Positions 1-64,000 of a stretch of 64,000 bases of DNA are shown piece after piece (the first letter of the stretch is position 1; each line of letters starts with the position of its first letter). A program made the position numbers and the translations under genes. Source of the DNA: Chloroflexota bacterium (GTDB taxonomy: Bacteria > Chloroflexota > Dehalococcoidia > Lucifugimonadales > UBA3495); assembly GCA_009837355.1 (NCBI GenBank), contig VXTR01000089.1, positions 1-64,000 on the forward strand. Direction: 5' to 3'. The notes beneath the pieces were generated by a model that searched no databases, was not told the DNA's origin, and saw nothing but the letters and a program-made list of their open reading frames with translations.

Positions 1-179
1 GTTGGTGGCCGTTGACGACCGTTGTGATATTGACCTCGTTGGCAGGCTGGGATGGTTGATTGCTTACACGTGCAGGGCTATTATGAACGCCTGTTCTATG
101 ATTTGTCAATAGGCCGGCGTCGGTGATTATCGGAATCGGGATTTGAGGATTGGCGGCAACCTGCTATGCTGGGGAGACC
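1..179. other. 5' edge, no gene recognised
   Basis: I see no supported coding region in this edge sequence. It probably holds the upstream region of the propeller gene that follows, but no promoter match is good enough to report. Confidence 0.4.
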
Positions 180-1409
180 ATGCTGCGCCTACTTGGTTTC
201 ACCCTGCTCGCTTTTGTTTTCCTGGCATCCTCGCCCGGTATCGCCTGCTACCAATATGAGGCAGTTCAGCTTAGGGAAACAGCTCTAGCGTATGCCGGCG
301 CCGACCGGACGCCGCGATGGTCTGACGATGGCGCCATCATCGTCGTTAACATCCACAATCGAATTTTTCGGATTGGCGTTGATGGCAATGACCTGCGGTC
401 CATTCCGAAAAATCGACACGACGGACAGTACTCACCTCGCATTATCCCAAACGGGCGGATAGTTTATTTGGACTACAACAAGCGCCACCCACTGCTTATG
501 GACGTGCTGACCAGACACCATTTGGAAACGATGGACTTTGCGGGCGAACGTATCAAACGCCCCGAAGAACTCAAGCGAGCACATATCCCGGCCTGGTCCC
601 ACGATGGCTCTCGACTCGCTTATATCCATATCGAGAGCGATAGCACACCCGCCGTCCGGATAACGGCCTACGATGGCCCTGGGCAAACCGAACTGAGCCC
701 TCCATATCCCTTCCTCGCGTCCTTCATTAGCTACATAACATGGCACAGCGATGGTCGTCGCATCGCCTTCTGGCTTGATCGACACGCCATCACGACAGTC
801 GATTTAGAAACCGAAACCTGGCACGTTGTTGCGGAATCAAGGGGGCTCGGTGCTTATGTTTCGCAACCAGTTTGGTCAAGTTCATATGAACGGTTGTACT
901 ACATAGGCCGCGAACCGGGAATAGCCGATGATCAACAGCCTTCCATGCCGTTCCTGCTTCATTCGGCAAATTACGACGGTTCGGACCACCAACCAATCGC
1001 CGACTTGAGCCAATACATCCAGGGCTGGCCAATCGATTTCAGTTTGTCCCCTAACGCACAGCAGTTCCTATTCGTGGATGCTAGTCGTAGCCAAAACGAC
1101 CAACTGTACGTAATCAACATCGATGGCAGCGACTTGAAGAATGTCATAAGCGATCCATCATATACCGGAGGCTGTTTCAAAGGCCGTGCGGCGGGATACT
1201 GCCCACGCCTCCGCGCTTCCTGGTCACCCGACGGTACCCGGATCGCTGTCCACAACCCCCATCCTGGGGCCCGAAACATTCTGTACACCATGGCGCCCGA
1301 TGGTTCGGACGTTGAGACGCTGATAGCCCGAGGGCCTTCTGTTGACACGCTGACACCTCTGCACGGCGAACCGGTGCGCGTTGATCTACCACCGCCCGAA
1401 GTCCGGTGA
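180..1409 (+). CDS. TolB/PD40-type beta-propeller protein, probably exported
   Basis: This 409-residue protein has a hydrophobic N-terminus ending in a possible lipobox-like Gly-Ile-Ala-Cys, so it is likely secreted or lipid-anchored. The body carries repeated WD40-like (PD40) blades, such as W-S-H-D-G-S-R-L-A near residue 140 and W-S-P-D-G-T-R-I-A near residue 360, the style seen in TolB-like propellers. These act as binding scaffolds; no catalytic residues can be assigned. ATG 180 is preferred over the TTG at 150 because the signal sequence begins there and GGGGAG lies just upstream. Its composition is less GC-rich than its neighbours, which may point to acquisition. No Tol-Pal partner is adjacent, so the role is unknown. 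Confidence 0.7.
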   Translation: MLRLLGFTLLAFVFLASSPGIACYQYEAVQLRETALAYAGADRTPRWSDDGAIIVVNIHNRIFRIGVDGNDLRSIPKNRHDGQYSPRIIPNGRIVYLDYNKRHPLLMDVLTRHHLETMDFAGERIKRPEELKRAHIPAWSHDGSRLAYIHIESDSTPAVRITAYDGPGQTELSPPYPFLASFISYITWHSDGRRIAFWLDRHAITTVDLETETWHVVAESRGLGAYVSQPVWSSSYERLYYIGREPGIADDQQPSMPFLLHSANYDGSDHQPIADLSQYIQGWPIDFSLSPNAQQFLFVDASRSQNDQLYVINIDGSDLKNVISDPSYTGGCFKGRAAGYCPRLRASWSPDGTRIAVHNPHPGARNILYTMAPDGSDVETLIARGPSVDTLTPLHGEPVRVDLPPPEVR

Positions 1410-1498
1410 TGGTCCGTCCATAGTGCCATGACTTGAGTAACCGCAATTTTGAGGCTACAGGCGGGCGCGCGTCGGTGGAAATTTTGGGGTTTGGATTG

Positions 1499-1507
1499 TG
1501 CTAGAAT
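1499..1507 (+). promoter_or_regulatory. extended -10 promoter of the first FmdB gene
   Basis: TGC-TAGAAT is an extended -10 element, without a convincing -35. The predicted start of transcription, about 7 bases downstream, falls only a few bases before the ATG at 1518, so the transcript would be almost leaderless. No Shine-Dalgarno sequence is seen there. Confidence 0.45.
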
Positions 1508-1517
1508 CTGCTGCGTT

Positions 1518-1835
1518 ATGCCGATGTACGAATACCGATGCAACCAGTGCGGTCAGCGGCAGTCGCGGTTGGTGTACAGTTGGACGCCGGCCGACGGCCT
1601 GAGCTGCCGGGGCTGCGCCAGCAATGACCTTTCCCGGCTGGTATCGGGCTTTTCATTCCATCGTTCGTGGGGCGAGAGCCTGAACTGGATGCCGGACAAC
1701 GCCGCCGCCGACCTGGACAACAGCCACGTGGGCAGTATCGACGGCCACATGGGCCGCATGGGCGAGGCTATGGGCGGGCTGGTAACGCCGGACTTCCACG
1801 AGCATCGCCAAGAAATCAATAATCCTGATGGTTAG
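1518..1835 (+). CDS. FmdB-family zinc ribbon protein (first copy)
   Basis: This 105-residue protein begins MPMYEYRC, the hallmark of the FmdB/CxxC_CxxC_SSSS zinc-ribbon family. Two CxxC pairs (C-N-Q-C and C-R-G-C) would bind one zinc ion. The family was named for a putative regulator next to formamidase genes, and its molecular role is still unclear. The C-terminal part is low in recognisable structure. ATG 1518 is chosen because the family motif starts at it, although the frame stays open further upstream. It is followed after 18 bases by a second member of the family, and the two look like a tandem duplication that has diverged. Confidence 0.85.
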   Translation: MPMYEYRCNQCGQRQSRLVYSWTPADGLSCRGCASNDLSRLVSGFSFHRSWGESLNWMPDNAAADLDNSHVGSIDGHMGRMGEAMGGLVTPDFHEHRQEINNPDG

Positions 1836-1853
1836 GGCCGACGGTTAGGCGTT

Positions 1854-2189
1854 ATGCCAATCTACGAATATCGCTGCCAGCAATGCCGGGCCGTCGCCTC
1901 GGTTTTCGTGCGTTCCGTCAGCAACCACGTGCCGCCGGCTTGCAGTCTCTGCGGCAGCGACGCGATGGAACGGCGGATGTCAACCTTCGCCATGGGCAAG
2001 ACCACCGCCGGCGTCCACGAGGCCAGCCCGATGGACAGCCGCAGCCAGGACTATTACAGCGACCCGCGCAACATTGGCCGCCACGTGGAGGAATCATTCA
2101 CCAAGCACGGCGTGGATATGCCCGACTCGGTGCGCCAGTCGATAGACGCCGCCCGCAGCGGCGAGGCTCCCAAAGGACTTGACCTGTGA
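1854..2189 (+). CDS. FmdB-family zinc ribbon protein (second copy)
   Basis: A 111-residue protein starting MPIYEYRC, with CxxC pairs C-Q-Q-C and C-S-L-C, so it is also an FmdB-type zinc ribbon. The tail after residue 50 differs from the first copy and contains an R-N-I-G-R-H-V-E-E stretch and a short acidic helix. Its stop overlaps the GTG start of thiE (GTGA at 2186-2189), so the two are probably translationally coupled. The function is unknown; zinc binding is inferred from the cysteines. Confidence 0.85.
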   Translation: MPIYEYRCQQCRAVASVFVRSVSNHVPPACSLCGSDAMERRMSTFAMGKTTAGVHEASPMDSRSQDYYSDPRNIGRHVEESFTKHGVDMPDSVRQSIDAARSGEAPKGLDL

Positions 2190-3163
2190 CCTCCTCACCA
2201 GCGCCCGCCCATTCGACCCTGATGTCCTCACTGCTGGCCTGCCTGGACGGTTTGCTGGCTTCCGACGCGGTGCCCGAAGGGTTGATGCGGGGCGAAATCG
2301 GATGGCTGGGCGACGGTATAAGTGATCCCCAGCGCCAATCCACCGGCGGCCGGGGAGCGCAGAGCCGGCACGAAGCGCTGGGCCTGGCGAGGGCGGCGGA
2401 CGGCCTCCTCACAGCGCTGGAGGACATCGGGGAGATACCCGCCGATGCCGCGTTGCAGCTGCGCCGCGCCCTGGACGACGCGGTTGACCGCATCGGCGCA
2501 GTGGTGCGCCAGGCCCAGGCATCCCGGATCCGCGGCCTCTACGTCATCATCGACCCGGAGGTTACCGGTGGCCGCGACCCGTTCGACATCGCCCGCGCCG
2601 CCATCAACGGCGGGGCCAGGATGCTGCAACTGCGGGACAAGCTGCGGGACAAGGGCGAACAGCTCCCGCTGGGGACGGCGCTGCGCGACCTGTGCGCTGC
2701 CAACGACGCCCTGCTCATCATCAACGACCATGCCGACCTGGCCGCCGCGCTGGGGCCGGAGCACGTCGGGCTGCACGTGGGCCAGACGGACCTGCCGGTG
2801 GCCGAGGCGCGCAAGGTCCTGGCGCCGGGGCAGGTGCTGGGCCGCTCCAACCGGGAAATCGAGCTGATCGTGGAATCGCAGCAGATGGGCGCCGACCACG
2901 TGGCCTTTGGCGCGATGTACACCACTACCACCAAAGAAGTTACGCGCGCTCCGCAAGGGCCGGAGCGGTTGAAACAAGCCCGCGCCGCCGCCCGGGTGCC
3001 GCTGGTGGCCATCGGGGGCATCACCGCCGAAAACGTCGCCCCGGTGGTGGAGGCCGGCGCCGACGCCATCTGCGTAACCGCCGCGGTGGGCAGCGCTCCG
3101 AATCCGGAAGCCGCCGCCGCCGAGCTGACGGAGGCCATCCGCTCCGCCGGCGGGAGGGTCTGA
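2186..3163 (+). CDS. thiE: thiamine-phosphate synthase with extra N-terminal domain
   Basis: The C-terminal 205 residues (about 118-325) are a TIM-barrel ThiE, which joins HMP diphosphate and thiazole phosphate to make thiamine phosphate. Recognisable motifs are L-Q-L-R-D-K for the diphosphate/magnesium region, L-I-I-N-D-H-A-D-L, H-V-G-L-H-V-G-Q-T-D-L, G-A-M-Y-T-T-T-T-K and A-I-G-G-I. About 110 residues precede the barrel and look helical, with E-A-L-G-L-A-R-A-A-D-G-L-L and R-R-A-L-D-D-A-V-D-R. N-terminal extensions also occur on ThiE of some cyanobacteria and other bacteria, but I cannot place this one. GTG 2186 overlaps the previous stop. thiD lies 17 kb away at 19855. Confidence 0.9.
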   Translation: MTSSPAPAHSTLMSSLLACLDGLLASDAVPEGLMRGEIGWLGDGISDPQRQSTGGRGAQSRHEALGLARAADGLLTALEDIGEIPADAALQLRRALDDAVDRIGAVVRQAQASRIRGLYVIIDPEVTGGRDPFDIARAAINGGARMLQLRDKLRDKGEQLPLGTALRDLCAANDALLIINDHADLAAALGPEHVGLHVGQTDLPVAEARKVLAPGQVLGRSNREIELIVESQQMGADHVAFGAMYTTTTKEVTRAPQGPERLKQARAAARVPLVAIGGITAENVAPVVEAGADAICVTAAVGSAPNPEAAAAELTEAIRSAGGRV

Positions 3164-3164
3164 T

Positions 3165-3800
3165 ATGCCCACGCGATACGGCCCTCACCTGGCGGCGATG
3201 TCCGCCCACGCCATTGGCGAGCTGACGGCCAGGCACCAGGCTCGGGAGCGTGCGCTGGCCATCTCCCGGCAGGTCATCCGCAACTCCGCCAATGCCATCC
3301 GTGCGGTGCATCGCAATGACTTCGAGGAGGCCAGGCGTCTGGTGGGCGAAGCGTCGGCCAGTCTGTCCGAAACCGTCAGCATCCGCACGGACAACCCGGA
3401 AATCTACTATGCCGGCTTTCTGTCCGACGCGCGCAAGGAGTTCACCGAGGCTAACATAACGCTGGCCGTCATCTCCGGGGCTGACATTCCCGACGCCGAA
3501 ACGCTGGGCATTGACCCGCCGGCTTATCTCAACGGGATGGCCGAGGTAATCGGCGAACTGCGTCGCTACATCCTGGACGCCTTGCGCCGGGACGACACCA
3601 CCCGCTGCGAGGAGCTGATGGAGCTGATGGACGAGATTTACGGCATCCTGGTAACCGTCGATTTCCCGGAGGCCGTAACGGGCGGTCTGCGCCACAGCAC
3701 CGACGCCATGCGCGGCGTGTTGGAACGCACCCGCGGCGACCTGACCATCTCATTGCAGCAGCGTCGCCTGGAGCAGCGCCTGGCCGAGTTGGAAGGATAG
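3165..3800 (+). CDS. translin-family protein
   Basis: This all-helical protein of 211 residues matches the translin/TRAX pattern: an early A-I-R-A-V-H-R helix, the central Y-A-G-F-L-S-D-A-R-K-E-F-T-E-A, then Y-L-N-G-M-A-E-V-I-G-E-L-R-R and D-F-P-E-A-V-T-G-G-L-R. Translins are ring-forming RNA/DNA-binding proteins, and TRAX adds RNase activity through acidic residues. Family members in archaea and bacteria are often labelled haloacid dehalogenase, but no HAD motif D-x-D-x-T is present. The ATG follows the thiE stop by one base, so it is likely in one operon with thiE and the FmdB genes. Whether it is catalytic cannot be told from the sequence. Confidence 0.75.
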   Translation: MPTRYGPHLAAMSAHAIGELTARHQARERALAISRQVIRNSANAIRAVHRNDFEEARRLVGEASASLSETVSIRTDNPEIYYAGFLSDARKEFTEANITLAVISGADIPDAETLGIDPPAYLNGMAEVIGELRRYILDALRRDDTTRCEELMELMDEIYGILVTVDFPEAVTGGLRHSTDAMRGVLERTRGDLTISLQQRRLEQRLAELEG

Positions 3801-3833
3801 CCGGTCGCCGCCCGCTTGGGATGGTCGCGGCTC

Positions 3834-4565
3834 ATGCCTGCCGCCTTGACTGCGAACTGGATTAACCCGCTGCTGTTTTCGTGGCCGGTTGACGATGCCG
3901 TGCTGGAACCCCTGCTGCCGCCGGGATTGGCCATCGACCATTGGCAGGGCCGGGCTTACATAAGCCTGGTAGGGCTGCGCTTTGAGGGCCTGCGAGTTCT
4001 TGGCATCCCGGTTGTGCCGTGCCGCTACGATGAGGTGAATTTGCGGTTCTACGTGCGCCGGCCGTCGGATGGCGCTGACGCGCGGCCGGGAGTTGTGTTC
4101 ATCGGGCAGATTGTGCCCCATCGGCTGACGGCGCTGGCGGCGCGCGTGATGTACGGAGAGCCGTTCACCGTTGCCCGGACGGGGCATGAGTTTGAGGGCT
4201 TGGAGGCCGATGAATCGGATTCACGCCGGCGCATTGCTTACCATTGGCACAACGCCGGCCGGCGCCAACGATTCTGGGCCGAATCCGGCCAAACGCCGAC
4301 GTACGCCAATCCCGGCTCGTCGGAAGAGTTTCTCACTGCCCGCTATTGGGGCTACAATAGAAAAACCGGGGCGGGCGTCAGAACGTATCACCTGACGAGA
4401 CCGATCTGGCCGGTTCGACGGGCATCTCAATGGGGAATCGACTGCGATTTCAGCGAGGTTGGCGGCGGTCGCCTTACCGAAGCGATGGGGAAAGCGCCGG
4501 CGTCGGTGTTGCTGGCCACAGGTTCCCGGGCAGCAGTCAGTCTGCCGGTCGCGTTGCCCGGCTGA
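3834..4565 (+). CDS. DUF2071 (YqjF-like) protein
   Basis: About 243 residues. The opening N-W-I-N-P-L-L-F-S-W-P-V, the L-L-P-P-G-L motif, the Y-I-S-L-V-G-L-R-F segment and the later Y-D-E-V-N-L-R-F-Y-V are typical of DUF2071, related in fold to acetoacetate decarboxylase-like proteins. Function is unknown for the family. I prefer ATG 3834 to the upstream TTG at 3816 because the conserved domain starts right after it. The gene starts 33 bases after the translin-family gene. Confidence 0.75.
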   Translation: MPAALTANWINPLLFSWPVDDAVLEPLLPPGLAIDHWQGRAYISLVGLRFEGLRVLGIPVVPCRYDEVNLRFYVRRPSDGADARPGVVFIGQIVPHRLTALAARVMYGEPFTVARTGHEFEGLEADESDSRRRIAYHWHNAGRRQRFWAESGQTPTYANPGSSEEFLTARYWGYNRKTGAGVRTYHLTRPIWPVRRASQWGIDCDFSEVGGGRLTEAMGKAPASVLLATGSRAAVSLPVALPG

Positions 4566-4581
4566 GGTAGAGGTAACAGAC

Positions 4582-5403
4582 ATGAGCGCAATACAAGCCT
4601 GGACCGAAATGGTCCGCGTTGAGCACGAGCAGTCCGACCGGGTTCGCGGCCAGCGACCCGCGGACTCCTGGGCGACGGCGGCCCACAACTTCAAAGAAGA
4701 CCCGTTCCGCACTGACGATGTAGTCGTCGAGGAGCTGCGCTCCCGCCTGGTGGAGGGCGAGACCCTGCTGGACGTGGGCGCCGGTGGGGGCCGGTTGGCC
4801 CTGCCCCTGGCCCTGACCTGCAGCGTGGTTACCGCCGTCGAACAGTCTCCCAGCATGCGTGCCGTTTTTCGCGAGACCGCCGACGAATTCGGCATCCGCA
4901 ACGTGTCGATGATTGAATCGGATTGGCTGAACGCGGCGGTAGAGCCGGCCGACGTGGTGCTGTGCTGCAACGTGCTCCACGTGATCCACGACATCGGAGC
5001 GTTCGTCCGCAAGCTGGACAGCCATGCCAGGCGCCTGGCGCTGGTGATATTGATGCGGACGGCTTCCAGGTCGCAGGTGCATCACATCTGGGAGGCAGTG
5101 CACGGTGAGCCACGGCTCTCGCTGCCCACCGTGTCGCAACTGCTGCCGGTGCTGGACGAGTTGGGCATCCGGCCCGAGATTACCGACCTGCCGGAGCGAC
5201 CTCCACCCCAGTACGCCAGTCGGGAGGCGGCCGTCGCCGGCATCGCCCCGCAGCTGTACGTGGAGCCCGGCACCGGGGAGATGCAACGGCTGGAGCAGGT
5301 CCTGGACGACGTCCTGGAGCAACGGGACGGCGTGTGGCGGCTGCAAGGGGCGGGGCCGGTACTCAGCTGCATCATTTCGTGGCATCCCGTCGGCCTGGGG
5401 TAG
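4582..5403 (+). CDS. class I SAM-dependent methyltransferase
   Basis: A 273-residue Rossmann-fold methyltransferase. Motif I is L-L-D-V-G-A-G-G-G-R-L near residue 55; the acidic motif II follows at the end of the next strand (V-V-T-A-V-E-Q-S), and motif IV is A-D-V-V-L-C-C-N-V-L-H. The substrate is unknown. The ATG at 4582 lies 16 bases after the DUF2071 stop. No substrate-specific domain is attached, so small-molecule methylation is the default inference. Confidence 0.8.
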   Translation: MSAIQAWTEMVRVEHEQSDRVRGQRPADSWATAAHNFKEDPFRTDDVVVEELRSRLVEGETLLDVGAGGGRLALPLALTCSVVTAVEQSPSMRAVFRETADEFGIRNVSMIESDWLNAAVEPADVVLCCNVLHVIHDIGAFVRKLDSHARRLALVILMRTASRSQVHHIWEAVHGEPRLSLPTVSQLLPVLDELGIRPEITDLPERPPPQYASREAAVAGIAPQLYVEPGTGEMQRLEQVLDDVLEQRDGVWRLQGAGPVLSCIISWHPVGLG

Positions 5404-5428
5404 CGAAACACGGTTCTCCGGACGCAAG

Positions 5429-5458
5429 TTGAGATTACTGGCCGTCGGTTGGTAGAAT
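5429..5458 (+). promoter_or_regulatory. promoter of the UGSC selenoprotein operon
   Basis: TTGAGA (5429-5434), an 18-base spacer and TAGAAT (5453-5458), with TG at 5450-5451 giving an extended -10. Transcription would start near 5465, about 26 bases before the GTG at 5491, leaving room for GGAGG at 5481-5485. Confidence 0.55.
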
Positions 5459-5490
5459 ACGCCCGTTGCAAATGTCATCAGGAGGCAATC

Positions 5491-6540
5491 GTGGTTGAGC
5501 AAACTCTGCGCGCTGCCGTGCACCCCTATCCCGATACCCTGGACGCCATCGAAGAATGTTACCGTCGTGGCTGGACTGACGGCTTGCCCGTCATCCCGCC
5601 CACTGCCGACCGGGTGCAGGCGATGCTGGACGCGGTTGGCCTCGAGCCCGACACAGTTCTGGGCGAGGTTCCGGTGCGACGGCGGACGCTGACCGCCGAA
5701 CAGGCCGCCGCCAACGCCGTGATGGCCGGCTGCCTGCCCGCCTACTTCCCCATCGTGCTGGCGACCCTGCGCACTCTCATTGAGCACGACCCCAATTGCA
5801 TTCACGAGGTCTCCGCCGTGACCAACTCCACCGGGCTGCTGACCATCGTCAACGGCCCAATACGGCGGGAGATTGAGCTGAACTGCGCCGACAACCTGTT
5901 CAGCCCCGGCCATCGCGCCAACTCGACCATTGGACGCGCTTTGCGGCTCATCCTCATCAACGTCTTCGAGCAGCGGCCCGGGCTCCTGGACCGGGGCTGC
6001 ATGGGCAGCCTGACTAAGTTCGGCGTCGTCATCGGAGAGGACGAGGAAAACAGCCCCTGGGAACCGTTCCACGTCAGTCTCGGATACGCACCGGAGCAGT
6101 CCGTCGTAACCGTGGCTACCATCCAGGACCCCTCGATGCACGGCAACCGCTACAGCACCACTGCTGAGGGGTTGCTGGATTCCATCGCCGACGGTATGAA
6201 CTCGCATGGCCTGGGCGTTTATTTTGGCCGCGACATCAAGTGGGTGTGGGTCGTGGGGCACTGGCATTCCGAGTTGCTGGGGCGCCATGGCTGGACGCGG
6301 CGGGATATGCAGGAGTATCTATACGAACGGTCCTGGCGTTCCGTGGGCGATCTCAAGCGGCTGGGGATGGTCAACGGCGCTATTGAACCGGGAGACGACG
6401 AGGAACGCCGCATGACCGTTAACGGCCCGGAAGACATCCTGATTATCAAGGCCGGCGGTGACAGCGGCATCTACAGCGAACTGATTATGAATTACTTCGG
6501 CGTTCCCGCCGAAACCTCCGCTATTACGGAGGGCAAGTGA
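5491..6540 (+). CDS. uncharacterised partner protein of UGSC selenoprotein
   Basis: This 349-residue protein has no enzyme motif that I recognise. The N-terminal helix contains E-E-C-Y-R-R-G-W-T-D-G-L-P-V-I-P-P-T, and a conserved-looking block R-R-R-T-L-T-A-E-Q-A-A-A-N-A-V-M-A-G-C follows near residue 70. Its C-terminal I-L-I-I-K-A-G-G-D-S-G-I-Y-S resembles the strand-turn around the selenocysteine of the next gene, but with Ser-Gly in place of Sec/Cys. GTG 5491 is chosen because GGAGG (5481-5485) is well placed; the frame stays open from 5449. It lies 32 bases before the selenoprotein, so the two chains probably act together. Redox or thiol chemistry is inferred from context only. Confidence 0.6.
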   Translation: MVEQTLRAAVHPYPDTLDAIEECYRRGWTDGLPVIPPTADRVQAMLDAVGLEPDTVLGEVPVRRRTLTAEQAAANAVMAGCLPAYFPIVLATLRTLIEHDPNCIHEVSAVTNSTGLLTIVNGPIRREIELNCADNLFSPGHRANSTIGRALRLILINVFEQRPGLLDRGCMGSLTKFGVVIGEDEENSPWEPFHVSLGYAPEQSVVTVATIQDPSMHGNRYSTTAEGLLDSIADGMNSHGLGVYFGRDIKWVWVVGHWHSELLGRHGWTRRDMQEYLYERSWRSVGDLKRLGMVNGAIEPGDDEERRMTVNGPEDILIIKAGGDSGIYSELIMNYFGVPAETSAITEGK

Positions 6541-6572
6541 CCCGTCGCACAGCCGTGCAAAGGAGATCAACC

Positions 6573-7136
6573 ATGACTACCGGCAGCGCAACCACCGTAC
6601 AACTGATTGACCCCACCGGCTTTGACCCCGGCGCAACCCCGCTGATTATGGCTTCCCGGCCCATTGACCTGCGCGGTGGCCGCCTGGGACTGCTGGACAA
6701 TTCCAAGGCCAACTCGGACGTCATCCTTTGGGCAATCGCCCGGGAGTTGGACGCGGAGTTTGAATTTTCCAACATCTTTTACACGCAGAAGCACAGCGCT
6801 TCGCTGCCTCCTTATCCCGAAGTACTGGCCGACCTGCATCGCAACGCCGATTTCGTGATCGCCGGCGTGGGCGATTGAGGGGGCTGCTCGTCGGGCAGTT
6901 TGCACGACGGAATTACTTTGGAGCAGCAGGGCATCCCCGCGGCGACCATCATCACCACGGTGTTCGCCAATACGGCTCGCGCTTATACCAGGCTGATGGG
7001 CGTTCCTGATTTCCCGTACCTGATGTGTCAGCATCCCATCACCAACGCCGGCGCCGATGGCTTGCAGGAACGGGCCCGTGCGCTCACTCCTGGCGTGCGC
7101 AGCCTGCTCATCAACGGCGCGCTCACTAACAACTAG
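6573..7136 (+). CDS. UGSC-family selenoprotein (in-frame TGA read as Sec)
   Basis: The reading frame runs 187 codons from ATG 6573 to the stop at 7136, with one internal TGA at 6876-6878. Read as selenocysteine (residue 102), the motif is G-V-G-D-U-G-G-C-S-S-G-S, the U-G-x-C signature of the UGSC family, with resolving Cys105. Family blocks continue on both sides: L-I-D-P-T-G-F near the start, R-L-G-L-L-D-N-S-K-A-N, then L-H-D-G-I-T-L-E and Q-H-P-I-T-N after the TGA. Conservation on both sides argues against a true stop. AAAGGAG (6559-6565) sits 7 bases before ATG 6573. The U-x-x-C arrangement suggests thiol/selenol redox work; substrate unknown. A SECIS-like hairpin follows at 6888-6910. The Sec synthesis genes are not in this window. 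Confidence 0.85.
6888..6910 (+). promoter_or_regulatory. SECIS-like hairpin just downstream of the Sec TGA
   Basis: TCGTCG (6888-6893) pairs with CGACGG (6905-6910). A G-A mismatch follows, then GC (6895-6896) pairs with GC (6902-6903), closing a five-base apical loop AGTTT (6897-6901). The loop starts 18 bases after the TGA and has G at its second position followed by U, as expected for bacterial SECIS elements bound by SelB. An alternative fold pairs 6881-6889 with 6893-6901 but has a 3-base loop and several G-U pairs. Confidence 0.65.
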
Positions 7137-7147
7137 GCAACCCGCCG

Positions 7148-8902
7148 ATGCCAGGCATGGGGGACATATTCCGACGCATCACCCGACGCTCCCGTCGGGA
7201 GTTGGACCCCATGTCCGATTCGGCCCAGCCGCCAATCGAAACGAGTCCGGCCGGCGAGCCTGAGCAACCTTCGGTGCGCCCGGCGCCGACGCTGGAACCT
7301 TCGCCGCTGGAAGTGGTTGCTGTATCCCAGCCCGCTGTGTCCGGCTCCGAATATGCCCCGGTCGGCGAACCTGCTGGCGCCCTTGCCCTGGAGCCGGCCG
7401 GCGCCGTCACGGTGGAACCGTCACCGCTTCCATCGGAATCCCCCGGCCATTTTTCCCTCGTTGACGATGACGCATTGCGTGAAGACCACCTGGTGCTGGA
7501 ATGCCCATATTGCGGGTTGGTCGGGCAGCGCATAGGTTCCCGGTGCGAGAAATGCGGCCAGGTGGTGGTGCGCCTGCCCATCTGGGCACAACACCGCCGC
7601 CGCAATTGGCTGCTGGAACGGTTATCCTGGCGGCGCATCATCACGTCCTGCGCCATCGTTCTCTTCATATTGTTCATCGTCTGGATTAATTATCCTTTCG
7701 CGCCTAACACGGTGATTTTCTTCAAGAATATCCAGACTCAGATGACGGCTGACGAAGGCCCGGGAGTATGGTCAATCAGCGGTCGGGACACGCGCAATAC
7801 ACGGTCGGTATCGGTTGGCTTCGACCCTCCGGTGGGCACTATCGTGTGGAGAGCGCATGTCCCGGAGCCGCTCAGTTCCGAACCGGTGGCGCAATACTCC
7901 AATATCTATCTTGGCTCAGCCAACGGCATTTATCCCCTCTCCAATACCGGCGAAATCCGGGAAGGCTGGCAAGGCGACACGCCCGGGCGAATCACTTCCG
8001 CCGCCGGGGTGGTGGATTCTCACCTTTTCTTTGGCAGCACCGACCACACCGTCAACGCCTGGGACGCGCTCACCGGCGATACTCATTGGACCTTCACGGC
8101 CGAAGATACTGTTGAAGTTGCGCCGAAAGTCGTCAATGGCCTGGTCTATATCAGCTCCGGAAAGGGCTGGCTTTATGCTCTGGACGCCCACAGAGGCTCA
8201 CTGATTTGGAGAACGCAGCTGGATAGCAATGCCAGCGGAGCGGTGGCCGTTTATGACGGCAGGCTGATGGTCGGAGACGAGGGCGGTGTTTTCTACGTCC
8301 TGTCGGCCCGCACCGGCCAGGAATGGTTCCGCTTCCGCACGGCCAAGGCAATTCGCGGCGCTCCGGTAATCTCTGCCGACGGCCAGCACGCTTTCTTCGC
8401 ATCCACCGGCCGGGTTTATGCCGTGAGCGCCGACCGTCGGGAAATACCGGGCCTGTTCCAGTTCAAGCAGATTTGGGCGCAGCTTTGGCTCTGGCAAGTG
8501 CCCGGCGTCCCTCGTCCGCAGGGCCAGCAGGGCGGATTGTGGCAGTTCTCACCGGAAAACCCTCTGCAAGGCATCTACAGCGCTCCGGCTCTGGCAAATG
8601 ATGACGGAAAGGAGAGCCTCTACGTGGGCGGGCACGACCGGGCGCTGTACGCTCTGAACGCCGCGGACGGCTCGATACTATGGACTTTCCAGGCTGAAAA
8701 CGCCATCCTGACTTCGCCGCTGGTAGTGAAAGACCGGCTTATCTTCGGGGACGCCAGCGGTTATCTGTATTCCCTGCATCGCAAGGACGGCTCCGTTGAC
8801 TGGAAGATCTTCATGGGCTCCGGAATCACTATTCCGCCGATAATCAGCAACGAGCTCCTCATCGTTCGCACGGAGAACGGCGACAATTTCGGCATCAAGT
8901 AG
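7148..8902 (+). CDS. membrane-anchored PQQ-type beta-propeller with zinc ribbon
   Basis: A 584-residue protein. Residues 1-110 are low-complexity, rich in Pro, Glu, Ala and Ser. A zinc ribbon follows with C119-x-x-C122 and C133-x-x-C136, then one membrane helix at about 164-186 and an extracytoplasmic PQQ/BamB-like propeller. Blades show patterns such as A-L-D-A-H-R-G-S-L-I-W and A-L-N-A-A-D-G-S-I-L-W-T-F. The order puts the zinc ribbon in the cytoplasm and the propeller outside, which suggests signalling or assembly across the membrane; no dehydrogenase residues are evident. It starts 11 bases after the selenoprotein, so cotranscription is likely. Confidence 0.75.
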   Translation: MPGMGDIFRRITRRSRRELDPMSDSAQPPIETSPAGEPEQPSVRPAPTLEPSPLEVVAVSQPAVSGSEYAPVGEPAGALALEPAGAVTVEPSPLPSESPGHFSLVDDDALREDHLVLECPYCGLVGQRIGSRCEKCGQVVVRLPIWAQHRRRNWLLERLSWRRIITSCAIVLFILFIVWINYPFAPNTVIFFKNIQTQMTADEGPGVWSISGRDTRNTRSVSVGFDPPVGTIVWRAHVPEPLSSEPVAQYSNIYLGSANGIYPLSNTGEIREGWQGDTPGRITSAAGVVDSHLFFGSTDHTVNAWDALTGDTHWTFTAEDTVEVAPKVVNGLVYISSGKGWLYALDAHRGSLIWRTQLDSNASGAVAVYDGRLMVGDEGGVFYVLSARTGQEWFRFRTAKAIRGAPVISADGQHAFFASTGRVYAVSADRREIPGLFQFKQIWAQLWLWQVPGVPRPQGQQGGLWQFSPENPLQGIYSAPALANDDGKESLYVGGHDRALYALNAADGSILWTFQAENAILTSPLVVKDRLIFGDASGYLYSLHRKDGSVDWKIFMGSGITIPPIISNELLIVRTENGDNFGIK

Positions 8903-8970
8903 CTACACGCTACCGGCAAACAGTTTCTCCCTTCATCCTCGGCCTGTCGGAGTATGGGCGTCGAATTCAC

Positions 8971-9008
8971 AAAAATTGGCCGCCGCTGCTACACGGCAGC
9001 GGCGGCCA
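8971..9008 (-). terminator. Rho-independent terminator of the peptide ABC operon
   Basis: A perfect 13-bp stem (8977-8989 with 8996-9008) and six-base loop, followed on the minus strand by a run of T (the A run at 8971-8975). It lies 21 bases after the stop of the last transporter gene. The stem could also help end the convergent propeller transcript. Confidence 0.85.
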
Positions 9009-9029
9009 TAGCTTCGGCGCTACAGCGCG

Positions 9030-10010
9030 TCAGTACAGGTGGCAGGAAACCCGGTGTCCCGGAGCAACCTCTTTCTCCACCGGTGTCTCCTCAGAGCATT
9101 GTGGCATCGCGAAGGGGCAGCGCGGGTGGAAACGGCACCCGCTGGGCGGATTGATCGGCGAAGGCACCTCTCCTTGCAGCACGATGTCCTCACGAATCAA
9201 GTCGGGGTGCGAGGGCAGCGCTGCGGAGAACAATGCCTTCGTGTACGGATGCAGGGCGTTGTTGTACAGCTCCTCCGTTTCCGCGTATTCCACGATCTGA
9301 CCGAGGTACATCACCGCCGTTTCATGGGCCATGTACCGAACCGTGGCCAGGTTGTGAGCAATGAGCAGGTAGCTGACGTTGTACTGTTCCTGCAGGTCTT
9401 TCAGCAGGTTCATCACCTGCGCCCGGATGGAGACGTCCAACGCCGAAACCGGCTCGTCCAGCACGATCAGCTTGGGATATGACACTAGCGCGGAGGCCAC
9501 CGCAATGCGCTGCCGTTGTCCGCCGCTGAACTCGTGGGGGTAGTTGGTTGCCTGTTGCGAGTGCAGTCCAACCTGCTGCAGAACCTCGGAGACCCTTTCG
9601 TTCTTTTCCTGGGTGGTCACGTTCCGGTTCACCACCAGGGGCTCGGATACGATGTCCCGAACCCGCATCCGTGGACTCAACGATGACCAGGGGTCCTGGA
9701 AAACCGCCTGCACGGTGGTTCGATATTCCTGCAACTCGGAACCCCGGAAGGAATTGATGTCTTTCCCTTCCAGCATAATTTCGCCCTCAGTGGGGCGCTC
9801 CAAGCGGAGCAGCAGCTTGCTGGTCGTGGTCTTGCCACAGCCCGACTCACCCACCAGTCCTACGGTTTCGCCCTGCTTGATGGAGAACGAAATGCCGTCC
9901 ACCGCCTGAACGTATCCGATGGTCTTCATCAGTATCAGGCCTTTGGTGACCGGGAAGTACTTCTTCAGCCCGCGCACTTCCAGCAGGGCGTTGTTGGTAT
10001 CAACTGCCAT
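9030..10010 (-). CDS. peptide/nickel ABC transporter ATPase, DppF/OppF type
   Basis: A 326-residue ATPase. Walker A is [12 protein letters not shown], the signature is S-G-G-Q-R-Q-R, and Walker B ends [10 protein letters not shown]. The C-terminal oligo_HPY region contains the cysteine motif [10 protein letters not shown] ... C, seen in many Dpp/Opp ATPases. It powers import through the permeases encoded upstream. It is the last gene of the cluster and is followed by a strong terminator. The cargo could be peptides, nickel or another small solute. Confidence 0.92.
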
Positions 10011-10062
10011 GGGGACAGTTCCTCCTCCTAGCGTTTATAAGATGGGATAGTACCGCCGACCC

Positions 10063-11106
10063 TTACCCGGCGCTTCCGGTGGGCGGTATGAATTCCTCGA
10101 TGGGTGTGCCGTCCCAATCTGCGTCCAGGGCCCAGCAGTCAGCGTGGTGTCCTTCCGCCAGATGGTATGTCGTTGGGTAGGTTTCGTAGCACTTGTCCGC
10201 TACGTAAGGACAACGCGGGGCAAAGCGGCAGCCTTCCGGCAAGTTGGAAAGCAGAGGCGGCTGCCCATCAATGGAATACAGCCGGTCCACGCTCTGCTCC
10301 AGTTTCGGCACCGAGTTAATCAGCGCCTGGGTGTACGGATGCGCCGGACGGCTGAAGATGTCGCGTACGTCGCCCTGCTCGATGATGCGGCCGGCGTACA
10401 TCACCGCCACCCGGTCGCACATCCGCGCCACCACTCCGAAGTCGTGGGTGATGAAGATGATGGCCAACCCGGTTTCGGCCTGGATTTCCTTCAGCAGCCG
10501 CAGGTATTGCAGCTGGATGGTTACGTCCAGCGCCGTCGTTGGCTCGTCGGCGATGATTACGCCCGGCTCGCAGGACATGGCGATGGCGCCCACCACGCGC
10601 TGCTTCATGCCGCCCGACATCTGGTGCGGGTAGTCGTCCAGCCGCCGCTCGGGAGCCGCTACGTTCACCTTGCGCAGCGCGTCCACGGCCCGGGACAGCA
10701 TGGAGCTCTTGTTTTCCTTGTGCGCGATACCCAGGGCCTCCCGCAGCTGGTTGCCGATGGTGAACACCGGGTTCAGCGACGTTTGCGGGTCTTGCAGAAT
10801 CATCGAGATTCGACGGCCCCGAACGTCGCGCATCTCATCCTCGCTCTTCTGCAGGATGTCGTCGCCGTTGAGCACAATCTCACCTTCAACGATGCGGCCG
10901 GCCGGCTTGGGCACCAGCCTCAGCAGCGACAGCGCGGTCATGGTCTTGCCGCAGCCGGACTCTCCAACGATGCCCAGCGTCTCGCCCTTGCGCAGGTTGA
11001 AGGAAATGCCGTCCACCGCTTTCACCACAGCGGCACGGGTGAAGATGTACGTCTTGAGGTCGTTGACCTCCAGGATGGTGTCGGTGGCAGTCTGTACAGC
11101 TGTCAT
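10063..11106 (-). CDS. peptide/nickel ABC transporter ATPase, DppD/OppD type
   Basis: A 347-residue partner ATPase. Walker A is [12 protein letters not shown], the signature is M-S-G-G-M-K-Q-R, and Walker B ends [10 protein letters not shown]. The oligo_HPY motif C-R-F-A-P-R-C-P-Y is near the C-terminus. It would pair with the DppF-type ATPase 52 bases downstream. A 222-base gap separates it from the permease gene upstream, with a hairpin and a TATAAT sequence there, so it may also be transcribed separately. Confidence 0.92.
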
Positions 11107-11180
11107 CGCTAAGCTTCTCCCTCGAATTTGGGTTCGGTCGATGGTCGGAACCCTTGCCCGGTGTTGTCCGAAGCGCGCTA

Positions 11181-11186
11181 ATTATA
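11181..11186 (-). promoter_or_regulatory. possible internal -10 before the ATPase genes
   Basis: A perfect TATAAT on the minus strand about 75 bases before the DppD-type start, without a recognisable -35. It may give the two ATPase genes a second promoter. Confidence 0.3.
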
Positions 11187-11267
11187 GCGTGTCCGACCTC
11201 CGGCGTCGCTATACTACCATCGTATCGGCCGGATTGGTAATACGTGAAGCATTATTCTGGCACATCG

Positions 11268-11291
11268 GCGGCCTCGGGTATCCGAGGCCGC
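11268..11291 (-). repeat. intercistronic hairpin after dppC
   Basis: A perfect 10-bp stem (11268-11277 with 11282-11291) and four-base loop, in the gap between the permease and ATPase genes. There is no T run, so it is more likely an RNA-processing or stabilising hairpin than a full terminator. Confidence 0.6.
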
Positions 11292-11328
11292 ACAATGAAA
11301 GCCTGCTCTCCGGTTTGCAGGTGCGGCA

Positions 11329-12417
11329 TTACACGTTCCGCAGCTTGGGGTCCAGCCGGTCTCTCAGCCAGTCGCCCAGCAGGTTCATGGACAGCACCGT
11401 CATCACGATGGCCAAGCAGGGGAACAGGAAAATCCACCACGAACTGGTGATAACCTCCCGCCCGTCTGCGGCCATCAGGCCCCATGCCGGCTGCGGACGA
11501 GGGATGCCGGCGCCCAGGAAGCTCAGCGTCGCTTCCAGGATGATGACGTGCCCAACTTCCAGCGTCGCCAGCACGATAACCGTGTTGAACACGTTGGGGA
11601 AGATGTGCCGGGCCATAATCCGCAGGTTCGACGCTCCGGCGACCCGGGCCCGGTCAATGAAGTCTCTCTCCTTGATGGTCAACGCTTCGCCGCGAACCAC
11701 CCGGGCGTAGCGGGCCCACAGCAGCAGCGCGATCACGATGACCACCGTGCTGAACCCGGAGCCGATGGCCACGACCAGCGTCAACGCCAGCAGAATCGAC
11801 GGGAAAGCCAGTTTGATGTCCACGATTCGCATCAGGATGGCGTCAACCAGGCCTCCCCGGAACGCGGCTACCATTCCCAGGGTGGTGCCCAGGAACCCGC
11901 CCAGCATGATGGCCAGACAGGATACCGCCAGCGATATGCGAGCTCCGTGCATCAGCCGGCTCAGCAGGTCTCGCCCTTGCTTGTCGGTGCCGAAGGGGTA
12001 TTCCCAACTGCCGCCGAGTTCAATGCGCACCATGGTCTCGCCGATGTCGGGCTGACCGTTGCCGTTGGTGTCCACCAGGGTAGCCGCCCCGCTGTCCATG
12101 TTTCGGCGCGCGTTGTTCAGGCTGACCTCGGTGTTATTGTCTCGGGCTCGCTGGACAATCAGCTGTTCCCTTTCCCGGTCGGAAACCCAGGCCGGTGGTT
12201 CCAGTTCTCGCTCCAGGTCGCCCAGCAGATGGTCGTGGGGAGAAAGGAGGTCGGCAAAGACGGCCGGGACGAACAGCAGGACGATCAGGATGAACGTGGG
12301 TATCACCGGGAAACGGCGAAATTCACGCCAGGCCTTGCCTATTGCAGTTTCTCTCCCTGCCGGTGCCGCCACGGTTTCGCCGACCGGACCTCCGGGAGCG
12401 GTTGTTTGCACAGCCAT
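11329..12417 (-). CDS. peptide/nickel ABC transporter permease, DppC/OppC type
   Basis: A 362-residue permease with an N-terminal membrane helix (V-I-P-T-F-I-L-I-V-L-L-F-V-P), a soluble insert, and a core of about five more helices. The EAA loop is near V-V-R-G-E-A-L-T-I-K-E-R-D-F-I-D-R-A-R-V, where it meets the ATPases. The insert between helix 1 and the core (about residues 70-140) is longer than in E. coli DppC. The gene follows the DppB-type permease by 21 bases. Confidence 0.9.
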   Translation of the reverse strand: MAVQTTAPGGPVGETVAAPAGRETAIGKAWREFRRFPVIPTFILIVLLFVPAVFADLLSPHDHLLGDLERELEPPAWVSDREREQLIVQRARDNNTEVSLNNARRNMDSGAATLVDTNGNGQPDIGETMVRIELGGSWEYPFGTDKQGRDLLSRLMHGARISLAVSCLAIMLGGFLGTTLGMVAAFRGGLVDAILMRIVDIKLAFPSILLALTLVVAIGSGFSTVVIVIALLLWARYARVVRGEALTIKERDFIDRARVAGASNLRIMARHIFPNVFNTVIVLATLEVGHVIILEATLSFLGAGIPRPQPAWGLMAADGREVITSSWWIFLFPCLAIVMTVLSMNLLGDWLRDRLDPKLRNV

Positions 12418-12438
12418 TGCTAAATCCCTCCGGTAGGG

Positions 12439-13356
12439 CTATCCGTAGCGGATGCGCGGGTCAACGTAAGCGTAGGTGATGTCGGTGACGATGTTGACGG
12501 CCACGTACAGCAGCGCGAACAGCATTACCACCGCCTGCACCGTTATGTGGTCCTTGGAGTTGATGGCCTCAATCACCATCAGCCCCAGACCCGGCCAGGC
12601 GAACACCGTTTCGATTACCACGGAGCCGGTGATGACGATGGCGAAAATCAAGCTGAAGTAAGTCAGCGGCCCGATGAGGGCATTGCGGAAGCAGTGCTTC
12701 CACACGATTCTCCACTCCGGTATGCCCTTGATGCGCGCCAGTTTGACGTACTCGGTGTCCAGTACGTCGAGCATGGACGAGCGGGTCAAGCGCATGATCG
12801 CGGCCACGTTGTAGTAGCCCAGCGCGAAGCCCGGCATCAGCATGTGCTTGACACCGCCTTTGCCTGAGGTCGGCAGCCAGCCCAATTGCACCGCAAAAAT
12901 CCACATCAGGATAAGTCCTACGGCGAAGGTGGGAGCCGACTGGCCTAAGATGGCGAACATCTTGCCGCCGGTGTCAAACCAGGAGTCTTTCTTCACCGCG
13001 GAGATCACTCCCACCGGGAACGCAATCACCCCGGTAACCAGCAGGGCAAATGCGGATAGCTGCAGAGTAGCCGGCAATCGCTCCAGAATCAGTTCTGCCA
13101 CCGGCCGGTCCCACTTGAAGGACGTGCCCAGGTCTCCCGTGAGCAGCCGCCTCATGTAGGTGAAGTACTGCACGTGCAGAGGCTCGTCCAGGCCCCACTG
13201 CGCGCGCAGCAGTTCAATCTGCTCTTTCCCGGATTCGTCGTCCAGGATCGCCGCCAGCGGGTCGCCGGCCACTCGCGATAATGAGAAAACGATGAGACTG
13301 ATCGCGAATACGGCCAACAAGCCCTGTAATAGTCGCAGGATAATAAAGCGCTGCAT
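12439..13356 (-). CDS. peptide/nickel ABC transporter permease, DppB/OppB type
   Basis: A 305-residue inner-membrane permease of the DppB family. The N-terminus R-F-I-I-L-R-L-L-Q-G-L-L-A-V-F-A-I-S-L-I, the G-D-P and G-L-D-E-P-L-H-V-Q-Y motifs, and the EAA loop (Y-V-K-L-A-R-I-K-G-I) are characteristic. It forms the channel with the DppC-type protein. A 12-bp hairpin separates it from the upstream binding-protein gene, an arrangement common where the binding protein is made in excess. Confidence 0.92.
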   Translation of the reverse strand: MQRFIILRLLQGLLAVFAISLIVFSLSRVAGDPLAAILDDESGKEQIELLRAQWGLDEPLHVQYFTYMRRLLTGDLGTSFKWDRPVAELILERLPATLQLSAFALLVTGVIAFPVGVISAVKKDSWFDTGGKMFAILGQSAPTFAVGLILMWIFAVQLGWLPTSGKGGVKHMLMPGFALGYYNVAAIMRLTRSSMLDVLDTEYVKLARIKGIPEWRIVWKHCFRNALIGPLTYFSLIFAIVITGSVVIETVFAWPGLGLMVIEAINSKDHITVQAVVMLFALLYVAVNIVTDITYAYVDPRIRYG

Positions 13357-13405
13357 AATGTCCTTTCCTGCTCTCGGTACGTACGACCAATCAAGTTGTC
13401 AGTTT

Positions 13406-13443
13406 CCCCGGCGGGCCGCAACCATGGCTGAGGCCCGCCGGGG
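13406..13443 (-). repeat. hairpin between binding-protein and permease genes
   Basis: A perfect 12-bp GC-rich stem (13406-13417 with 13432-13443) and 14-base loop. On the minus strand it is followed by AAACTGAC and has no T run. It probably stabilises the 3' end of the binding-protein message or partly attenuates readthrough. Confidence 0.65.
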
Positions 13444-13467
13444 TGAAGTGTGCTTCGACTTCTGCGG

Positions 13468-15429
13468 CTACTCCCGCACGCCTTTCACGTGTTCGAGATA
13501 GACGTAGTTGCCGTTGTTGGGGCCGAGGAAGATGTACTCCGCGACCACGTCCGGGTCCACCACCGCGCTTACCGGCAGCGTCCAGCCGGGAATGGTGCCG
13601 GCGTTGTAGAAGATTTCATCGGAAACCTTCTGCCAGTCTGCCGTGGCGTCGGCTTCGTTCAGCGCCCGCAACGCCTTGTTCTTGTTCTCCTGGATGTCGT
13701 CGCTGCTGTACGCCCGGAAGAACCGCTCGGCGCTGAAGTAGAAGTGCACCCGGGTGTCGATGGGCGCTGCCGGCCCGCGGAACGGGTACACGCAGCAGTC
13801 CGTGTTCAGTCCCCGGTATTCGTTCCGCCAGTTGGAGAACTCAATGGGGTCCAGGGAGGGATCCAAGCCGATCTCGGTCCAGAACTTGGCCATGGCTTCC
13901 ATCATGTCCGGCATCTCCGGCACGCCGCTCAAGGGGAATACCGGTATGCGGAAGGAGAAGCCGTTGGGATAGCCGGCCTCGGCCAGCAATTCCCTGGCCT
14001 TGTCCGGGTCGTACCCATAGAGCTCGTCCCAGCTGTCTTCCCAGGCCGGGTTGTAGCCGGCTGCGAAGTCGGGAACCAGAGTTGCTACCCACTGGCGGCC
14101 GCCCGCTCCCTTGAAGATGGCGTCGTTAATCTGGTCTCGGTCCAGCGCCTTGTTCATCGCCATACGGACCAGCTTGCCGCTTTCGCCCGGGTCGTTCCAG
14201 GGGTGCATCTCGTCCCGGGCCGCCACGATGTTATAGGCTTCCCGGTCTGCGGCCTGGTTTTCTGCCGAGGCGTTGGGGTCAATGCCCTTCTCGCCGGTGG
14301 CGAAGTACATGCCGCCGAAAATGGCGAAGGTCGTCTGCGCGGTAACCGAGCTGTCGAACACTTCCAGACCGTCGTCAATAGCGTCCTGGAGCAGGGCGCG
14401 GTTGATGGCGGCAATGTGTCCTTCACGGGCCTGCATGATGGCCAGGCGGGTTGCCGGCTCACGCACGTCCTTGATTTCGATTTCTTCAAAATCCGCGTCC
14501 ACACGCCAGTGGTCGTAGTCCACGCGCTGCCATTCCCAGCCGACGCCTTCCTCGAAGCTTACGTATTCGTAGGGGCCGGTGCGGGCCGACTTTTCATAGA
14601 CCGCGTCGCGGCTGGCTTTGCAGTAGCCCACCGGCTCGCCCGTTTCGGGGTCGTTGTATTCGGCCTCACCGCCGGGGCAGGCCTGGTCCCACTGGGCCTT
14701 GCTGCTGATGGGAACACCCCGATAGCCGGAGAACCAGTAGAGGAAGTCCACTGCCGGTCGCTTCTGCATGTGGATGTTGACCTCGTAGTCGTTGACGATT
14801 TCAACGTCGCTGCCCGGGTCGTTGCGGAAGTAGTCCGAGTAGGACGCGCGACATTCCGGGTTGGTGTAGTAAGCCAGCGAGTGCTTCACGTCCTGGGCCG
14901 TGAACTCGCCCCAGTCGTCGTGCCAGCGTACGCCCTGGCGCAGCTTGAAGTTCCAGGTCCTGCCGTCAGGCGTGATTGCCCACTCGGTGGCCAGCATCGG
15001 CTCGTAAGAGCCGTCAAAGCGACCAGCATCAACCATGAACTCAGCGGACATTCGGTAGTTGACCACACCGGAGCCGGTAACTTCGCAGTCCAGCATCGAC
15101 TCCAGCGACGGCGGGTCCAGCACCGCAATCAGCCGATTAGTAACCAGCTCGCCTTCGGTCTGCGGGGCCAGCGTCGGCCTGGGAGTTGCCTGCAGCACCG
15201 AAGCGCGCTGCGTCGGCGTTGGGGCCAGCGTAGCGTCCTGGGGAATCGGCGTGTTGGTGGCTCGAACGGGCGCCGGAGCGCTCGTGGCAGGAGCCTGTTG
15301 TTGCACTTGCTGCTGTTCTTGCGGCGCCGACTCTTCCGCAGCTCCGCCGCAGCCGATAATCAACCCCGCGGTAGCCAGCGCAATCACCAGCGCCGCAATC
15401 GGAAATCGTAAAAACCGTCTATACGCCAT
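13468..15429 (-). CDS. ABC transporter substrate-binding lipoprotein, SBP family 5
   Basis: A 653-residue extracytoplasmic binding protein with a lipoprotein signal: basic start, hydrophobic core, and lipobox I-I-G-C at Cys27. A Gln/Pro/Thr-rich linker reaches about residue 85. The SBP_bac_5 fold then begins, with motifs T-E-W-A-I-T-P-D-G-R-T-W-N-F-K-L-R and V-R-W-H-D. It is longer than E. coli DppA (about 535) through the linker and an insert with several cysteines. It captures the solute for the importer encoded downstream. AGGAGG (15436-15441) precedes the ATG by 6 bases, and the promoter is at 15520-15549. Confidence 0.9.
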   Translation of the reverse strand: MAYRRFLRFPIAALVIALATAGLIIGCGGAAEESAPQEQQQVQQQAPATSAPAPVRATNTPIPQDATLAPTPTQRASVLQATPRPTLAPQTEGELVTNRLIAVLDPPSLESMLDCEVTGSGVVNYRMSAEFMVDAGRFDGSYEPMLATEWAITPDGRTWNFKLRQGVRWHDDWGEFTAQDVKHSLAYYTNPECRASYSDYFRNDPGSDVEIVNDYEVNIHMQKRPAVDFLYWFSGYRGVPISSKAQWDQACPGGEAEYNDPETGEPVGYCKASRDAVYEKSARTGPYEYVSFEEGVGWEWQRVDYDHWRVDADFEEIEIKDVREPATRLAIMQAREGHIAAINRALLQDAIDDGLEVFDSSVTAQTTFAIFGGMYFATGEKGIDPNASAENQAADREAYNIVAARDEMHPWNDPGESGKLVRMAMNKALDRDQINDAIFKGAGGRQWVATLVPDFAAGYNPAWEDSWDELYGYDPDKARELLAEAGYPNGFSFRIPVFPLSGVPEMPDMMEAMAKFWTEIGLDPSLDPIEFSNWRNEYRGLNTDCCVYPFRGPAAPIDTRVHFYFSAERFFRAYSSDDIQENKNKALRALNEADATADWQKVSDEIFYNAGTIPGWTLPVSAVVDPDVVAEYIFLGPNNGNYVYLEHVKGVRE

Positions 15430-15519
15430 GGAGGCCCTCCTGAATGGTTATAGAGTAGATTTTCCGCCCGATCCCTTACGGGGTTCCATCGCTCATTGCC
15501 GATGGCTTCGGGTTCCGGC

Positions 15520-15549
15520 AATATAGGCAATCATAAAGGGTACAGTCAA
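15520..15549 (-). promoter_or_regulatory. sigma70-like promoter of the peptide ABC operon
   Basis: On the minus strand: TTGACT (15544-15549), an 18-base spacer, TATATT (15520-15525). Transcription would start near 15513, giving a leader of about 84 bases before the binding-protein ATG. Confidence 0.65.
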
Positions 15550-15758
15550 ACAGTATCAGGATGGCATTGGCAACCTTAATCGTTAAAATTTGCGCCAATA
15601 CTTACGTAATACGGAATGCCATAACGTATTTAAGTCATTAGTATGGAATTCAGCGGCGAATTGTTGAGAATTTAGCATCGCACTTCCGAATATACAATAT
15701 GCCATACAGTGAGATATCACAAATCACAATACTCACCAAATCTTGCTGCCTTTGTGAT

Positions 15759-15787
15759 AAAAAAAGAGCGACGCAGAAGCGCCGCCC
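15759..15787 (-). terminator. Rho-independent terminator of the LLM gene
   Basis: A 9-bp stem with two G-U pairs (15766-15774 with 15779-15787), a four-base loop, then seven T on the minus strand (A run 15759-15765). It lies 37 bases beyond the LLM stop codon. Confidence 0.85.
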
Positions 15788-15824
15788 TCCCATTCTGAGG
15801 TTCGTTGCAGAGCCTTTCGCGTGC

Positions 15825-16667
15825 CTACAACACGGCCTCCGCAATCCGTTCCATCTCTTCCAGCGCGCCGACGCCGGTGGTGTCCGGCAGGCGCACGATG
15901 ACCCGGTTGGCGCCGGCCCTTTCAAACTGGCCGATCAGCTCCCGGTCCGCCGGCTGGCCAAACACCGTGATCCCGATGCTGGACGGATCCCGTCCCGAGG
16001 CTTCCGCCAACTCGTCGATGGCCGCGCGGCCGGCCGCAATCTGCTCGGGGCTGGCCGCAGTGGGCATCCAGCCGTCGCCCCAGCGAGCCACCCGGCGGAA
16101 CACGTTGCGCGCGTTGCCCCCCAGGATCACCGGCGGGCCGCCTTCCTGCGCCGGCTTGGGGTTGCACTGCACCGGTGGGAAGTCATAGTAGCGGCCGTGA
16201 TACTCGGCGGCGTCCTGCGTCCAGAGGGCGCGCATCACCTCGATGGATTCCCGGGCCTGCGTCCAGCGATGGTCAAAGTCGCCTCCCATGATTTCCGTTT
16301 CTTCCCGCAGCCATCCGGTGCCAATGCCCAACAGGAAGCGGCCGCCGGAAAAGCGGTCCAGCGTCGCAATCGCCCCGGCCAGCACCAGCGGGTTGCGCTC
16401 CGGTATCAGCGTTATTCCAGTGCCCAGCTTGATGTTGCTGGTAACCGCCGAGGCCCGCGCCAGCCCGATGTACGGGTCGGCCATGTCGCTCATGTAATCC
16501 GGTATGGAACCGTCGGGAGAGCCGGGATACTTCGACGCCGTGTTGACCGGCATCACCGGATGCTCCGGCAGCCAGATGGACTCAAACCCCAGGGCTTCCG
16601 CTTTGGCCGCGATCTCCGCCACGTCAATCGAGTTGGTGGAGATTGACATATTCAAACCGACATCCAT
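15825..16667 (-). CDS. LLM-class F420-dependent-type oxidoreductase
   Basis: A 280-residue TIM-barrel flavoenzyme of the luciferase-like family. The opening A-A-K-A-E-A-L-G-F-E-S-I-W-L-P-E-H-P-V, the central G-T-G-I-T-L-I-P-E-R-N-P and G-R-F-L-L-G-I-G-T-G-W, and the end segment G-A-N-R-V-I-V-R-L-P are typical of the subgroup annotated as F420-dependent. Such enzymes transfer hydride between F420 (or FMN) and small organic substrates. GGAGGC lies 7 bases before ATG 16667. It is monocistronic, between its own terminator and a small repeat upstream. Confidence 0.88.
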   Translation of the reverse strand: MDVGLNMSISTNSIDVAEIAAKAEALGFESIWLPEHPVMPVNTASKYPGSPDGSIPDYMSDMADPYIGLARASAVTSNIKLGTGITLIPERNPLVLAGAIATLDRFSGGRFLLGIGTGWLREETEIMGGDFDHRWTQARESIEVMRALWTQDAAEYHGRYYDFPPVQCNPKPAQEGGPPVILGGNARNVFRRVARWGDGWMPTAASPEQIAAGRAAIDELAEASGRDPSSIGITVFGQPADRELIGQFERAGANRVIVRLPDTTGVGALEEMERIAEAVL

Positions 16668-16691
16668 TATTTTAGCCTCCCTCTACTCTTC

Positions 16692-16720
16692 CATCATTCC
16701 AGCGCAGGCGGGAATCCAGG
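16692..16720. repeat. dispersed palindromic repeat, degenerate copy
   Basis: ATTCC...GGAAT with an inner hairpin (7 of 8 pairs, loop GCAG) followed by CCAG. It is a degenerate member of the family also found at 29261-29288 and, in part, at 51612-51628. Confidence 0.6.
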
Positions 16721-16793
16721 CGCCGCGATGATAGCACGCCCCGTTGAGCCTGTCATTGCGATGTTGCGGTGGCAAGGTCAACATAAGCACTGA

Positions 16794-19223
16794 TCATAAG
16801 GAACGGGCGTCCGGCTCGGAGTCTTCCGTCGGCTCCTGGTCCGGGGTTTCGCCCAGAGGGACCCGGTAGCCGACCCGCGGCTCGGTGAAGACGTAAGTGG
16901 GCCGGTCGGTGTGGTCGCCCAGCTTGCGGCGCAGCTTGCTGGCGATGGCGCGCATGGGCCGAATGTCGCCGCCGGCTCTCTTGTTCCAGACCCTCTCCAG
17001 AAGGTGGTCGTAGGTCAGCACCCGGCCGGCGTTGGCCGCTAGCTCGGCCAGCAGCCGGTACTCCAGGGATACCAGGGGCACCGGCTCTCCGGCCAGGGTC
17101 GCCCGACGCTGTGCGAAGTTAACCACCAGGTCACCGCAGACGTAGGGTTCCAGCGGCGCGAACACCTCTCGCCGGCGCAGGGCCGCCAGGATGCGCGCCG
17201 CCAGCTCCGTAGGCGAGAAGGGCTTGACCACGTAGTCCGCGGCGCCATGGTCGAAGGCCCTGGCGATGAGGTCTTCCCGGCCGTAGGCCGAGATGAAGAT
17301 GACCGGCACGTCGGCTATTGCCCGGATGGACTGCATCAGCTCCACGCCGTCGGTATCGGGCAGCATCAGGTCCAGGAGCGCCACCCGGGGCTGCTCTACC
17401 GCCATGAGGTGCAGGGCCTCCTCCGGGTCGCCGGTGACCACCGGCCGGTAGCCCTCGGTGGTCAAGGCGTCGCGGATGTAGCGCAGGGCTTGGGGGTCGT
17501 CGTCCACCGCCAGAACGCGCATGCCCTCTGCCACTTCCTCCAGTTCACGCCGGGATGAACGCGGCCCGCGCAAGGCTGACGGGCTGCCGGCGGTCGTCCT
17601 CACCGTGGGCAGGGTGAAGGTGAAGCGGGTACCCAGGCCCGGGCCGTCGCTCTCGGCCCGGATACGGCCGCCGTGAGCCTCCACGATGCCTTCGCAGATG
17701 GCGAGGCCCAGGCCGGTGTCGCCGGCCGGCTCCCCGGCGCGCTCCCCGGTCGCGCCACCGGAGAACCTGCGGAACAGGTGGGGCAGTTGTTCCGCAGGGA
17801 TGCCCCGACCCTCGTCGGTCACCGACACCGCCACGTGCACCCCGTCCCGAGTGGCGCTCACTTGGATATACGAGCCCGGCGAGGAGTGGCGGGATGCGTT
17901 GTTCAGCAGGTTGACCAGCACCTGTACGATGCGCCGGCGGTCCGCCATTACCAGGGGCAGGTCCGGCGACACGTCGATTTCCAGGCGGTTGCCGGCGCCG
18001 GCGGTGCTGAAAGCGTTGCGGGCCCTTTCAACCAGCGCGATCACCTCGCCCGGCTCCGGGTTGACCGCCAGCGAGCCGGTTTCGATGCGGGCCACGTCCA
18101 GCAGGTCGGAGACCAGTTCGTTCATGTGGTCGGCCTGGTTGTTGATGATGCGGAAGAACTGGCGCACCAGGGCCGGGTCCAGGTCCGTGGCCGAATCCAG
18201 CACGGCGGCGGCGGACCCCTTGATGGAAGTCAGGGGCGCTCGCAGCTCGTGGCTGACCGTGGCCAGGAAGTCGGCCCGCAGCCGCTCAACTTCCTCCAGG
18301 GGCGTCAGGTCCTGCATGGTTACCACAAAGGACTCCACCTCACCCTCTTCGGAGCGGATGGGCGTGGCGTTGAGCAGCGCGCTTACGCTGCGCCCGTCGG
18401 GGACGCTGATGGCAATCTCTTCGGCCCGAACCGTCTCGCCGGCGCTGAGCAGCTGGGCCATGGGGAACTCCCGCAGGGAGACCTCCCGCCCGTCGGCGCG
18501 CCGGCAGGTCAATTCCTCCAGCAGGTCTTCCGGAGCCTGGTCGGGGTTGCGCAGATCCTCGACGATGCGGCGAATTTCCCGGTTGAAGGACACCGGCGCC
18601 CCCGTGCGGGCGTCGAAGACCACCACGCCAATCGGCGAGGTGTCGATGAGGGCCTCCAGGTCGGCCCGGGCCCGGCGCTCCTCCTGGTGGCGGCGGGCGT
18701 TGCCGATGGCCAGGGCGGCCTGGGAGGCGAAGAGCGCCAGCGTGTCCTCGTCCTCCTGGCTGAACCCTTCATCGCCCGGCTTGTCCGACAAGTATAGGTT
18801 GCCGACCCGGGCGCCCTGAAGACGAACGGGCGCGCTGAGGAAGCTGATCAACGGGCCCAGGGGCGGGCCGATTGCCGGCAGCCCCAGCGCTTCGGAGTAG
18901 GCTGAGAAGTCAGACACCCGCAGCGCGCCGGACAGGTCGCTCAGGTGGGCGAACAGGTCCGTGCCTCCCGGCAGTTCGATGATTCTTCGGTGGGCCTCCT
19001 CGCTCAGGCCCGAGGAGATGAAAGCCTGGAGCTGCCCGGCGTCGTCAATGACGGTGAGGCCGCCCCGACCGGCGCCGGTGAGCAGGCGCGCGTCGTCCAC
19101 CACCCGCTGCAGGACGGCGTCTAGGTCCAGGTCTTCGGTGATGCGCTGGCTGGCCTGGCTGAGGCGGGAAAGGCGCTCGCGCAGGGCTGCTGTTTCCAGG
19201 TCTCGTGGGTCTGCTGGGTTCAA
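16794..19223 (-). CDS. one-chain hybrid: GAF-PAS-histidine kinase-receiver-winged helix
   Basis: An 809-residue protein that joins both halves of a two-component system. In order: GAF domain (about 15-165), PAS (about 175-300), HisKA with phospho-accepting His325 in V-S-H-E-L-R-A-P, and HATPase_c with G-R-G-I-P and G-L-G-L-A-I-C-E-G. A receiver follows with Asp618 in L-L-D-L-M-L-P-D and the conserved Lys in V-V-K-P-F. The last domain is an OmpR-type winged helix (about 695-795), with V-S-L-E-Y-R-L-L and G-Y-R-V-P. No transmembrane segment is evident, so it senses a cytoplasmic or redox signal through GAF/PAS. Start is TTG 19223; an in-frame stop lies shortly upstream. Confidence 0.88.
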   Translation of the reverse strand: MNPADPRDLETAALRERLSRLSQASQRITEDLDLDAVLQRVVDDARLLTGAGRGGLTVIDDAGQLQAFISSGLSEEAHRRIIELPGGTDLFAHLSDLSGALRVSDFSAYSEALGLPAIGPPLGPLISFLSAPVRLQGARVGNLYLSDKPGDEGFSQEDEDTLALFASQAALAIGNARRHQEERRARADLEALIDTSPIGVVVFDARTGAPVSFNREIRRIVEDLRNPDQAPEDLLEELTCRRADGREVSLREFPMAQLLSAGETVRAEEIAISVPDGRSVSALLNATPIRSEEGEVESFVVTMQDLTPLEEVERLRADFLATVSHELRAPLTSIKGSAAAVLDSATDLDPALVRQFFRIINNQADHMNELVSDLLDVARIETGSLAVNPEPGEVIALVERARNAFSTAGAGNRLEIDVSPDLPLVMADRRRIVQVLVNLLNNASRHSSPGSYIQVSATRDGVHVAVSVTDEGRGIPAEQLPHLFRRFSGGATGERAGEPAGDTGLGLAICEGIVEAHGGRIRAESDGPGLGTRFTFTLPTVRTTAGSPSALRGPRSSRRELEEVAEGMRVLAVDDDPQALRYIRDALTTEGYRPVVTGDPEEALHLMAVEQPRVALLDLMLPDTDGVELMQSIRAIADVPVIFISAYGREDLIARAFDHGAADYVVKPFSPTELAARILAALRRREVFAPLEPYVCGDLVVNFAQRRATLAGEPVPLVSLEYRLLAELAANAGRVLTYDHLLERVWNKRAGGDIRPMRAIASKLRRKLGDHTDRPTYVFTEPRVGYRVPLGETPDQEPTEDSEPDARSL

Positions 19224-19396
19224 AGAGTCATCTCGTTAAGGGTAGGCAGGGCCGCAGGGTATTGAGCTGATGGGGCCATTATACGAAAAGCGCCCGGCGG
19301 CATCGTAGAATACCCACAAGGAGTAATGCCGGCAATCCGGGAGGGCTGGGGGCAGTTCATTGCGGCCGGAGCGAGCAGGAATCGTTCCTGCCGCGA

Positions 19397-19405
19397 TGCT
19401 ATACT
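19397..19405 (+). promoter_or_regulatory. extended -10 before the GYD gene
   Basis: TGC-TATACT, an extended -10 element about 43 bases before the ATG at 19448, with no clear -35. Confidence 0.4.
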
Positions 19406-19447
19406 AACTGCGGCGCGTTCCGAATCTTCCTCCGCAGGTGCTCCCCA

Positions 19448-19831
19448 ATGCCACTTTACGTAATGCTCGCCAACCTCACCGGACGCGGCCGGCGCATGGG
19501 CCACGACAACCCCAATCTCCTCAGCGAGGCCGCCGCCGCCGTTGAAACCCCCTCCGGCAGAATCCTCACTCAATATGCGGTCCTGGGCCGCTATGATTTT
19601 GTCATCATCACCGAGGCCGCCGACAACCAGTCTGCCGTTCGCCTTTCCCTGGAACTCGGTCTCACCGCGGGCCTCAACATCGAAACCCTGCCGGCCCTCC
19701 ACATCGGCGTGCTTTCTGATGAAGAGCACATCAGCGTCCTGCGCGACGCCGGCGTGGCCTTGAACCTGCCCACCGGCCCCGATGAGAGCGACGCCACCGA
19801 CGACTGGCGCATCCCCGACCAGCCGGCCTGA
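19448..19831 (+). CDS. GYD-domain protein
   Basis: A 127-residue protein of the GYD family, recognised by [13 protein letters not shown] and the opening [11 protein letters not shown]. The fold is a ferredoxin-like dimeric alpha/beta barrel, and the family has no settled function. About 30 residues at the C-terminus extend past the domain. thiD begins 23 bases downstream on the same strand. Confidence 0.8.
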
Positions 19832-19854
19832 TCACTGCCGCGACGCGAAACCCC

Positions 19855-20661
<807 letters not shown>

Positions 20662-20699
20662 TCGTCTCTAAACTCTGACGGTTTCGAGGTATCCTGACT

Positions 20700-23600
20700 A
20701 TGTTTGACGTGGTTTCCAGCCGGGTCAACTTTCCCGACCTGGACGCTGAAATCCTGGACTACTGGAAAGAGCGCGACGTTTTCCGCCGCTCCTACGACGA
20801 GCGCCCCGACGCTCCTCTCTTCATGATGTACGAGGGGCCGCCCACCGCCAACGGCAGCCCCGGCATTCACCACGTCCTGGCCCGCGTCTTCAAGGACGTT
20901 ATCTCCCGCTACCGCACCATGAAGGGCTGCCGCGTCATCCGCAAGGGCGGCTGGGACACCCACGGCCTGCCCGTCGAACTGCAAATCGAGCAGGAGCTTG
21001 GCATCTCCTCCAAGCGTGAAATCGAAGAGTTCGGCATCGCCGAGTTCAACCGCCGCTGCCGCGAGAGCGTTTTCCGCTACGTCAAGGAATGGGAGGTGAT
21101 GACCGACCGCATCGGCTACTGGGTCGATATGGAGGATCCTTACGTAACCCTGGAAAACGACTACATCGAAACCGGCTGGTGGATTCTCAAGAAGCTCTGG
21201 GATCGCGGCCTGCTTTACCAGGACCGCCGGGGCGCGCCCCACTGTCCCCGCTGCGTTTCCAGCCTTTCCTCCCACGAGGTCGCCCTTGGCTACCGGGAAA
21301 ACACTCCCGACCCCAGCGTGTTCGTCAAGTTCCAAGCCACCGAATGGCCGGACGCGATGCCCACCTACTTCCTGGCCTGGACTACCACGCCGTGGACGCT
21401 GCCCGGCAACACCGCCCTGGCCGTGGACGCCGATGCCGAGTATTCCGTCGTAGCCACCGACGGCTGCCAGCTTGTCCTTGCCACCGCTCTCCTCGGCGTT
21501 CTGCAGGAGGACTACACGGTGGTCAAGACCCTGGCCGGCAGCGAACTGCTTGGGCAGCCCTACCGCCCTCTCTACGACGCCGCCGAGTACGGCGTTCCCA
21601 TCCGCCGGTTCGTAAGGGGCGACGACGGCCAGACCACCCTGCAGGACGCTGATAGCTACGCGCCCCGCGTCGTCGCCGCTGATTTCGTCAGCATGGACGA
21701 CGGCAGCGGCATCGTTCACATCGCTCCGGCCTTCGGCGACGAAGACCTCGGCCTGGGCCGTGAACACCAACTGGCCTTTGTGCAGCAGGTGGATTTGCAG
21801 GGCGTCATCACGGGCAGCTACCCCTTCGCCGGCAAGTTCGTCAAGGACGCCGACCCGGAAATCGCCGCCGACCTGGAAAACCGTGGCCTCCTTTACCACC
21901 AGGGCGTCTATCGCCACACCTACCCCTTCTGCTGGCGCTGCGACACGCCGCTGCTCTACTACGCCAAGACCTCGTGGTACATCCGCACCACCGCCGTCAA
22001 GGACAGCCTGGTCGGCAACAACTCCCGGATTAACTGGTATCCCGAACACATCCGCGAGGGGCGGTTTGGTGAATGGCTGCGCAACAACGTGGACTGGGCC
22101 ATCTCCCGGGAACGCTACTGGGGAACCCCCATACCCATCTGGCAGTGCGACAATTGCGTCCAAACCGTCTGCGTCGGCAGCGTCGCCGAACTGTCCGAGC
22201 GTTCCGGCGCAATCCTCAAGGACCTCGACCTGCATCGCCCCTACGTGGACGACGTAACCTGGCCCTGCCGGGTCGAAAACTGCACCGGCACGATGCGGCG
22301 CGTCCCCGAAGTGATGGACTGCTGGTTCGACTCCGGCATGATGCCCCTGGCCCAGTGGCACTACCCCTTTGAAAACCGCGACATTGAGACCGACGGCCGG
22401 CTGCCCGCCGACTACATCTGCGAGGCCGTTGACCAGACCCGCGGCTGGTTCTACAGCCTGCACGCTCTGTCCACGCTGATGCAGGACGACATCGCCTATC
22501 GCAACGTCATCTGCCTCGGCCTCATCCTGGACGGCCGGGGCCGCAAGATGAGCAAGCGCCTGGGCAACATCGTGGAACCCGACACCATCCTGGACGCCCA
22601 CGGCGCCGACGCCCTGCGCTGGTATCTGTTCACCGCGTCCCATCCCGGCGAGCCCCGCCGCTTCTCCGACCGGCTGGTGCAGCAGACCCTGCGCCAGGTG
22701 CTGCTCACCCTGTGGAACGTCTATTCCTTCTTCACCAACTACGCCAACATCGACGAGTTCGAGCCGTCCCAAATCCCCGCCGACTGGCGTCCTGAGGCCG
22801 AGCTTGACCGCTGGATTCTGGCCGAGCTGAACCGTCTGGTGCAGGTGGTTGACGAAAACCTGGACAACTACAATCCCACCGACGCCGGCCGCCGCGTCGC
22901 CGACTTCATCGACATCCTGTCCAACTGGTACGTGCGCCGCTCCCGCCGCCGTTTCTGGAAGTCGGAAGCCGACGCCGACAAGCTGGGCGCGTACGCCACC
23001 CTCTACGCCTGCCTCACCACCGTGGCCAGGCTGATGGCGCCCTTGGCTCCTTTCGTGTCCGAGCAGATGTACCGCAACCTGGAACTGCGCTTCAATCCCC
23101 ACGGGCCGGACAGCGTGCACCTGACCGACTTCCCCGTCGCCGACGTCTCTCTCATCGACCAGCCTGTCATGGACGCCACCCGACTGGCCATCCGGGTCTC
23201 CAGCATGGGCCGGGCCGCTCGCAGCAAGGCCGGCCTCAAAGTCCGCCAGCCGCTGGCCTCCGTGGTGGTCAAGACCCGCACCGCCGACGAGGCCAAATAC
23301 CTGGATTGGGTGCGCCCGCAGATTCTCGAGGAGTTGAACATCAAAGAACTGCAGCCAGCCGACGCCGTACAAAGCCTCTACGCGGAGGCTCAAGCCGCCG
23401 CTGGCCACGACTCAGATTCTAATAGTGACGACGCCGTCGTATCCGTCAACGGGTACTCAGCCAACCTGGAATCCGGCTATATGGTGGCCGTGGACGCCAA
23501 CATCACCCCGGAACTGGCCGACGAGGGCCTGGCCCGCGAACTCTCCCATCGCATCCAGAACCTGCGCAAGTCCGCCCGCTTTCAAATCACCGACCGCATC

Positions 23601-23786
23601 GTAACCTATTACCAGGGTTCCGATGACGTTGCCCGCGTCATGGCTACCCACGGCGACTACATCAGGCAGGAAACCCTCAGCGACGACCTGCTCGCTCAGC
23701 CGCCGGCCGAAGACGCCCAATCCGAAACCGCCAAAGTGGAAGGCATGGAAGTTACCCTCGGCGTGTGTCGCGTGGCGTCCGACTGA
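20700..23786 (+). CDS. ileS: isoleucyl-tRNA synthetase, type 2
   Basis: A 1028-residue class Ia synthetase that charges tRNA-Ile. The first signature motif is G-I-H-H (residues 55-58, within A-N-G-S-P-G-I-H-H-V-L-A-R) in place of H-I-G-H. The second is K-M-S-K-R starting at Lys616. The W-D-T-H-G-L-P-V-E motif, the editing domain and a C-terminal extension are in order. The GxHH signature and the overall type match IleS2, the eukaryote-like form found in some bacteria and linked to mupirocin resistance. The mutM gene follows after 6 bases. Confidence 0.95.
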   Translation: MFDVVSSRVNFPDLDAEILDYWKERDVFRRSYDERPDAPLFMMYEGPPTANGSPGIHHVLARVFKDVISRYRTMKGCRVIRKGGWDTHGLPVELQIEQELGISSKREIEEFGIAEFNRRCRESVFRYVKEWEVMTDRIGYWVDMEDPYVTLENDYIETGWWILKKLWDRGLLYQDRRGAPHCPRCVSSLSSHEVALGYRENTPDPSVFVKFQATEWPDAMPTYFLAWTTTPWTLPGNTALAVDADAEYSVVATDGCQLVLATALLGVLQEDYTVVKTLAGSELLGQPYRPLYDAAEYGVPIRRFVRGDDGQTTLQDADSYAPRVVAADFVSMDDGSGIVHIAPAFGDEDLGLGREHQLAFVQQVDLQGVITGSYPFAGKFVKDADPEIAADLENRGLLYHQGVYRHTYPFCWRCDTPLLYYAKTSWYIRTTAVKDSLVGNNSRINWYPEHIREGRFGEWLRNNVDWAISRERYWGTPIPIWQCDNCVQTVCVGSVAELSERSGAILKDLDLHRPYVDDVTWPCRVENCTGTMRRVPEVMDCWFDSGMMPLAQWHYPFENRDIETDGRLPADYICEAVDQTRGWFYSLHALSTLMQDDIAYRNVICLGLILDGRGRKMSKRLGNIVEPDTILDAHGADALRWYLFTASHPGEPRRFSDRLVQQTLRQVLLTLWNVYSFFTNYANIDEFEPSQIPADWRPEAELDRWILAELNRLVQVVDENLDNYNPTDAGRRVADFIDILSNWYVRRSRRRFWKSEADADKLGAYATLYACLTTVARLMAPLAPFVSEQMYRNLELRFNPHGPDSVHLTDFPVADVSLIDQPVMDATRLAIRVSSMGRAARSKAGLKVRQPLASVVVKTRTADEAKYLDWVRPQILEELNIKELQPADAVQSLYAEAQAAAGHDSDSNSDDAVVSVNGYSANLESGYMVAVDANITPELADEGLARELSHRIQNLRKSARFQITDRIVTYYQGSDDVARVMATHGDYIRQETLSDDLLAQPPAEDAQSETAKVEGMEVTLGVCRVASD

Positions 23787-23792
23787 CCTGCC

Positions 23793-24605
23793 ATGCCCGA
23801 ACTCCCCGAAGTCGAAAACACCCGCCAGTATCTGCTCCGCTCCGGCTTGGTCGGGCGTCGGTTGGGCGCGCCGGAAATCACCTGGGCCAACACCATCCGC
23901 GAGCCGTCGGTGGGCGAGTTCATCGAGGGCGTCGCCGGCCGCCGCGTAACCGACGTGCAGCGCCGGGGCAAGTACCTCAACGCCTTGCTGGACGACGGCT
24001 ATCACCTGGTGTTGCACCTGGGCATGACGGGCAGCCTCCGCATCCACGACACCGACACCGAGTTGCACCGAATGGTGCGCCACACCTTTCCCCTGGACGA
24101 CGGCCGCGAGATGCGCTTCATCGATCCGCGCAAGTTCGGCCATCTGTGGCTGCTGTCCGACCCCGACGACGCCATGCCCAGAATGGGGCCGGAGCCGCTG
24201 GAACCGTCTTTCACCGTTCAGACGCTTGCCGAGGCCCTGTCCAACCGCAAAGCCCCACTCAAAGCCATCCTGCTGGAGCAGTCCGTAATCGCCGGCCTGG
24301 GCAACCTCTACGCCGACGAGTCCCTGTTCCTGTCGGGAATACACCCCGAGCGCGCCGCCAACACCCTGTCCGACGACGAAACAACGCGCCTGCACCGGGC
24401 CATCGTAACCGCCCTCACCCGTTCCACCGAAGCCTACGCCGCCGCCCGCGATGCCCAGTGGCCGGACCCGCCTACAGCGCTGTCGCCCTGGACCATTCCC
24501 CGCTACAAGGGCGAGCGGTGCCCGCATTGCGGAACCGAAGTCCAGCTACTCCGCGTCCGCAACCGCAGCACCTGGTACTGCCCGCAGTGCCAGCCCGCTC
24601 CGTAG
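23793..24605 (+). CDS. mutM: formamidopyrimidine-DNA glycosylase
   Basis: A 270-residue Fpg/Nei-family repair enzyme that removes 8-oxoguanine and ring-opened purines. It starts P-E-L-P-E-V-E, with the catalytic N-terminal Pro2 and Glu3, and has G-K-Y-L-N-A-L and H-L-G-M-T-G-S-L-R. The helix-two-turn-helix segment is V-I-A-G-L-G-N-L-Y-A-D-E. The C-terminal zinc finger is C-P-H-C ... C-P-Q-C. Length and all landmarks are normal. It lies 6 bases after ileS, so it is probably in the same transcript. Confidence 0.95.
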   Translation: MPELPEVENTRQYLLRSGLVGRRLGAPEITWANTIREPSVGEFIEGVAGRRVTDVQRRGKYLNALLDDGYHLVLHLGMTGSLRIHDTDTELHRMVRHTFPLDDGREMRFIDPRKFGHLWLLSDPDDAMPRMGPEPLEPSFTVQTLAEALSNRKAPLKAILLEQSVIAGLGNLYADESLFLSGIHPERAANTLSDDETTRLHRAIVTALTRSTEAYAAARDAQWPDPPTALSPWTIPRYKGERCPHCGTEVQLLRVRNRSTWYCPQCQPAP

Positions 24606-24618
24606 CCACCGTTCTTTA

Positions 24619-24647
24619 TTGACGCCGGCCCTTGCCCCGCATAAACT
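24619..24647 (+). promoter_or_regulatory. sigma70-like promoter of the three-domain fusion gene
   Basis: TTGACG (24619-24624), a 17-base spacer, TAAACT (24642-24647). Transcription would start near 24654, about 75 bases before ATG 24729. Confidence 0.5.
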
Positions 24648-24728
24648 ATCCTTAGCCAGCCGGAGCGCGCTTGTCACTTGCCGGCTTTGGCGTACCCAAA
24701 TGACACCTGCTGTTGGAGGCTGACTGAA

Positions 24729-26843
24729 ATGGCCGGTTACCGCAAGCACGAGGCGCAGGAATGGGCCTGGCACACCATCAAGGGCCAGTGGACCACTCTG
24801 GTAACGCCCTTCACTCCCGATAATCGCGTGGACACCGACGGTCTCCGCCGCAACATCCGCCACGTGCAGAGCCTCGGCGTCCGCGGTGGCGGCTGCACTT
24901 GGAACATGGGCGAGTTCTGGAGCCTCACGGAAGCCGAGCGCCGCCTGGTCATGGACACCGTGGCCGACGAAGCCGCCGGCCGCTGGCTCATCGGCGCCCA
25001 CGTTACCGACACCTCCCTCCTGGAGAGCATCGCGCTGGCGAATCATGCCCAGCAGCGCGGCTTTGACCTGCTCATCATCGCCCCGTCCTACATGGTAACC
25101 AAGACCGAAGACCAGGTAGTCGAGTTCGTCCGTCAGGTTGCCGAAACCACCGACCTGGCGATGATGTTCTACAACTCCCCGCAGTTCGGCATCACCATCA
25201 GCCCCCAGGGCCTCAAGCGTCTCTGCGCCATTCCCAACGTGGTCGGCGTCAAGGAAGCCAGCTTCAACCAGCAGATTTCCATCGAAACCCACCTGCTGGT
25301 CGGCCGCGACGCCATCATCAGCACCCCCGACGAATGGATTTTCCACAAGGCCAAAGAGTTGGGCTTCCATCAGCAGGTGATGTTCGCCAACACCTCCGAC
25401 TGGCGCTTCGACACCCCGTTGCACAACTACTACACCCAGTTCATCGACCGCGCCACCGCCGGCGACCACGACGTGGAGTTTTACAACCGCCACCTCAAGG
25501 ACATCAAGGCACTGTCCGACAAGTGGTGGGGCGGCACCATGAAGAAAACCGGCGGCGCCCTGCCTGTGTCCATGTGCAAGGCCTGGGGCGAGATGATGGG
25601 CATGGCCGGCGGCAGCGTCCGCGCTCCGTTGACCGACCTCACCGACGAGGAAAAGATGGGACTCTGGCGTGAGCTGGAGCCACTGCTCCCCCGCGCAGCC
25701 GCTTCTCCCGAACCGCAACGCGAGGTCATCCACGGTCGTCCCCACGCGCCCTGGCTCAACGGGGAACTGCAGCCCGGTCGCCATCTGGACCTGGGCGGTT
25801 CCGGCATGATGCTCTTGGTCAGCGCTCAAAACAAGGCCGAGGCCCTGGAAGCCGACCGGGGCGGCGCCGACATCATCGACCTGAAAAACCTGCAAGAGGC
25901 CCTGGTGGGTTCGGCCCATCCCAAGCTGGTCAAGGAAGTGCGGGAGATTATTCCTGCTCACAAGCACGTCAGCGTCACCCTCGGCGTCGTTCCCAACCAG
26001 CCCGGCACCGTCGCCATGGCCGTGCACGCCGCCACGATGATGGACGCCACCTCGGTCAAGGTCGGCTTCCAGGTTGCCGACTACGACACCGCCGTAGAAG
26101 TGCTCCGCGAGTCCCGCGCCGCCATCGGCGACGCCGATACCAAGCTCATCGGCTCCCTCTTCGCCGACAACTTCCTCTTTGAGGGCGGCCTTGACCCTCA
26201 CCTGATGGTGCAGTTGGCCAAGGATGGTGAATGCGACGGGTTCCTCATTGACACCCTCACCAAGGACGGGCGCAACCTGTTCGACTTTATGCCCGAACCC
26301 GTCCTCCGCGATATGGTGATGGAGGCCAAGGCGGCCGGCCTGAGCACCGCCCTCAGCGGCCATCTCAAGCTGGAAAACCTGGACGAGCTGGCTCGCATCA
26401 ACCCCGACATCGTCGGAGTCCGCGGCGCTGTTTGCTCCACCGGCGACCGGGACCGCGCCGTGGCGTGGGAAGCCGTCGCCTACTTCAAGGAACAGTTAGA
26501 CCTGCGCAAGAGCGGCCAGATTGACGTGCGCGCCCCCGTCGGCGTAGCGCCAGGCGGCAATGGCAACGGCCATGCCAACGGAAACGGCAATGGCCACCAG
26601 GACGGCAGCGGCTGGACCGTCATCGACGGGCGCGGCAAGAACTGCGCCGGCGTCATCGCCGCCCTCAGCCGCCAGATGGAGTACGACCGCACCTCCTTCA
26701 TCGAGGCCATCCTCCACGACGCCCTCAACATCTACGACGTCATCTACTGGACGGAACAGGCCGGCCACAAGCTGCTCACCCAGCGCAAGGAAAACGACGG
26801 CACCCTCCGCGTCCTCATCCAACCCTTCGGCAACGGCAGATAG
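24729..26843 (+). CDS. three-domain fusion: DapA-like aldolase, MfnB-like furan synthase, TusA-like carrier
   Basis: A 704-residue protein with three enzyme-like parts. Residues 1-310 are a DapA-superfamily barrel, with Schiff-base Lys175 in V-V-G-V-K-E-A and Tyr148 in M-F-Y-N-S. Residues 360-595 match (5-formylfuran-3-yl)methyl phosphate synthase, which condenses two glyceraldehyde-3-phosphates for methanofuran. Shared motifs are G-A-D-I-I-D-L-K-N (Lys386), S-V-K-V-G (Lys444), I-D-T-L-T-K-D-G (Asp508, Lys512) and D-I-V-G-V-R-G-A. A Gly/Asn/His linker leads to a TusA-like domain (628-704) with Cys639 in D-G-R-G-K-N-C-A-G. Lys386 and Lys444 are 58 apart, as are Lys27 and Lys85 of the Methanocaldococcus enzyme. 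GGAGG lies 9 bases before the ATG. The product is unknown; a furan or sulfur-bearing metabolite is inferred. Confidence 0.85.
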   Translation: MAGYRKHEAQEWAWHTIKGQWTTLVTPFTPDNRVDTDGLRRNIRHVQSLGVRGGGCTWNMGEFWSLTEAERRLVMDTVADEAAGRWLIGAHVTDTSLLESIALANHAQQRGFDLLIIAPSYMVTKTEDQVVEFVRQVAETTDLAMMFYNSPQFGITISPQGLKRLCAIPNVVGVKEASFNQQISIETHLLVGRDAIISTPDEWIFHKAKELGFHQQVMFANTSDWRFDTPLHNYYTQFIDRATAGDHDVEFYNRHLKDIKALSDKWWGGTMKKTGGALPVSMCKAWGEMMGMAGGSVRAPLTDLTDEEKMGLWRELEPLLPRAAASPEPQREVIHGRPHAPWLNGELQPGRHLDLGGSGMMLLVSAQNKAEALEADRGGADIIDLKNLQEALVGSAHPKLVKEVREIIPAHKHVSVTLGVVPNQPGTVAMAVHAATMMDATSVKVGFQVADYDTAVEVLRESRAAIGDADTKLIGSLFADNFLFEGGLDPHLMVQLAKDGECDGFLIDTLTKDGRNLFDFMPEPVLRDMVMEAKAAGLSTALSGHLKLENLDELARINPDIVGVRGAVCSTGDRDRAVAWEAVAYFKEQLDLRKSGQIDVRAPVGVAPGGNGNGHANGNGNGHQDGSGWTVIDGRGKNCAGVIAALSRQMEYDRTSFIEAILHDALNIYDVIYWTEQAGHKLLTQRKENDGTLRVLIQPFGNGR

Positions 26844-26867
26844 TCACCACAACTATCGATCATCGCA

Positions 26868-26890
26868 GGGGCGGACTTTATGTCGGCCCC
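26868..26890 (+). repeat. GC-rich hairpin, terminator-like, after the fusion gene
   Basis: GGGGCGGAC (26868-26876) pairs with GTCGGCCCC (26882-26890) with one mismatch around a TTTAT loop, followed by the T-rich TTGTGTTT. It probably ends the fusion-gene transcript. The ATG at 26880 lies inside it, which argues against that start for the next gene. Confidence 0.6.
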
Positions 26891-26921
26891 TTGTGTTTGG
26901 GTTGGCGCTTCGGGCAAGGAT

Positions 26922-28226
26922 ATGATGAGCACGCTAAAGAACTCGAAAGAGTGGTATGAGGTTTTGCAGCCGTTGCTTTCCTGCGAAGTTGCGGCGGCTA
27001 ACCAGGACACCCCACCGGCCTGGTGCCATGACCTGGCCCGTCTGGAAGAACTGCTGGCCGAGCGCAAAGATGGTATCGACGCGTTCGACTTCATCAGTCG
27101 CCTCTATTCTGGCTCGGGTGTCCCCTGGCTGTGGAGCTCCGAGGAGTTTCACTCCAACCTACTGGCGTGGCTGCTTGATCCGAATGAAAATCACGGACTA
27201 GGCGACCGCTTCCTTAAGGGCTTCCTGTCAAAAACCTGCGCGCCTTCCGAAGTCCAGTCAGCCGACTGGTCCCAGGCCACCGTGATACGGGAGTGGGAGA
27301 ACTATGTTGGCGGCCAGTTGGGTTATCTGGACATCCTGGTTTTGAATGAAGCGAGACAATGCCTCCTGGCCATCGAGAACAAAATCTTCTCTTCAGAACA
27401 AGGCCAGCAATTGACCAGGTACCGGAGCGCCTTGGCAAACCAGTACGACGAATTACAGCGGCATCAAGTGTTCCTGAGTCCTGCCCCGACGCAGCCAGAG
27501 TCGGCAGATGAGCGCAAGCACTGGCAGGCGGCAGGTTACGCCGTAGTGTTGGACGTGCTGAAAGAACTGACTGACCGTCAAAACGGCGAAATAGCAGAAG
27601 ACGTCCGAGCGTTCCTGATGCAGTACGCCACCACACTGAGGAGAAACATCGTGCCGGATTCCAGCGCTCAGAAAACGGCCCGTAAAGTTTATCTCGCCAA
27701 CCGGGAACTATTCGAGACCATTTTGGCCAGCAGGCCGGACTACCGTCTGGAACTGTGGAAGATCCTGAAAGCGGCCGTGGGATCGCGGGAGGACATGGAG
27801 GTTGTCGCATCGGCGTCCGGCTGGGTCGCATTCGTGCCTAAGCAGTGGTTGGAAGTGGAAGCGCAGGGAACTTCAAGCTTCCCGGACCTTCCTCTGGCGA
27901 CGTTCCACTTCATCATGTCGAATGACAACGCTTATCTCAATTTCGGCTTGTATGGGGGCGATGAGAATGTAAGAGAGAAAATAGCTGCGGCTATCAAAGA
28001 AAGCCACGGGGAATTTGGTAGACCCAGTACGCCTTTGAACACGGGTTGGACTAACTTTCACCGCAGCGACTACATCCTTGACGGTTCCCACTACAGCAGT
28101 TGGGATGAGAAGGAAACACGGGTTCGTATAAATCGCAAAGTGGCTTGTCTCATTGAAAAAGACGTTCGCAGGATCACCAACTTCATCGCGCAGAACGTCC
28201 CGGAGTACAAGCCAAAACAGGTTTGA
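26922..28226 (+). CDS. PD-(D/E)XK nuclease family protein
   Basis: A 434-residue protein with a PD-(D/E)XK core: Asp137 in G-Y-L-D-I-L-V and Glu152/Lys154 in A-I-E-N-K-I-F, followed by the helix Q-G-Q-Q-L-T-R-Y. This matches the PDDEXK_4 type of restriction-like nucleases. The start is taken at ATG 26922 (26925 is equally possible) because the ATG at 26880 falls in the preceding hairpin. The C-terminal half (after about 250) has no match that I know. The codons are less GC-biased than in flanking genes, and the gene stands alone between a terminator-like hairpin and a new promoter, so it looks inserted. A defence or repair role is possible, but no partner gene is present. Confidence 0.75.
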   Translation: MMSTLKNSKEWYEVLQPLLSCEVAAANQDTPPAWCHDLARLEELLAERKDGIDAFDFISRLYSGSGVPWLWSSEEFHSNLLAWLLDPNENHGLGDRFLKGFLSKTCAPSEVQSADWSQATVIREWENYVGGQLGYLDILVLNEARQCLLAIENKIFSSEQGQQLTRYRSALANQYDELQRHQVFLSPAPTQPESADERKHWQAAGYAVVLDVLKELTDRQNGEIAEDVRAFLMQYATTLRRNIVPDSSAQKTARKVYLANRELFETILASRPDYRLELWKILKAAVGSREDMEVVASASGWVAFVPKQWLEVEAQGTSSFPDLPLATFHFIMSNDNAYLNFGLYGGDENVREKIAAAIKESHGEFGRPSTPLNTGWTNFHRSDYILDGSHYSSWDEKETRVRINRKVACLIEKDVRRITNFIAQNVPEYKPKQV

Positions 28227-28252
28227 CCCGGCAATCCAGCCGCCCCTATAAT
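28223..28252 (+). promoter_or_regulatory. promoter of the molybdenum hydroxylase operon
   Basis: TTGACC (28223-28228), an 18-base spacer, TATAAT (28247-28252). It overlaps the end of the nuclease gene; the leader to ATG 28337 is about 78 bases. Confidence 0.6.
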
Positions 28253-28336
28253 CCAACCCGTCCGGCGCATCGGGGTCGCCGTCCGCCACTACCCGGCTGG
28301 CCCCATCACCTATCGCGCCGGAGCTGGAGGGCTGGT

Positions 28337-29254
28337 ATGGCTCGTTTTGACTATTTGGAGCCGCACTCGCTGGACGAGGCGCTCCAAATGCTGGCCGACC
28401 GTGGCGACCAAGCGCGCTTGGTCGCCGGCAGCACCGACTTTCTGGTCCGCTGGCGTACCGGCGTATGGCGTCCCGAGTCCGTCGTCTGTATGCAGCACGT
28501 CCCAGGATTGGACTACATCCGTTGGAACCCCGACGACGGCCTCGCTATCGGCGCCATGGCCACCGTGCAGGACATCGAGCAGAACGCCGACGTGCGCCGC
28601 CATTACCCCGCGCTGGCTGCCGGCGCGACCGCTTTCGCTGGCGTGCAGGTGCGCAATCTGGCCACCGTCGCCGGCAACGTCTGCAACGCATCCCCCGCCG
28701 GCGACACCCTGCCCGCGTTGCTGGCCTGTAATGCCCAATGCCTTATCGTCAGCTCCACCGGCCAACGCTGGTTGCCGCTGGACGAGCTGTTCGTTGGTCC
28801 CGGCCAGACGGCTCTGAACCCCGGCGAAATCCTGTCCGAACTGCGCCTGCCCACGCCTGCGCCAAACACCGGCGGGCTGTACGTCAAGCACAGTCCTCGC
28901 GGCGCAATGGACATATCGGCGGTCGGCGCAGCCTCCGTAGTCAGCCTGTCCGACGACGGCAGTTGCTCCAGCGTCCGCATCGCCCTGGGTGCCGTCGCTC
29001 CCACGCCGATACGGGCTTACGGGGCAGAGGGCCGTCTGGTCGGCCAGCAGCCCACTGCCGCCAACCTGGCGGAAGCCGCCCGCCTGTCCGCGCAATCCTG
29101 CAATCCCATCGCGGACGTGCGCAGCGGCGCCGACTATCGCCGCGAGATTGCCCGCGTCCTGACCGAGCGAACGCTGCGCCACGCCGTTGCCACCGCCGGC
29201 AACGCGCCCGACTTTGCCGACATCCGACGCCTGGCCGTCCAAACCGCTTGGTGA
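28337..29254 (+). CDS. molybdenum hydroxylase FAD subunit (CoxM/XdhB type)
   Basis: A 305-residue FAD-binding subunit of a xanthine dehydrogenase/CO dehydrogenase-family enzyme. FAD motifs are V-A-G-S-T-D-F-L-V near residue 33 and T-V-A-G-N-V-C-N-A-S-P-A-G-D near residue 110, followed by the CO_deh_flav_C domain. It relays electrons from the iron-sulfur subunit to the acceptor. GGAGGG lies 5 bases before the ATG, which decides the start. The gene order FAD, FeS, Mo is that of the cox operon. Confidence 0.9.
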   Translation: MARFDYLEPHSLDEALQMLADRGDQARLVAGSTDFLVRWRTGVWRPESVVCMQHVPGLDYIRWNPDDGLAIGAMATVQDIEQNADVRRHYPALAAGATAFAGVQVRNLATVAGNVCNASPAGDTLPALLACNAQCLIVSSTGQRWLPLDELFVGPGQTALNPGEILSELRLPTPAPNTGGLYVKHSPRGAMDISAVGAASVVSLSDDGSCSSVRIALGAVAPTPIRAYGAEGRLVGQQPTAANLAEAARLSAQSCNPIADVRSGADYRREIARVLTERTLRHAVATAGNAPDFADIRRLAVQTAW

Positions 29255-29260
29255 TCGCAT

Positions 29261-29288
29261 CGTCATTCCGGCGAAAGCCGGAATCCAG
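29261..29288. repeat. dispersed palindromic repeat, best copy
   Basis: ATTCCGGC (29265-29272) pairs with GCCGGAAT (29277-29284) around a GAAA loop, then CCAG. It lies between the FAD and FeS subunit genes. Related copies are at 16692 and 51612. Confidence 0.75.
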
Positions 29289-29309
29289 AAATGAATCGAG
29301 GTTGCCATA

Positions 29310-29786
29310 ATGAAACAACCCTTGACCCTCAACATCAACGGCGAATCCCGCCTGATGTTGGTGGAACCATACTACTCCCTCCTCGATTGCCTCCGGGATG
29401 ACGCCCGGCTCACCGGCTCCAAAAAAGGCTGCGACGAGGGCGACTGCGGCGCCTGTACCGTTCTGATGGATGGCAAGCCCGTAACCTCATGCCTCGTCCT
29501 CGCGCACAGCGCCCATGACGCCGAGATAACCACCATTGAAGGTTTGGCCGACGTTGATCAACTCAACCCCGTGCAGCGCGCATTCGTGGAACACGGCGGC
29601 CTGCAGTGCGGCTTCTGCATCCCCGGCTTGATAATGTCCGCCACCGGATTCCTGCAGCAGAATCCCGATCCCACCGAGGAAGACGTCCGGTTCGCCATCG
29701 GCGGCAACCTCTGCCGCTGCACCGGCTACGCCCGCGTTGTCGAGGCGATCATGGCCGCTGCCGAAGAAATGCGCCAATCCGCCTGA
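29310..29786 (+). CDS. molybdenum hydroxylase [2Fe-2S] subunit (CoxS/XdhC type)
   Basis: A 158-residue subunit with two [2Fe-2S] clusters. The plant-ferredoxin-type cluster uses Cys41, Cys46 and Cys49 (G-C-D-E-G-D-C-G-A-C-T-V) with Cys61. The second, helical cluster uses C-G-F-C and C-R-C-T-G-Y near residues 100-135. It passes electrons from the molybdenum site to FAD. Length and spacing are normal for the family. Confidence 0.93.
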   Translation: MKQPLTLNINGESRLMLVEPYYSLLDCLRDDARLTGSKKGCDEGDCGACTVLMDGKPVTSCLVLAHSAHDAEITTIEGLADVDQLNPVQRAFVEHGGLQCGFCIPGLIMSATGFLQQNPDPTEEDVRFAIGGNLCRCTGYARVVEAIMAAAEEMRQSA

Positions 29787-29797
29787 TGCGCCCGTAG

Positions 29798-29834
29798 CCC
29801 ACTCTCCTTTGATGGGAGAAGGTTGGGGTGAGGG
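29798..29834 (-). repeat. dispersed repeat, second family, first copy
   Basis: Reverse-oriented copy of a CCCTCACCCC-type element with an internal hairpin (CTCTCC/GGGAGA region). It lies between the FeS and Mo subunit genes. The other copy is at 52327-52364 in the opposite orientation. Confidence 0.7.
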
Positions 29835-29857
29835 TGATACCTATACGGAGGCAACCG

Positions 29858-32134
29858 ATGACCACCGAGTTCAAAGTCCTGGAACAAAACCATCCCCGCG
29901 TGGACGCCTATGAAAAGGTAACCGGGCGCGCCACCTACGCATCGGACGTGTACCTCCCCGGTATGCTGGCCTGCAAACTGCTGCCCAGCGCCCGCAACCA
30001 CGCTCGCATCGTCAGCATTGACACCACCCAGGCTGCCGCGCTGCCCGGCGTCCGCGCCGTCATCACCGGCGCCGATTTCCCCGACGTGCGCTTCGGCTCC
30101 GGCGCCCTCCGCGACCGCTACGTGATGCCGCGCGAGGTAGTCAACTTCGTGGGCGAACCCATCGCCGCCGTCGCCGCCGATGACGAAGCCACTGCCGAAG
30201 AGGCCGTTGAACTCATCAAGGTTGAGTACGAAGACATCCCGTCGGTGGTCAACCCGCTGGCAGCAATGGTGGACGGCGCGGCATCAGTGCATCCTGACCT
30301 GGAAGACTATGAAGGCTATGGCTTCACCATGGGCCACAACGTCAGCACTCTGCTGGACGCCGACCGCGGCGACGTTGAGCAAGCCTTCCGCGACGCCGAC
30401 GTTGTCGTTGAAGACGTGTACCGCTCCCAGGGCATCAATCAAGGCTTCCTGGAACCCATGGCTTGCGTCGCCGACGTTGAACCCGGCGGCCGGCTGGTGA
30501 TTTACGCCTCCACCCAGGGCCCTTACCCGGTGCGCGCTTCCTTGGCTGCGGTGCTGGAAATGCCCGTTTCCCGCGTCCGCATCGTGCCAATGGAGTTGGG
30601 CGGAGGATTCGGCGCGAAACTCCGCCTCGCCTTTGAAGCCTTCCCTGCGCTGCTGGCCATGCGCACCGGACGCCCGGTCAAGTTGGTCAACACTCGCGAA
30701 GAAGTCTTCACCATGAACGGCCCGCGCCTGCCGGTTACCAACTACATCCGCTCTGGCGTGATGAAGGACGGCACGATAACGGCGCGGGAAGCCTACACCA
30801 TCTTTGACGTCGGCGCCTACCTGGGCGCTGGCCCCAACTCCGGCATCGGCCACGGCATCGGCGCCTACCGCATCCCAAACTTCCGGCTCCGTTCCTACGG
30901 GGTCTATACCAACAAGATATATGTCGGTTCCTACCGGGCCTCCGGCGTCGCCGATATGACCTTCGCCGTCGAGTCCCACATGGACCACATCGCCCACGAA
31001 ATCGGCGTTGACCCCTACGAACTGCGCTTGCAGAACGCCCTGCGCGAGGGCGACGTGTCGGTCAGCGGCGCAGTCGTCCCCGGCAACGGCCTCATCGAAA
31101 CCCTGGAAGCCGTGAAAGAACGGATTGACTGGCCCCGTGAATTGGAAGACGGGCACGGCATCGGCCTGGCCCTGTGCGAGTGGCGCAGCGGCAGCGGCCC
31201 GTCCACCGCCGCCATCAGCGTCAACGACGACGGCACCGTGAGCCTTCTCACCGGCTCGGTGGACATCTCCGGCAGCGATACGTCCCTGGCCGCCATCGCC
31301 GCCGAAGCCCTGGGCATCCCCATGGAGAAAGTCATCGTCGCCAAGCGTGATACCGACTTGGCCCCGTACACCGGGCAGTCCGGCGGCAGCCGTATCGTGT
31401 ACAGCCAGGGCACGGCAGTGCAGCGCGCCGCCGAGGACACTGTGCAAAAGCTGATGGCCCTGGCCGCCGAGCGCTTGGGCGTACCCGAGGACGCCCTTGG
31501 CTGCGAAGATGGCCGGGTGTACGTGATGGACAACGAACCCCAGGGTCTGACTTTCGCCCAACTTGCCGCCGCCAGCGTAACTTCACGGGGCGGACCCATC
31601 ATCGGCACTGCGTCCCTGTCCAGTATGCCGTACACCCCGGTATTCGCGGCCCAGGCCGCCGAGGTCAAGGTTGACCGCGACACCGGGCAGGTGAAAGTCC
31701 TGCGCTACATCCAGGCCCAGGACGTGGGCGTCGCCATCAACCCCATGGCAGTGGAAGGCCAGTTGGACGGCGGCGTGGTGCAGGGCATCGGCCGCGCCCT
31801 CACCGAAGACCAGCAGTTCGACCCGGACACCGGCGCCGTCCGCAACCCGTCCTTCGCGTCTTACCTGATGCCCCTGGCTATCGACCTGCCCGAGATCGAG
31901 GACGTACTAATCAGGGTACCGGCGGAAGACGGCCCCTTTGGCGCTCGAGCCGTGGCCGAGCCGCCCGGCTTCGGCCCGCCGGCCGCCATCGCCAACGCTG
32001 TGTATGACGCGGTGGGCGTCCGCGTCAAGCAGCTCCCACTTTCCGGCGAGCGCGTGCTGGCCGCCCTCAACGGCGAGTACGACGACATACCCTTTGACGT
32101 TGCCGCCCTGCGACGAGCGGAGGGGATTGGCTAG
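29858..32134 (+). CDS. molybdenum hydroxylase large subunit (CoxL/XdhA family)
   Basis: A 758-residue molybdopterin-binding subunit. It opens with R-V-D-A-Y-E-K-V-T-G-R-A-T-Y-A-S-D, has G-G-G-F-G-A-K near residue 248, and the active-site Glu701 in A-V-A-E-P-P-G-F-G-P-P. The loop where true CO dehydrogenases carry A-Y-R-C-S-F-R here reads S-Y-R-A-S-G, so it is not a form I CO dehydrogenase. The substrate is probably an aldehyde or N-heterocycle hydroxylated next to the ring nitrogen or carbonyl. GGAGG lies 6 bases before ATG 29858. Molybdopterin cytosine dinucleotide maturation genes are not adjacent, though a CoxE-like VWA protein is encoded at 55140. Confidence 0.9.
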   Translation: MTTEFKVLEQNHPRVDAYEKVTGRATYASDVYLPGMLACKLLPSARNHARIVSIDTTQAAALPGVRAVITGADFPDVRFGSGALRDRYVMPREVVNFVGEPIAAVAADDEATAEEAVELIKVEYEDIPSVVNPLAAMVDGAASVHPDLEDYEGYGFTMGHNVSTLLDADRGDVEQAFRDADVVVEDVYRSQGINQGFLEPMACVADVEPGGRLVIYASTQGPYPVRASLAAVLEMPVSRVRIVPMELGGGFGAKLRLAFEAFPALLAMRTGRPVKLVNTREEVFTMNGPRLPVTNYIRSGVMKDGTITAREAYTIFDVGAYLGAGPNSGIGHGIGAYRIPNFRLRSYGVYTNKIYVGSYRASGVADMTFAVESHMDHIAHEIGVDPYELRLQNALREGDVSVSGAVVPGNGLIETLEAVKERIDWPRELEDGHGIGLALCEWRSGSGPSTAAISVNDDGTVSLLTGSVDISGSDTSLAAIAAEALGIPMEKVIVAKRDTDLAPYTGQSGGSRIVYSQGTAVQRAAEDTVQKLMALAAERLGVPEDALGCEDGRVYVMDNEPQGLTFAQLAAASVTSRGGPIIGTASLSSMPYTPVFAAQAAEVKVDRDTGQVKVLRYIQAQDVGVAINPMAVEGQLDGGVVQGIGRALTEDQQFDPDTGAVRNPSFASYLMPLAIDLPEIEDVLIRVPAEDGPFGARAVAEPPGFGPPAAIANAVYDAVGVRVKQLPLSGERVLAALNGEYDDIPFDVAALRRAEGIG

Positions 32135-32553
32135 TCTGTCCGCCCGTACACGTGCGCCGGAGTTACGATGACGGCATACCGCCCATCGTCCCGCATGGCC
32201 TGGTCGTACTCCGGCCAGTTGGGATGTTCTTGCCCTGCCGCCGTCCGGTACACGTCGCGCAGGGTTTCCCGGTATTCCCCCGGAGTGGAGTTGTCAACGC
32301 CCACTAGCCGAGCCTCGCCTTCCAGCACCACGAAGTTGCGCCAGTCGTCCGTACCCACCAGGATGGTGCAGCGCGGGTCCCGGCGCAGGTTCCGCAGCTT
32401 GGCCCGATCTGCCGTGGTGGTAAAAGCTACGCCGTCGCCATGCAGCCCACAGGTAACGATGCTCATCTGCGCCGCGCCGTTCCTCCGGAACGTTGTCAGC
32501 GCCCCGTTGTGGTGATTGGCCAGAAACTCCCGTTGTGCGTCGGTCAGCATCAC
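32131..32553 (-). CDS. PPOX-class F420-dependent-type oxidoreductase
   Basis: A 140-residue split-barrel flavin/F420-binding protein. The start L-T-D-A-Q-R-E-F-L-A-N-H-H, then G-A-A-Q-M-S-I-V, and R-A-K-L-R-N-L-R-R-D-P-R-C-T-I-L-V are typical of the TIGR03618-like F420 group of the pyridoxamine oxidase-like family. The substrate is unknown. It converges with the hydroxylase large-subunit gene, the stops overlapping by 4 bases. It may serve general F420 reduction of quinones or related compounds. Confidence 0.83.
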   Translation of the reverse strand: MMLTDAQREFLANHHNGALTTFRRNGAAQMSIVTCGLHGDGVAFTTTADRAKLRNLRRDPRCTILVGTDDWRNFVVLEGEARLVGVDNSTPGEYRETLRDVYRTAAGQEHPNWPEYDQAMRDDGRYAVIVTPAHVYGRTD

Positions 32554-32572
32554 ATTGTCTCCTTCATCTTGG

Positions 32573-35140
32573 CTAACTCAACCAGAATTGCGAACCCTCT
32601 TCCGTTTTCAGCACTTCAATCCGCACCGGAAACAGGTCCTTCAAGTCGTCCAGGTGCGTTATCACGATGATTTTCTCAAAGTCGTCCTGGATGGACGCGA
32701 TGGCGTCAACGATGCGCTCCCGCCCGGCCGCGTCCTGCGTGCCGAAGCCCTCGTCGATGAACAGCGTTGGCAGCGGCGCCCCCAGCCTCTGAGACAAAAC
32801 CTTGGACAGAGCGATACGCAGCGCGAGATTGATGCGAAAGGCCTCGCCGCCGCTGAACAGGTCGTAGCTGCGTGACCCCAGCTCGTCGCTCACCAGTATG
32901 TCCAGCGTTTCGGTTACGTTGCCGCCCTGATTCGTTCGCTGCGTTTCCAGTTTGACCGCCAGCCGGTTGTCGGTCATCCGACCCAGCAGGTAGTTGGCCT
33001 CGGTTTCAATATGCGGAACGGCAGCGTCAATCAGCATCGCCGGCACGCCGCTACGCCCGAACGCGGCGTACAGCTCCTGGTAAATGCCCTGTTCAGCCTG
33101 CGCCTCGCCATGACTTCGCTCCAGCCCGGCGATTTCATCAAGATACGCCCGTCGCCGTTCCCCATCGCCTTGCAGCCGTCCCTTCCGCGCCAGCAGTTCG
33201 TCCCGTTCGTGCGACAAGCCGGCAACCGTCGATTCGGCAGACTCCACCGCCGCCACTCGCTCCGGCAGTTCCGCCACCGCCACCCGGGCCTTGGCTAGCC
33301 CGGCCTCGGCCTGTCTCAACTCGTCCGTCCAACGCGCCGCCTGCGCTTCATTCTGCCGCAACTCCGCTTCATCGTCGGACAGTCGCGCCAGCGCCGCGTC
33401 CAGATCCCGCCGCTCCGATTCCCAATGCAGCAGCGCTTGCGTCAAACGGTAAGCCTCCTCCCGTCGGACGTCGTCGTAGCCCAGAGTCGCAATCCCCTCG
33501 TCAATCTCGCTGATGTTCGCCCTTTGATCGCCGGCGAAGATTCCGTTGGTCAGAACCTCTTGCAGCCGGCTCAGCCTCGGCTTCAGCGACCCCAGCTGTT
33601 CCGATGCGGCGGCGCTCTGCTGTTTGCGTTGCTCCAGCCGTCCCCGTTCCTGCTGCGTCTGCCGCTGCCGACGTGCCAGTTCAACGCGCCCCCGTTCCGC
33701 GTCGCTGACTAACTGCGTATGTCGCTGGGCCAGTTCACCGAGCGTTCGCTTGATTTCTTCATGCAGCGTCAACTTGGCCTGTATTTCCGCTTCGTACCAC
33801 TCGGCAATGTCGCCGCAGGCATCCTCCGTCAATGGCGTGCGGCACAGCGGACATAACGCGCCGGCCGATGCCATGTCCTGTTGTCTGGCCCGCAGTTCCT
33901 TCCCGTCCGCAACGCACCGCTCCAACTCGCCTTGCTGCACCGCGATGGTTCCGTGCAATTCTGCGGCCTCCGCGTTTTGAGCGTCAATATTGTCCTCTTC
34001 TATAACCAGCCTCTCTTCGACTGCGTTCAAATCCGCCAGCTGTCCGGCAATCCGGCTGCCCTGCTCGGCCAGCGGCTCCAATTCCTCGCGAATGCGCCGC
34101 GCCAGTTCCAGCGATTCCGAAGCCAGCGCCGCTTCTTCGCGGTCAATCGTGGCCTGCAACTCGTTCCGCCGCTCCTGTAGCCCGTCATACTCCCGTCGAG
34201 CTGTTTCCAACCGTTCCAACTCTTCCCGCGCCGCCGTCAACCCTTGCACTCCCGCGTCGATTTCCCCGGCCCGCTCCGTCCGGGCTTGCGTATCCTCAAT
34301 TCGTTGCCGCGCCGTTGCGATGGCATCGTTCGCCCGCCGTATGTCCTCGCCCAGCGTACCGATCCGCCGTTCGAGGGTCGTCAGTTCCGATTCTTTGCGA
34401 CGCAGTTCCTCCACTATGGCCTGCATCTCTGCCGCCGTCGCCGATGCCGTCGCCAACTCGCCATCCAGTTCGGTCAGGCGTTGTTCCACCGCCGCCAGTT
34501 CCTGCGTCGGGTCGGGAATGGCCTCCAGGGCTGTTTTCGATTGGGTCAGCGCTCCTTCAGCCCGTACTGTCCGGTCCTGCCACTCCGCTCGGCGGTCGCG
34601 GGCCGCCGCCTGCATTATCTCGTACAGTCCCAATCCCAGGATGGACGAAAGCACTTCTTTCCGCTCCGACGGCGTCTTGCGGGTGAATTCGTCCGAGCGT
34701 CCTTGCAGCAGAAAGGCCGAGTTCACGAACGTGTCATAGTCCATGCCCACCAGTCGCCGGATGCGGTTGTTGGTTTCGTTCAGCGTGTTGCCCGTAATCG
34801 CCCGCGGATGGTCGCCGTCGTCCAGCACAAACAGGTCCAGCTCCGAGCGCCCCCTTCCGGCGGAACGCCGTCGCCGGATGGCCCGGTAGGGCTGTCCTTG
34901 CGCCTGGAAGTCAAGCTCCACCCGGCACTCGGTTTCGCCGTATGTAATCAGCCCGTCGTGGTTCCGGCTGCCCGTCCGCGCTTGCCCCCACAGGCACCAG
35001 GTCATCGCGTCCAGCAGCGCCGACTTTCCGTGCCCGTTGGCTCCGCAGAGGCAGGCCACGTGAATCCCCCGCAAGTCCAGCGGCGGCACGTCATCGCGAT
35101 AGCACAGAAAGTTGCGGACGGACAGCTTCAGCGGAATCAT
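32573..35140 (-). CDS. SbcC/Rad50-type ATPase
   Basis: An 855-residue SMC-like exonuclease subunit. Walker A is G-A-N-G-H-G-K-S (residues 33-40). Two long coiled-coil arms flank the zinc-hook motif C430-P-L-C433, and the C-terminal half carries the signature L-F-S-G-G-E-A and Walker B L-P-T-L-F-I-D-E-G-F-G. Such ATPases clamp DNA and drive a Mre11/SbcD nuclease on DNA ends and hairpins. No SbcD gene is adjacent. It is divergent from the ABC-2 pair at 35198, and 57 bases separate the two starts. Confidence 0.9.
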   Translation of the reverse strand: MIPLKLSVRNFLCYRDDVPPLDLRGIHVACLCGANGHGKSALLDAMTWCLWGQARTGSRNHDGLITYGETECRVELDFQAQGQPYRAIRRRRSAGRGRSELDLFVLDDGDHPRAITGNTLNETNNRIRRLVGMDYDTFVNSAFLLQGRSDEFTRKTPSERKEVLSSILGLGLYEIMQAAARDRRAEWQDRTVRAEGALTQSKTALEAIPDPTQELAAVEQRLTELDGELATASATAAEMQAIVEELRRKESELTTLERRIGTLGEDIRRANDAIATARQRIEDTQARTERAGEIDAGVQGLTAAREELERLETARREYDGLQERRNELQATIDREEAALASESLELARRIREELEPLAEQGSRIAGQLADLNAVEERLVIEEDNIDAQNAEAAELHGTIAVQQGELERCVADGKELRARQQDMASAGALCPLCRTPLTEDACGDIAEWYEAEIQAKLTLHEEIKRTLGELAQRHTQLVSDAERGRVELARRQRQTQQERGRLEQRKQQSAAASEQLGSLKPRLSRLQEVLTNGIFAGDQRANISEIDEGIATLGYDDVRREEAYRLTQALLHWESERRDLDAALARLSDDEAELRQNEAQAARWTDELRQAEAGLAKARVAVAELPERVAAVESAESTVAGLSHERDELLARKGRLQGDGERRRAYLDEIAGLERSHGEAQAEQGIYQELYAAFGRSGVPAMLIDAAVPHIETEANYLLGRMTDNRLAVKLETQRTNQGGNVTETLDILVSDELGSRSYDLFSGGEAFRINLALRIALSKVLSQRLGAPLPTLFIDEGFGTQDAAGRERIVDAIASIQDDFEKIIVITHLDDLKDLFPVRIEVLKTEEGSQFWLS

Positions 35141-35168
35141 CTCGCCGCCGATTGTACCATTCGGCGGG

Positions 35169-35177
35169 TGATATAAT
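35169..35177 (+). promoter_or_regulatory. extended -10 of the ABC-2 exporter pair
   Basis: TGA-TATAAT, a perfect extended -10. Transcription would start near 35184, only about 14 bases before ATG 35198, where no Shine-Dalgarno sequence is seen. Confidence 0.5.
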
Positions 35178-35197
35178 TGTCCACTGGTTCGAACCTA

Positions 35198-35989
35198 ATG
35201 ACGACGCCAAACCATCAGAACATCGACGGCGACGCCCCTATTATTTTCGTGGAAGGGCTGCGGAAGCGGTACGCCGACATCCAGGCCGTGGACGGGGTAT
35301 CCTTCACCGTGAGCAAAGGCGAGGTTTTCGCCCTCCTCGGTCCCAACGGCTCCGGCAAAACCACCACCATCGAAATCATCGAAGGGATGCGCGCTGCCGA
35401 CAGCGGAAAGGCCACGGTCGCCGGAATCGATGTCTCCAGGGACCCCCGCGCCGTCAAGCAGGTGATTGGCGTCCAGTTGCAGAGTAGCGTGTTTTTCGAG
35501 CACCTGCAGCTCCAGGAAATCCTCAAAATGCTGGGCAGCATCTACCGGATGAAGATTGACCCGGAACCCCTCCTGACCACCGTTGACCTCTGGGAACGCC
35601 GTGCCGCATCCTTTCGCACCCTGTCCGGCGGCCAGAAGCAGCGCTTCGCCATCGCCGCCGCCCTGGTCAACGACCCCAGCGTTGTGTTTCTCGACGAACC
35701 CACCACCGGACTCGACCCTCAGGCCCGCCATCTGATGTGGGAAACCATCCAGGGTTGGAAGGCCCAGGGACGCACCATCGTCTTGACCACCCACTACATG
35801 GAGGAAGCTGAAGAGCTCTGCGACCGCGTCGCCGTAATGGACTCCGGACGTATCATCACCATGGATACGCCCAACTCCCTCATTGACGAACTCCTGGCCC
35901 GCGGCTTCCACCGGCAGCAGGAAGTGCGTCCCGCTACGTTGGAAGACGTTTTCCTGGACCTCACTGGACGCTCCCTGCGCGAGTTCTAG
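35198..35989 (+). CDS. ABC-2 exporter ATP-binding protein
   Basis: A 263-residue ATPase of the multidrug/ABC-2 exporter type. Walker A is G-P-N-G-S-G-K-T-T-T, the signature is L-S-G-G-Q-K-Q-R, and Walker B ends V-F-L-D-E-P-T-T-G-L-D. It powers the permease encoded next. ATG 35198 is preferred over the TTG at 35177, which overlaps the -10 element. The closest well-known relatives are drug and polysaccharide export ATPases; substrate unknown. Confidence 0.92.
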   Translation: MTTPNHQNIDGDAPIIFVEGLRKRYADIQAVDGVSFTVSKGEVFALLGPNGSGKTTTIEIIEGMRAADSGKATVAGIDVSRDPRAVKQVIGVQLQSSVFFEHLQLQEILKMLGSIYRMKIDPEPLLTTVDLWERRAASFRTLSGGQKQRFAIAAALVNDPSVVFLDEPTTGLDPQARHLMWETIQGWKAQGRTIVLTTHYMEEAEELCDRVAVMDSGRIITMDTPNSLIDELLARGFHRQQEVRPATLEDVFLDLTGRSLREF

Positions 35990-35990
35990 C

Positions 35991-37091
35991 GTGCTGACCA
36001 ACCCCGCCATCTACCTCACCTGGATGTCCATACGGATGTGGCTCCGCGACCGTGCCGCCCTCTTCTGGACCTTCTTTCTCCCCATGGTCATCATGGTCAT
36101 CTTTGGACTGCTCAACTTCGGCGAGCTGGGCAAGGTGAACCTCGGCATCGTTGACCTGGCTCAGAACGAAACCTCCGCCCGCTTCGTTGAGCGGGCGCAG
36201 GGCATGGAATCCTTGCGCATTACCACCGGAAGCGAGAATGGCGAACTGGACGCCCTGACCAATGGCCGGCGAGACCTGGTGCTCATCCTGCCCGAAAACT
36301 TCGGCCCCGCCGCCGGCTCCCGGGACGCCGAGTGGCAGCCCGTCGCCATCCGCGTTCTCTACCACGGCAGCCGTCCCGCCGAGTCACAGGTCGGCCTGAG
36401 CCTGCTCCAATCCGGTATCGACGAAATTAACTTCGCGCTCACCGGCACGGAGCGGCTGGTTACCCTGGAATCCGAGGCCGTCGCCGCCCGCGACTTGGGC
36501 TACATCGACTTCCTGATGCCCGGCGTCATCGGCATGGCCATTATGCAGCTGGGTCTGTTCAGCGTCGCCTTCAGCTTCGTTACCATGAAGCGGGAAGGCG
36601 TCCTGCGCCGCCTGCTGGCCACGCCGCTTAATCCGGCCACTCTGCTGTCCGCGCAAGTCGTCACCCGGCTTATCGCCGTGATGTTGCAAACCCTGATTCT
36701 GGCCTCCGTCGCCGTGTTCATCTTCGGAGCGGAGTTCGCCGGCAACTTTTTCGCGGTGTTGCTGGCCGCCGGCCTGGGTGGTGCCGTCTTCCTGGCCCTG
36801 GGGTTCGCCGTGTCGGGCTGGGCCCGCACCGAGCAGCAGGCCGCGCCCCTGGCTAACATAGTCTCCCTGCCCATGATGTTCCTGTCCGGCGTCTTCTTCT
36901 CCCGCGACGTGCTGCCCGGTATCCTGCAAACCGTCACCGACTACCTGCCCCTCACTTTCCTGGTGGAAGCAATCCGCGGCATGACCGTCCAGGGCGACTC
37001 CATCATCACCCAGTGGCCCAATTTCCTCGGCATGGCCGTCTGGTTTGTGATAGCCTTCATCATCGCCAACCGCACCTTTCGCTGGGAATAG
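35991..37091 (+). CDS. ABC-2 type permease
   Basis: A 366-residue membrane protein. One helix near the start (L-F-W-T-F-F-L-P-M-V-I-M-V-I-F) is followed by an extracytoplasmic domain of about 150 residues and five further helices, the usual ABC2_membrane_3 layout. The motif K-R-E-G-V-L-R-R-L-L-A-T-P-L is typical. GTG 35991 follows the ATPase stop by one base and starts at the first conserved residues, so it is preferred to in-frame starts inside the ATPase gene. The pair forms a complete exporter. Confidence 0.88.
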   Translation: MLTNPAIYLTWMSIRMWLRDRAALFWTFFLPMVIMVIFGLLNFGELGKVNLGIVDLAQNETSARFVERAQGMESLRITTGSENGELDALTNGRRDLVLILPENFGPAAGSRDAEWQPVAIRVLYHGSRPAESQVGLSLLQSGIDEINFALTGTERLVTLESEAVAARDLGYIDFLMPGVIGMAIMQLGLFSVAFSFVTMKREGVLRRLLATPLNPATLLSAQVVTRLIAVMLQTLILASVAVFIFGAEFAGNFFAVLLAAGLGGAVFLALGFAVSGWARTEQQAAPLANIVSLPMMFLSGVFFSRDVLPGILQTVTDYLPLTFLVEAIRGMTVQGDSIITQWPNFLGMAVWFVIAFIIANRTFRWE

Positions 37092-37100
37092 GAACCCACC

Positions 37101-38426
<1,326 letters not shown>

Positions 38427-38434
38427 TCAGGGCG

Positions 38435-39367
38435 TTACGAACCCGCCACACGCCCCGACCGCAGCGCCGCAAACAAGTATGCAGTAGCGTAAGACCGCCA
38501 CGGCGACCACCGCCCCGAAAAGGCCAGCAGTTCCCCGTCGGTAATCTCCGCGCCGTCAAAGTACAGCGCTGCCACCGTCCGCCGCAGCGCCAAATCTCCA
38601 ATGGGAAACCCGTCTGGCCGCGCCAACGCCCGCACCAGCACCCACTGCGCCGTCCACTGTCCTACGCCTCGCAAGGCCACCATCCGCTGGATTACTTCCT
38701 CGTCGGGCAGTTCGTGCATCCCCTCAAACCCGTCCGCCGATTCCAACGCCGCCCGTGCGATGCCCTGGATGTATTCTGACTTGCGCACGCTCAGCTTCAA
38801 TTGTCGCAGGTCGTCCACCTCAGCCGTCGCCAACGATTCCGCCCGCGGAAACGCGTACCATTCGCGCCCGCCGATGCTGGCCCGCACTCCGTAGTGTTCT
38901 ATCAGCAGGTTGCGCACGATGCGCGCCACCGCAGTGGCAATCTGCTGCCCCATCACGGCCTGCACCAACGCCTCGAACACCGACGCCGTGCGCGTGTTGT
39001 GATACCCGTAAAACTCGCGCACTACCTCAGCAAGTATGCTATCGCCGCCCACGGAGTCGTAAAAGGGCCGCAGGTCCTGGTTGCACCCCAGCAGCCATGC
39101 CAGCTGCGCCGCCGCCCGCTCGGCGTCATCATCCGTCAGGCCGTTTCCGGTCAGCGTAACCGCCAGCTCCGGCTCATCCAGCGACCCAACCGAGCGCACC
39201 GACGCCAGCAACGCCTTGTCTCCCAAATCCAGTAGCCTGATGTAGGCTCCGTCAACATAATCTTCCGTCTTGTATTCTTGGTCGCGGGAGTAATTCGGTT
39301 GGCCTGCCGTCAGCTCAAAGTCGTAGGGCGCAACGGGCCTGATAATGGTTTCCAGGGTGGTTTCCAT
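38435..39367 (-). CDS. AlkA-type DNA-3-methyladenine glycosylase (HhH-GPD)
   Basis: A 310-residue base-excision repair glycosylase. The helix-hairpin-helix is G-V-G-Q-W-T-A-Q-W-V-L, followed by the catalytic Asp in F-P-I-G-D-L-A-L-R-R. The 115-residue N-terminal domain fits the AlkA N-terminal fold. It would remove alkylated purines. Its ATG overlaps the ThpR stop (TGATG at 39365-39369), so it is translationally coupled and is the last gene of a three-gene repair operon. Confidence 0.88.
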   Translation of the reverse strand: METTLETIIRPVAPYDFELTAGQPNYSRDQEYKTEDYVDGAYIRLLDLGDKALLASVRSVGSLDEPELAVTLTGNGLTDDDAERAAAQLAWLLGCNQDLRPFYDSVGGDSILAEVVREFYGYHNTRTASVFEALVQAVMGQQIATAVARIVRNLLIEHYGVRASIGGREWYAFPRAESLATAEVDDLRQLKLSVRKSEYIQGIARAALESADGFEGMHELPDEEVIQRMVALRGVGQWTAQWVLVRALARPDGFPIGDLALRRTVAALYFDGAEITDGELLAFSGRWSPWRSYATAYLFAALRSGRVAGS

Positions 39368-39957
39368 CAGATTTTGACCTCTCCCAGGCTGCTGTAAATC
39401 GCCCCTTGGGGCGTCAGTTCGCTGCGGTACAGACGGACGGTATCCACGCGCCAGACTGGAGCGACGGGTAAAGACGTGTTGGCGATGGTCTCCCCAATCA
39501 CGCGCCGCTGCGCCGCCGTGGCCTGCTCCCGCACCCGTCCCAGCGTCAGATGCGGACGAAACGGGCGGCGCTCGCCCGGCCAGCCCAATCCGGTCGCCGT
39601 ATCCTCAACCCGCCGGAATAATTCGTCCAGCCCATCTGTACTGCCGTCTATCCCAGCCCAGATTACCCGCGGGTTGCGCCCGGCAGGAAACGTCCCCAGT
39701 CTCGACAGCGACAGCGCCGGCCCCTTGGTGCCTTCCAGGGCTACCGCCAACTCGCTCACGATGCGCGGCGCCATGCCGGCCTCCGTCGCTCCCAGGAACT
39801 TCAGCGTCAAGTGGATTCCCGACGGATTCACCCACCGCACGCCGCCGTGTATTTCACGGCGCAACCCGTCCATTGCTTCCGTCAGAGCCTCCGTCCAGTT
39901 AATCGGCAGCGGCAGGGCGATGAACGTCCGCAACTTTTCGCGGTCATCTGACACCAC
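39367..39957 (-). CDS. thpR: RNA 2',3'-cyclic phosphodiesterase
   Basis: A 196-residue 2H phosphoesterase with both catalytic motifs: H-L-T-L-K-F-L-G near residue 50 and H-L-T-L-G-R-V-R near residue 137. R-T-F-I-A-L-P-L opens the fold. It opens 2',3'-cyclic phosphates to 2'-phosphates on RNA. It overlaps the upstream fusion gene by 14 bases and the downstream AlkA-type gene by 3, which indicates tight coupling with two DNA repair functions. Confidence 0.9.
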   Translation of the reverse strand: MVSDDREKLRTFIALPLPINWTEALTEAMDGLRREIHGGVRWVNPSGIHLTLKFLGATEAGMAPRIVSELAVALEGTKGPALSLSRLGTFPAGRNPRVIWAGIDGSTDGLDELFRRVEDTATGLGWPGERRPFRPHLTLGRVREQATAAQRRVIGETIANTSLPVAPVWRVDTVRLYRSELTPQGAIYSSLGEVKI

Positions 39958-41299
39958 TTAACTCCGACCGCCATTCGCCCAGCCGGCGATACCACTCCGT
40001 TAACTCCGCCAGCGAGTATCGAGCGTTGGCAGGACTGGGATTGGGCAAGACAAAAACCCGGCTCCCGCCGATGCAGCGGCTTTGCCGGCCCAGCTCGATG
40101 TCGCCGGCGTTTCGTAGTCCTTCTGCGTAGCGCAGGTAGGCGCGATACGCCGTTAGCCCGTGAAAGCAGGCAATCATCGGGGAGTAGCGCACCAGTTTTT
40201 CCCGCAGCAGCGGCGCATCCCGTCGGTAGTCCGCCGCCGTCAGTCCCGACGCTTGCGGCGTCGCCCGTTTTACCACGTCGGTAAAGCCGATGCCGTCCGC
40301 CAGCATCCCGCCATCGTCATCAGGCCCAACGTCCCGGCCCACCAGTCCAGACGCAGCTAACGCCGACCAGAACCGGTTGCGCGGGTTGGCAAAGTAATGT
40401 CCCTCCCTGACCGAGTATGCCGACGGATTCAGCCCAATCAGCACAATATCCAGCCCTTGGCGCAGGTAATCCGGCAGCGTCATCCTATGGCCATCGAAAG
40501 GCCGCATACCGTCCACCTCCAGCCCCGACGAACCTATGTAGTCCATTACCCGCCGTTGGCTCAATAGCGGCCAGTCGCTGCCGAACAGTATCCGCTCAGC
40601 CCCCGCCGTCAGCGCGGCAGCCGTCACGGCCTCGGCCCGGTAGAGGTATGGCAGCGCGGCGGTATCGTACCAAACGTTGCCCAGGGCCGCGCCGACCTCC
40701 GGCATCGCGGCGTAGAACGGCAGCCCGCCGCCCAGGTGGGCCAGCACCATCCGATTCTCCGGAAAGTTGGCGACAAACTTCAGCAGCTGCTCCGGTGTGG
40801 TCGTTCCCTTGCCGGGATAGTGATGTCCCACCGGCTCCGAGGCGTGGATGACCACCGGCGCTCCTCGCACGCGCAGCAGTTCCATCAACGGCGCCAGCGC
40901 GTCGCCGTCGGTGATGTCAAACCCCTGCGTGTCCGCGTGAAGCTCGCCGATTCCGGCGGCGCCGCCGTCCAGACACCGTTCGCCTTCAACCACTGTCGCC
41001 TCGCCCCATGCCGGGTTGACCGACCCCAGCGCCGTGATTCGGTCCGAGTATGCGCGGCCGGCGTCCAGCAGGTAGTCGTTCACCTCTTTTGCAACTTCCT
41101 GGTCCGTCCACCCGAACCCCATGGCGACGGCTCGGTCAACTCCGGCCGCATCCATTTCCCGCAGCAGCGCCTCAACGCCGGCGATGCGCCCGCCCGGCTT
41201 CGGAAACAGTGCGGCGTAAGTCCGGTCCCGCGCAGCCAGCTCGTCGTGCCGCTCCGCAAACCCGGGCGGCAGTATGTGGCAGTGAAAATCAACAATCAT
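39944..41299 (-). CDS. fusion: TIM-barrel amidohydrolase plus mismatch uracil-DNA glycosylase
   Basis: A 451-residue two-domain protein. Residues 1-250 form an Amidohydro_2 barrel with metal ligands H6-x-H8, H152, H188 and D242 (F-G-S-D-W-P) and an acidic Glu119. Residues 280-451 are a MUG/TDG-type glycosylase with G-L-N-P-S (289-293), G-H-Y-F-A-N-P-R-N-R-F-W, and the closing V-L-P-N-P-S-P-A-N-A. The usual last helix of the barrel (I-L-G-G-N-A type) is missing at the junction, so the join is direct. ATG 41299 is chosen because GGAGGT lies upstream; the frame extends to 41320. It heads the operon with thpR and the AlkA-type gene. Confidence 0.85.
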   Translation of the reverse strand: MIVDFHCHILPPGFAERHDELAARDRTYAALFPKPGGRIAGVEALLREMDAAGVDRAVAMGFGWTDQEVAKEVNDYLLDAGRAYSDRITALGSVNPAWGEATVVEGERCLDGGAAGIGELHADTQGFDITDGDALAPLMELLRVRGAPVVIHASEPVGHHYPGKGTTTPEQLLKFVANFPENRMVLAHLGGGLPFYAAMPEVGAALGNVWYDTAALPYLYRAEAVTAAALTAGAERILFGSDWPLLSQRRVMDYIGSSGLEVDGMRPFDGHRMTLPDYLRQGLDIVLIGLNPSAYSVREGHYFANPRNRFWSALAASGLVGRDVGPDDDGGMLADGIGFTDVVKRATPQASGLTAADYRRDAPLLREKLVRYSPMIACFHGLTAYRAYLRYAEGLRNAGDIELGRQSRCIGGSRVFVLPNPSPANARYSLAELTEWYRRLGEWRSELSGVR

Positions 41300-41337
41300 C
41301 GCGGAATTACACCTCCGCATATTCTATCCTATCAATA

Positions 41338-41366
41338 TGGACACCACCCATACCGGCGCATATAAT
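41338..41366 (+). promoter_or_regulatory. sigma70-like promoter of the split transketolase
   Basis: TGGACA (41338-41343), a 17-base spacer, TATAAT (41361-41366). Transcription would start near 41373, about 40 bases before the predicted TTG start. Confidence 0.65.
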
Positions 41367-41412
41367 CGGGTCAGCCCATCACTATTACCTTTGTCAATGT
41401 GCAGGTGCTCCT

Positions 41413-42237
41413 TTGGCTGTTGTAACCCAACCCTTGCAAACCGTTGAGGAGATGCGCGCCACCGCTCTCGAATCCCGTCGCGAAATCCTGAAGATGATTT
41501 ACGACGCGGGCAGTGGACACACCGGCGGCTCTCTTTCCGAAATCGATATTCTCATCTCCCTCTATTTCGGCGTGCTGCGCTACGATCCCGACGCTCCCAG
41601 TTGGGCCGAACGGGATCGCTTCGTCCTCAGCAAGGGCCACGCCTCGCCGGGCTTTTACGTCACCCTGGCCCGTGCCGGCTACTTCCCGGCGTCCGAACTG
41701 CCGTCGTACCGTAAAACCGACGGCCTGCTCCAGGGCCACGCTCATCCTATGACTCCCGGCGTCGAGATGAACTCCGGTTCCCTGGGCATGGGCCTGTCCT
41801 TCGCCCTCGGCCACGCCCTGGCCGCCCGTCTCGACGGGCGCGATTACCGCGTCTTCGCCCTCCTCGGCGACGGCGAATGTCAGGAGGGTGAGGTCTGGGA
41901 GGCGGCGATGTCCGCTGCCCACCACCGGGCCAGCAACCTTACCGCCATCATCGACCGCAACCGCATCCAGAACGACCGCTTCACCGACGAAGTGATGACG
42001 CTGGAACCCCTCGCCGACCGCTGGCGCGATTTCGGCTGGAACGTTATCACCTGCGACGGCCACGAACACGCCGATATCCTTCACGCCCTCCACGCTTCCG
42101 CTGAAGGCGGCCCTACGGCAATCATCGCGAATACCGTCAAGGGCAAGGGGGTATCATTCATGGAGAACAACCCCGGCTTTCACGGGCGCGCCCCCACCGC
42201 CGACGAATACGACGCAGCCCTCAAGGAGCTGGCCTGA
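41413..42237 (+). CDS. transketolase, N-terminal (TPP-binding) subunit
   Basis: About 274 residues. The sequence G-S-G-H-T-G-G-S-L-S-E-I-D-I-L, then K-G-H-A-S-P-G-F-Y, and the TPP/magnesium motif G-D-G-E-C-Q-E-G ... I-D-R-N mark the pyrophosphate half of a split transketolase, as in archaea and many anaerobes. It transfers two-carbon units between sugar phosphates together with the next protein. No ATG lies in the right place: TTG 41413 with AGGTG upstream is my choice, ATG 41452 the alternative. The frame is open far upstream, but that part is antisense to the fusion gene. Confidence 0.87.
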   Translation: MAVVTQPLQTVEEMRATALESRREILKMIYDAGSGHTGGSLSEIDILISLYFGVLRYDPDAPSWAERDRFVLSKGHASPGFYVTLARAGYFPASELPSYRKTDGLLQGHAHPMTPGVEMNSGSLGMGLSFALGHALAARLDGRDYRVFALLGDGECQEGEVWEAAMSAAHHRASNLTAIIDRNRIQNDRFTDEVMTLEPLADRWRDFGWNVITCDGHEHADILHALHASAEGGPTAIIANTVKGKGVSFMENNPGFHGRAPTADEYDAALKELA

Positions 42238-43181
42238 TGACCACCACCCGGCAATCGGTCGCAACCCGCGAAACCTATGGCCGCACCCTCCTCACTATGG
42301 CGGAAGAGCATCCCGACATCGTGGTTCTGGGCGGCGACCTCAACGTTTCCACCTTCGTCCACCTCTGGCGCGACCAGTATCCCGACCGCTTCTTTGACTT
42401 CGGCCCCGCCGAACAGAACATCGTCGGTGTCGCCGCCGGCCTGGCCGCCGCCGGCAAAATACCCTTCGTCAGCACCTTCAGCGTCTTCGGAACCGGCCGC
42501 CCCTACGACCAGTTGCGGGTCCTGATTTCCCAGCCGTCCCTCAACGTCAAGCTGGTCTGCACCCACGCCGGCATCCTCACCGGCGAGGACGGGATGTCCG
42601 CTCACAGCATCGAAGACTTGTCTCTCATGTGCGCTCTGCCCTCGTTCAGCGTCACGATCCCGACCGATGCGCCGGAAACGGAGCAGGTCATCCGCGCCGC
42701 CGCCGTAACCCGCGGCCCTCAGTACGTTCGGCTCCCCCGGGCCGCCACTCCCGTAGTGCACAGTGATGGCTACCAGTTCCATCCGGGCAAGGCCGAAATC
42801 ATGCGTGCCGGCGGCGACGTCAGCATCATCGCCTGCGGTTCCCTGCTGGCTCCGGCCCTGGACGCCGCCGATAGCCTGGCCGGCCAATCGATTGACGCTC
42901 GCGTCATCAACCTGCACACCCTTGCCCCCGCTGATGAAAACGCCATCATCGCCGCCGCAGAGGAAACCGGCGCCATCGTTACCGCCGAAGAGCATTACGT
43001 CCATGGTGGCCTGGGCAGCGTCGTCGCGGGTGTCGTCGCCCGCAACCGTCCCGTGCCCGTCGAGATGGTCGCCCTTCACGGCTACACCAGCTCCGGCCCC
43101 GCCAACGAGTTGATGGTCAAAAACGGCCTGACCTCCGACGGCGTCGCGGAGGCAGTCCACCGCGTCCTGAAGCGCAAGTAG
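42237..43181 (+). CDS. transketolase, C-terminal subunit
   Basis: A 314-residue partner with the pyrimidine-binding half (F-F-D-F-G-P-A-E-Q-N, with the catalytic Glu) and the C-terminal domain (L-A-P-A-D-E-N-A-I-I-A-A-A-E-E). The ATG overlaps the previous stop (TGATG-type at 42235-42239), so the two halves are made in equal amounts. A DXS-type activity is less likely because the pair follows the transketolase split. Confidence 0.92.
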   Translation: MTTTRQSVATRETYGRTLLTMAEEHPDIVVLGGDLNVSTFVHLWRDQYPDRFFDFGPAEQNIVGVAAGLAAAGKIPFVSTFSVFGTGRPYDQLRVLISQPSLNVKLVCTHAGILTGEDGMSAHSIEDLSLMCALPSFSVTIPTDAPETEQVIRAAAVTRGPQYVRLPRAATPVVHSDGYQFHPGKAEIMRAGGDVSIIACGSLLAPALDAADSLAGQSIDARVINLHTLAPADENAIIAAAEETGAIVTAEEHYVHGGLGSVVAGVVARNRPVPVEMVALHGYTSSGPANELMVKNGLTSDGVAEAVHRVLKRK

Positions 43182-43189
43182 CCCGACGA

Positions 43190-43534
43190 TTACCCCGTCC
43201 CCGGCGGCAGGGGGCCATGCCCACGCCCGTTACCGTTGCCGCCGCCATAGTCCTCGTACCCGGTGTCGCTGAACACGCGTATCTCGTGCCCCTGGAACAC
43301 GTGGTACATGTGGGAATCGCGCTCTGAACCCACGGTGTTCAGCATATCAGCGTCGATGTCCGAGATGATTTCCTCAATCTGCTCCGCCGTCAAATTCTGC
43401 TCCACGGCGATGGCGATGTGCGCAATACCGGGCATGAAATGCGTGTCAATCCGCCCCACCGTGGTTTCTCCGTCCAGGATCAAATACGCCTCGGAGTTGG
43501 CGGTGCGTACTTCGCGTTCGTAGTCGAAAGGCAT
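43190..43534 (-). CDS. small protein of unknown function downstream of proA
   Basis: A 114-residue protein. It contains the block A-Y-L-I-L-D-G-E-T-T-V-G-R-I-D-T-H-F and a helical E-E-I-I-S-D-I-D segment, and ends in a Gly/Asn/Pro-rich tail (after about residue 95). I do not recognise a family. It starts 11 bases after proA on the same strand, so it is probably cotranscribed with it. Confidence 0.6.
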   Translation of the reverse strand: MPFDYEREVRTANSEAYLILDGETTVGRIDTHFMPGIAHIAIAVEQNLTAEQIEEIISDIDADMLNTVGSERDSHMYHVFQGHEIRVFSDTGYEDYGGGNGNGRGHGPLPPGTG

Positions 43535-43545
43535 TTAGTTTTCGC

Positions 43546-44820
43546 TCACTCGCGAATTTGACCCGTTCCGCGGACTACCCATTTGTAGGTTGTCAATTCG
43601 CGGAGTCCCAACGGCCCGCGGGCGTGGAATTTCTGCGTGCTGATTCCGACCTCCGCGCCCAGCCCGAACTGGGCGCCGTCATTGAAACGGGTGCTGGTGT
43701 TGTGAAAAACCGCCGCTGCATCCACCTCGTTGAGGAACCTGCTTGCGGCGTCGGCATCGTCCGTCACGATAGCTTCCGAATGGCCTTGACCATGCGCTTC
43801 GATGTGCTCTATAGCCTCGTCCAGGCTGTCCACCACTTTAACCGAGGCGATCAGCGCCAGAAATTCCTGCCCGAAATCTTCAGGTTCCGCCGGCGCCACG
43901 TTCAGATTGTTCGCCGGTCCCAGGATGCTCAGCGCCCGGTGATCGCAGCGCATTTCAACCCCGGCCCGGTTCAGCTCCTCGGCGATCGGCGGCAGGCAGC
44001 GCGCTGCCGCTTCCGAGTGCACCAATACAGTGTCCAGCGCGTTGCACACCGTGGGACGCTGCACCTTGGCGTTGAAAATGATGCGTGCGGCCATTTCGCT
44101 GTCCGCGTCCCGGTCGACATACGTATGGCAAACCCCCACGCCGCCGGTCACCACCGGCATGGCCGCGTTTTCCGCCACGAAGTTGATTAGCCCGGTGCCG
44201 CCCCTGGGCACCAGCAGGCTGATGTACTCTTTCATCCCCAGCATCACGTCCACCAACGCCCGGTCGGTGTCGTCCACGAATTGCACGGCGTCGGTGGGCA
44301 GGCCGGCCTCGCCGATGGCCCGGTGAATCAGCGACACCAGCGCGGTATTTGAGCGCAGGGTCTCCTTGCCACCCCTCAGGATGCAGGCGTTCCCCGATTT
44401 CAGCGCCAGCGAAACTATGTCGGTGGTAACGTTGGGCCGGCTTTCGTAGATGCTGGCGAGCACCCCCAGCGGTACGCGCCGTTTTTCCACTTCCAACCCG
44501 TTCTCCAGGGTGGAGCTTTCCATCAACTCGCCCACCGGGTCCGGCAACGCCGCCACGCCGCGCACGTCGGCGGCCATTCCGTTTAGCCGTTCCGGGTTCA
44601 GCAGCAGTCGGTCCAGGAACGCTTCGTTAATGCCGGCTTCCGTGGCCTCCCGGTAGTCTGCCTCGTTTGCCTCCAGCACCGGCCCTTGCTCCGTTTCCAG
44701 CGCGCGGGAGATGTTCTCCAAAGCATCATTGCGCACGTCCGAAGGTAGCCGCGCCAACAACGTTGACGCCGCCTGTGCCGCCTTCCCCTGCTGATAAAGT
44801 CGTTCTGCGCCTGCCGTCAT
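43546..44820 (-). CDS. proA: glutamate-5-semialdehyde dehydrogenase
   Basis: A 424-residue aldehyde-dehydrogenase-fold enzyme that reduces glutamyl-5-phosphate in proline synthesis. It carries R-R-V-P-L-G-V-L-A-S-I-Y-E-S-R-P-N-V-T and L-V-P-R-G-G-T-G-L-I, with the catalytic Cys in the Q-R-P-T-V-C-N-A-L-D-T-V segment. The C-terminal G-L-G-A-E-V-G-I-S-T-Q-K-F-H-A-R-G-P-L-G is typical. It follows proB by 53 bases. Confidence 0.97.
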   Translation of the reverse strand: MTAGAERLYQQGKAAQAASTLLARLPSDVRNDALENISRALETEQGPVLEANEADYREATEAGINEAFLDRLLLNPERLNGMAADVRGVAALPDPVGELMESSTLENGLEVEKRRVPLGVLASIYESRPNVTTDIVSLALKSGNACILRGGKETLRSNTALVSLIHRAIGEAGLPTDAVQFVDDTDRALVDVMLGMKEYISLLVPRGGTGLINFVAENAAMPVVTGGVGVCHTYVDRDADSEMAARIIFNAKVQRPTVCNALDTVLVHSEAAARCLPPIAEELNRAGVEMRCDHRALSILGPANNLNVAPAEPEDFGQEFLALIASVKVVDSLDEAIEHIEAHGQGHSEAIVTDDADAASRFLNEVDAAAVFHNTSTRFNDGAQFGLGAEVGISTQKFHARGPLGLRELTTYKWVVRGTGQIRE

Positions 44821-44873
44821 GAGTAATCCCCTAAGTAGTCCCGTTCATCCTGTCTATCGATGAAAACCCAGCC

Positions 44874-46085
44874 TCACAGCAATACCAGGTTGTTCCGATG
44901 CACCACTTCTTGGCCGTAGTGATAGCCCAAAGTGTCCACGATGCGGTCCGATCGCATTCCCCGGATACGCTGCACGTCGCCCGCCGAATAGTTGGCAATG
45001 CCGCAGGCGATGTGCTCGCCGCCGCCGTCCGTGATGTAGATAATGTCCCCTCGCTCGAAACCGCCCACCACGCTGCGGATGCCCGCTGCCAGCAGGCTCA
45101 CGCCGTTGCGCCGCAGGGCTGAAACTGCTCCGTCGTCCACCACCACTTGCCCCCAATCGCCATCGCCCACTCGGCTGAGCATCCATCGTTTGCGCGCCTC
45201 CGGCTTGCTGCTGGCCGGTCGGAAAAACGTTCCCACCCGTTCCCCTCTCGCCGCCTTGACCACCACGTCCGGGTCCCGGCCTCGGCAGATGGTCATCGCG
45301 ATGCCCGAGGTGGTCACCAACCGCGCCGCGTCCAGTTTCGTTGGCATGCCGCCCCTGGCCCAGTCGTTGCGGTGCTCCCCGGCCATGGCTGCCACTTGCT
45401 CGTCCACGAAGTCCACCGACTCAATCCGTGTCGCCGTCGGGTCCAGCTTGGGGTCGGCAGTGTACAGTCCGTCCACGTCCGACAGAATCACCAGCAGGTC
45501 GGCGTCAATCAGTGCGGCAATCAGGGACGACAAGCGGTCATTGTCCCCGAACACCTCGCCAATTTCGTCAGCTGCCACCACGTCGTTTTCGTTCACGACG
45601 GGAACCACGCCCAGGTCCAGCAAGGACAGCAGCGTATTGCGGATGTTCAAATACGATTGTCTCTGCGCCATGTCCTTGATGGTAAGCAGCACCTGCGACA
45701 CCGCTATGCCTTGCCGCTCAAAAAGCTCTGCATAGGCGGCCATCAGCCGGTTCTGTCCCAGCGCGGCCAGCACCTGGCGCGTCGGAATGTCCGGCACCGC
45801 CGGTAGCGCGATTTTCTCGGCAATGGCTTGCCGCCCGGCCGCGATTGCTCCTGAAGTGACCAGCAGAACCTGTACGCCGTCCTCCGTCGCCAGCCTGGCA
45901 ATCTGCTCCGCCAGGTCCGCCATCACCGCGGTGTCCGGCCCACCTTGCAAGTTGCCGCCGGCCAGCACGTTGGTGCCGGCCTTCACCACAATTCTCCGGT
46001 AGCTGCCCTTGCCCGGCGACTCTGAAGCGGCCCCGGCAGTCACGGTCGGCGAAAGTGAATCGGCTTGACCCCGCAAAGCGGACAT
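44874..46085 (-). CDS. proB: glutamate 5-kinase with PUA domain
   Basis: A 403-residue kinase for the first step of proline synthesis. The amino-acid kinase domain has V-V-K-A-G-T-N-V-L, S-G-A-I-A-A-G, and V-V-N-E-N-D-V-V; a C-terminal PUA domain starts near residue 290. ATG 46085 is preferred over an in-frame upstream start at 46139 because the kinase fold begins soon after and an extended -10 lies just upstream. PUA-carrying ProB enzymes are normally feedback-controlled by proline. Confidence 0.95.
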   Translation of the reverse strand: MSALRGQADSLSPTVTAGAASESPGKGSYRRIVVKAGTNVLAGGNLQGGPDTAVMADLAEQIARLATEDGVQVLLVTSGAIAAGRQAIAEKIALPAVPDIPTRQVLAALGQNRLMAAYAELFERQGIAVSQVLLTIKDMAQRQSYLNIRNTLLSLLDLGVVPVVNENDVVAADEIGEVFGDNDRLSSLIAALIDADLLVILSDVDGLYTADPKLDPTATRIESVDFVDEQVAAMAGEHRNDWARGGMPTKLDAARLVTTSGIAMTICRGRDPDVVVKAARGERVGTFFRPASSKPEARKRWMLSRVGDGDWGQVVVDDGAVSALRRNGVSLLAAGIRSVVGGFERGDIIYITDGGGEHIACGIANYSAGDVQRIRGMRSDRIVDTLGYHYGQEVVHRNNLVLL

Positions 46086-46125
46086 AACGGCAATCCAACG
46101 CGCACCAATTGCAATATGGACGTGA

Positions 46126-46134
46126 ATTATATCA
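46126..46134 (-). promoter_or_regulatory. extended -10 of proBA
   Basis: TGA-TATAAT on the minus strand, about 41 bases upstream of the proB ATG, with no good -35. It is the same nine-base element as at 35169. Confidence 0.5.
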
Positions 46135-46274
46135 CGCACACCCCGCCATTCCGCTTGAATCCGTGCCTCAACACAGCGTACAATCTCCTCACGGGGCTGT
46201 CCGCCGTAGGCCAGTCCCGTCTCGGCGTGTGTCTATTTAACCACCCAGGCCGAAATTCTGCTTTTGGACTCAAC

Positions 46275-49200
46275 ATGGCCCTCACCGGACTCCTCTCCCT
46301 CCTTGGCGCGCAGCCCTGGCTGCAACGCCACCTGCGGAACCTTGCCCAGCCCAATGCCCAGGCCGAGCTTACCGTTAACGCCGACCACCAACCGGTGTAC
46401 CTGGCCGCCCTTTGGTCCGCCTCTCGCGGACGTCCCATCGTAGTTATCACCCCGCGCCTTGATGACGCCCGCCGCCTTTACGACCAACTGCTGACTTACC
46501 TGGGCGACGCCGCCCCCGTTTTCCTGCTCCCAGAACCGGAAGTTCTGCCCTTCGAGCGCCTCGCCGTTGACGCCCGCACCGGCAACCAGCGTCTCGCCGC
46601 TCTGGCGTCCCTCGCCGACGCTGCCCAGCGTCCCGGCGATGCGACACCTCCCCTGGTGGTGGCGTCCGTGTCCGCCGCCCTGCGCCTCACCCTTCCGCCT
46701 GACCTCACCTTGGGCTGCCATCCCGACGACTCCGGCGGCCCTCTGGTTAAAGGCGCTCGCGTCCCGTCCATCGACGATGCCTTGGCGGCATGGGTGCAGC
46801 TGGGTTACCGCCGCGAGCCTCAGGTGGAAGCCACCGGCTCCTTCAGCCTCCGCGGCGGCATCCTGGACGTTTTCCCGCCCAATGCTGACCTGCCCTACCG
46901 CATCGAGCTCTGGGACGACGAAATCGACACCATCCGGCTCTTCGATCCCGAAACCCAGCGTTCCATCGACAACGCCGACGCCGTGAACGTCATCGCCGCC
47001 GCCGAGCAGCTCACCGAACTTTGCGACCCCAACGTCTTCGAGGAGCGCCGCAGCCGCATCGACCTGTCCGCTTGCTCCGCCTCCACCGTCGCCCGCTTTC
47101 AGGAAGAACTCTCCGAACTGCTCACCGTGCCTAATCCCGAAATCCTGTCCTTCTACAACGGCTTGCTCAATTCCCACACGCTGGCCGATTACGTCCCCGG
47201 CGACGCCATTGTCGTCTTCGACCGTCCCGCCCGCCTCGCCGGCGAAGCCGAGGAGCAGGACGCCCGCTACGAACAGCAGCGCGCCAACCGCCAGAGCCGC
47301 GGCGAACTCCCCTATGGCTTCCCGTCTCCCGCCGCCGGTTGGGAAACGTTTCGTGAGCAAATCGCCCGTTCCTCCGTTACTACCGTGGACCTGCTCCGCT
47401 GGGGGGCTGACGACGGTCCTCAAATCGTGCAGCCTTTGCCCGACGTTCTCTCCGGCCTGTCCGCCTTTACCGGCGACGTGGCCGACCGCATCGCCCAGGG
47501 TGGCGCCGTCGTTGCCATCAGCCAGCACGCCGGCCGGCTGAGCGAACTCCTGGAAGAATCCGGCATTTCCGCCAGCGTGGTGGAAGCGCTGCCAACTCGC
47601 CCCCGGGCCAAGCGTGTCTATCTGATGCCCGGCTCATTACGCAAGGGCTGGCACGCCGAGGGCGCCGGCAGCGCCCCGGCCGTTGCCGTGTTCAGCGATG
47701 CCGAGCTTTTCGGAACCGTCAAGCAGCGCGCCTACCGCCCGCCCACGGCCCGCCGCGACTTGGGCGACGCCGTTTCGCTGACCGACCTCACGCCCGGCTG
47801 CTACGTCGTCCACATCGACCACGGCGTCGCCAAGTTCATCGGAACCACCCATCTCGAATCCACCGGCGATGACCGCGAGTATCTGGTGCTGGAATACGCC
47901 GGAGACGACCGACTCTACGTCCCCACCGAACAGCTGGATCGTCTGGGCGCCTACGTTGCCGCTACCGACCACGCGCCCACCCTCACCCGTCTCGGCGGCA
48001 GCGAATGGCAGCGCATCAAGGAGCGCGCCACCGGCGCCGCCCGGGAAATCGCCGCCGAACTGCTCCGTCTCTACGCCACCCGCGAAACCGTCCCGGGACA
48101 TCGCTTTGGCCCCGATGCCTCCTGGCAGCAGGACTTGGAAGATTCCTTCCCCTACCAGGAAACCCCCGACCAGCTTCGCGCCGTTGACGAAGTGAAAACC
48201 GACATGGAGCTGTCCAAGCCCATGGACCGCCTCATCTGCGGCGACGTGGGCTACGGCAAAACCGAGGTCGCTCTCCGCGCCGCCTTCAAGACCGTCAACG
48301 AGGGTATGCAGGTGGCCATCCTGGTGCCTACCACCGTACTCGCCCAGCAGCACTATGCCACCTTCGCCGAAAGGCTCGCCCCTTATCCGGTCAAGGTTGA
48401 AGTCCTCAGCCGTTTCCGCACCCACAAAGAACAGGCTGACGTCGTCGAGGCCGCCCGGGACGGCCTGGTGGACATCGTCATCGGCACCCACCGCATCCTG
48501 CAAAAAGACGTCGGCTTCAAGAACCTCGGCCTCGTCATTGTTGACGAGGAACACCGCTTCGGCGTCGCCCACAAAGAACGCCTCAAGCAGATGCGCGCCG
48601 AGGTTGACGTGCTCACCCTCACTGCCACGCCCATTCCGCGAACGCTGCACATGGCCCTGGCCGGCGTCCGCGATATGAGTGTCATCCACACGCCGCCGGA
48701 GGCCCGCCTGCCCGTCAAAACCTTCGTGTCCGAGGACAGCGGAGACTTGGTACGGGAGGCCATCCTGCGCGAGCTGGAGCGCGACGGCCAGGTCTTTTTC
48801 CTCCACAACCGTGTCCGCACCATCCATCAAATCACCGAGGAGCTGGAAAAGCTGGTTCCAGAAGCCCGCTTCATCATCGGCCACGGCCAGATGCCCGAAT
48901 CCGAACTGGAAGACGTTATGGTCGCCTTCGCCAACCGCGAGGCCGACGTCCTGGTCTGCACCACCATCATCGAGTCCGGCCTGGATATGCCCAACGTCAA
49001 CACCATCATCATCGACCGCGCCGACCGTTTCGGCCTTGCGCAACTCTACCAGCTCCGTGGCCGCGTCGGTCGTGGGGACCATCGCGCCTACGCCTACCTG
49101 CTGCTCCCCGACAACCACGAAATCACCGACGCCGCCAGCCAGCGCATCCACGCCATCCTCCAGGCCGATGAACTTGGCTCCGGTTTCCGCATCGCCATGC

Positions 49201-49946
49201 GCGACCTGGAAATCCGCGGCGCCGGCAACCTCCTCGGCGCCGACCAGAGCGGCCAGATTCACGCCGTCGGCCTCAACCTCTACTCCGAGCTGCTCAGCCA
49301 GGCCGTCCAGGAACTCCACGACCAGGGCAACGGCGCCGCTCCCTCAGCCGAATTTCAAACGCCCCCGCGCATCGACCTGCCGACCATCTCCGCTGTCATT
49401 CCCGCCGACTACATTGCCCATCTGCCGGCCCGCCTCGCCTTTTACCAGCGCCTTTCCAACATCATCGACCGCGCCCAAATCGCCGCCGTCCGCTCCGATA
49501 TGCAGGATCGCTTCGGCCCGCTGCCTCCCCCGGTGGAGAACCTGCTCACCATAACCGACCTGCGCTGTCTCGGCTTGGCCGCCGGTGTCGAGTCTATTTC
49601 GGGAACGGCCGGCGACGGCATCGTTACCGTGGTATTCCGACAGCCGGTCGGCGACGCTCGCCTGGCTTTGCAGAACAAGATGGGGCCCGGTGTCCTGGTC
49701 AGCCGACGGGATATGCAGATCCGCACCACCGGCGACTCCGACCACGGCCTGGCCCGGCTGGCCCGCTCCCTTCGGCGCGTCATATCCTTCATCGACGAAA
49801 TGCAGCAGGCCATGGCTGCCGCCGCTCCGGCCGGCGACGCTCTCGACCCGGCGCCGCCGGCATCCACAAACGGCAGTGCCGCTAAACCTCCGCGTTCCCG
49901 TTCCCGCCGTCGCCGTCGTCAGCCGCAGGAGGTTGCCGCTGACTGA
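46275..49946 (+). CDS. mfd: transcription-repair coupling factor
   Basis: A 1223-residue Mfd. The UvrB-homology region comes first, followed by the RNA-polymerase-interacting CarD-like domain (about residue 505, D-L-T-P-G-C-Y-V-V-H-I-D-H-G). The translocase has Walker A G-D-V-G-Y-G-K-T near 657 and D-E-E-H near 757, and a C-terminal TRCF domain follows. Mfd removes stalled RNA polymerase and recruits UvrA. ATG 46275 starts the domain; the frame is open further upstream but unlike Mfd. No clear Shine-Dalgarno sequence. The basic, Arg-rich tail overlaps the convergent DUF4349 gene by 65 bases. Confidence 0.95.
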   Translation: MALTGLLSLLGAQPWLQRHLRNLAQPNAQAELTVNADHQPVYLAALWSASRGRPIVVITPRLDDARRLYDQLLTYLGDAAPVFLLPEPEVLPFERLAVDARTGNQRLAALASLADAAQRPGDATPPLVVASVSAALRLTLPPDLTLGCHPDDSGGPLVKGARVPSIDDALAAWVQLGYRREPQVEATGSFSLRGGILDVFPPNADLPYRIELWDDEIDTIRLFDPETQRSIDNADAVNVIAAAEQLTELCDPNVFEERRSRIDLSACSASTVARFQEELSELLTVPNPEILSFYNGLLNSHTLADYVPGDAIVVFDRPARLAGEAEEQDARYEQQRANRQSRGELPYGFPSPAAGWETFREQIARSSVTTVDLLRWGADDGPQIVQPLPDVLSGLSAFTGDVADRIAQGGAVVAISQHAGRLSELLEESGISASVVEALPTRPRAKRVYLMPGSLRKGWHAEGAGSAPAVAVFSDAELFGTVKQRAYRPPTARRDLGDAVSLTDLTPGCYVVHIDHGVAKFIGTTHLESTGDDREYLVLEYAGDDRLYVPTEQLDRLGAYVAATDHAPTLTRLGGSEWQRIKERATGAAREIAAELLRLYATRETVPGHRFGPDASWQQDLEDSFPYQETPDQLRAVDEVKTDMELSKPMDRLICGDVGYGKTEVALRAAFKTVNEGMQVAILVPTTVLAQQHYATFAERLAPYPVKVEVLSRFRTHKEQADVVEAARDGLVDIVIGTHRILQKDVGFKNLGLVIVDEEHRFGVAHKERLKQMRAEVDVLTLTATPIPRTLHMALAGVRDMSVIHTPPEARLPVKTFVSEDSGDLVREAILRELERDGQVFFLHNRVRTIHQITEELEKLVPEARFIIGHGQMPESELEDVMVAFANREADVLVCTTIIESGLDMPNVNTIIIDRADRFGLAQLYQLRGRVGRGDHRAYAYLLLPDNHEITDAASQRIHAILQADELGSGFRIAMRDLEIRGAGNLLGADQSGQIHAVGLNLYSELLSQAVQELHDQGNGAAPSAEFQTPPRIDLPTISAVIPADYIAHLPARLAFYQRLSNIIDRAQIAAVRSDMQDRFGPLPPPVENLLTITDLRCLGLAAGVESISGTAGDGIVTVVFRQPVGDARLALQNKMGPGVLVSRRDMQIRTTGDSDHGLARLARSLRRVISFIDEMQQAMAAAAPAGDALDPAPPASTNGSAAKPPRSRSRRRRRQPQEVAAD

Positions 49947-51474
49947 CGCCGTTGCCTTCCGCGCCGCTCCTCCGCCTTCGCTGCCACATTACCAGCGCGA
50001 TCACTCCGCCCGCTCCCGCTATCGCCAGAACGGCGATAATCACTCCTACCACCACCCAAATCCCGTCGCGGTCATCGCCGGTGTACACCGATACGGATAG
50101 TCGCGAGTTGGGCGCCGCGTCCGACGGGCTTTGACCCGAGGAGTGGTACTCCCAGGCCACAACCTTGCCCAGCCCGGCGCCGAAATCCATTATCTCCCTC
50201 AAGTCCGAAGCTTTCACCACCAGGTCCGCGTTGATGCTTACGCTCTCCCCTTCGTCCCATCGGGATTCGTTCCAGTTTTCCACGTAACCGCCCAGCGATT
50301 CCACCCGCGCCCGTATCTCTCCGGCCATCGCCATCGGCTCCGACGCTTCCAGCGACAGCGAAGCCGCGGAGTCAACGTTGGAGCGAATCACCAGCGTCAG
50401 CCGTGCGTTGGGCGTATCTCCCGACGGCGCCGGCCCCACTGAATCCAGCCGCCGCTCCGACGGCTCGCCCAGCGACGCCACGTAGTCCATCAACCCGTTC
50501 AGGTCCGTTGGCCTGACGAATGCCGACAGTTGCACCACTTGGCCCCTGTCTTCCTGATATTCCCGTTTTTCTCCCACGTAGCCCTGTAGCGCTTCCACCT
50601 GTGTCACTACGGAGTCGGCGGTCTCTGCCGGGTTCCCTACTGCCAGGGTCAGCGACCCGTAGGGCGGGTCGGCGGCGAATCGTGGCGGCAGGTGCAAATT
50701 AACCCTGATCAGCGACGCCGCTACCCTGTTTTCCAGGTTCCGCTGCGTCGCTGCTACCTGCTCTATATCCGCTCGCACTTCCGAGATGCGACGCTCAATG
50801 TCGATCACGTCCTCCACCGTCGCCGCGTTTTCCAGCAGCACGACCAGCCGCTCCTCCTGCACCTTCCACGCCTCCATCCGGGCTTCGTTGTCAATCAGCC
50901 GGTCCGTTACGTCGGTGGACGACACCCCCTCGTCGGTCACGCGCCCCAACCCTCGCAGGGTATCCATTGCGTTGTTGAACCGTTCCGCCGGCACCCGTAT
51001 CCCGATGGATGCGGTTCGGTAGCCTCCCTCGCCAACTATGTCCGACGATTCCACCCAGCCGCCTCGTTGCGCCGCCAGCGTTTCCACCTGTCGGGCCACC
51101 GAGTCAATGTCGTTCACCTCCAGGCTTACCCATGCCTCCACAATCAACTGCCGCCCGCTTTGGGCTTGCATGGAACTCGCGGATTCGCCGGTTGGCGTAT
51201 CCGAGTCGGCTCCGGCGCTGGCCTGCTGAACCGCCGTTGCCGCTTGAGCGAGGGGGGAACGGTCCAGGCCAAGGGATTCCGTCATTGAGCCGGATGCAGC
51301 CTCGGGCGCGGCTGTCGGCTGCGCCGCCGCTGGCTGGGCTGGCGCGTATGCTGCGCTATCCTCCATTGCCATCGCCGCAGATTCATCCGCCCCTCCACAG
51401 CTCAATGCCATTGCCATCAACCCGGCCACGAGCGCAACCCCGGCCAACGCTCGCTTCAATCTCAGAGTACCCAT
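49882..51474 (-). CDS. DUF4349 lipoprotein with C-terminal membrane helix
   Basis: A 530-residue protein. The N-terminal signal ends in A-L-S-C (Cys26), which looks like a lipobox. An Ala/Pro/Gln-rich spacer follows, then repeated beta-alpha-beta units. The first (V-S-L-E-V-N-D-I-D-S-V ... G-G-W-V-E-S) and a helical R-L-I-D-N-E-A-R-M-E-A-W region match DUF4349; two further similar units follow. A membrane helix near residue 480 precedes a basic tail. Function unknown; envelope location inferred. ATG 51474 sits right at the signal peptide. It converges with mfd. Confidence 0.82.
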   Translation of the reverse strand: MGTLRLKRALAGVALVAGLMAMALSCGGADESAAMAMEDSAAYAPAQPAAAQPTAAPEAASGSMTESLGLDRSPLAQAATAVQQASAGADSDTPTGESASSMQAQSGRQLIVEAWVSLEVNDIDSVARQVETLAAQRGGWVESSDIVGEGGYRTASIGIRVPAERFNNAMDTLRGLGRVTDEGVSSTDVTDRLIDNEARMEAWKVQEERLVVLLENAATVEDVIDIERRISEVRADIEQVAATQRNLENRVAASLIRVNLHLPPRFAADPPYGSLTLAVGNPAETADSVVTQVEALQGYVGEKREYQEDRGQVVQLSAFVRPTDLNGLMDYVASLGEPSERRLDSVGPAPSGDTPNARLTLVIRSNVDSAASLSLEASEPMAMAGEIRARVESLGGYVENWNESRWDEGESVSINADLVVKASDLREIMDFGAGLGKVVAWEYHSSGQSPSDAAPNSRLSVSVYTGDDRDGIWVVVGVIIAVLAIAGAGGVIALVMWQRRRRSGAEGNGVSQRQPPAADDGDGGNGNAEV

Positions 51475-51577
51475 TATCAGCGCCTCCAATCTCGTCCTTA
51501 CCGTTCATACGGATTATATCCTGCTCCGGTTTCAACTCCCACCGGCTTGGCCAGCCTTGGCGGGCCGAGCCATCCCT

Positions 51578-51683
51578 GGGCCTTTCGATTATCGGTACAA
51601 ACCTGCAAAGCCGTCATTCCGGCGAAAGAACGTCACCCCGTACTTGATACGGGGTCCGCATTACGGGAATAATCGAAAGGCCC
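51578..51683. mobile_element. 106-bp MITE-like element with 15-bp inverted ends
   Basis: GGGCCTTTCGATTAT (51578-51592) and its exact reverse complement (51669-51683) bound a segment. The segment contains a partial copy of the dispersed repeat (CGTCATTCCGGCGAAAG, 51612-51628) and a second palindrome, CCCCGTA (51636-51642) with TACGGGG (51648-51654). No transposase is inside. It is probably a small non-autonomous element or a nested insertion. The promoter of the downstream operon starts 21 bases after it. Confidence 0.6.
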
Positions 51684-51703
51684 TGGAGCCATCCAGCGAG
51701 TCG

Positions 51704-51732
51704 TTGACGCCCAAAATGCCACGCCATATAAT
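51704..51732 (+). promoter_or_regulatory. sigma70-like promoter of the ComD/E operon
   Basis: TTGACG (51704-51709), a 17-base spacer, TATAAT (51727-51732): 11 of 12 consensus bases. Transcription would start near 51739, about 58 bases before ATG 51797. Confidence 0.8.
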
Positions 51733-51796
51733 GCCGGTTGGACTGTTATGCAAGTCAATTCGCCGTACTTGGCGCACCCCCCAAGGAGTCATTAGA

Positions 51797-52309
51797 ATGA
51801 CCACCGCTATCCCCGAATCAATTTTGCATCCCGCCTCGCTGGTCAACGAGCTCAAGAAAAACGACGTCTCCCACGTCGTCTGGCTACCCGACAGCGAGAC
51901 CAATTTCCTCTATCACATGATGATGGAAGAACCCACCCTCGACTTGGTTCCCGTCTGCCGCGAGGGTGAAACCATGGCCGTCGCCGCCGGACTCTGGGTT
52001 GGCGGCGCCAAACCCGTGGTGCTCATTCAGAACACCGGCGTCTTCGAAGCCGGCGACTCCATCCGCGGCCTCTGCCTCGACCTCAACCAGCCGCTGGTTA
52101 TGCTGGTCGGTTATCGCGGCTGGACCCGGCGCGGCCCCACTCCCGACTCCGCCGGGCGCTTCATCGAACACATCCTTCACGCCTGGGGCATCAACTATTA
52201 CCTCGTCGAAACCGATGAAGATGCCGACCGCATCAGCGTCGCCTTTGAAGAATGCGAACGCCTCAGCCGCCCCGTTGCCGTCCTGATTGGCACCGAGTTC
52301 GGGTCATAA
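51797..52309 (+). CDS. TPP decarboxylase alpha subunit, ComD/sulfopyruvate decarboxylase type
   Basis: A 170-residue pyrimidine-domain subunit. Glu in the C-R-E-G-E-T motif near residue 55 would activate TPP; the I-Q-N-T-G-V-F and G-Y-R-G-W-T motifs match ComD and the N-terminal half of phosphonopyruvate decarboxylase. With the beta subunit it should decarboxylate a 2-oxo acid carrying a sulfonate, phosphonate or similar group. AAGGAG lies 8 bases before the ATG. Coenzyme M biosynthesis is possible but unproven. Confidence 0.82.
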   Translation: MTTAIPESILHPASLVNELKKNDVSHVVWLPDSETNFLYHMMMEEPTLDLVPVCREGETMAVAAGLWVGGAKPVVLIQNTGVFEAGDSIRGLCLDLNQPLVMLVGYRGWTRRGPTPDSAGRFIEHILHAWGINYYLVETDEDADRISVAFEECERLSRPVAVLIGTEFGS

Positions 52310-52326
52310 CCGGCTATCCGGGCTTT

Positions 52327-52364
52327 CACCCTCACCCCTACCCTCTCCCATCAAGGGAGAGGGG
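52327..52364 (+). repeat. dispersed repeat, second family, second copy
   Basis: CACCCTCACCCC followed by a perfect 9-bp hairpin (52341-52349 with 52355-52363, loop ATCAA). It lies between the alpha and beta subunit genes and may affect the relative expression of the two. The other copy is at 29798. Confidence 0.75.
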
Positions 52365-52391
52365 AACATTCCTCATTCAGGAGCAAACCCC

Positions 52392-52988
52392 ATGATTAAC
52401 AATACCGACGCCGTCCGCGTCATCGACAGCAAGCGCGAAGACGCCGTCCTGGTCCCCACCATGAACGCCGGCAACGTCCGCTTCGGCCTGCCCACCGTTA
52501 CCAGCAACCAGGTGTTGGACCTGCCCATCTCCGGCGCAATGGGCAAGGCCAGCAACGTCGGGCTGGGCATTGCCCTGGCGCAACCCGGCCGCAAGGTAAT
52601 CGTCATGGATGGCGATGGCAGCCTGCTGATGAACTTGGGCTCTTTGGTAACTACTTCCACCAAGCAGCCCAGGAACTTCTACCACTTCCTGTTCAACAAT
52701 GGCGTCTATGCCGTAACCGGCGGCCAACCCATTCCCGGCTCCGAGGGCGTCACCAATTGGGAAGAGGTCGCCAGGGGAGCCGGCTATGCCGCCGTCTTCT
52801 CCTTTGACAACCTGGAAGACTTCACCACCGGTATCGACGAAGTTCTCGCCGCCGAAGGCCCGGTCTTCGTCCACCTGGCCGTCGAGCCGGAAATCGAGAA
52901 CACCCCGGTTCAGTTCCGCCAGCGCCCCACCCGCTCGGCGCAGCAGGCATACCAGGAAGTAACCGCCGCCCTGGCCGCCGACAACTAG
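52392..52988 (+). CDS. TPP decarboxylase beta subunit, ComE type
   Basis: A 198-residue pyrophosphate-binding subunit. The TPP/magnesium motif is M-D-G-D-G-S-L-L-M-N near residue 75, with N-N-G-V-Y after it (the GDG...NN pattern). It pairs with the alpha subunit encoded 82 bases upstream. ATG 52392 is preferred to in-frame upstream starts because those precede the family's first block. A hairpin follows the gene. Confidence 0.87.
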   Translation: MINNTDAVRVIDSKREDAVLVPTMNAGNVRFGLPTVTSNQVLDLPISGAMGKASNVGLGIALAQPGRKVIVMDGDGSLLMNLGSLVTTSTKQPRNFYHFLFNNGVYAVTGGQPIPGSEGVTNWEEVARGAGYAAVFSFDNLEDFTTGIDEVLAAEGPVFVHLAVEPEIENTPVQFRQRPTRSAQQAYQEVTAALAADN

Positions 52989-53014
52989 CCGCCGGCACAA
53001 GGTAGTCAGCGTAA

Positions 53015-53045
53015 GGGGCGAATCTGCCGATGGTAGATTCGCCCC
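53015..53045 (+). repeat. strong hairpin after the beta subunit gene
   Basis: A perfect 11-bp stem (53015-53025 with 53035-53045) and nine-base loop. There is no T run, so termination may be only partial. The stem resembles in design the hairpin at 26868. Confidence 0.65.
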
Positions 53046-53058
53046 GACTCTAAAACCA

Positions 53059-53286
53059 ATGCCCAAGTTCTCGCTCACCGGCATTATTGGCCGCCTGCTG
53101 GCTTCTGCGGTAGTAGTCGCCGGATTCTACCTGCTGTGGCTGGGCTTCGTGGAGGCCAACGCCCTCAAAGCCGTTCCGGGCGCCATTCTCATCCCGGTTG
53201 GACTCTACCTGATGGTGTCTTCACGCCGCTCCCAAATCCGCGATGAATCCCGTCGCAACGCCGAAGTGGATTCCGATAACGAATGA
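53059..53286 (+). CDS. small two-helix membrane protein
   Basis: A 75-residue protein with two predicted membrane helices (about 10-30 and 37-53) joined by a short turn containing G-F-V-E-A-N-A-L-K, and a charged C-terminus (R-R-S-Q-I-R-D-E-S-R-R). I do not recognise a family. The stop overlaps the start of the next gene by four bases (ATGA at 53283-53286), so the two are coupled. It may hold the neighbouring degenerate TPP protein at the membrane; this is speculative. Confidence 0.65.
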   Translation: MPKFSLTGIIGRLLASAVVVAGFYLLWLGFVEANALKAVPGAILIPVGLYLMVSSRRSQIRDESRRNAEVDSDNE

Positions 53287-53852
53287 TTCCCTCACACGAA
53301 GTCGCTCGCGCCATCAACTACCACCGTGACGATGCGTTGGTGGTATCCACCTCCGCTGCCCTCCGCGACTGGCATCAGGTATCCCAGCGTCGTGACTTGG
53401 ACATCGACCTTACCGACTGCATGGACCGGGCCCCCGCCGTCGGCCTAGGCCTGTCCCTGGCTCAGCCCAACCGTCGCATCTTGGTGCTAGACTGCGACGC
53501 CACCCTGCGCACCGATCTGGCCAGCCTGGCCACCATCGGCGAGGCCGCGCCGAGCAACTTCGTTCATTTTGTCCTGGAAGACGCCGACCATACGTCCACC
53601 GATGGCGTGCCAATTCGCGGCCTCGACAAGGTTGATTTTGAGGGCGTGGCCCGCAGCGCCGGTTACGCTCATGCCTGCCGCTTCGACAACCTGGAAGAAC
53701 TACTCATCGGCATGGAGGACATCATGCGCCGGCCCGGCCCGATCCTGGTCGCCGTCAAAGTCGTCCCCGATTCCGAGTCCGCTCGCTTCCCCGAGCGCAC
53801 GATGGCCGACGGCTGGGCCGAAGTCAGGCGCGCCCTGGCCGCTGACATCTAA
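53283..53852 (+). CDS. degenerate paralog of the ComE-type TPP subunit
   Basis: A 189-residue protein that follows the beta subunit throughout (V-G-L-G-L-S-L-A-Q-P-N, V-A-R-S-A-G-Y-A-H-A, F-D-N-L-E-E-L). It has lost the cofactor motif: L-D-C-D-A-T replaces M-D-G-D-G-S, and L-E-D-A-D replaces the N-N motif. It is unlikely to bind TPP-magnesium, so it may be a regulatory or structural pseudo-subunit. The frame is intact and coupled to the small membrane protein, so it is not a decaying pseudogene. It converges with the DtxR gene, with a 4-base overlap. Confidence 0.8.
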   Translation: MIPSHEVARAINYHRDDALVVSTSAALRDWHQVSQRRDLDIDLTDCMDRAPAVGLGLSLAQPNRRILVLDCDATLRTDLASLATIGEAAPSNFVHFVLEDADHTSTDGVPIRGLDKVDFEGVARSAGYAHACRFDNLEELLIGMEDIMRRPGPILVAVKVVPDSESARFPERTMADGWAEVRRALAADI

Positions 53853-54607
53853 CCGCTTGTGGAATCCGTCTCCGGGGGCCTCACCACGATTTGCCGCGCC
53901 ACGTTGTACCCAATGGAAATCTCCTCCACTTCAGTCTCCACCCGCATGACCCCCAGGTAGGGCATCGCTTCCACCAACGTTATGTGCCGCTCCGGCACCA
54001 ACTGCGCTCCCCCCAGGAACTTCAGCAGCTCCGGGTCCTCTTCCGGCACCCGGTCAACCACGTAGGCTTGGCCATCATCCGCGTTGTCCAATGTAACTGC
54101 CCCGGCGCTGGCCACGTCCGCTCCTGAGCCCGGAATAGGCCAACCAAAAGGGGAGCGCGTCGGGTTCCCCAGCCGCTCCATCAGCTTGGACTCCAGCGCT
54201 TCCGACATGCCGTGCTCCAATTGGTGGGCTTCGATGTGGGCTTCGTGCAGTTCCATGCCCAGCAAGTCCACCACCAGCCACTCCGCCAGCCGATGCCGTC
54301 GGGCGATATTCTCTCCCTCGGTCTGGCCCCGGTTCGTCAAGCGAATGCGCTTGTCCCCGCCAATCTCCACCAGACCCTGCTTCTGCATCCGCCGCAGCAT
54401 ACCCGCCACCGATGGCACCGATGTTCCCAGCCCTTCGGTGGGAGGCAATTGCCTCAACGCCTCGGTCAACTGAGTCAGCGTCGGAACCTCTCCGTCCTCC
54501 CACATCTTGTACAGCGAAAGGAGGTAGTTTTCAGTTACCGGTGACGGGCGCTCACCGGCTGCACTTGACTGAGCGTTGGCGGCGGCAGTTTTGCGAGGGC
54601 GGGGCAC
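53849..54607 (-). CDS. DtxR/MntR-family metal-dependent repressor
   Basis: A 252-residue regulator. A winged-helix domain (S-V-P-S-V-A-G-M-L-R-R-M near residue 60) is followed by the metal-binding dimerisation domain (R-H-R-L-A-E-W-L-V and E-A-H-Q-L-E-H-G-M-S) and a C-terminal FeoA/SH3-like domain. It would sense iron or manganese and repress uptake genes. I start at GTG 54607, because GGAGGA is just upstream and the TTG at 54619 overlaps it. A -10-like TATAAT lies on the minus strand at 54637-54642. The metal ABC ATPase encoded at 60722 is a plausible target. Confidence 0.87.
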   Translation of the reverse strand: MPRPRKTAAANAQSSAAGERPSPVTENYLLSLYKMWEDGEVPTLTQLTEALRQLPPTEGLGTSVPSVAGMLRRMQKQGLVEIGGDKRIRLTNRGQTEGENIARRHRLAEWLVVDLLGMELHEAHIEAHQLEHGMSEALESKLMERLGNPTRSPFGWPIPGSGADVASAGAVTLDNADDGQAYVVDRVPEEDPELLKFLGGAQLVPERHITLVEAMPYLGVMRVETEVEEISIGYNVARQIVVRPPETDSTSG

Positions 54608-54762
54608 ACTTCCTCCCAATCTGTGAAGTTGCCGCGATTATACCCCAAATCCGATTGCGCTTACTAACCGCCCGGCCGCGCCATTGGGGAGTCGGTTCCG
54701 GCCGGGTAACCCCGGTGAACCGGTTATCTGGTATCATCCACAGCCCCAGCGAGGTATGCCTA

Positions 54763-55143
54763 ATGCATCATTGGACGGTTGGCGGGGACATATTCATCGG
54801 CTGGCCCGACCACGGCGCCGCCGAACGCCGTTACACCATCGTTGACCTGGACCTGTTCGGGAAGGTGTTCCGGGCGCGGGTTACGGATGGACAGCGCGAG
54901 GGCGGGTTCATGGTCATTTTCGATTGCCCCAACGTAATCCTGGAGCAGCTGGCGGAGCAGGCATCCAGCAGGCTGGGTTTCCGGGTCATCGTGTCCGGGC
55001 TGCGCACCAGCATAGAGGGGAGTATCGTGCGGAGCTTTGATTACGAGTGGTATCCCACCCCGGAATACGCGGAGCGCCCGCGGGCGTTGGCGACGACGCT
55101 GGCCGGTCTGTATGACGAGGTTGCGCCGGGACAGGCAGGCTAG
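54763..55143 (+). CDS. uncharacterised protein
   Basis: A 126-residue protein with no family that I recognise. It is a mix of strands (Y-T-I-V-D-L-D-L-F-G-K-V-F-R-A-R-V and F-M-V-I-F-D-C-P) and a helix (L-E-Q-L-A-E-Q-A-S-S-R-L). ATG 54763 has GAGGT 7 bases upstream. An extended TGG-TATCAT (54729-54737) could be its -10. It converges with the VWA gene, with a 4-base overlap. Confidence 0.55.
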   Translation: MHHWTVGGDIFIGWPDHGAAERRYTIVDLDLFGKVFRARVTDGQREGGFMVIFDCPNVILEQLAEQASSRLGFRVIVSGLRTSIEGSIVRSFDYEWYPTPEYAERPRALATTLAGLYDEVAPGQAG

Positions 55144-56528
55144 CTGCCGCCGGGTATGTTGGGGTGCCCCCACAGCGGATGCCGGAAAGTGGGTGCCAGC
55201 GCCGGGTTGAGCTCACGGCGAGAGCGAGCGGCGGCGCCACCGTCATGGGAGATAACTTCCTGAGAGTCAGGTTCCGGAGGTGCGTCGGACTGTCGACGCC
55301 GTCGCATGGTCGGCTGAGCGCGTCCCTCGGATAGGCGATTCAGGTGGCGGGCCAGTTCCTGGAGGCTGTGCAGGTTATGCGCTGGCAGGAAGTCGTCCAC
55401 GTGAGGCAGCGCGGCCTGCATTCCCCTGGTCAGCGGTTGGTAGTCGGGCGAACCGAGCAGCGGATTGAGCCAAATCAGGCGATGGCAACTGCGCTGCAGC
55501 CGGGCCATCTCGCGGGAAAGGAGTTCCAGCTCGCCGCGGTCCCAGCCGTCGGAGATGACCAGCACCACCGCGCCGCCGCGCAAAACCCGCCGCGCCCACT
55601 GGTAATTGAAGCTCTTGATAGCGTCGCCGATGCGGGTTCCGCCGGCCCAGTCGGGTACGGCCCGGGCCACCTCGGCCACGGCATGGTCAACGCCCCGGTG
55701 GGACAGATGCCGCGTGATGCGAGTCAGGCGGGTTGCGAACAGGAAAGCCTCCAGCTGCTGACCGCTGACGGCAACGGTGTGCAGGAAGTGGAGGAGCATA
55801 CGAGTGTAGCGTTCCATTGAGCCGCTGACGTCGCAGATGAGCGCCAGGGGGCGTGGCTTGGTCTTGCGCTGACGGTGCGCGATGTCCAGCATCTCGCCAC
55901 CGTAGGAAAGGCTGCGGCGCATGGTTCGACGCAGGTCAACGTCGCGGCCGTCGCCCCAGGTGAGGCGGCGGGTGCGACGGCTGCCCAGGTCCCAGGCCAG
56001 TTCGCTCATCAAGACGCGGGCTGCGGACACTTCGGCGGGAGTGTATTCGGCGAAATCCCGTTGGCGCAGCACCTCGCGGGCGCTGAAGGAGCGGAGCAGG
56101 TCAACCACGGGTTGACGGTCGCCGGTGTCGTCGGTTTCGCCGGCGTCGGGAGGGCCGTCGGAGGTATCCTCGCGGTGCGGCATCACCCGGGGCGTGCGAT
56201 AGCGACGCTCCTCGCCCATGGAACGCAGGTCGCGCATACTGCGGCCGTGGGCGGGCCGGCGCCAGAAGACCTGGAACGCCTCGTCAAACAGCGGCAGGTC
56301 GGTGCGACGATGCACCAGCAGAGCGCGGGCGGCGAGACGGAAATCGTTGCGACTGCCGCCGATGGGCACAAACTCGGTGGCGCGCACCAGGTCCAGCATA
56401 TTGGCTGAGCCAACATCCAGCCCAAGCCGGCGCAGCACCTCCCCGAACATCAGCAAGTTGGGCAGGATGGCGCCTTCACCGGCATCGGCCGGCGCGGTGT
56501 GAAGGTTGACGTGGGCAGGCGTGGTCAT
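55140..56528 (-). CDS. VWA-domain CoxE-like protein
   Basis: A 462-residue protein with a von Willebrand A domain (I-C-D-V-S-G-S-M, a MIDAS DxSxS motif, near residue 235) and the long N-terminal region of the CoxE-like VWA family. Such proteins often work with a MoxR-type AAA ATPase in insertion of metal clusters; CoxE helps mature CO dehydrogenase. No MoxR gene is in view. It follows asnS by 19 bases. The molybdenum hydroxylase lies 23 kb away and could be its client. Confidence 0.83.
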   Translation of the reverse strand: MTTPAHVNLHTAPADAGEGAILPNLLMFGEVLRRLGLDVGSANMLDLVRATEFVPIGGSRNDFRLAARALLVHRRTDLPLFDEAFQVFWRRPAHGRSMRDLRSMGEERRYRTPRVMPHREDTSDGPPDAGETDDTGDRQPVVDLLRSFSAREVLRQRDFAEYTPAEVSAARVLMSELAWDLGSRRTRRLTWGDGRDVDLRRTMRRSLSYGGEMLDIAHRQRKTKPRPLALICDVSGSMERYTRMLLHFLHTVAVSGQQLEAFLFATRLTRITRHLSHRGVDHAVAEVARAVPDWAGGTRIGDAIKSFNYQWARRVLRGGAVVLVISDGWDRGELELLSREMARLQRSCHRLIWLNPLLGSPDYQPLTRGMQAALPHVDDFLPAHNLHSLQELARHLNRLSEGRAQPTMRRRRQSDAPPEPDSQEVISHDGGAAARSRRELNPALAPTFRHPLWGHPNIPGGS

Positions 56529-56547
56529 GCGTCGCAGCTCGACAGCC

Positions 56548-57966
56548 TCAGAACTCGGCGCTGCGCGGAGTGCGGGGGAAGGCGATGATGTCGCGGATGT
56601 TCTGCATCCCGGTGGCGAACTGGACCGTGCGCTCGAAGCCTAGGCCGAAGCCCGCATGGGGCGTGGTTCCGTAGCGGCGCAGGTCGAGATACCACCAGTA
56701 TGGAGCGTCGTCCAGGCCGGCCTCGGCCATGCGCGTCTGCAGCACGTCCAGCCGTTCCTCGCGCTGGCTGCCGCCGATGATTTCGCCGATGCGGGGCACC
56801 AGCACGTCCATCGCGCGGACGGTTTCGCCCTGATCTCCCGGCGCTCGCGAGTTGAGGCGCATATAGAAGGCCTTGATGGCGCTGGGGTAGTCGGTAACGA
56901 TGACGGGCCGGCCGACCTTGCGCTCGGTGAGATAGCGTTCGTGCTCGGACTGGAGGTCGGAACCCCACTGGACAGGGAACTCGAAGGACTCTCCGGAGGC
57001 TTGCAGGGCGTTGACGGCTTCGGTGTAGGTCATGCGCTCGAAGTCGGAGTTGGCGATGTCTTCCAGGGTGGTTATCAGCTCTTTGTCGTAGAAGCGGTTG
57101 AAGAAGGCCATGTCCTCGGAACAGTTATCCAGGACGTGGGCGAAGATGCTGCGCAGGAAGTCCTCGGCAAGCTGGGCCAGGCCGTCCAGGTCGCAAAAGG
57201 CGACTTCCGGCTCCACCATCCAGAACTCGGCGAGATGGCGGGAGGTGTTGGAGTTTTCGGCGCGGAAGGTCGGGCCGAAGGTGTACACGTCGGACATTGC
57301 CTGGGAGAAGATTTCGGCTTCCAGCTGGCCGCTGACGGTGAGGAAGGCGGGCCGACCGAAAAAGTCGGCGTTGTTGTCAACCTGGCCGCCCTGGGTGGGC
57401 AGGTCGTTGAGGTCCAGGGTGGTGGCCCGGAACATGGCGCCGGCGCCCTCGGCGTCGCTGGCGGTGATGATGGGGGTCTGGACGTAGAGAAAGCCCCGCT
57501 GCTGGAAGAACTGGTGGATGCCGAAGGCCATGGCGTTGCGGACCCGGGCCACGGCTCCGAAGGTGTTGGTGCGGGGGCGCAGGTGGGCCAGTTCGCGGAG
57601 GAACTCCAGGGTGTGGCGTTTCTTCTGGAGCGGGTATTCCTCGGGGTCGGCGTCGCCCAGGAGGGTCAGGCTGTCGGCGGCGACTTCGTAGCGCTGGCCG
57701 CGTCCGGGGGATTCGCGCAGCACGCCGATGGCGGTCAGGCTGCAGCCGGTGGTGAGGCGGTCAACCAGGGGGTAGTCCGGGCAGTTGGCGTCAACGACGA
57801 TTTGGAGGTCGGCCAGGCTGGAGCCGTCGTTGATTTGAACGAAAGCGACGCCGCCGGAGGAGCGGACAGTTTTCACCCAACCGCTGACGGTTACCGGGTT
57901 GGGGGCGTCGTCAGTGGTTTCAGCGGTGAGCAGGGTCTGGATGCGGGTGCGTTGTGGCGTGGGCAT
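56548..57966 (-). CDS. asnS: asparaginyl-tRNA synthetase
   Basis: A 472-residue class II synthetase. The OB-fold anticodon-binding domain ([11 protein letters not shown]) comes first, then motif 2 ([15 protein letters not shown]) and motif 3 near the end (G-L-G-F-E-R-T-V-Q). The presence of AsnS means that GatCAB in this organism is most likely needed for Gln-tRNA rather than Asn-tRNA. A promoter-like sequence lies at 57998-58006. Confidence 0.93.
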
Positions 57967-57997
57967 GGCGGGCCTCGGCGCAGCAGGATATTGCTAG

Positions 57998-58006
57998 ATT
58001 CTAGCA
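57998..58006 (-). promoter_or_regulatory. extended -10 of asnS within an inverted repeat
   Basis: TGC-TAGAAT on the minus strand, about 32 bases upstream of the asnS ATG, without a -35. The region 57992-58006 is also a 7-bp inverted repeat, so it may be an operator too. Confidence 0.4.
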
Positions 58007-58039
58007 GGAATACGGCGCTGCGGCAGGCCCGGTGCGCGG

Positions 58040-59515
58040 TTAGATGTTGGGCCGCTCCCGGTGCCACGCCGTGGCCTGTTGGTAGGCGTGGGCGATGTTG
58101 AGCAGGCGGTCTTCGGCGAGATGGGGGCCGATGAGCTGCAGGCCGACGGGCAGGGCCGTGTCCCCGTCGTCGGGAGTGGCAAAGCCGCAGGGGATGGACA
58201 CTGCGGGAAGGCCGGCGATGTTGACCGGGATGGTGTAGATGTCCACCAGGTACATGCGCACCGGGTCGTCGGTGCGGTCGCCCAGGAGGAAGGCGGTTAC
58301 CGGAGATACGGGCGCGACCAGGGCGTCCACGTCGGCGAAGACACGGGCGAAGTCCTGGCGAATCAGCGTGCGCACCTGCTGGGCCTTGAGATAGTAGGCG
58401 TCGTAGTAGCCGGAGGAGAGGGCGAAGGCGCCCAGCATGATGCGGCGCTTGACCTCGGGGCCGAAGCCGTGCTGCCGGGTGCGTTCCATGGCCTCCCACA
58501 TATCGGCATCTCCTTGGTGGGAGTAACCGTACTTCACCCCATCGTAGCGGGCCAGGTTGGCAGAGCACTCGGAGGGGGCGATGATGTAGTAGCAGGCCAG
58601 GGCGTGCTCGGTGGACGGCAGGGACACCTCGCGGATTTCCGCGCCCAGGGCGGCCAACTGATCGATGGCGGCGGCAACGGCGGCGCGGACGCCGGCGTCC
58701 ATGCCATCAGCGAAATACTCTGATGGAACACCCAGTCGGAGTCCAGACACGTCGCCGGTGAGGGCAGCGGCGTAGTCGGGCGTCGGAGCGGGCAGCGAGG
58801 TGGCGTCGCGGGGGTCGTGGCCGGCGATGGCTTGCAGGATGAGGGCGCAGTCGGCAGCGTCTCGGGCCAGGGGGCCGATTTGGTCCAGGGACGAGGCGTA
58901 GGCGACCAGACCGTAGCGGCTGACCCGTCCGTAAGTTGGCTTGAGTCCCGTTACGCCGCAGAAAGATGCCGGCTGCCGGATGCTGCCGCCGGTGTCGGTG
59001 CCCAGTGCGAAGGGTGCCATGCCGGCGGCCACCGCCGCCGCCGAGCCGCCGCTGCTGCCGCCCGGGACGCGCGACGTGTCCCAGGGGTTACGGGTCGGAA
59101 AGAACGCCGAGTTTTCGGTGGATGACCCCATGCCAAACTCGTCCATGTTCCCCTTGCCCAGCAGCACGGCGTCCTGCGCGCGCAGCCGAGCCACGGCGGT
59201 GGCATCGTACACGGGCACATACTCGGCCAGCATCCGGGAGGCGCAGGTGGTGGGCACCCCATTCGTGCAGAGCAGGTCTTTGACCTGCATTGGAATGCCG
59301 GTCAGCGGGCCGGCGTCGCCGGACAGAATGCGCCGATCGGCGGCCTGCGCCTGCTGGCGGGCGATGTCAGCGGTTACTGTGAGGTACGCCGACAGTTGGC
59401 CGTCCACGGCGGCGATGCGCTCCAGGCAGGCGTCGGTGAGTTCGACGCTGCTGATGGCGCGGTCGGCAAGGAGTTGAGCGGCCTGCGCTACGGACAGCTG
59501 CCAGAGTTCGGACAT
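58040..59515 (-). CDS. gatA: Asp/Glu-tRNA amidotransferase subunit A
   Basis: A 491-residue amidase-signature enzyme that releases ammonia from glutamine for the amidotransferase. It has the Gly/Ser-rich block (P-G-G-S-S-G-G-S-A-A-A-V) with the catalytic serines, the nucleophile block G-T-D-T-G-G-S-I-R-Q-P-A, and the catalytic Lys in Q-V-K-D-L-L-C-T-N-G. ATG 59515 starts the family motif; the frame runs on to 59668 but that part is antisense to gatC. gatB is not in this window. Confidence 0.95.
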   Translation of the reverse strand: MSELWQLSVAQAAQLLADRAISSVELTDACLERIAAVDGQLSAYLTVTADIARQQAQAADRRILSGDAGPLTGIPMQVKDLLCTNGVPTTCASRMLAEYVPVYDATAVARLRAQDAVLLGKGNMDEFGMGSSTENSAFFPTRNPWDTSRVPGGSSGGSAAAVAAGMAPFALGTDTGGSIRQPASFCGVTGLKPTYGRVSRYGLVAYASSLDQIGPLARDAADCALILQAIAGHDPRDATSLPAPTPDYAAALTGDVSGLRLGVPSEYFADGMDAGVRAAVAAAIDQLAALGAEIREVSLPSTEHALACYYIIAPSECSANLARYDGVKYGYSHQGDADMWEAMERTRQHGFGPEVKRRIMLGAFALSSGYYDAYYLKAQQVRTLIRQDFARVFADVDALVAPVSPVTAFLLGDRTDDPVRMYLVDIYTIPVNIAGLPAVSIPCGFATPDDGDTALPVGLQLIGPHLAEDRLLNIAHAYQQATAWHRERPNI

Positions 59516-59522
59516 CGAAACT

Positions 59523-59813
59523 TCACTCGTCCAGCACGGCGCGCACCTGGAAGAAGTCGCCGCGGCGACGGGGGGCGTTGCGCAGGGTGTCCTCGGCGTC
59601 CAGGCTGTCGGCCGGCTCGTCGTCGCGCAGGACGTTATCCAGGCCGGCGACGTGGGCTGTGGGTTCAACGCCGGAGGTGTCCAGGGCCTGCAGGGCCTGG
59701 AATTGGTCGAGGATGTCGGACAACTGGCGGGTGAAAGCCTCGGTTTCCGCGTCGGTGAGAGAGATGCGGGCCAGGGCGGCGATGTGCTGGACTTGGGCGC
59801 GGTCGATGGGCAT
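59523..59813 (-). CDS. gatC: Asp/Glu-tRNA amidotransferase subunit C
   Basis: A 96-residue GatC, recognised by V-Q-H-I-A-A-L-A-R-I-S-L-T near the start, then V-E-P-T-A-H-V and L-R-D-D-E-P, and R-R-G-D-F-F-Q-V. It stabilises the GatA-GatB complex. It lies 7 bases before gatA, as usual for the operon. Confidence 0.95.
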   Translation of the reverse strand: MPIDRAQVQHIAALARISLTDAETEAFTRQLSDILDQFQALQALDTSGVEPTAHVAGLDNVLRDDEPADSLDAEDTLRNAPRRRGDFFQVRAVLDE

Positions 59814-59837
59814 GGTGGGATGGCCAGAGAGCCTGCG

Positions 59838-60686
59838 CTAGCTCATTTCGGAGCCGCCCGAGACGCTGATGCTGAGGCCGGTCATGTAGTCCGATTCGGC
59901 GGAGGACAGGAAGGCGGCCATGCGGGCGATGTCGTCGCCCTGGGCGATGCGGCCCAGGGGCACGCGCATTTCGCGTTCGCGGACCATCAGGGCGCGGTGC
60001 TCCTCGCCGGAGGTGCCCTCCGGAGCCAGGGCGGCGGCGATGAAGTCCACGCGCTCGGTGTCCACCAGACCGGGGCAGATGGCGTTGACGTTGACGTGAT
60101 GAGGCGCCATTTCGTGGGCCAGGGACTGGGTGAAGCCAATGACGGCGAACTTGCTGGCGCAGTAGGCTCCGTAGCGAGCGATGCCGCGCTTGCCGGCGCC
60201 GGAGGATATGTTGATGATTTTGCCGGGGCCGCCCCGGTCAATCATGTGGCGGCAGACGGCCCGGCTGACCAGATAGGTGCCGCGGACGTTGACGCGCATC
60301 ACGTCGTCGAAGGCGTCCTCTTCCAGCTCGACGATGAGCACTCGATCCCGGCCGGGACGGGAGCCGGCGTTGTTGACCAGGATGTCGACCTTGCCGAACT
60401 CGTTGATGGTGTCGGCGACCATGGCGTCAACCTGGGCGCTGTCGGCCACGTCGTAGTAGAGGCCCAGGCTGCGACGGCCCATCGCCTGAATCTCCTTGAC
60501 CACGCTGGGCAGCCCTTCCCAGCCATCCATGCGGTCTTCGGTACGGATGGCGTCCAGGGAGGCTTCCACGTCCGTGACCACCACGTCGGCGCCTTCGGAG
60601 GCGAGACGGGTGGCGATGGCGCGACCGATGCCGTGGCGTCCGCCGGCGCCGGTGACGAGGGCTGTCTTGCCGTTGAGGTCGTACAT
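59838..60686 (-). CDS. short-chain dehydrogenase/reductase
   Basis: A 282-residue classical SDR. The NAD(P) motif is T-G-A-G-G-R-H-G-I-G, followed by N-N-A-G-S and the catalytic Y-C-A-S-K, with Ser in the N-I-S-S-G strand. Asp after the second strand (V-V-T-D-V-E) favours NAD(H). The substrate is unknown. ATG 60686 begins the Rossmann fold; the frame is open to 60740 upstream but offers no better start. The gene ends 24 bases before gatC. Confidence 0.9.
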   Translation of the reverse strand: MYDLNGKTALVTGAGGRHGIGRAIATRLASEGADVVVTDVEASLDAIRTEDRMDGWEGLPSVVKEIQAMGRRSLGLYYDVADSAQVDAMVADTINEFGKVDILVNNAGSRPGRDRVLIVELEEDAFDDVMRVNVRGTYLVSRAVCRHMIDRGGPGKIINISSGAGKRGIARYGAYCASKFAVIGFTQSLAHEMAPHHVNVNAICPGLVDTERVDFIAAALAPEGTSGEEHRALMVREREMRVPLGRIAQGDDIARMAAFLSSAESDYMTGLSISVSGGSEMS

Positions 60687-60721
60687 TGGAACTCCTGTGG
60701 AAGAGAGAGTAGCAGGTTTGG

Positions 60722-61591
60722 TTACGTGCGGCCCGGCCACGCTGGATTGTGGTCGTGGTGGTGGAGGGCGTAGGCGTTGCCGGTAGCATGGACAACCAGC
60801 TGGTGGCCGAATACGTCGGCGAGCACCGATTCCAGGAACACTTCTTCCGGCGGGCCGTAGGCGATGAGACGCTGGTTAATGAGGGCAACGTCGCTGGCGC
60901 GGGCGGACACGCAGGTGAGGTCGTGGGTGCTCATCATCACCGTGGCCCCCCCGTCCCGCAGGTTGTCGATAATGTCCAGGAAGCTGTGCTGCGCGGTGGG
61001 ATCGAGGCCGTTCATCGGCTCGTCAAGCAGCAGGATGGACGGTTTGGAGGCGATGGCTCGGGCCAACAGGGCTCGGCGCCGCTGTCCGCCGGACAATTCG
61101 CCGATGCTCCGATTCCGCAGGTCGGTAAGGCCAACGGTGGCCAGGGCTTCGGCGGCAGCGTCGCGGTTGGCGCGGCTGTGGGCGCGAAACAGGCCCCGCG
61201 AGGGGGTGAGGCCCATCAGGGCGACGTCCCAAACGGTTACCGGGAAGTTCCAATCGACCTGTTCCAGCTGAGGAACGAAGCCGGTTTGCTTGCGCATTTC
61301 GGCGCTGGGACGACCATGGACGGTTACATGACCCTCGTCAGGCTTCACCAGGCCGACGACGGCTTTCAGCAGGGTGGATTTGCCGCCTCCGTTGGGGCCG
61401 ACGACGGCGGAGAGGCTGCCGCTGTCAACGGAGAAGGAAACGTCGCTCAGGGCGTGAATCGGGCCATAGGTTACGGTAACGTTCTCAAAAGCGACGGTTT
61501 GAGGCACGTTGCCGTTGTGGGTGTGAGTCTGTCCGTCCCGCGAATGAGTGTGGCTGTGGCCGGTGTGCTGGTCAGCAGATGGCGAACGCAT
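60722..61591 (-). CDS. metal ABC transporter ATPase, ZnuC/MntB-like, with His-rich ends
   Basis: A 289-residue ATPase. Walker A is G-P-N-G-G-G-K-S-T, the signature is L-S-G-G-Q-R-R-R, and Walker B ends L-L-L-D-E-P-M-N-G-L-D. The N-terminal 30 residues are His-rich (H-T-G-H-S-H-T-H-S-R-D-G), and the C-terminus has H-H-H-D-H-N, pointing to metal binding. The family is manganese, zinc or iron import. No permease or binding protein is adjacent, so it must work with a partner elsewhere. It overlaps nothing but lies 4 bases after the VOC gene. Confidence 0.87.
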   Translation of the reverse strand: MRSPSADQHTGHSHTHSRDGQTHTHNGNVPQTVAFENVTVTYGPIHALSDVSFSVDSGSLSAVVGPNGGGKSTLLKAVVGLVKPDEGHVTVHGRPSAEMRKQTGFVPQLEQVDWNFPVTVWDVALMGLTPSRGLFRAHSRANRDAAAEALATVGLTDLRNRSIGELSGGQRRRALLARAIASKPSILLLDEPMNGLDPTAQHSFLDIIDNLRDGGATVMMSTHDLTCVSARASDVALINQRLIAYGPPEEVFLESVLADVFGHQLVVHATGNAYALHHHDHNPAWPGRT

Positions 61592-61595
61592 GGGA

Positions 61596-62513
61596 CTACT
61601 CCCGAAACCAGTCGTCGCCGGCAGGAGGCCAGGGATTCTCGGGGTCCAGTACCTGGGAGAGCTGGGTGAAGGCGCCCTTGAAAGTGGCCGGATGCAGCCA
61701 GATGCTGTTGAAGCCCAAGTTGGTGTAGTTATCCGTGCGCCGTGACGTGGTAAAGCGGATGCCGTCCAGCGATTGCAGGTAGGCGTCTGTGGCCAGGGAA
61801 TCGGCAATCTGATAGATGGTAAGGTAAATCCCCTCCCCGTAGCGGGCCAGAAACCGGCCGGAAGGCGAGTCGTCGCTGGTCGGCTGCGCCAGCTCGATGA
61901 AAGGTTTGCGGTCTCCCAAGGGGAGCACGGCGATCTCTAGGTCGGTGAAGCTGATTTGAAAACGCTTGGTGGGCTGCAGGCCGAAGAGAGCGCTCCAGTG
62001 AGCGATGGCGGCGTCCAGGTCGTGGACGATAATGGCGACTTGGCGCAGTTGCAACGTGCTGGGCTGATGGCTTGCGGACTGCCAATCCGGGCCGGCGGCA
62101 GGCCAGGGATTGGTCGGGTCGCTTACCTCCATGATTTCCAGGAACGCCCCGTTGCACGACGCGGGATGCAGGAACGCGGAGCGGGAGCCGTCGTGCTGGG
62201 TCTCGCCGGTGATGCGGACACCCATGTCCCGCAGGTGCGGCATCAGGCGATCGTACTCGGTGGTTTCAAAGATGACCATGTACGGCGCTTCCCCGCGGCG
62301 TTGCAGGAAACGGGCGCCGGCGGAGTCCCCGTTGCTGGGCGCCAGCAGTTCAACGAAGGTGCCGTTGCCAGCGGCCAGGACGGCGTTCTCCAAGCCGAAC
62401 TGGGGCAGCGCCCCGGCTCGGCTTGGAGCCATACCGAGCACGCTGCCATAGAGGTCGATGGCCTCTGGGAGGTCGTTGACCATCATGGCGATTTGGCGGA
62501 GCTTATGCAGCAT
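61596..62513 (-). CDS. tandem VOC (glyoxalase-fold) protein
   Basis: A 305-residue protein made of two VOC modules (about 1-145 and 150-305). Each opens with the L-R-Q-I-A/V-I-M-V-x-D-L pattern and ends with a W-P-P/A-A-G-x-D-W closing motif. The fold covers lactoylglutathione lyases, epimerases and dioxygenases. Its first start overlaps the upstream MaoC-like gene by 11 bases. A methylmalonyl-CoA epimerase-like role is possible but unproven. Confidence 0.8.
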   Translation of the reverse strand: MLHKLRQIAMMVNDLPEAIDLYGSVLGMAPSRAGALPQFGLENAVLAAGNGTFVELLAPSNGDSAGARFLQRRGEAPYMVIFETTEYDRLMPHLRDMGVRITGETQHDGSRSAFLHPASCNGAFLEIMEVSDPTNPWPAAGPDWQSASHQPSTLQLRQVAIIVHDLDAAIAHWSALFGLQPTKRFQISFTDLEIAVLPLGDRKPFIELAQPTSDDSPSGRFLARYGEGIYLTIYQIADSLATDAYLQSLDGIRFTTSRRTDNYTNLGFNSIWLHPATFKGAFTQLSQVLDPENPWPPAGDDWFRE

Positions 62514-62952
62514 CGCGGGAGGGCAGGTTGAGCATTGCGGTGCCTATAAGGTACCGGCGGTCAGCAGCCGGGTTGGTCATCGTAATATCGCACTGGACCA
62601 TGTTGCCCGTGTCGTCTTCGGAGGTATCGCTAATCTGAATGCCCATGTGCAGCGGCTCGTTGTGGGGAACCGAACCCCGGAATACCAGGTCCAGGTCGGC
62701 AACGGTCTCCGCGCCGGCCCAATCGGTCAGGACTCGGGACACCAGCGCCATGGTCATAATGCCGGGAACGATTGGCCCCTCCAGCCCCACTCGTTCCGCT
62801 TCGGCCTGGTCCGTGAATCGGTTAGGCGCCGGGTTGCCCCACAGAGAGCAGAAATCAACCACCTGCTCGTCTGATACCGACAGGACAACCGGCCCGATTT
62901 CGTCGCCGAGGTCAACGTCTTCAAAGTAGAGTTTGGGGTATTCCGTTGTCAT
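62503..62952 (-). CDS. MaoC-like hot-dog hydratase chain
   Basis: A 149-residue hot-dog protein with the MaoC dehydratase pattern (N-R-F-T-D near residue 45, and G-P-I-V-P-G-I-M-T-M-A-L). It would hydrate an enoyl-CoA or similar thioester. It starts 4 bases after the next upstream hot-dog gene, and the two chains probably form a heteromer. ATG 62952 fits the family start. Confidence 0.8.
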   Translation of the reverse strand: MTTEYPKLYFEDVDLGDEIGPVVLSVSDEQVVDFCSLWGNPAPNRFTDQAEAERVGLEGPIVPGIMTMALVSRVLTDWAGAETVADLDLVFRGSVPHNEPLHMGIQISDTSEDDTGNMVQCDITMTNPAADRRYLIGTAMLNLPSRDAA

Positions 62953-62956
62953 AAAA

Positions 62957-63409
62957 CTACTCCCGTACCACCTGTGAACGCTGCACGTCGGCAACGATTG
63001 TGCCGTGCTGATTGCGGAACGTGGTTTCCCAGACCACGTGAGCCATGGTTCCGGAACGGCCGGTTTTGGTGTACACGTCCTTCAAGTGCGACGACGCGGT
63101 CAAGATGTCTCCCGCCACGATGGTTGCGCGCGGCGTGACCCGCTGCCCGCCGTGGAATTGGCGACGCCCGAACTGCAGCTTGATGTCGGGCAACTCGCCC
63201 CGTTCAAAGAGCGCGCAGAGGGTCGGCGGCGCGACTTGATCCGCGTACCCGGCGGCCAGGGCGGCATCCCTATCGACGAAAATCGGATTGTCTTCCCCAA
63301 CGCTGCGCGCATACACGCTGATGATGTCGTTGGTAACCTCGAACGGGCCGGACTGGTGCTCGACGCCGTACAGCGAGTGGTCGTATTCGTAGTCAATTTG
63401 CGTGGGCAT
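62957..63409 (-). CDS. MaoC N-terminal/FAS1-like hot-dog dehydratase chain
   Basis: A 150-residue hot-dog protein of the MaoC_dehydrat_N type, with Y-A-R-S-V-G-E-D-N-P-I-F near residue 35 and A-P-P-T-L. These often lack one catalytic residue and pair with a MaoC chain such as the one encoded downstream. Its stop lies 4 bases before that gene's start. The pair may be a (R)-specific enoyl-CoA hydratase or a specialised acyl-CoA enzyme. Confidence 0.8.
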   Translation of the reverse strand: MPTQIDYEYDHSLYGVEHQSGPFEVTNDIISVYARSVGEDNPIFVDRDAALAAGYADQVAPPTLCALFERGELPDIKLQFGRRQFHGGQRVTPRATIVAGDILTASSHLKDVYTKTGRSGTMAHVVWETTFRNQHGTIVADVQRSQVVRE

Positions 63410-63421
63410 ATCAGCCTCCGG

Positions 63422-64000
63422 TCAGCCGATGGTAGCGGCCGCGGTTTCCTCAATGTAGATGGGCCGGAACTCGCCCGACATCAGTGCCTCCACCAACTCG
63501 GGTTCAGTTCGGACCGTCGCTTTGAATTCGGTCACGGCCCGGCCGATGTGGCTGGCCAGGTGAGCGTCGCTGCCAGCGGTGCCCAGGTACCCGCCGTTAT
63601 CGCAAAGCGTCTCGGCTCTTTCGTTCTCTTCAGGTTTGCTGCCGGCGTTGACCCGCTCAACGATGGCCAGGTCGGGGAACTCCACGCCCTGTTCCATGTA
63701 CTCCACCAGCCCGATGCCGAAGCGCCCTGGATGCGCCGGCACTACAATGCCGCCGTGATGTTTGGCCGCCTGTATCAGGTCGCGCCCATCCATCTTTACG
63801 TCGCCAAAGTCGATGTCTTTGCCCAGCCCTTTGGTGACGTTGTACACCAGCATATGCCCGAAGCAGGTATCCAGCTCGGCCCCTTTGAGCACCAGTACTC
63901 CGTACTCGGCGGCCAGTTGGGAGTAATCAATGTCGTAGTCGAACTTGCGATGCTCGGTAAGAACGATGCCGTCGATGGTAAAGCCGCGCTTGCGGAGGAC
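63422..64000 (-). CDS. PHP-domain metal-dependent phosphoesterase, partial (5' end off the window)
   Basis: The reading frame continues to the window edge with no start; 193 residues are visible. Motifs such as T-E-H-R-K-F-D-Y-D, K-G-A-E-L, G-I-V-V-P-A-H-P-G and A-G-S-D-A-H fit a PHP hydrolase with a trinuclear metal site. The likely role is phosphate-ester hydrolysis of a small molecule. It ends 12 bases before the hot-dog gene pair, so it may head the long minus-strand run. Confidence 0.82.
   Translation of the reverse strand, partial: VLRKRGFTIDGIVLTEHRKFDYDIDYSQLAAEYGVLVLKGAELDTCFGHMLVYNVTKGLGKDIDFGDVKMDGRDLIQAAKHHGGIVVPAHPGRFGIGLVEYMEQGVEFPDLAIVERVNAGSKPEENERAETLCDNGGYLGTAGSDAHLASHIGRAVTEFKATVRTEPELVEALMSGEFRPIYIEETAAATIG

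Follow-up and report, generated by a model that had tools for sequence, protein, structure and literature searches.

The furan-ring-making enzyme MfnB is known mainly from methane-making archaea, and ThiG acting with ThiS provides an example of a Schiff-base barrel and a sulfur-carrier protein that make a heterocycle. MJ1099 (PDB 4U9P and 4RC1) is an MfnB of ~235 aa that stands alone as a single barrel, and the methylotroph enzyme (Orf22) is encoded in clusters together with MfnE, MfnF and H4MPT genes (PMC8141765). The gene described here lies in a window of 64,000 nucleotides, the whole stretch of DNA that was analysed, and encodes a protein of 704 aa that begins with a DapA-family barrel, continues with an MfnB barrel and ends in a TusA-fold domain behind a Gly/Asn/His linker. 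In comparison with MJ1099, the form found in these SAR202-type Chloroflexota thus carries a TusA-fold tail, is paired with or fused to a DapA-like barrel, and occurs in genomes without FTR or MfnF.

The sequence-only reading had proposed three domains in one intact frame and had named six functional residues (Lys175, Lys386, Lys444, Asp508, Lys512 and Cys639). The frame is indeed a single ORF with Pfam and structure matches for its parts, and all six residues are present in the encoded protein (Table 1). A frame error joining separate genes, or an artefact of metagenome assembly, was rejected because ~30 intact fused homologues with 66–94% identity exist in separate assemblies. The fusion is a real, conserved and unusual feature. 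The AF2 pTM of the whole protein is only 0.49, and the contacts between the domains are not fixed by the model.

Table 1 Features of the fusion gene and its product (window coordinates).
Feature	Position	Strand	Basis or remark
Whole gene	24729..26843	+	One open frame, ATG 24729, stop 26841-26843, 704 aa plus stop
Shine-Dalgarno-like GGAGG	24715..24719	+	Good ribosome-binding site, 9 bases 5' of ATG
DapA/NanA-family class I aldolase-like barrel, residues 1-320	24729..25688	+	PF00701 5.5e-30; PDB profile; Foldseek; alignment with the genome's own DapA
Lys175 codon (predicted Schiff-base lysine)	25251..25253	+	Alignment
4-HFC-P synthase (MfnB) barrel, residues 360-595	25806..26513	+	PF04476 3.3e-55; MJ1099 profile 2.4e-52; Foldseek rank 1
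Lys386 codon (= MJ1099 Lys27, Schiff base)	25884..25886	+	Alignment
Lys444 codon (= MJ1099 Lys85)	26058..26060	+	Alignment
Asp508 codon (= MJ1099 Asp151)	26250..26252	+	Alignment
Lys512 codon (= MJ1099 Lys155)	26262..26264	+	Alignment
Low-complexity Gly/Asn/His linker, residues 597-627	26517..26609	+	Length variable among homologues; pLDDT mostly <50
TusA-fold domain, residues 628-704 (b-a-b-a-b-b)	26610..26840	+	PF01206 0.0013, sub-cut-off; model; VIA
Cys639 codon, invariant, start of helix 1 (TusA active-Cys position)	26643..26645	+	Alignment and model

The central barrel matched the Pfam family 4HFCP_synth (PF04476) over residues 362–584 with 187.8 bits against a cut-off of 22.4, and a profile search against the PDB returned MJ1099 as the sole credible solved relative of the MfnB-TusA half; the profile alignment brings the K386/K444 and D508/K512 motifs into line with their MJ1099 counterparts. 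Foldseek analysis of the predicted full-length model placed MJ1099 at rank 1 (TM 0.94 on the target) and DHDPS structures next. The MfnB part shares the barrel fold with MJ1099, shows ~40% identity to it in the structure alignment, and conserves the equivalents of Lys27, Lys85, Asp151 and Lys155. No other barrel family scored better than MfnB when residues 360–595 were checked, and the earlier assignment of this part and of its active-site residues was confirmed by Pfam, the MJ1099 profile, Foldseek and residue conservation. The score of 197.7 bits was below the NCBIfam equivalog cut-off of 341 bits for (5-formylfuran-3-yl)methyl phosphate synthase; judged by these scores, the MfnB part is a member of the family and not an assured equivalog. 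From triose phosphates, the barrel should form 4-HFC-P or a closely related compound, and this predicted step is well grounded by homology. Retention of Schiff-base chemistry on other substrates, giving a product that is not a furan, would fit the limited identity to MJ1099, the new partner domains and the gap of 198 versus 341 bits; however, all four catalytic residues and their surrounding motifs are retained, and we regard a switch of this kind as quite improbable.

The N-terminal barrel was likewise placed where the sequence-only reading had put it, as an aldolase-like member of the DHDPS/N-acetylneuraminate lyase superfamily with a catalytic Lys175, by Foldseek and by Pfam DHDPS (PF00701, residues 18–312, 104.5 bits against a cut-off of 22.1). 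It shares with the superfamily the fold, the Schiff-base lysine (K175), Tyr148 and the Gly-Glu of the GxxGE motif. It differs in that, by alignment with the genome's own DapA, Thr44/Thr45 of DapA are replaced by Gly/Asn-Met (Met60) and Arg138 by F153, and in having its own C-terminal region with an invariant NTSDWRFD motif. A role as the DapA of lysine synthesis was rejected because a separate true dapA is present elsewhere in the genome (G000:C45) and the Thr pair and Arg138 are gone; the score against TIGR00674 (DapA proper) was also below the cut-off, at 76.6 versus 206.15 bits. The barrel has many invariant aromatic residues (W58, F63, W64, F153, W203, F219, W225, W266, W267 and W286), and an aromatic aldehyde such as a furan could fit a pocket of this composition. 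Benzylidenepyruvate hydratase-aldolases were weighed as models for this part, and none was found among the matches listed.

Archaeal KD(P)G aldolases belong to the DapA family, and the barrel gives a weak generic match to such aldolases. It might accordingly run in the retro-aldol direction, like KDPG/KDG aldolases, and feed glyceraldehyde 3-phosphate to the MfnB barrel, with plain 4-HFC-P released and the TusA-like part serving as a redox, regulatory or docking module. The strict pairing of the two barrels would suit substrate channelling, and the TusA proline is missing. Nevertheless, the threonine with which this family binds the pyruvate carboxylate is replaced by Met60, triose phosphate is plentiful without a dedicated supplier, and the invariant Cys suggests chemistry. 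We consider this arrangement unlikely.

The C-terminal domain was the least secure of the three. Pfam TusA (PF01206) matched residues 631–698 with 19 bits, and the scores against this family ranged from 19 to 24 bits for the window protein and from 29 to 30 bits for some relatives, around a cut-off of 28.6. A profile search of the PDB with the TusA part alone gave no credible match, but structure comparison did: the model of the isolated domain (mean pLDDT 88.9) was matched by VIA to SirA-like 3hz7 (Z 11.4), the YeeD part of 8j4c (11.3) and TusA 3lvj (10.8), with TusA-family chains at Z 10.4–11.4 and other folds (Alba/IF3-like) at Z 9.4 and below. The Foldseek E-values of the isolated domain were weak (2e-3 and up), and the TusA-fold assignment therefore rests on the agreement of sequence family, topology and VIA ranking. 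The domain shares with TusA, SirA-like and YeeD carriers the b-a-b-a-b-b fold and a Cys at the N-terminal end of helix 1. Unlike them, it is joined to a biosynthetic barrel and lacks the CPxP motif: the Cys is retained, Pro is replaced by Ala or Ser, and the window protein reads C-A-G in place of C-P-x-P. Of the TusA-like sulfur carrier proposed earlier, the fold and Cys639 thus stand, whereas the domain is divergent in its motif and in its sub-cut-off Pfam score. The case for a sulfur step is a single conserved Cys, in a domain that has the TusA fold and lacks the canonical CPxP.

The domain could alternatively act as a swinging thiol arm, in which the furan aldehyde or its precursor is shuttled between the barrels as a thiohemiacetal and the product contains no sulfur. 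The flexible Gly/Asn/His tether of variable length and the invariant Cys are consistent with this arrangement, and loss of CPxP might be expected if persulfide chemistry were not needed. We know of no precedent for a TusA fold used in this way, however, and the closest structural matches are to sulfur carriers; such an arm seems to us rather improbable. No other TusA-like sequence with a credible score was found in the window's genome. Elsewhere, TusA-family matches (14–70 of 70) occur in frames of ~510 aa (G022:C1:944404-945280, G078:C83, G090, G063 and G006:C13), several of these loci have a second short TusA-like frame nearby, and they perhaps represent another TusA fusion or a sulfur-transport pair.

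All three parts are well conserved. K175, Y148, K386, K444, D508, K512 and C639 were each conserved at 97% or more in 48 homologous loci, a set that includes a few same or near-identical genomes. Against a 94%-identical relative, dN/dS was 0.04–0.05 for each of the three domains and exceeded this in the linkers; each domain is under strong purifying selection. The unit of DapA-like and MfnB-TusA parts is also retained in genomes down to 1.2 Mb.

A search of 197 genomes from this order of SAR202-type Chloroflexota found the MfnB family in 105, and the named relatives are SAR202-cluster and Dehalococcoidia MAGs. An even sample of the phylum (n = 301 genomes) gave a match in the window's genome only, while 9 of 245 genomes in a class sample matched, 5 of which belong to the window's order. 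The frame around the MfnB match in the order is at least 325 aa, compared with ~235 aa for a lone MfnB, the exceptions being one fragment at a contig edge and one match cut by a contig end. Because the frames are of this length and every MfnB locus read out carries the TusA-like tail, the common unit is an MfnB-TusA gene. Wherever a split locus was read, this gene is immediately preceded by a DapA-like gene in the same orientation; the intergenic distance ranges from -8 to 182 bp and is mostly below 60 bp. Orthologues of the DapA-like part were not found in genomes without MfnB, where the best matches to the fusion were no better than 5e-31, compared with ~1e-110 or better for the orthologues listed. 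Conservation of the unit among SAR202-type bacteria is a point that the sequence-only reading had not seen.

The fused proteins form one clade (100/99) and correspond to one change on the tree. The three-way fusion is probably a derived form of the commoner pair of a DapA-like gene and an MfnB-TusA gene, although, as the tree is unrooted, we can only infer the direction from split to fused. Some fused forms belong to families in which the remaining members are split, or to further families of the class, which suggests transfer of the fused form between lineages. A 65%-identical fusion was seen in a record titled Planctomycetota (L094, JADFOJ010000064.1), reflecting either a mislabelled bin or transfer. 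MfnB relatives on Streptomyces and Azospirillum plasmids match the barrel only, without a TusA tail. The Streptomyces plasmid locus (L103:10001-14263) has a different context, in which MfnB adjoins genes for an aldehyde dehydrogenase, an alcohol dehydrogenase and a methyltransferase; these genes possibly form a small furan pathway outside C1 metabolism.

The genes flanking the fusion are housekeeping genes (RecG, DegV/FakA, prephenate dehydratase, IleRS and Fpg), in contrast to the methylotroph MfnB cluster, so the gene neighbours do not tell the product. Neighbourhood analysis of the fusion and the unit revealed no dedicated pathway genes, only housekeeping genes and a molybdenum hydroxylase, which is a neighbour of the fusion in two genera of the same family, the window's own and one other. 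The hydroxylase genes (28223-32134, + strand; also adjoining the fusion in L057) encode FAD, 2Fe-2S and molybdopterin subunits of CO-dehydrogenase/xanthine-oxidase-like type; the enzyme could oxidise an aldehyde, and its link to the fusion is not kept in most families. Between the fusion and these genes lies a PD-(D/E)XK nuclease-family gene (PDDEXK_4; 26880-28226, + strand), which looks like a recent insertion since it is missing at this site in four relatives (L061, L062, L063 and L057).

In methylotrophs, the furan of a C1 coenzyme is the product of MfnB, there called Orf22 (PMC8141765), and the barrel could in principle serve a methanofuran- or methylofuran-like coenzyme here, as in methanogens and methylotrophs. 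Against this reading, FTR was absent from all 98 genomes searched for it and MfnF from all 59, while both matched in the methanogen controls, and the reading is contradicted; a role in such C1 transfer is thus highly unlikely. Replacement of thiazole synthase by the unit was also rejected. Most genomes with the unit have their own full-length ThiG; in the order sample, 15 of 98 genomes showed weak partial ThiG matches or none, and 12 of these 15 carry the unit, an excess that is not significant (Fisher p 0.09) and that clusters by family.

Our preferred reading, which we hold at a probability of about 0.4, is that the protein carries out several biosynthetic steps in SAR202-type Chloroflexota: it makes a phosphorylated furan aldehyde, elaborates it with its aldolase barrel and uses Cys639 to carry sulfur or an intermediate. 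First, the MfnB barrel would join two triose phosphates through a Schiff base on Lys386 and close the ring, and homology together with the intact catalytic residues suggests a 4-HFC-P-type phosphorylated furan aldehyde as the product. The DapA-like barrel, with Lys175 as its Schiff base, would then perform C-C chemistry on this aldehyde, in the simplest form an aldol condensation with a keto compound, as the strict pairing and the residue changes suggest. The tethered TusA-fold domain may finally bring Cys639 to the barrels with a persulfide sulfur or an intermediate held as a thio-adduct. The end product would be a modified furan, possibly containing sulfur; a furan, a thio-furan compound or a cofactor may be envisaged. 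The MfnB identity, the full catalytic set, the TusA fold with its invariant Cys, the remodelled DapA-like barrel and its strict pairing with MfnB-TusA, the purifying selection on each domain, the retention in small genomes and the absence of FTR and MfnF favour this multi-step reading, whereas the missed CPxP motif and Pfam cut-off, the loss of the pyruvate-binding Thr, the lack of a pathway cluster and the low pTM of the whole model count against it. The ThiG/ThiS system resembles it in idea only, and homology is not claimed. A bolder and doubtful extension is that the protein is a self-contained synthase whose furan-making barrel is supplied with sulfur by the fused carrier domain and with a carbon chain by the fused aldolase; the product would be a metabolite or cofactor not described so far, a furan or thiophene that contains sulfur, and it would be used in much of the SAR202 lineage.

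The little-studied SAR202 bacteria reach very high abundance in sponges and in dark ocean waters, and a large part of what is said of their metabolism has been deduced from genomes. The sequence-only reading knew of no described fusion of this kind, and none was found in the literature on MfnB and SAR202 genomes that was searched, in which the SAR202 papers were covered in small part. Within that literature, the families are known, and the architecture and its lineage distribution are new. The conservation of a unit that would form furan rings for purposes other than C1 metabolism, together with its aldolase and thiol-carrier partners, suggests a metabolite of the lineage that has not been sought before as far as the literature searched shows. 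Cultures of SAR202 strains now exist (PMC10444878), and the nature of this metabolite would be testable in any of them whose genome contains the gene.
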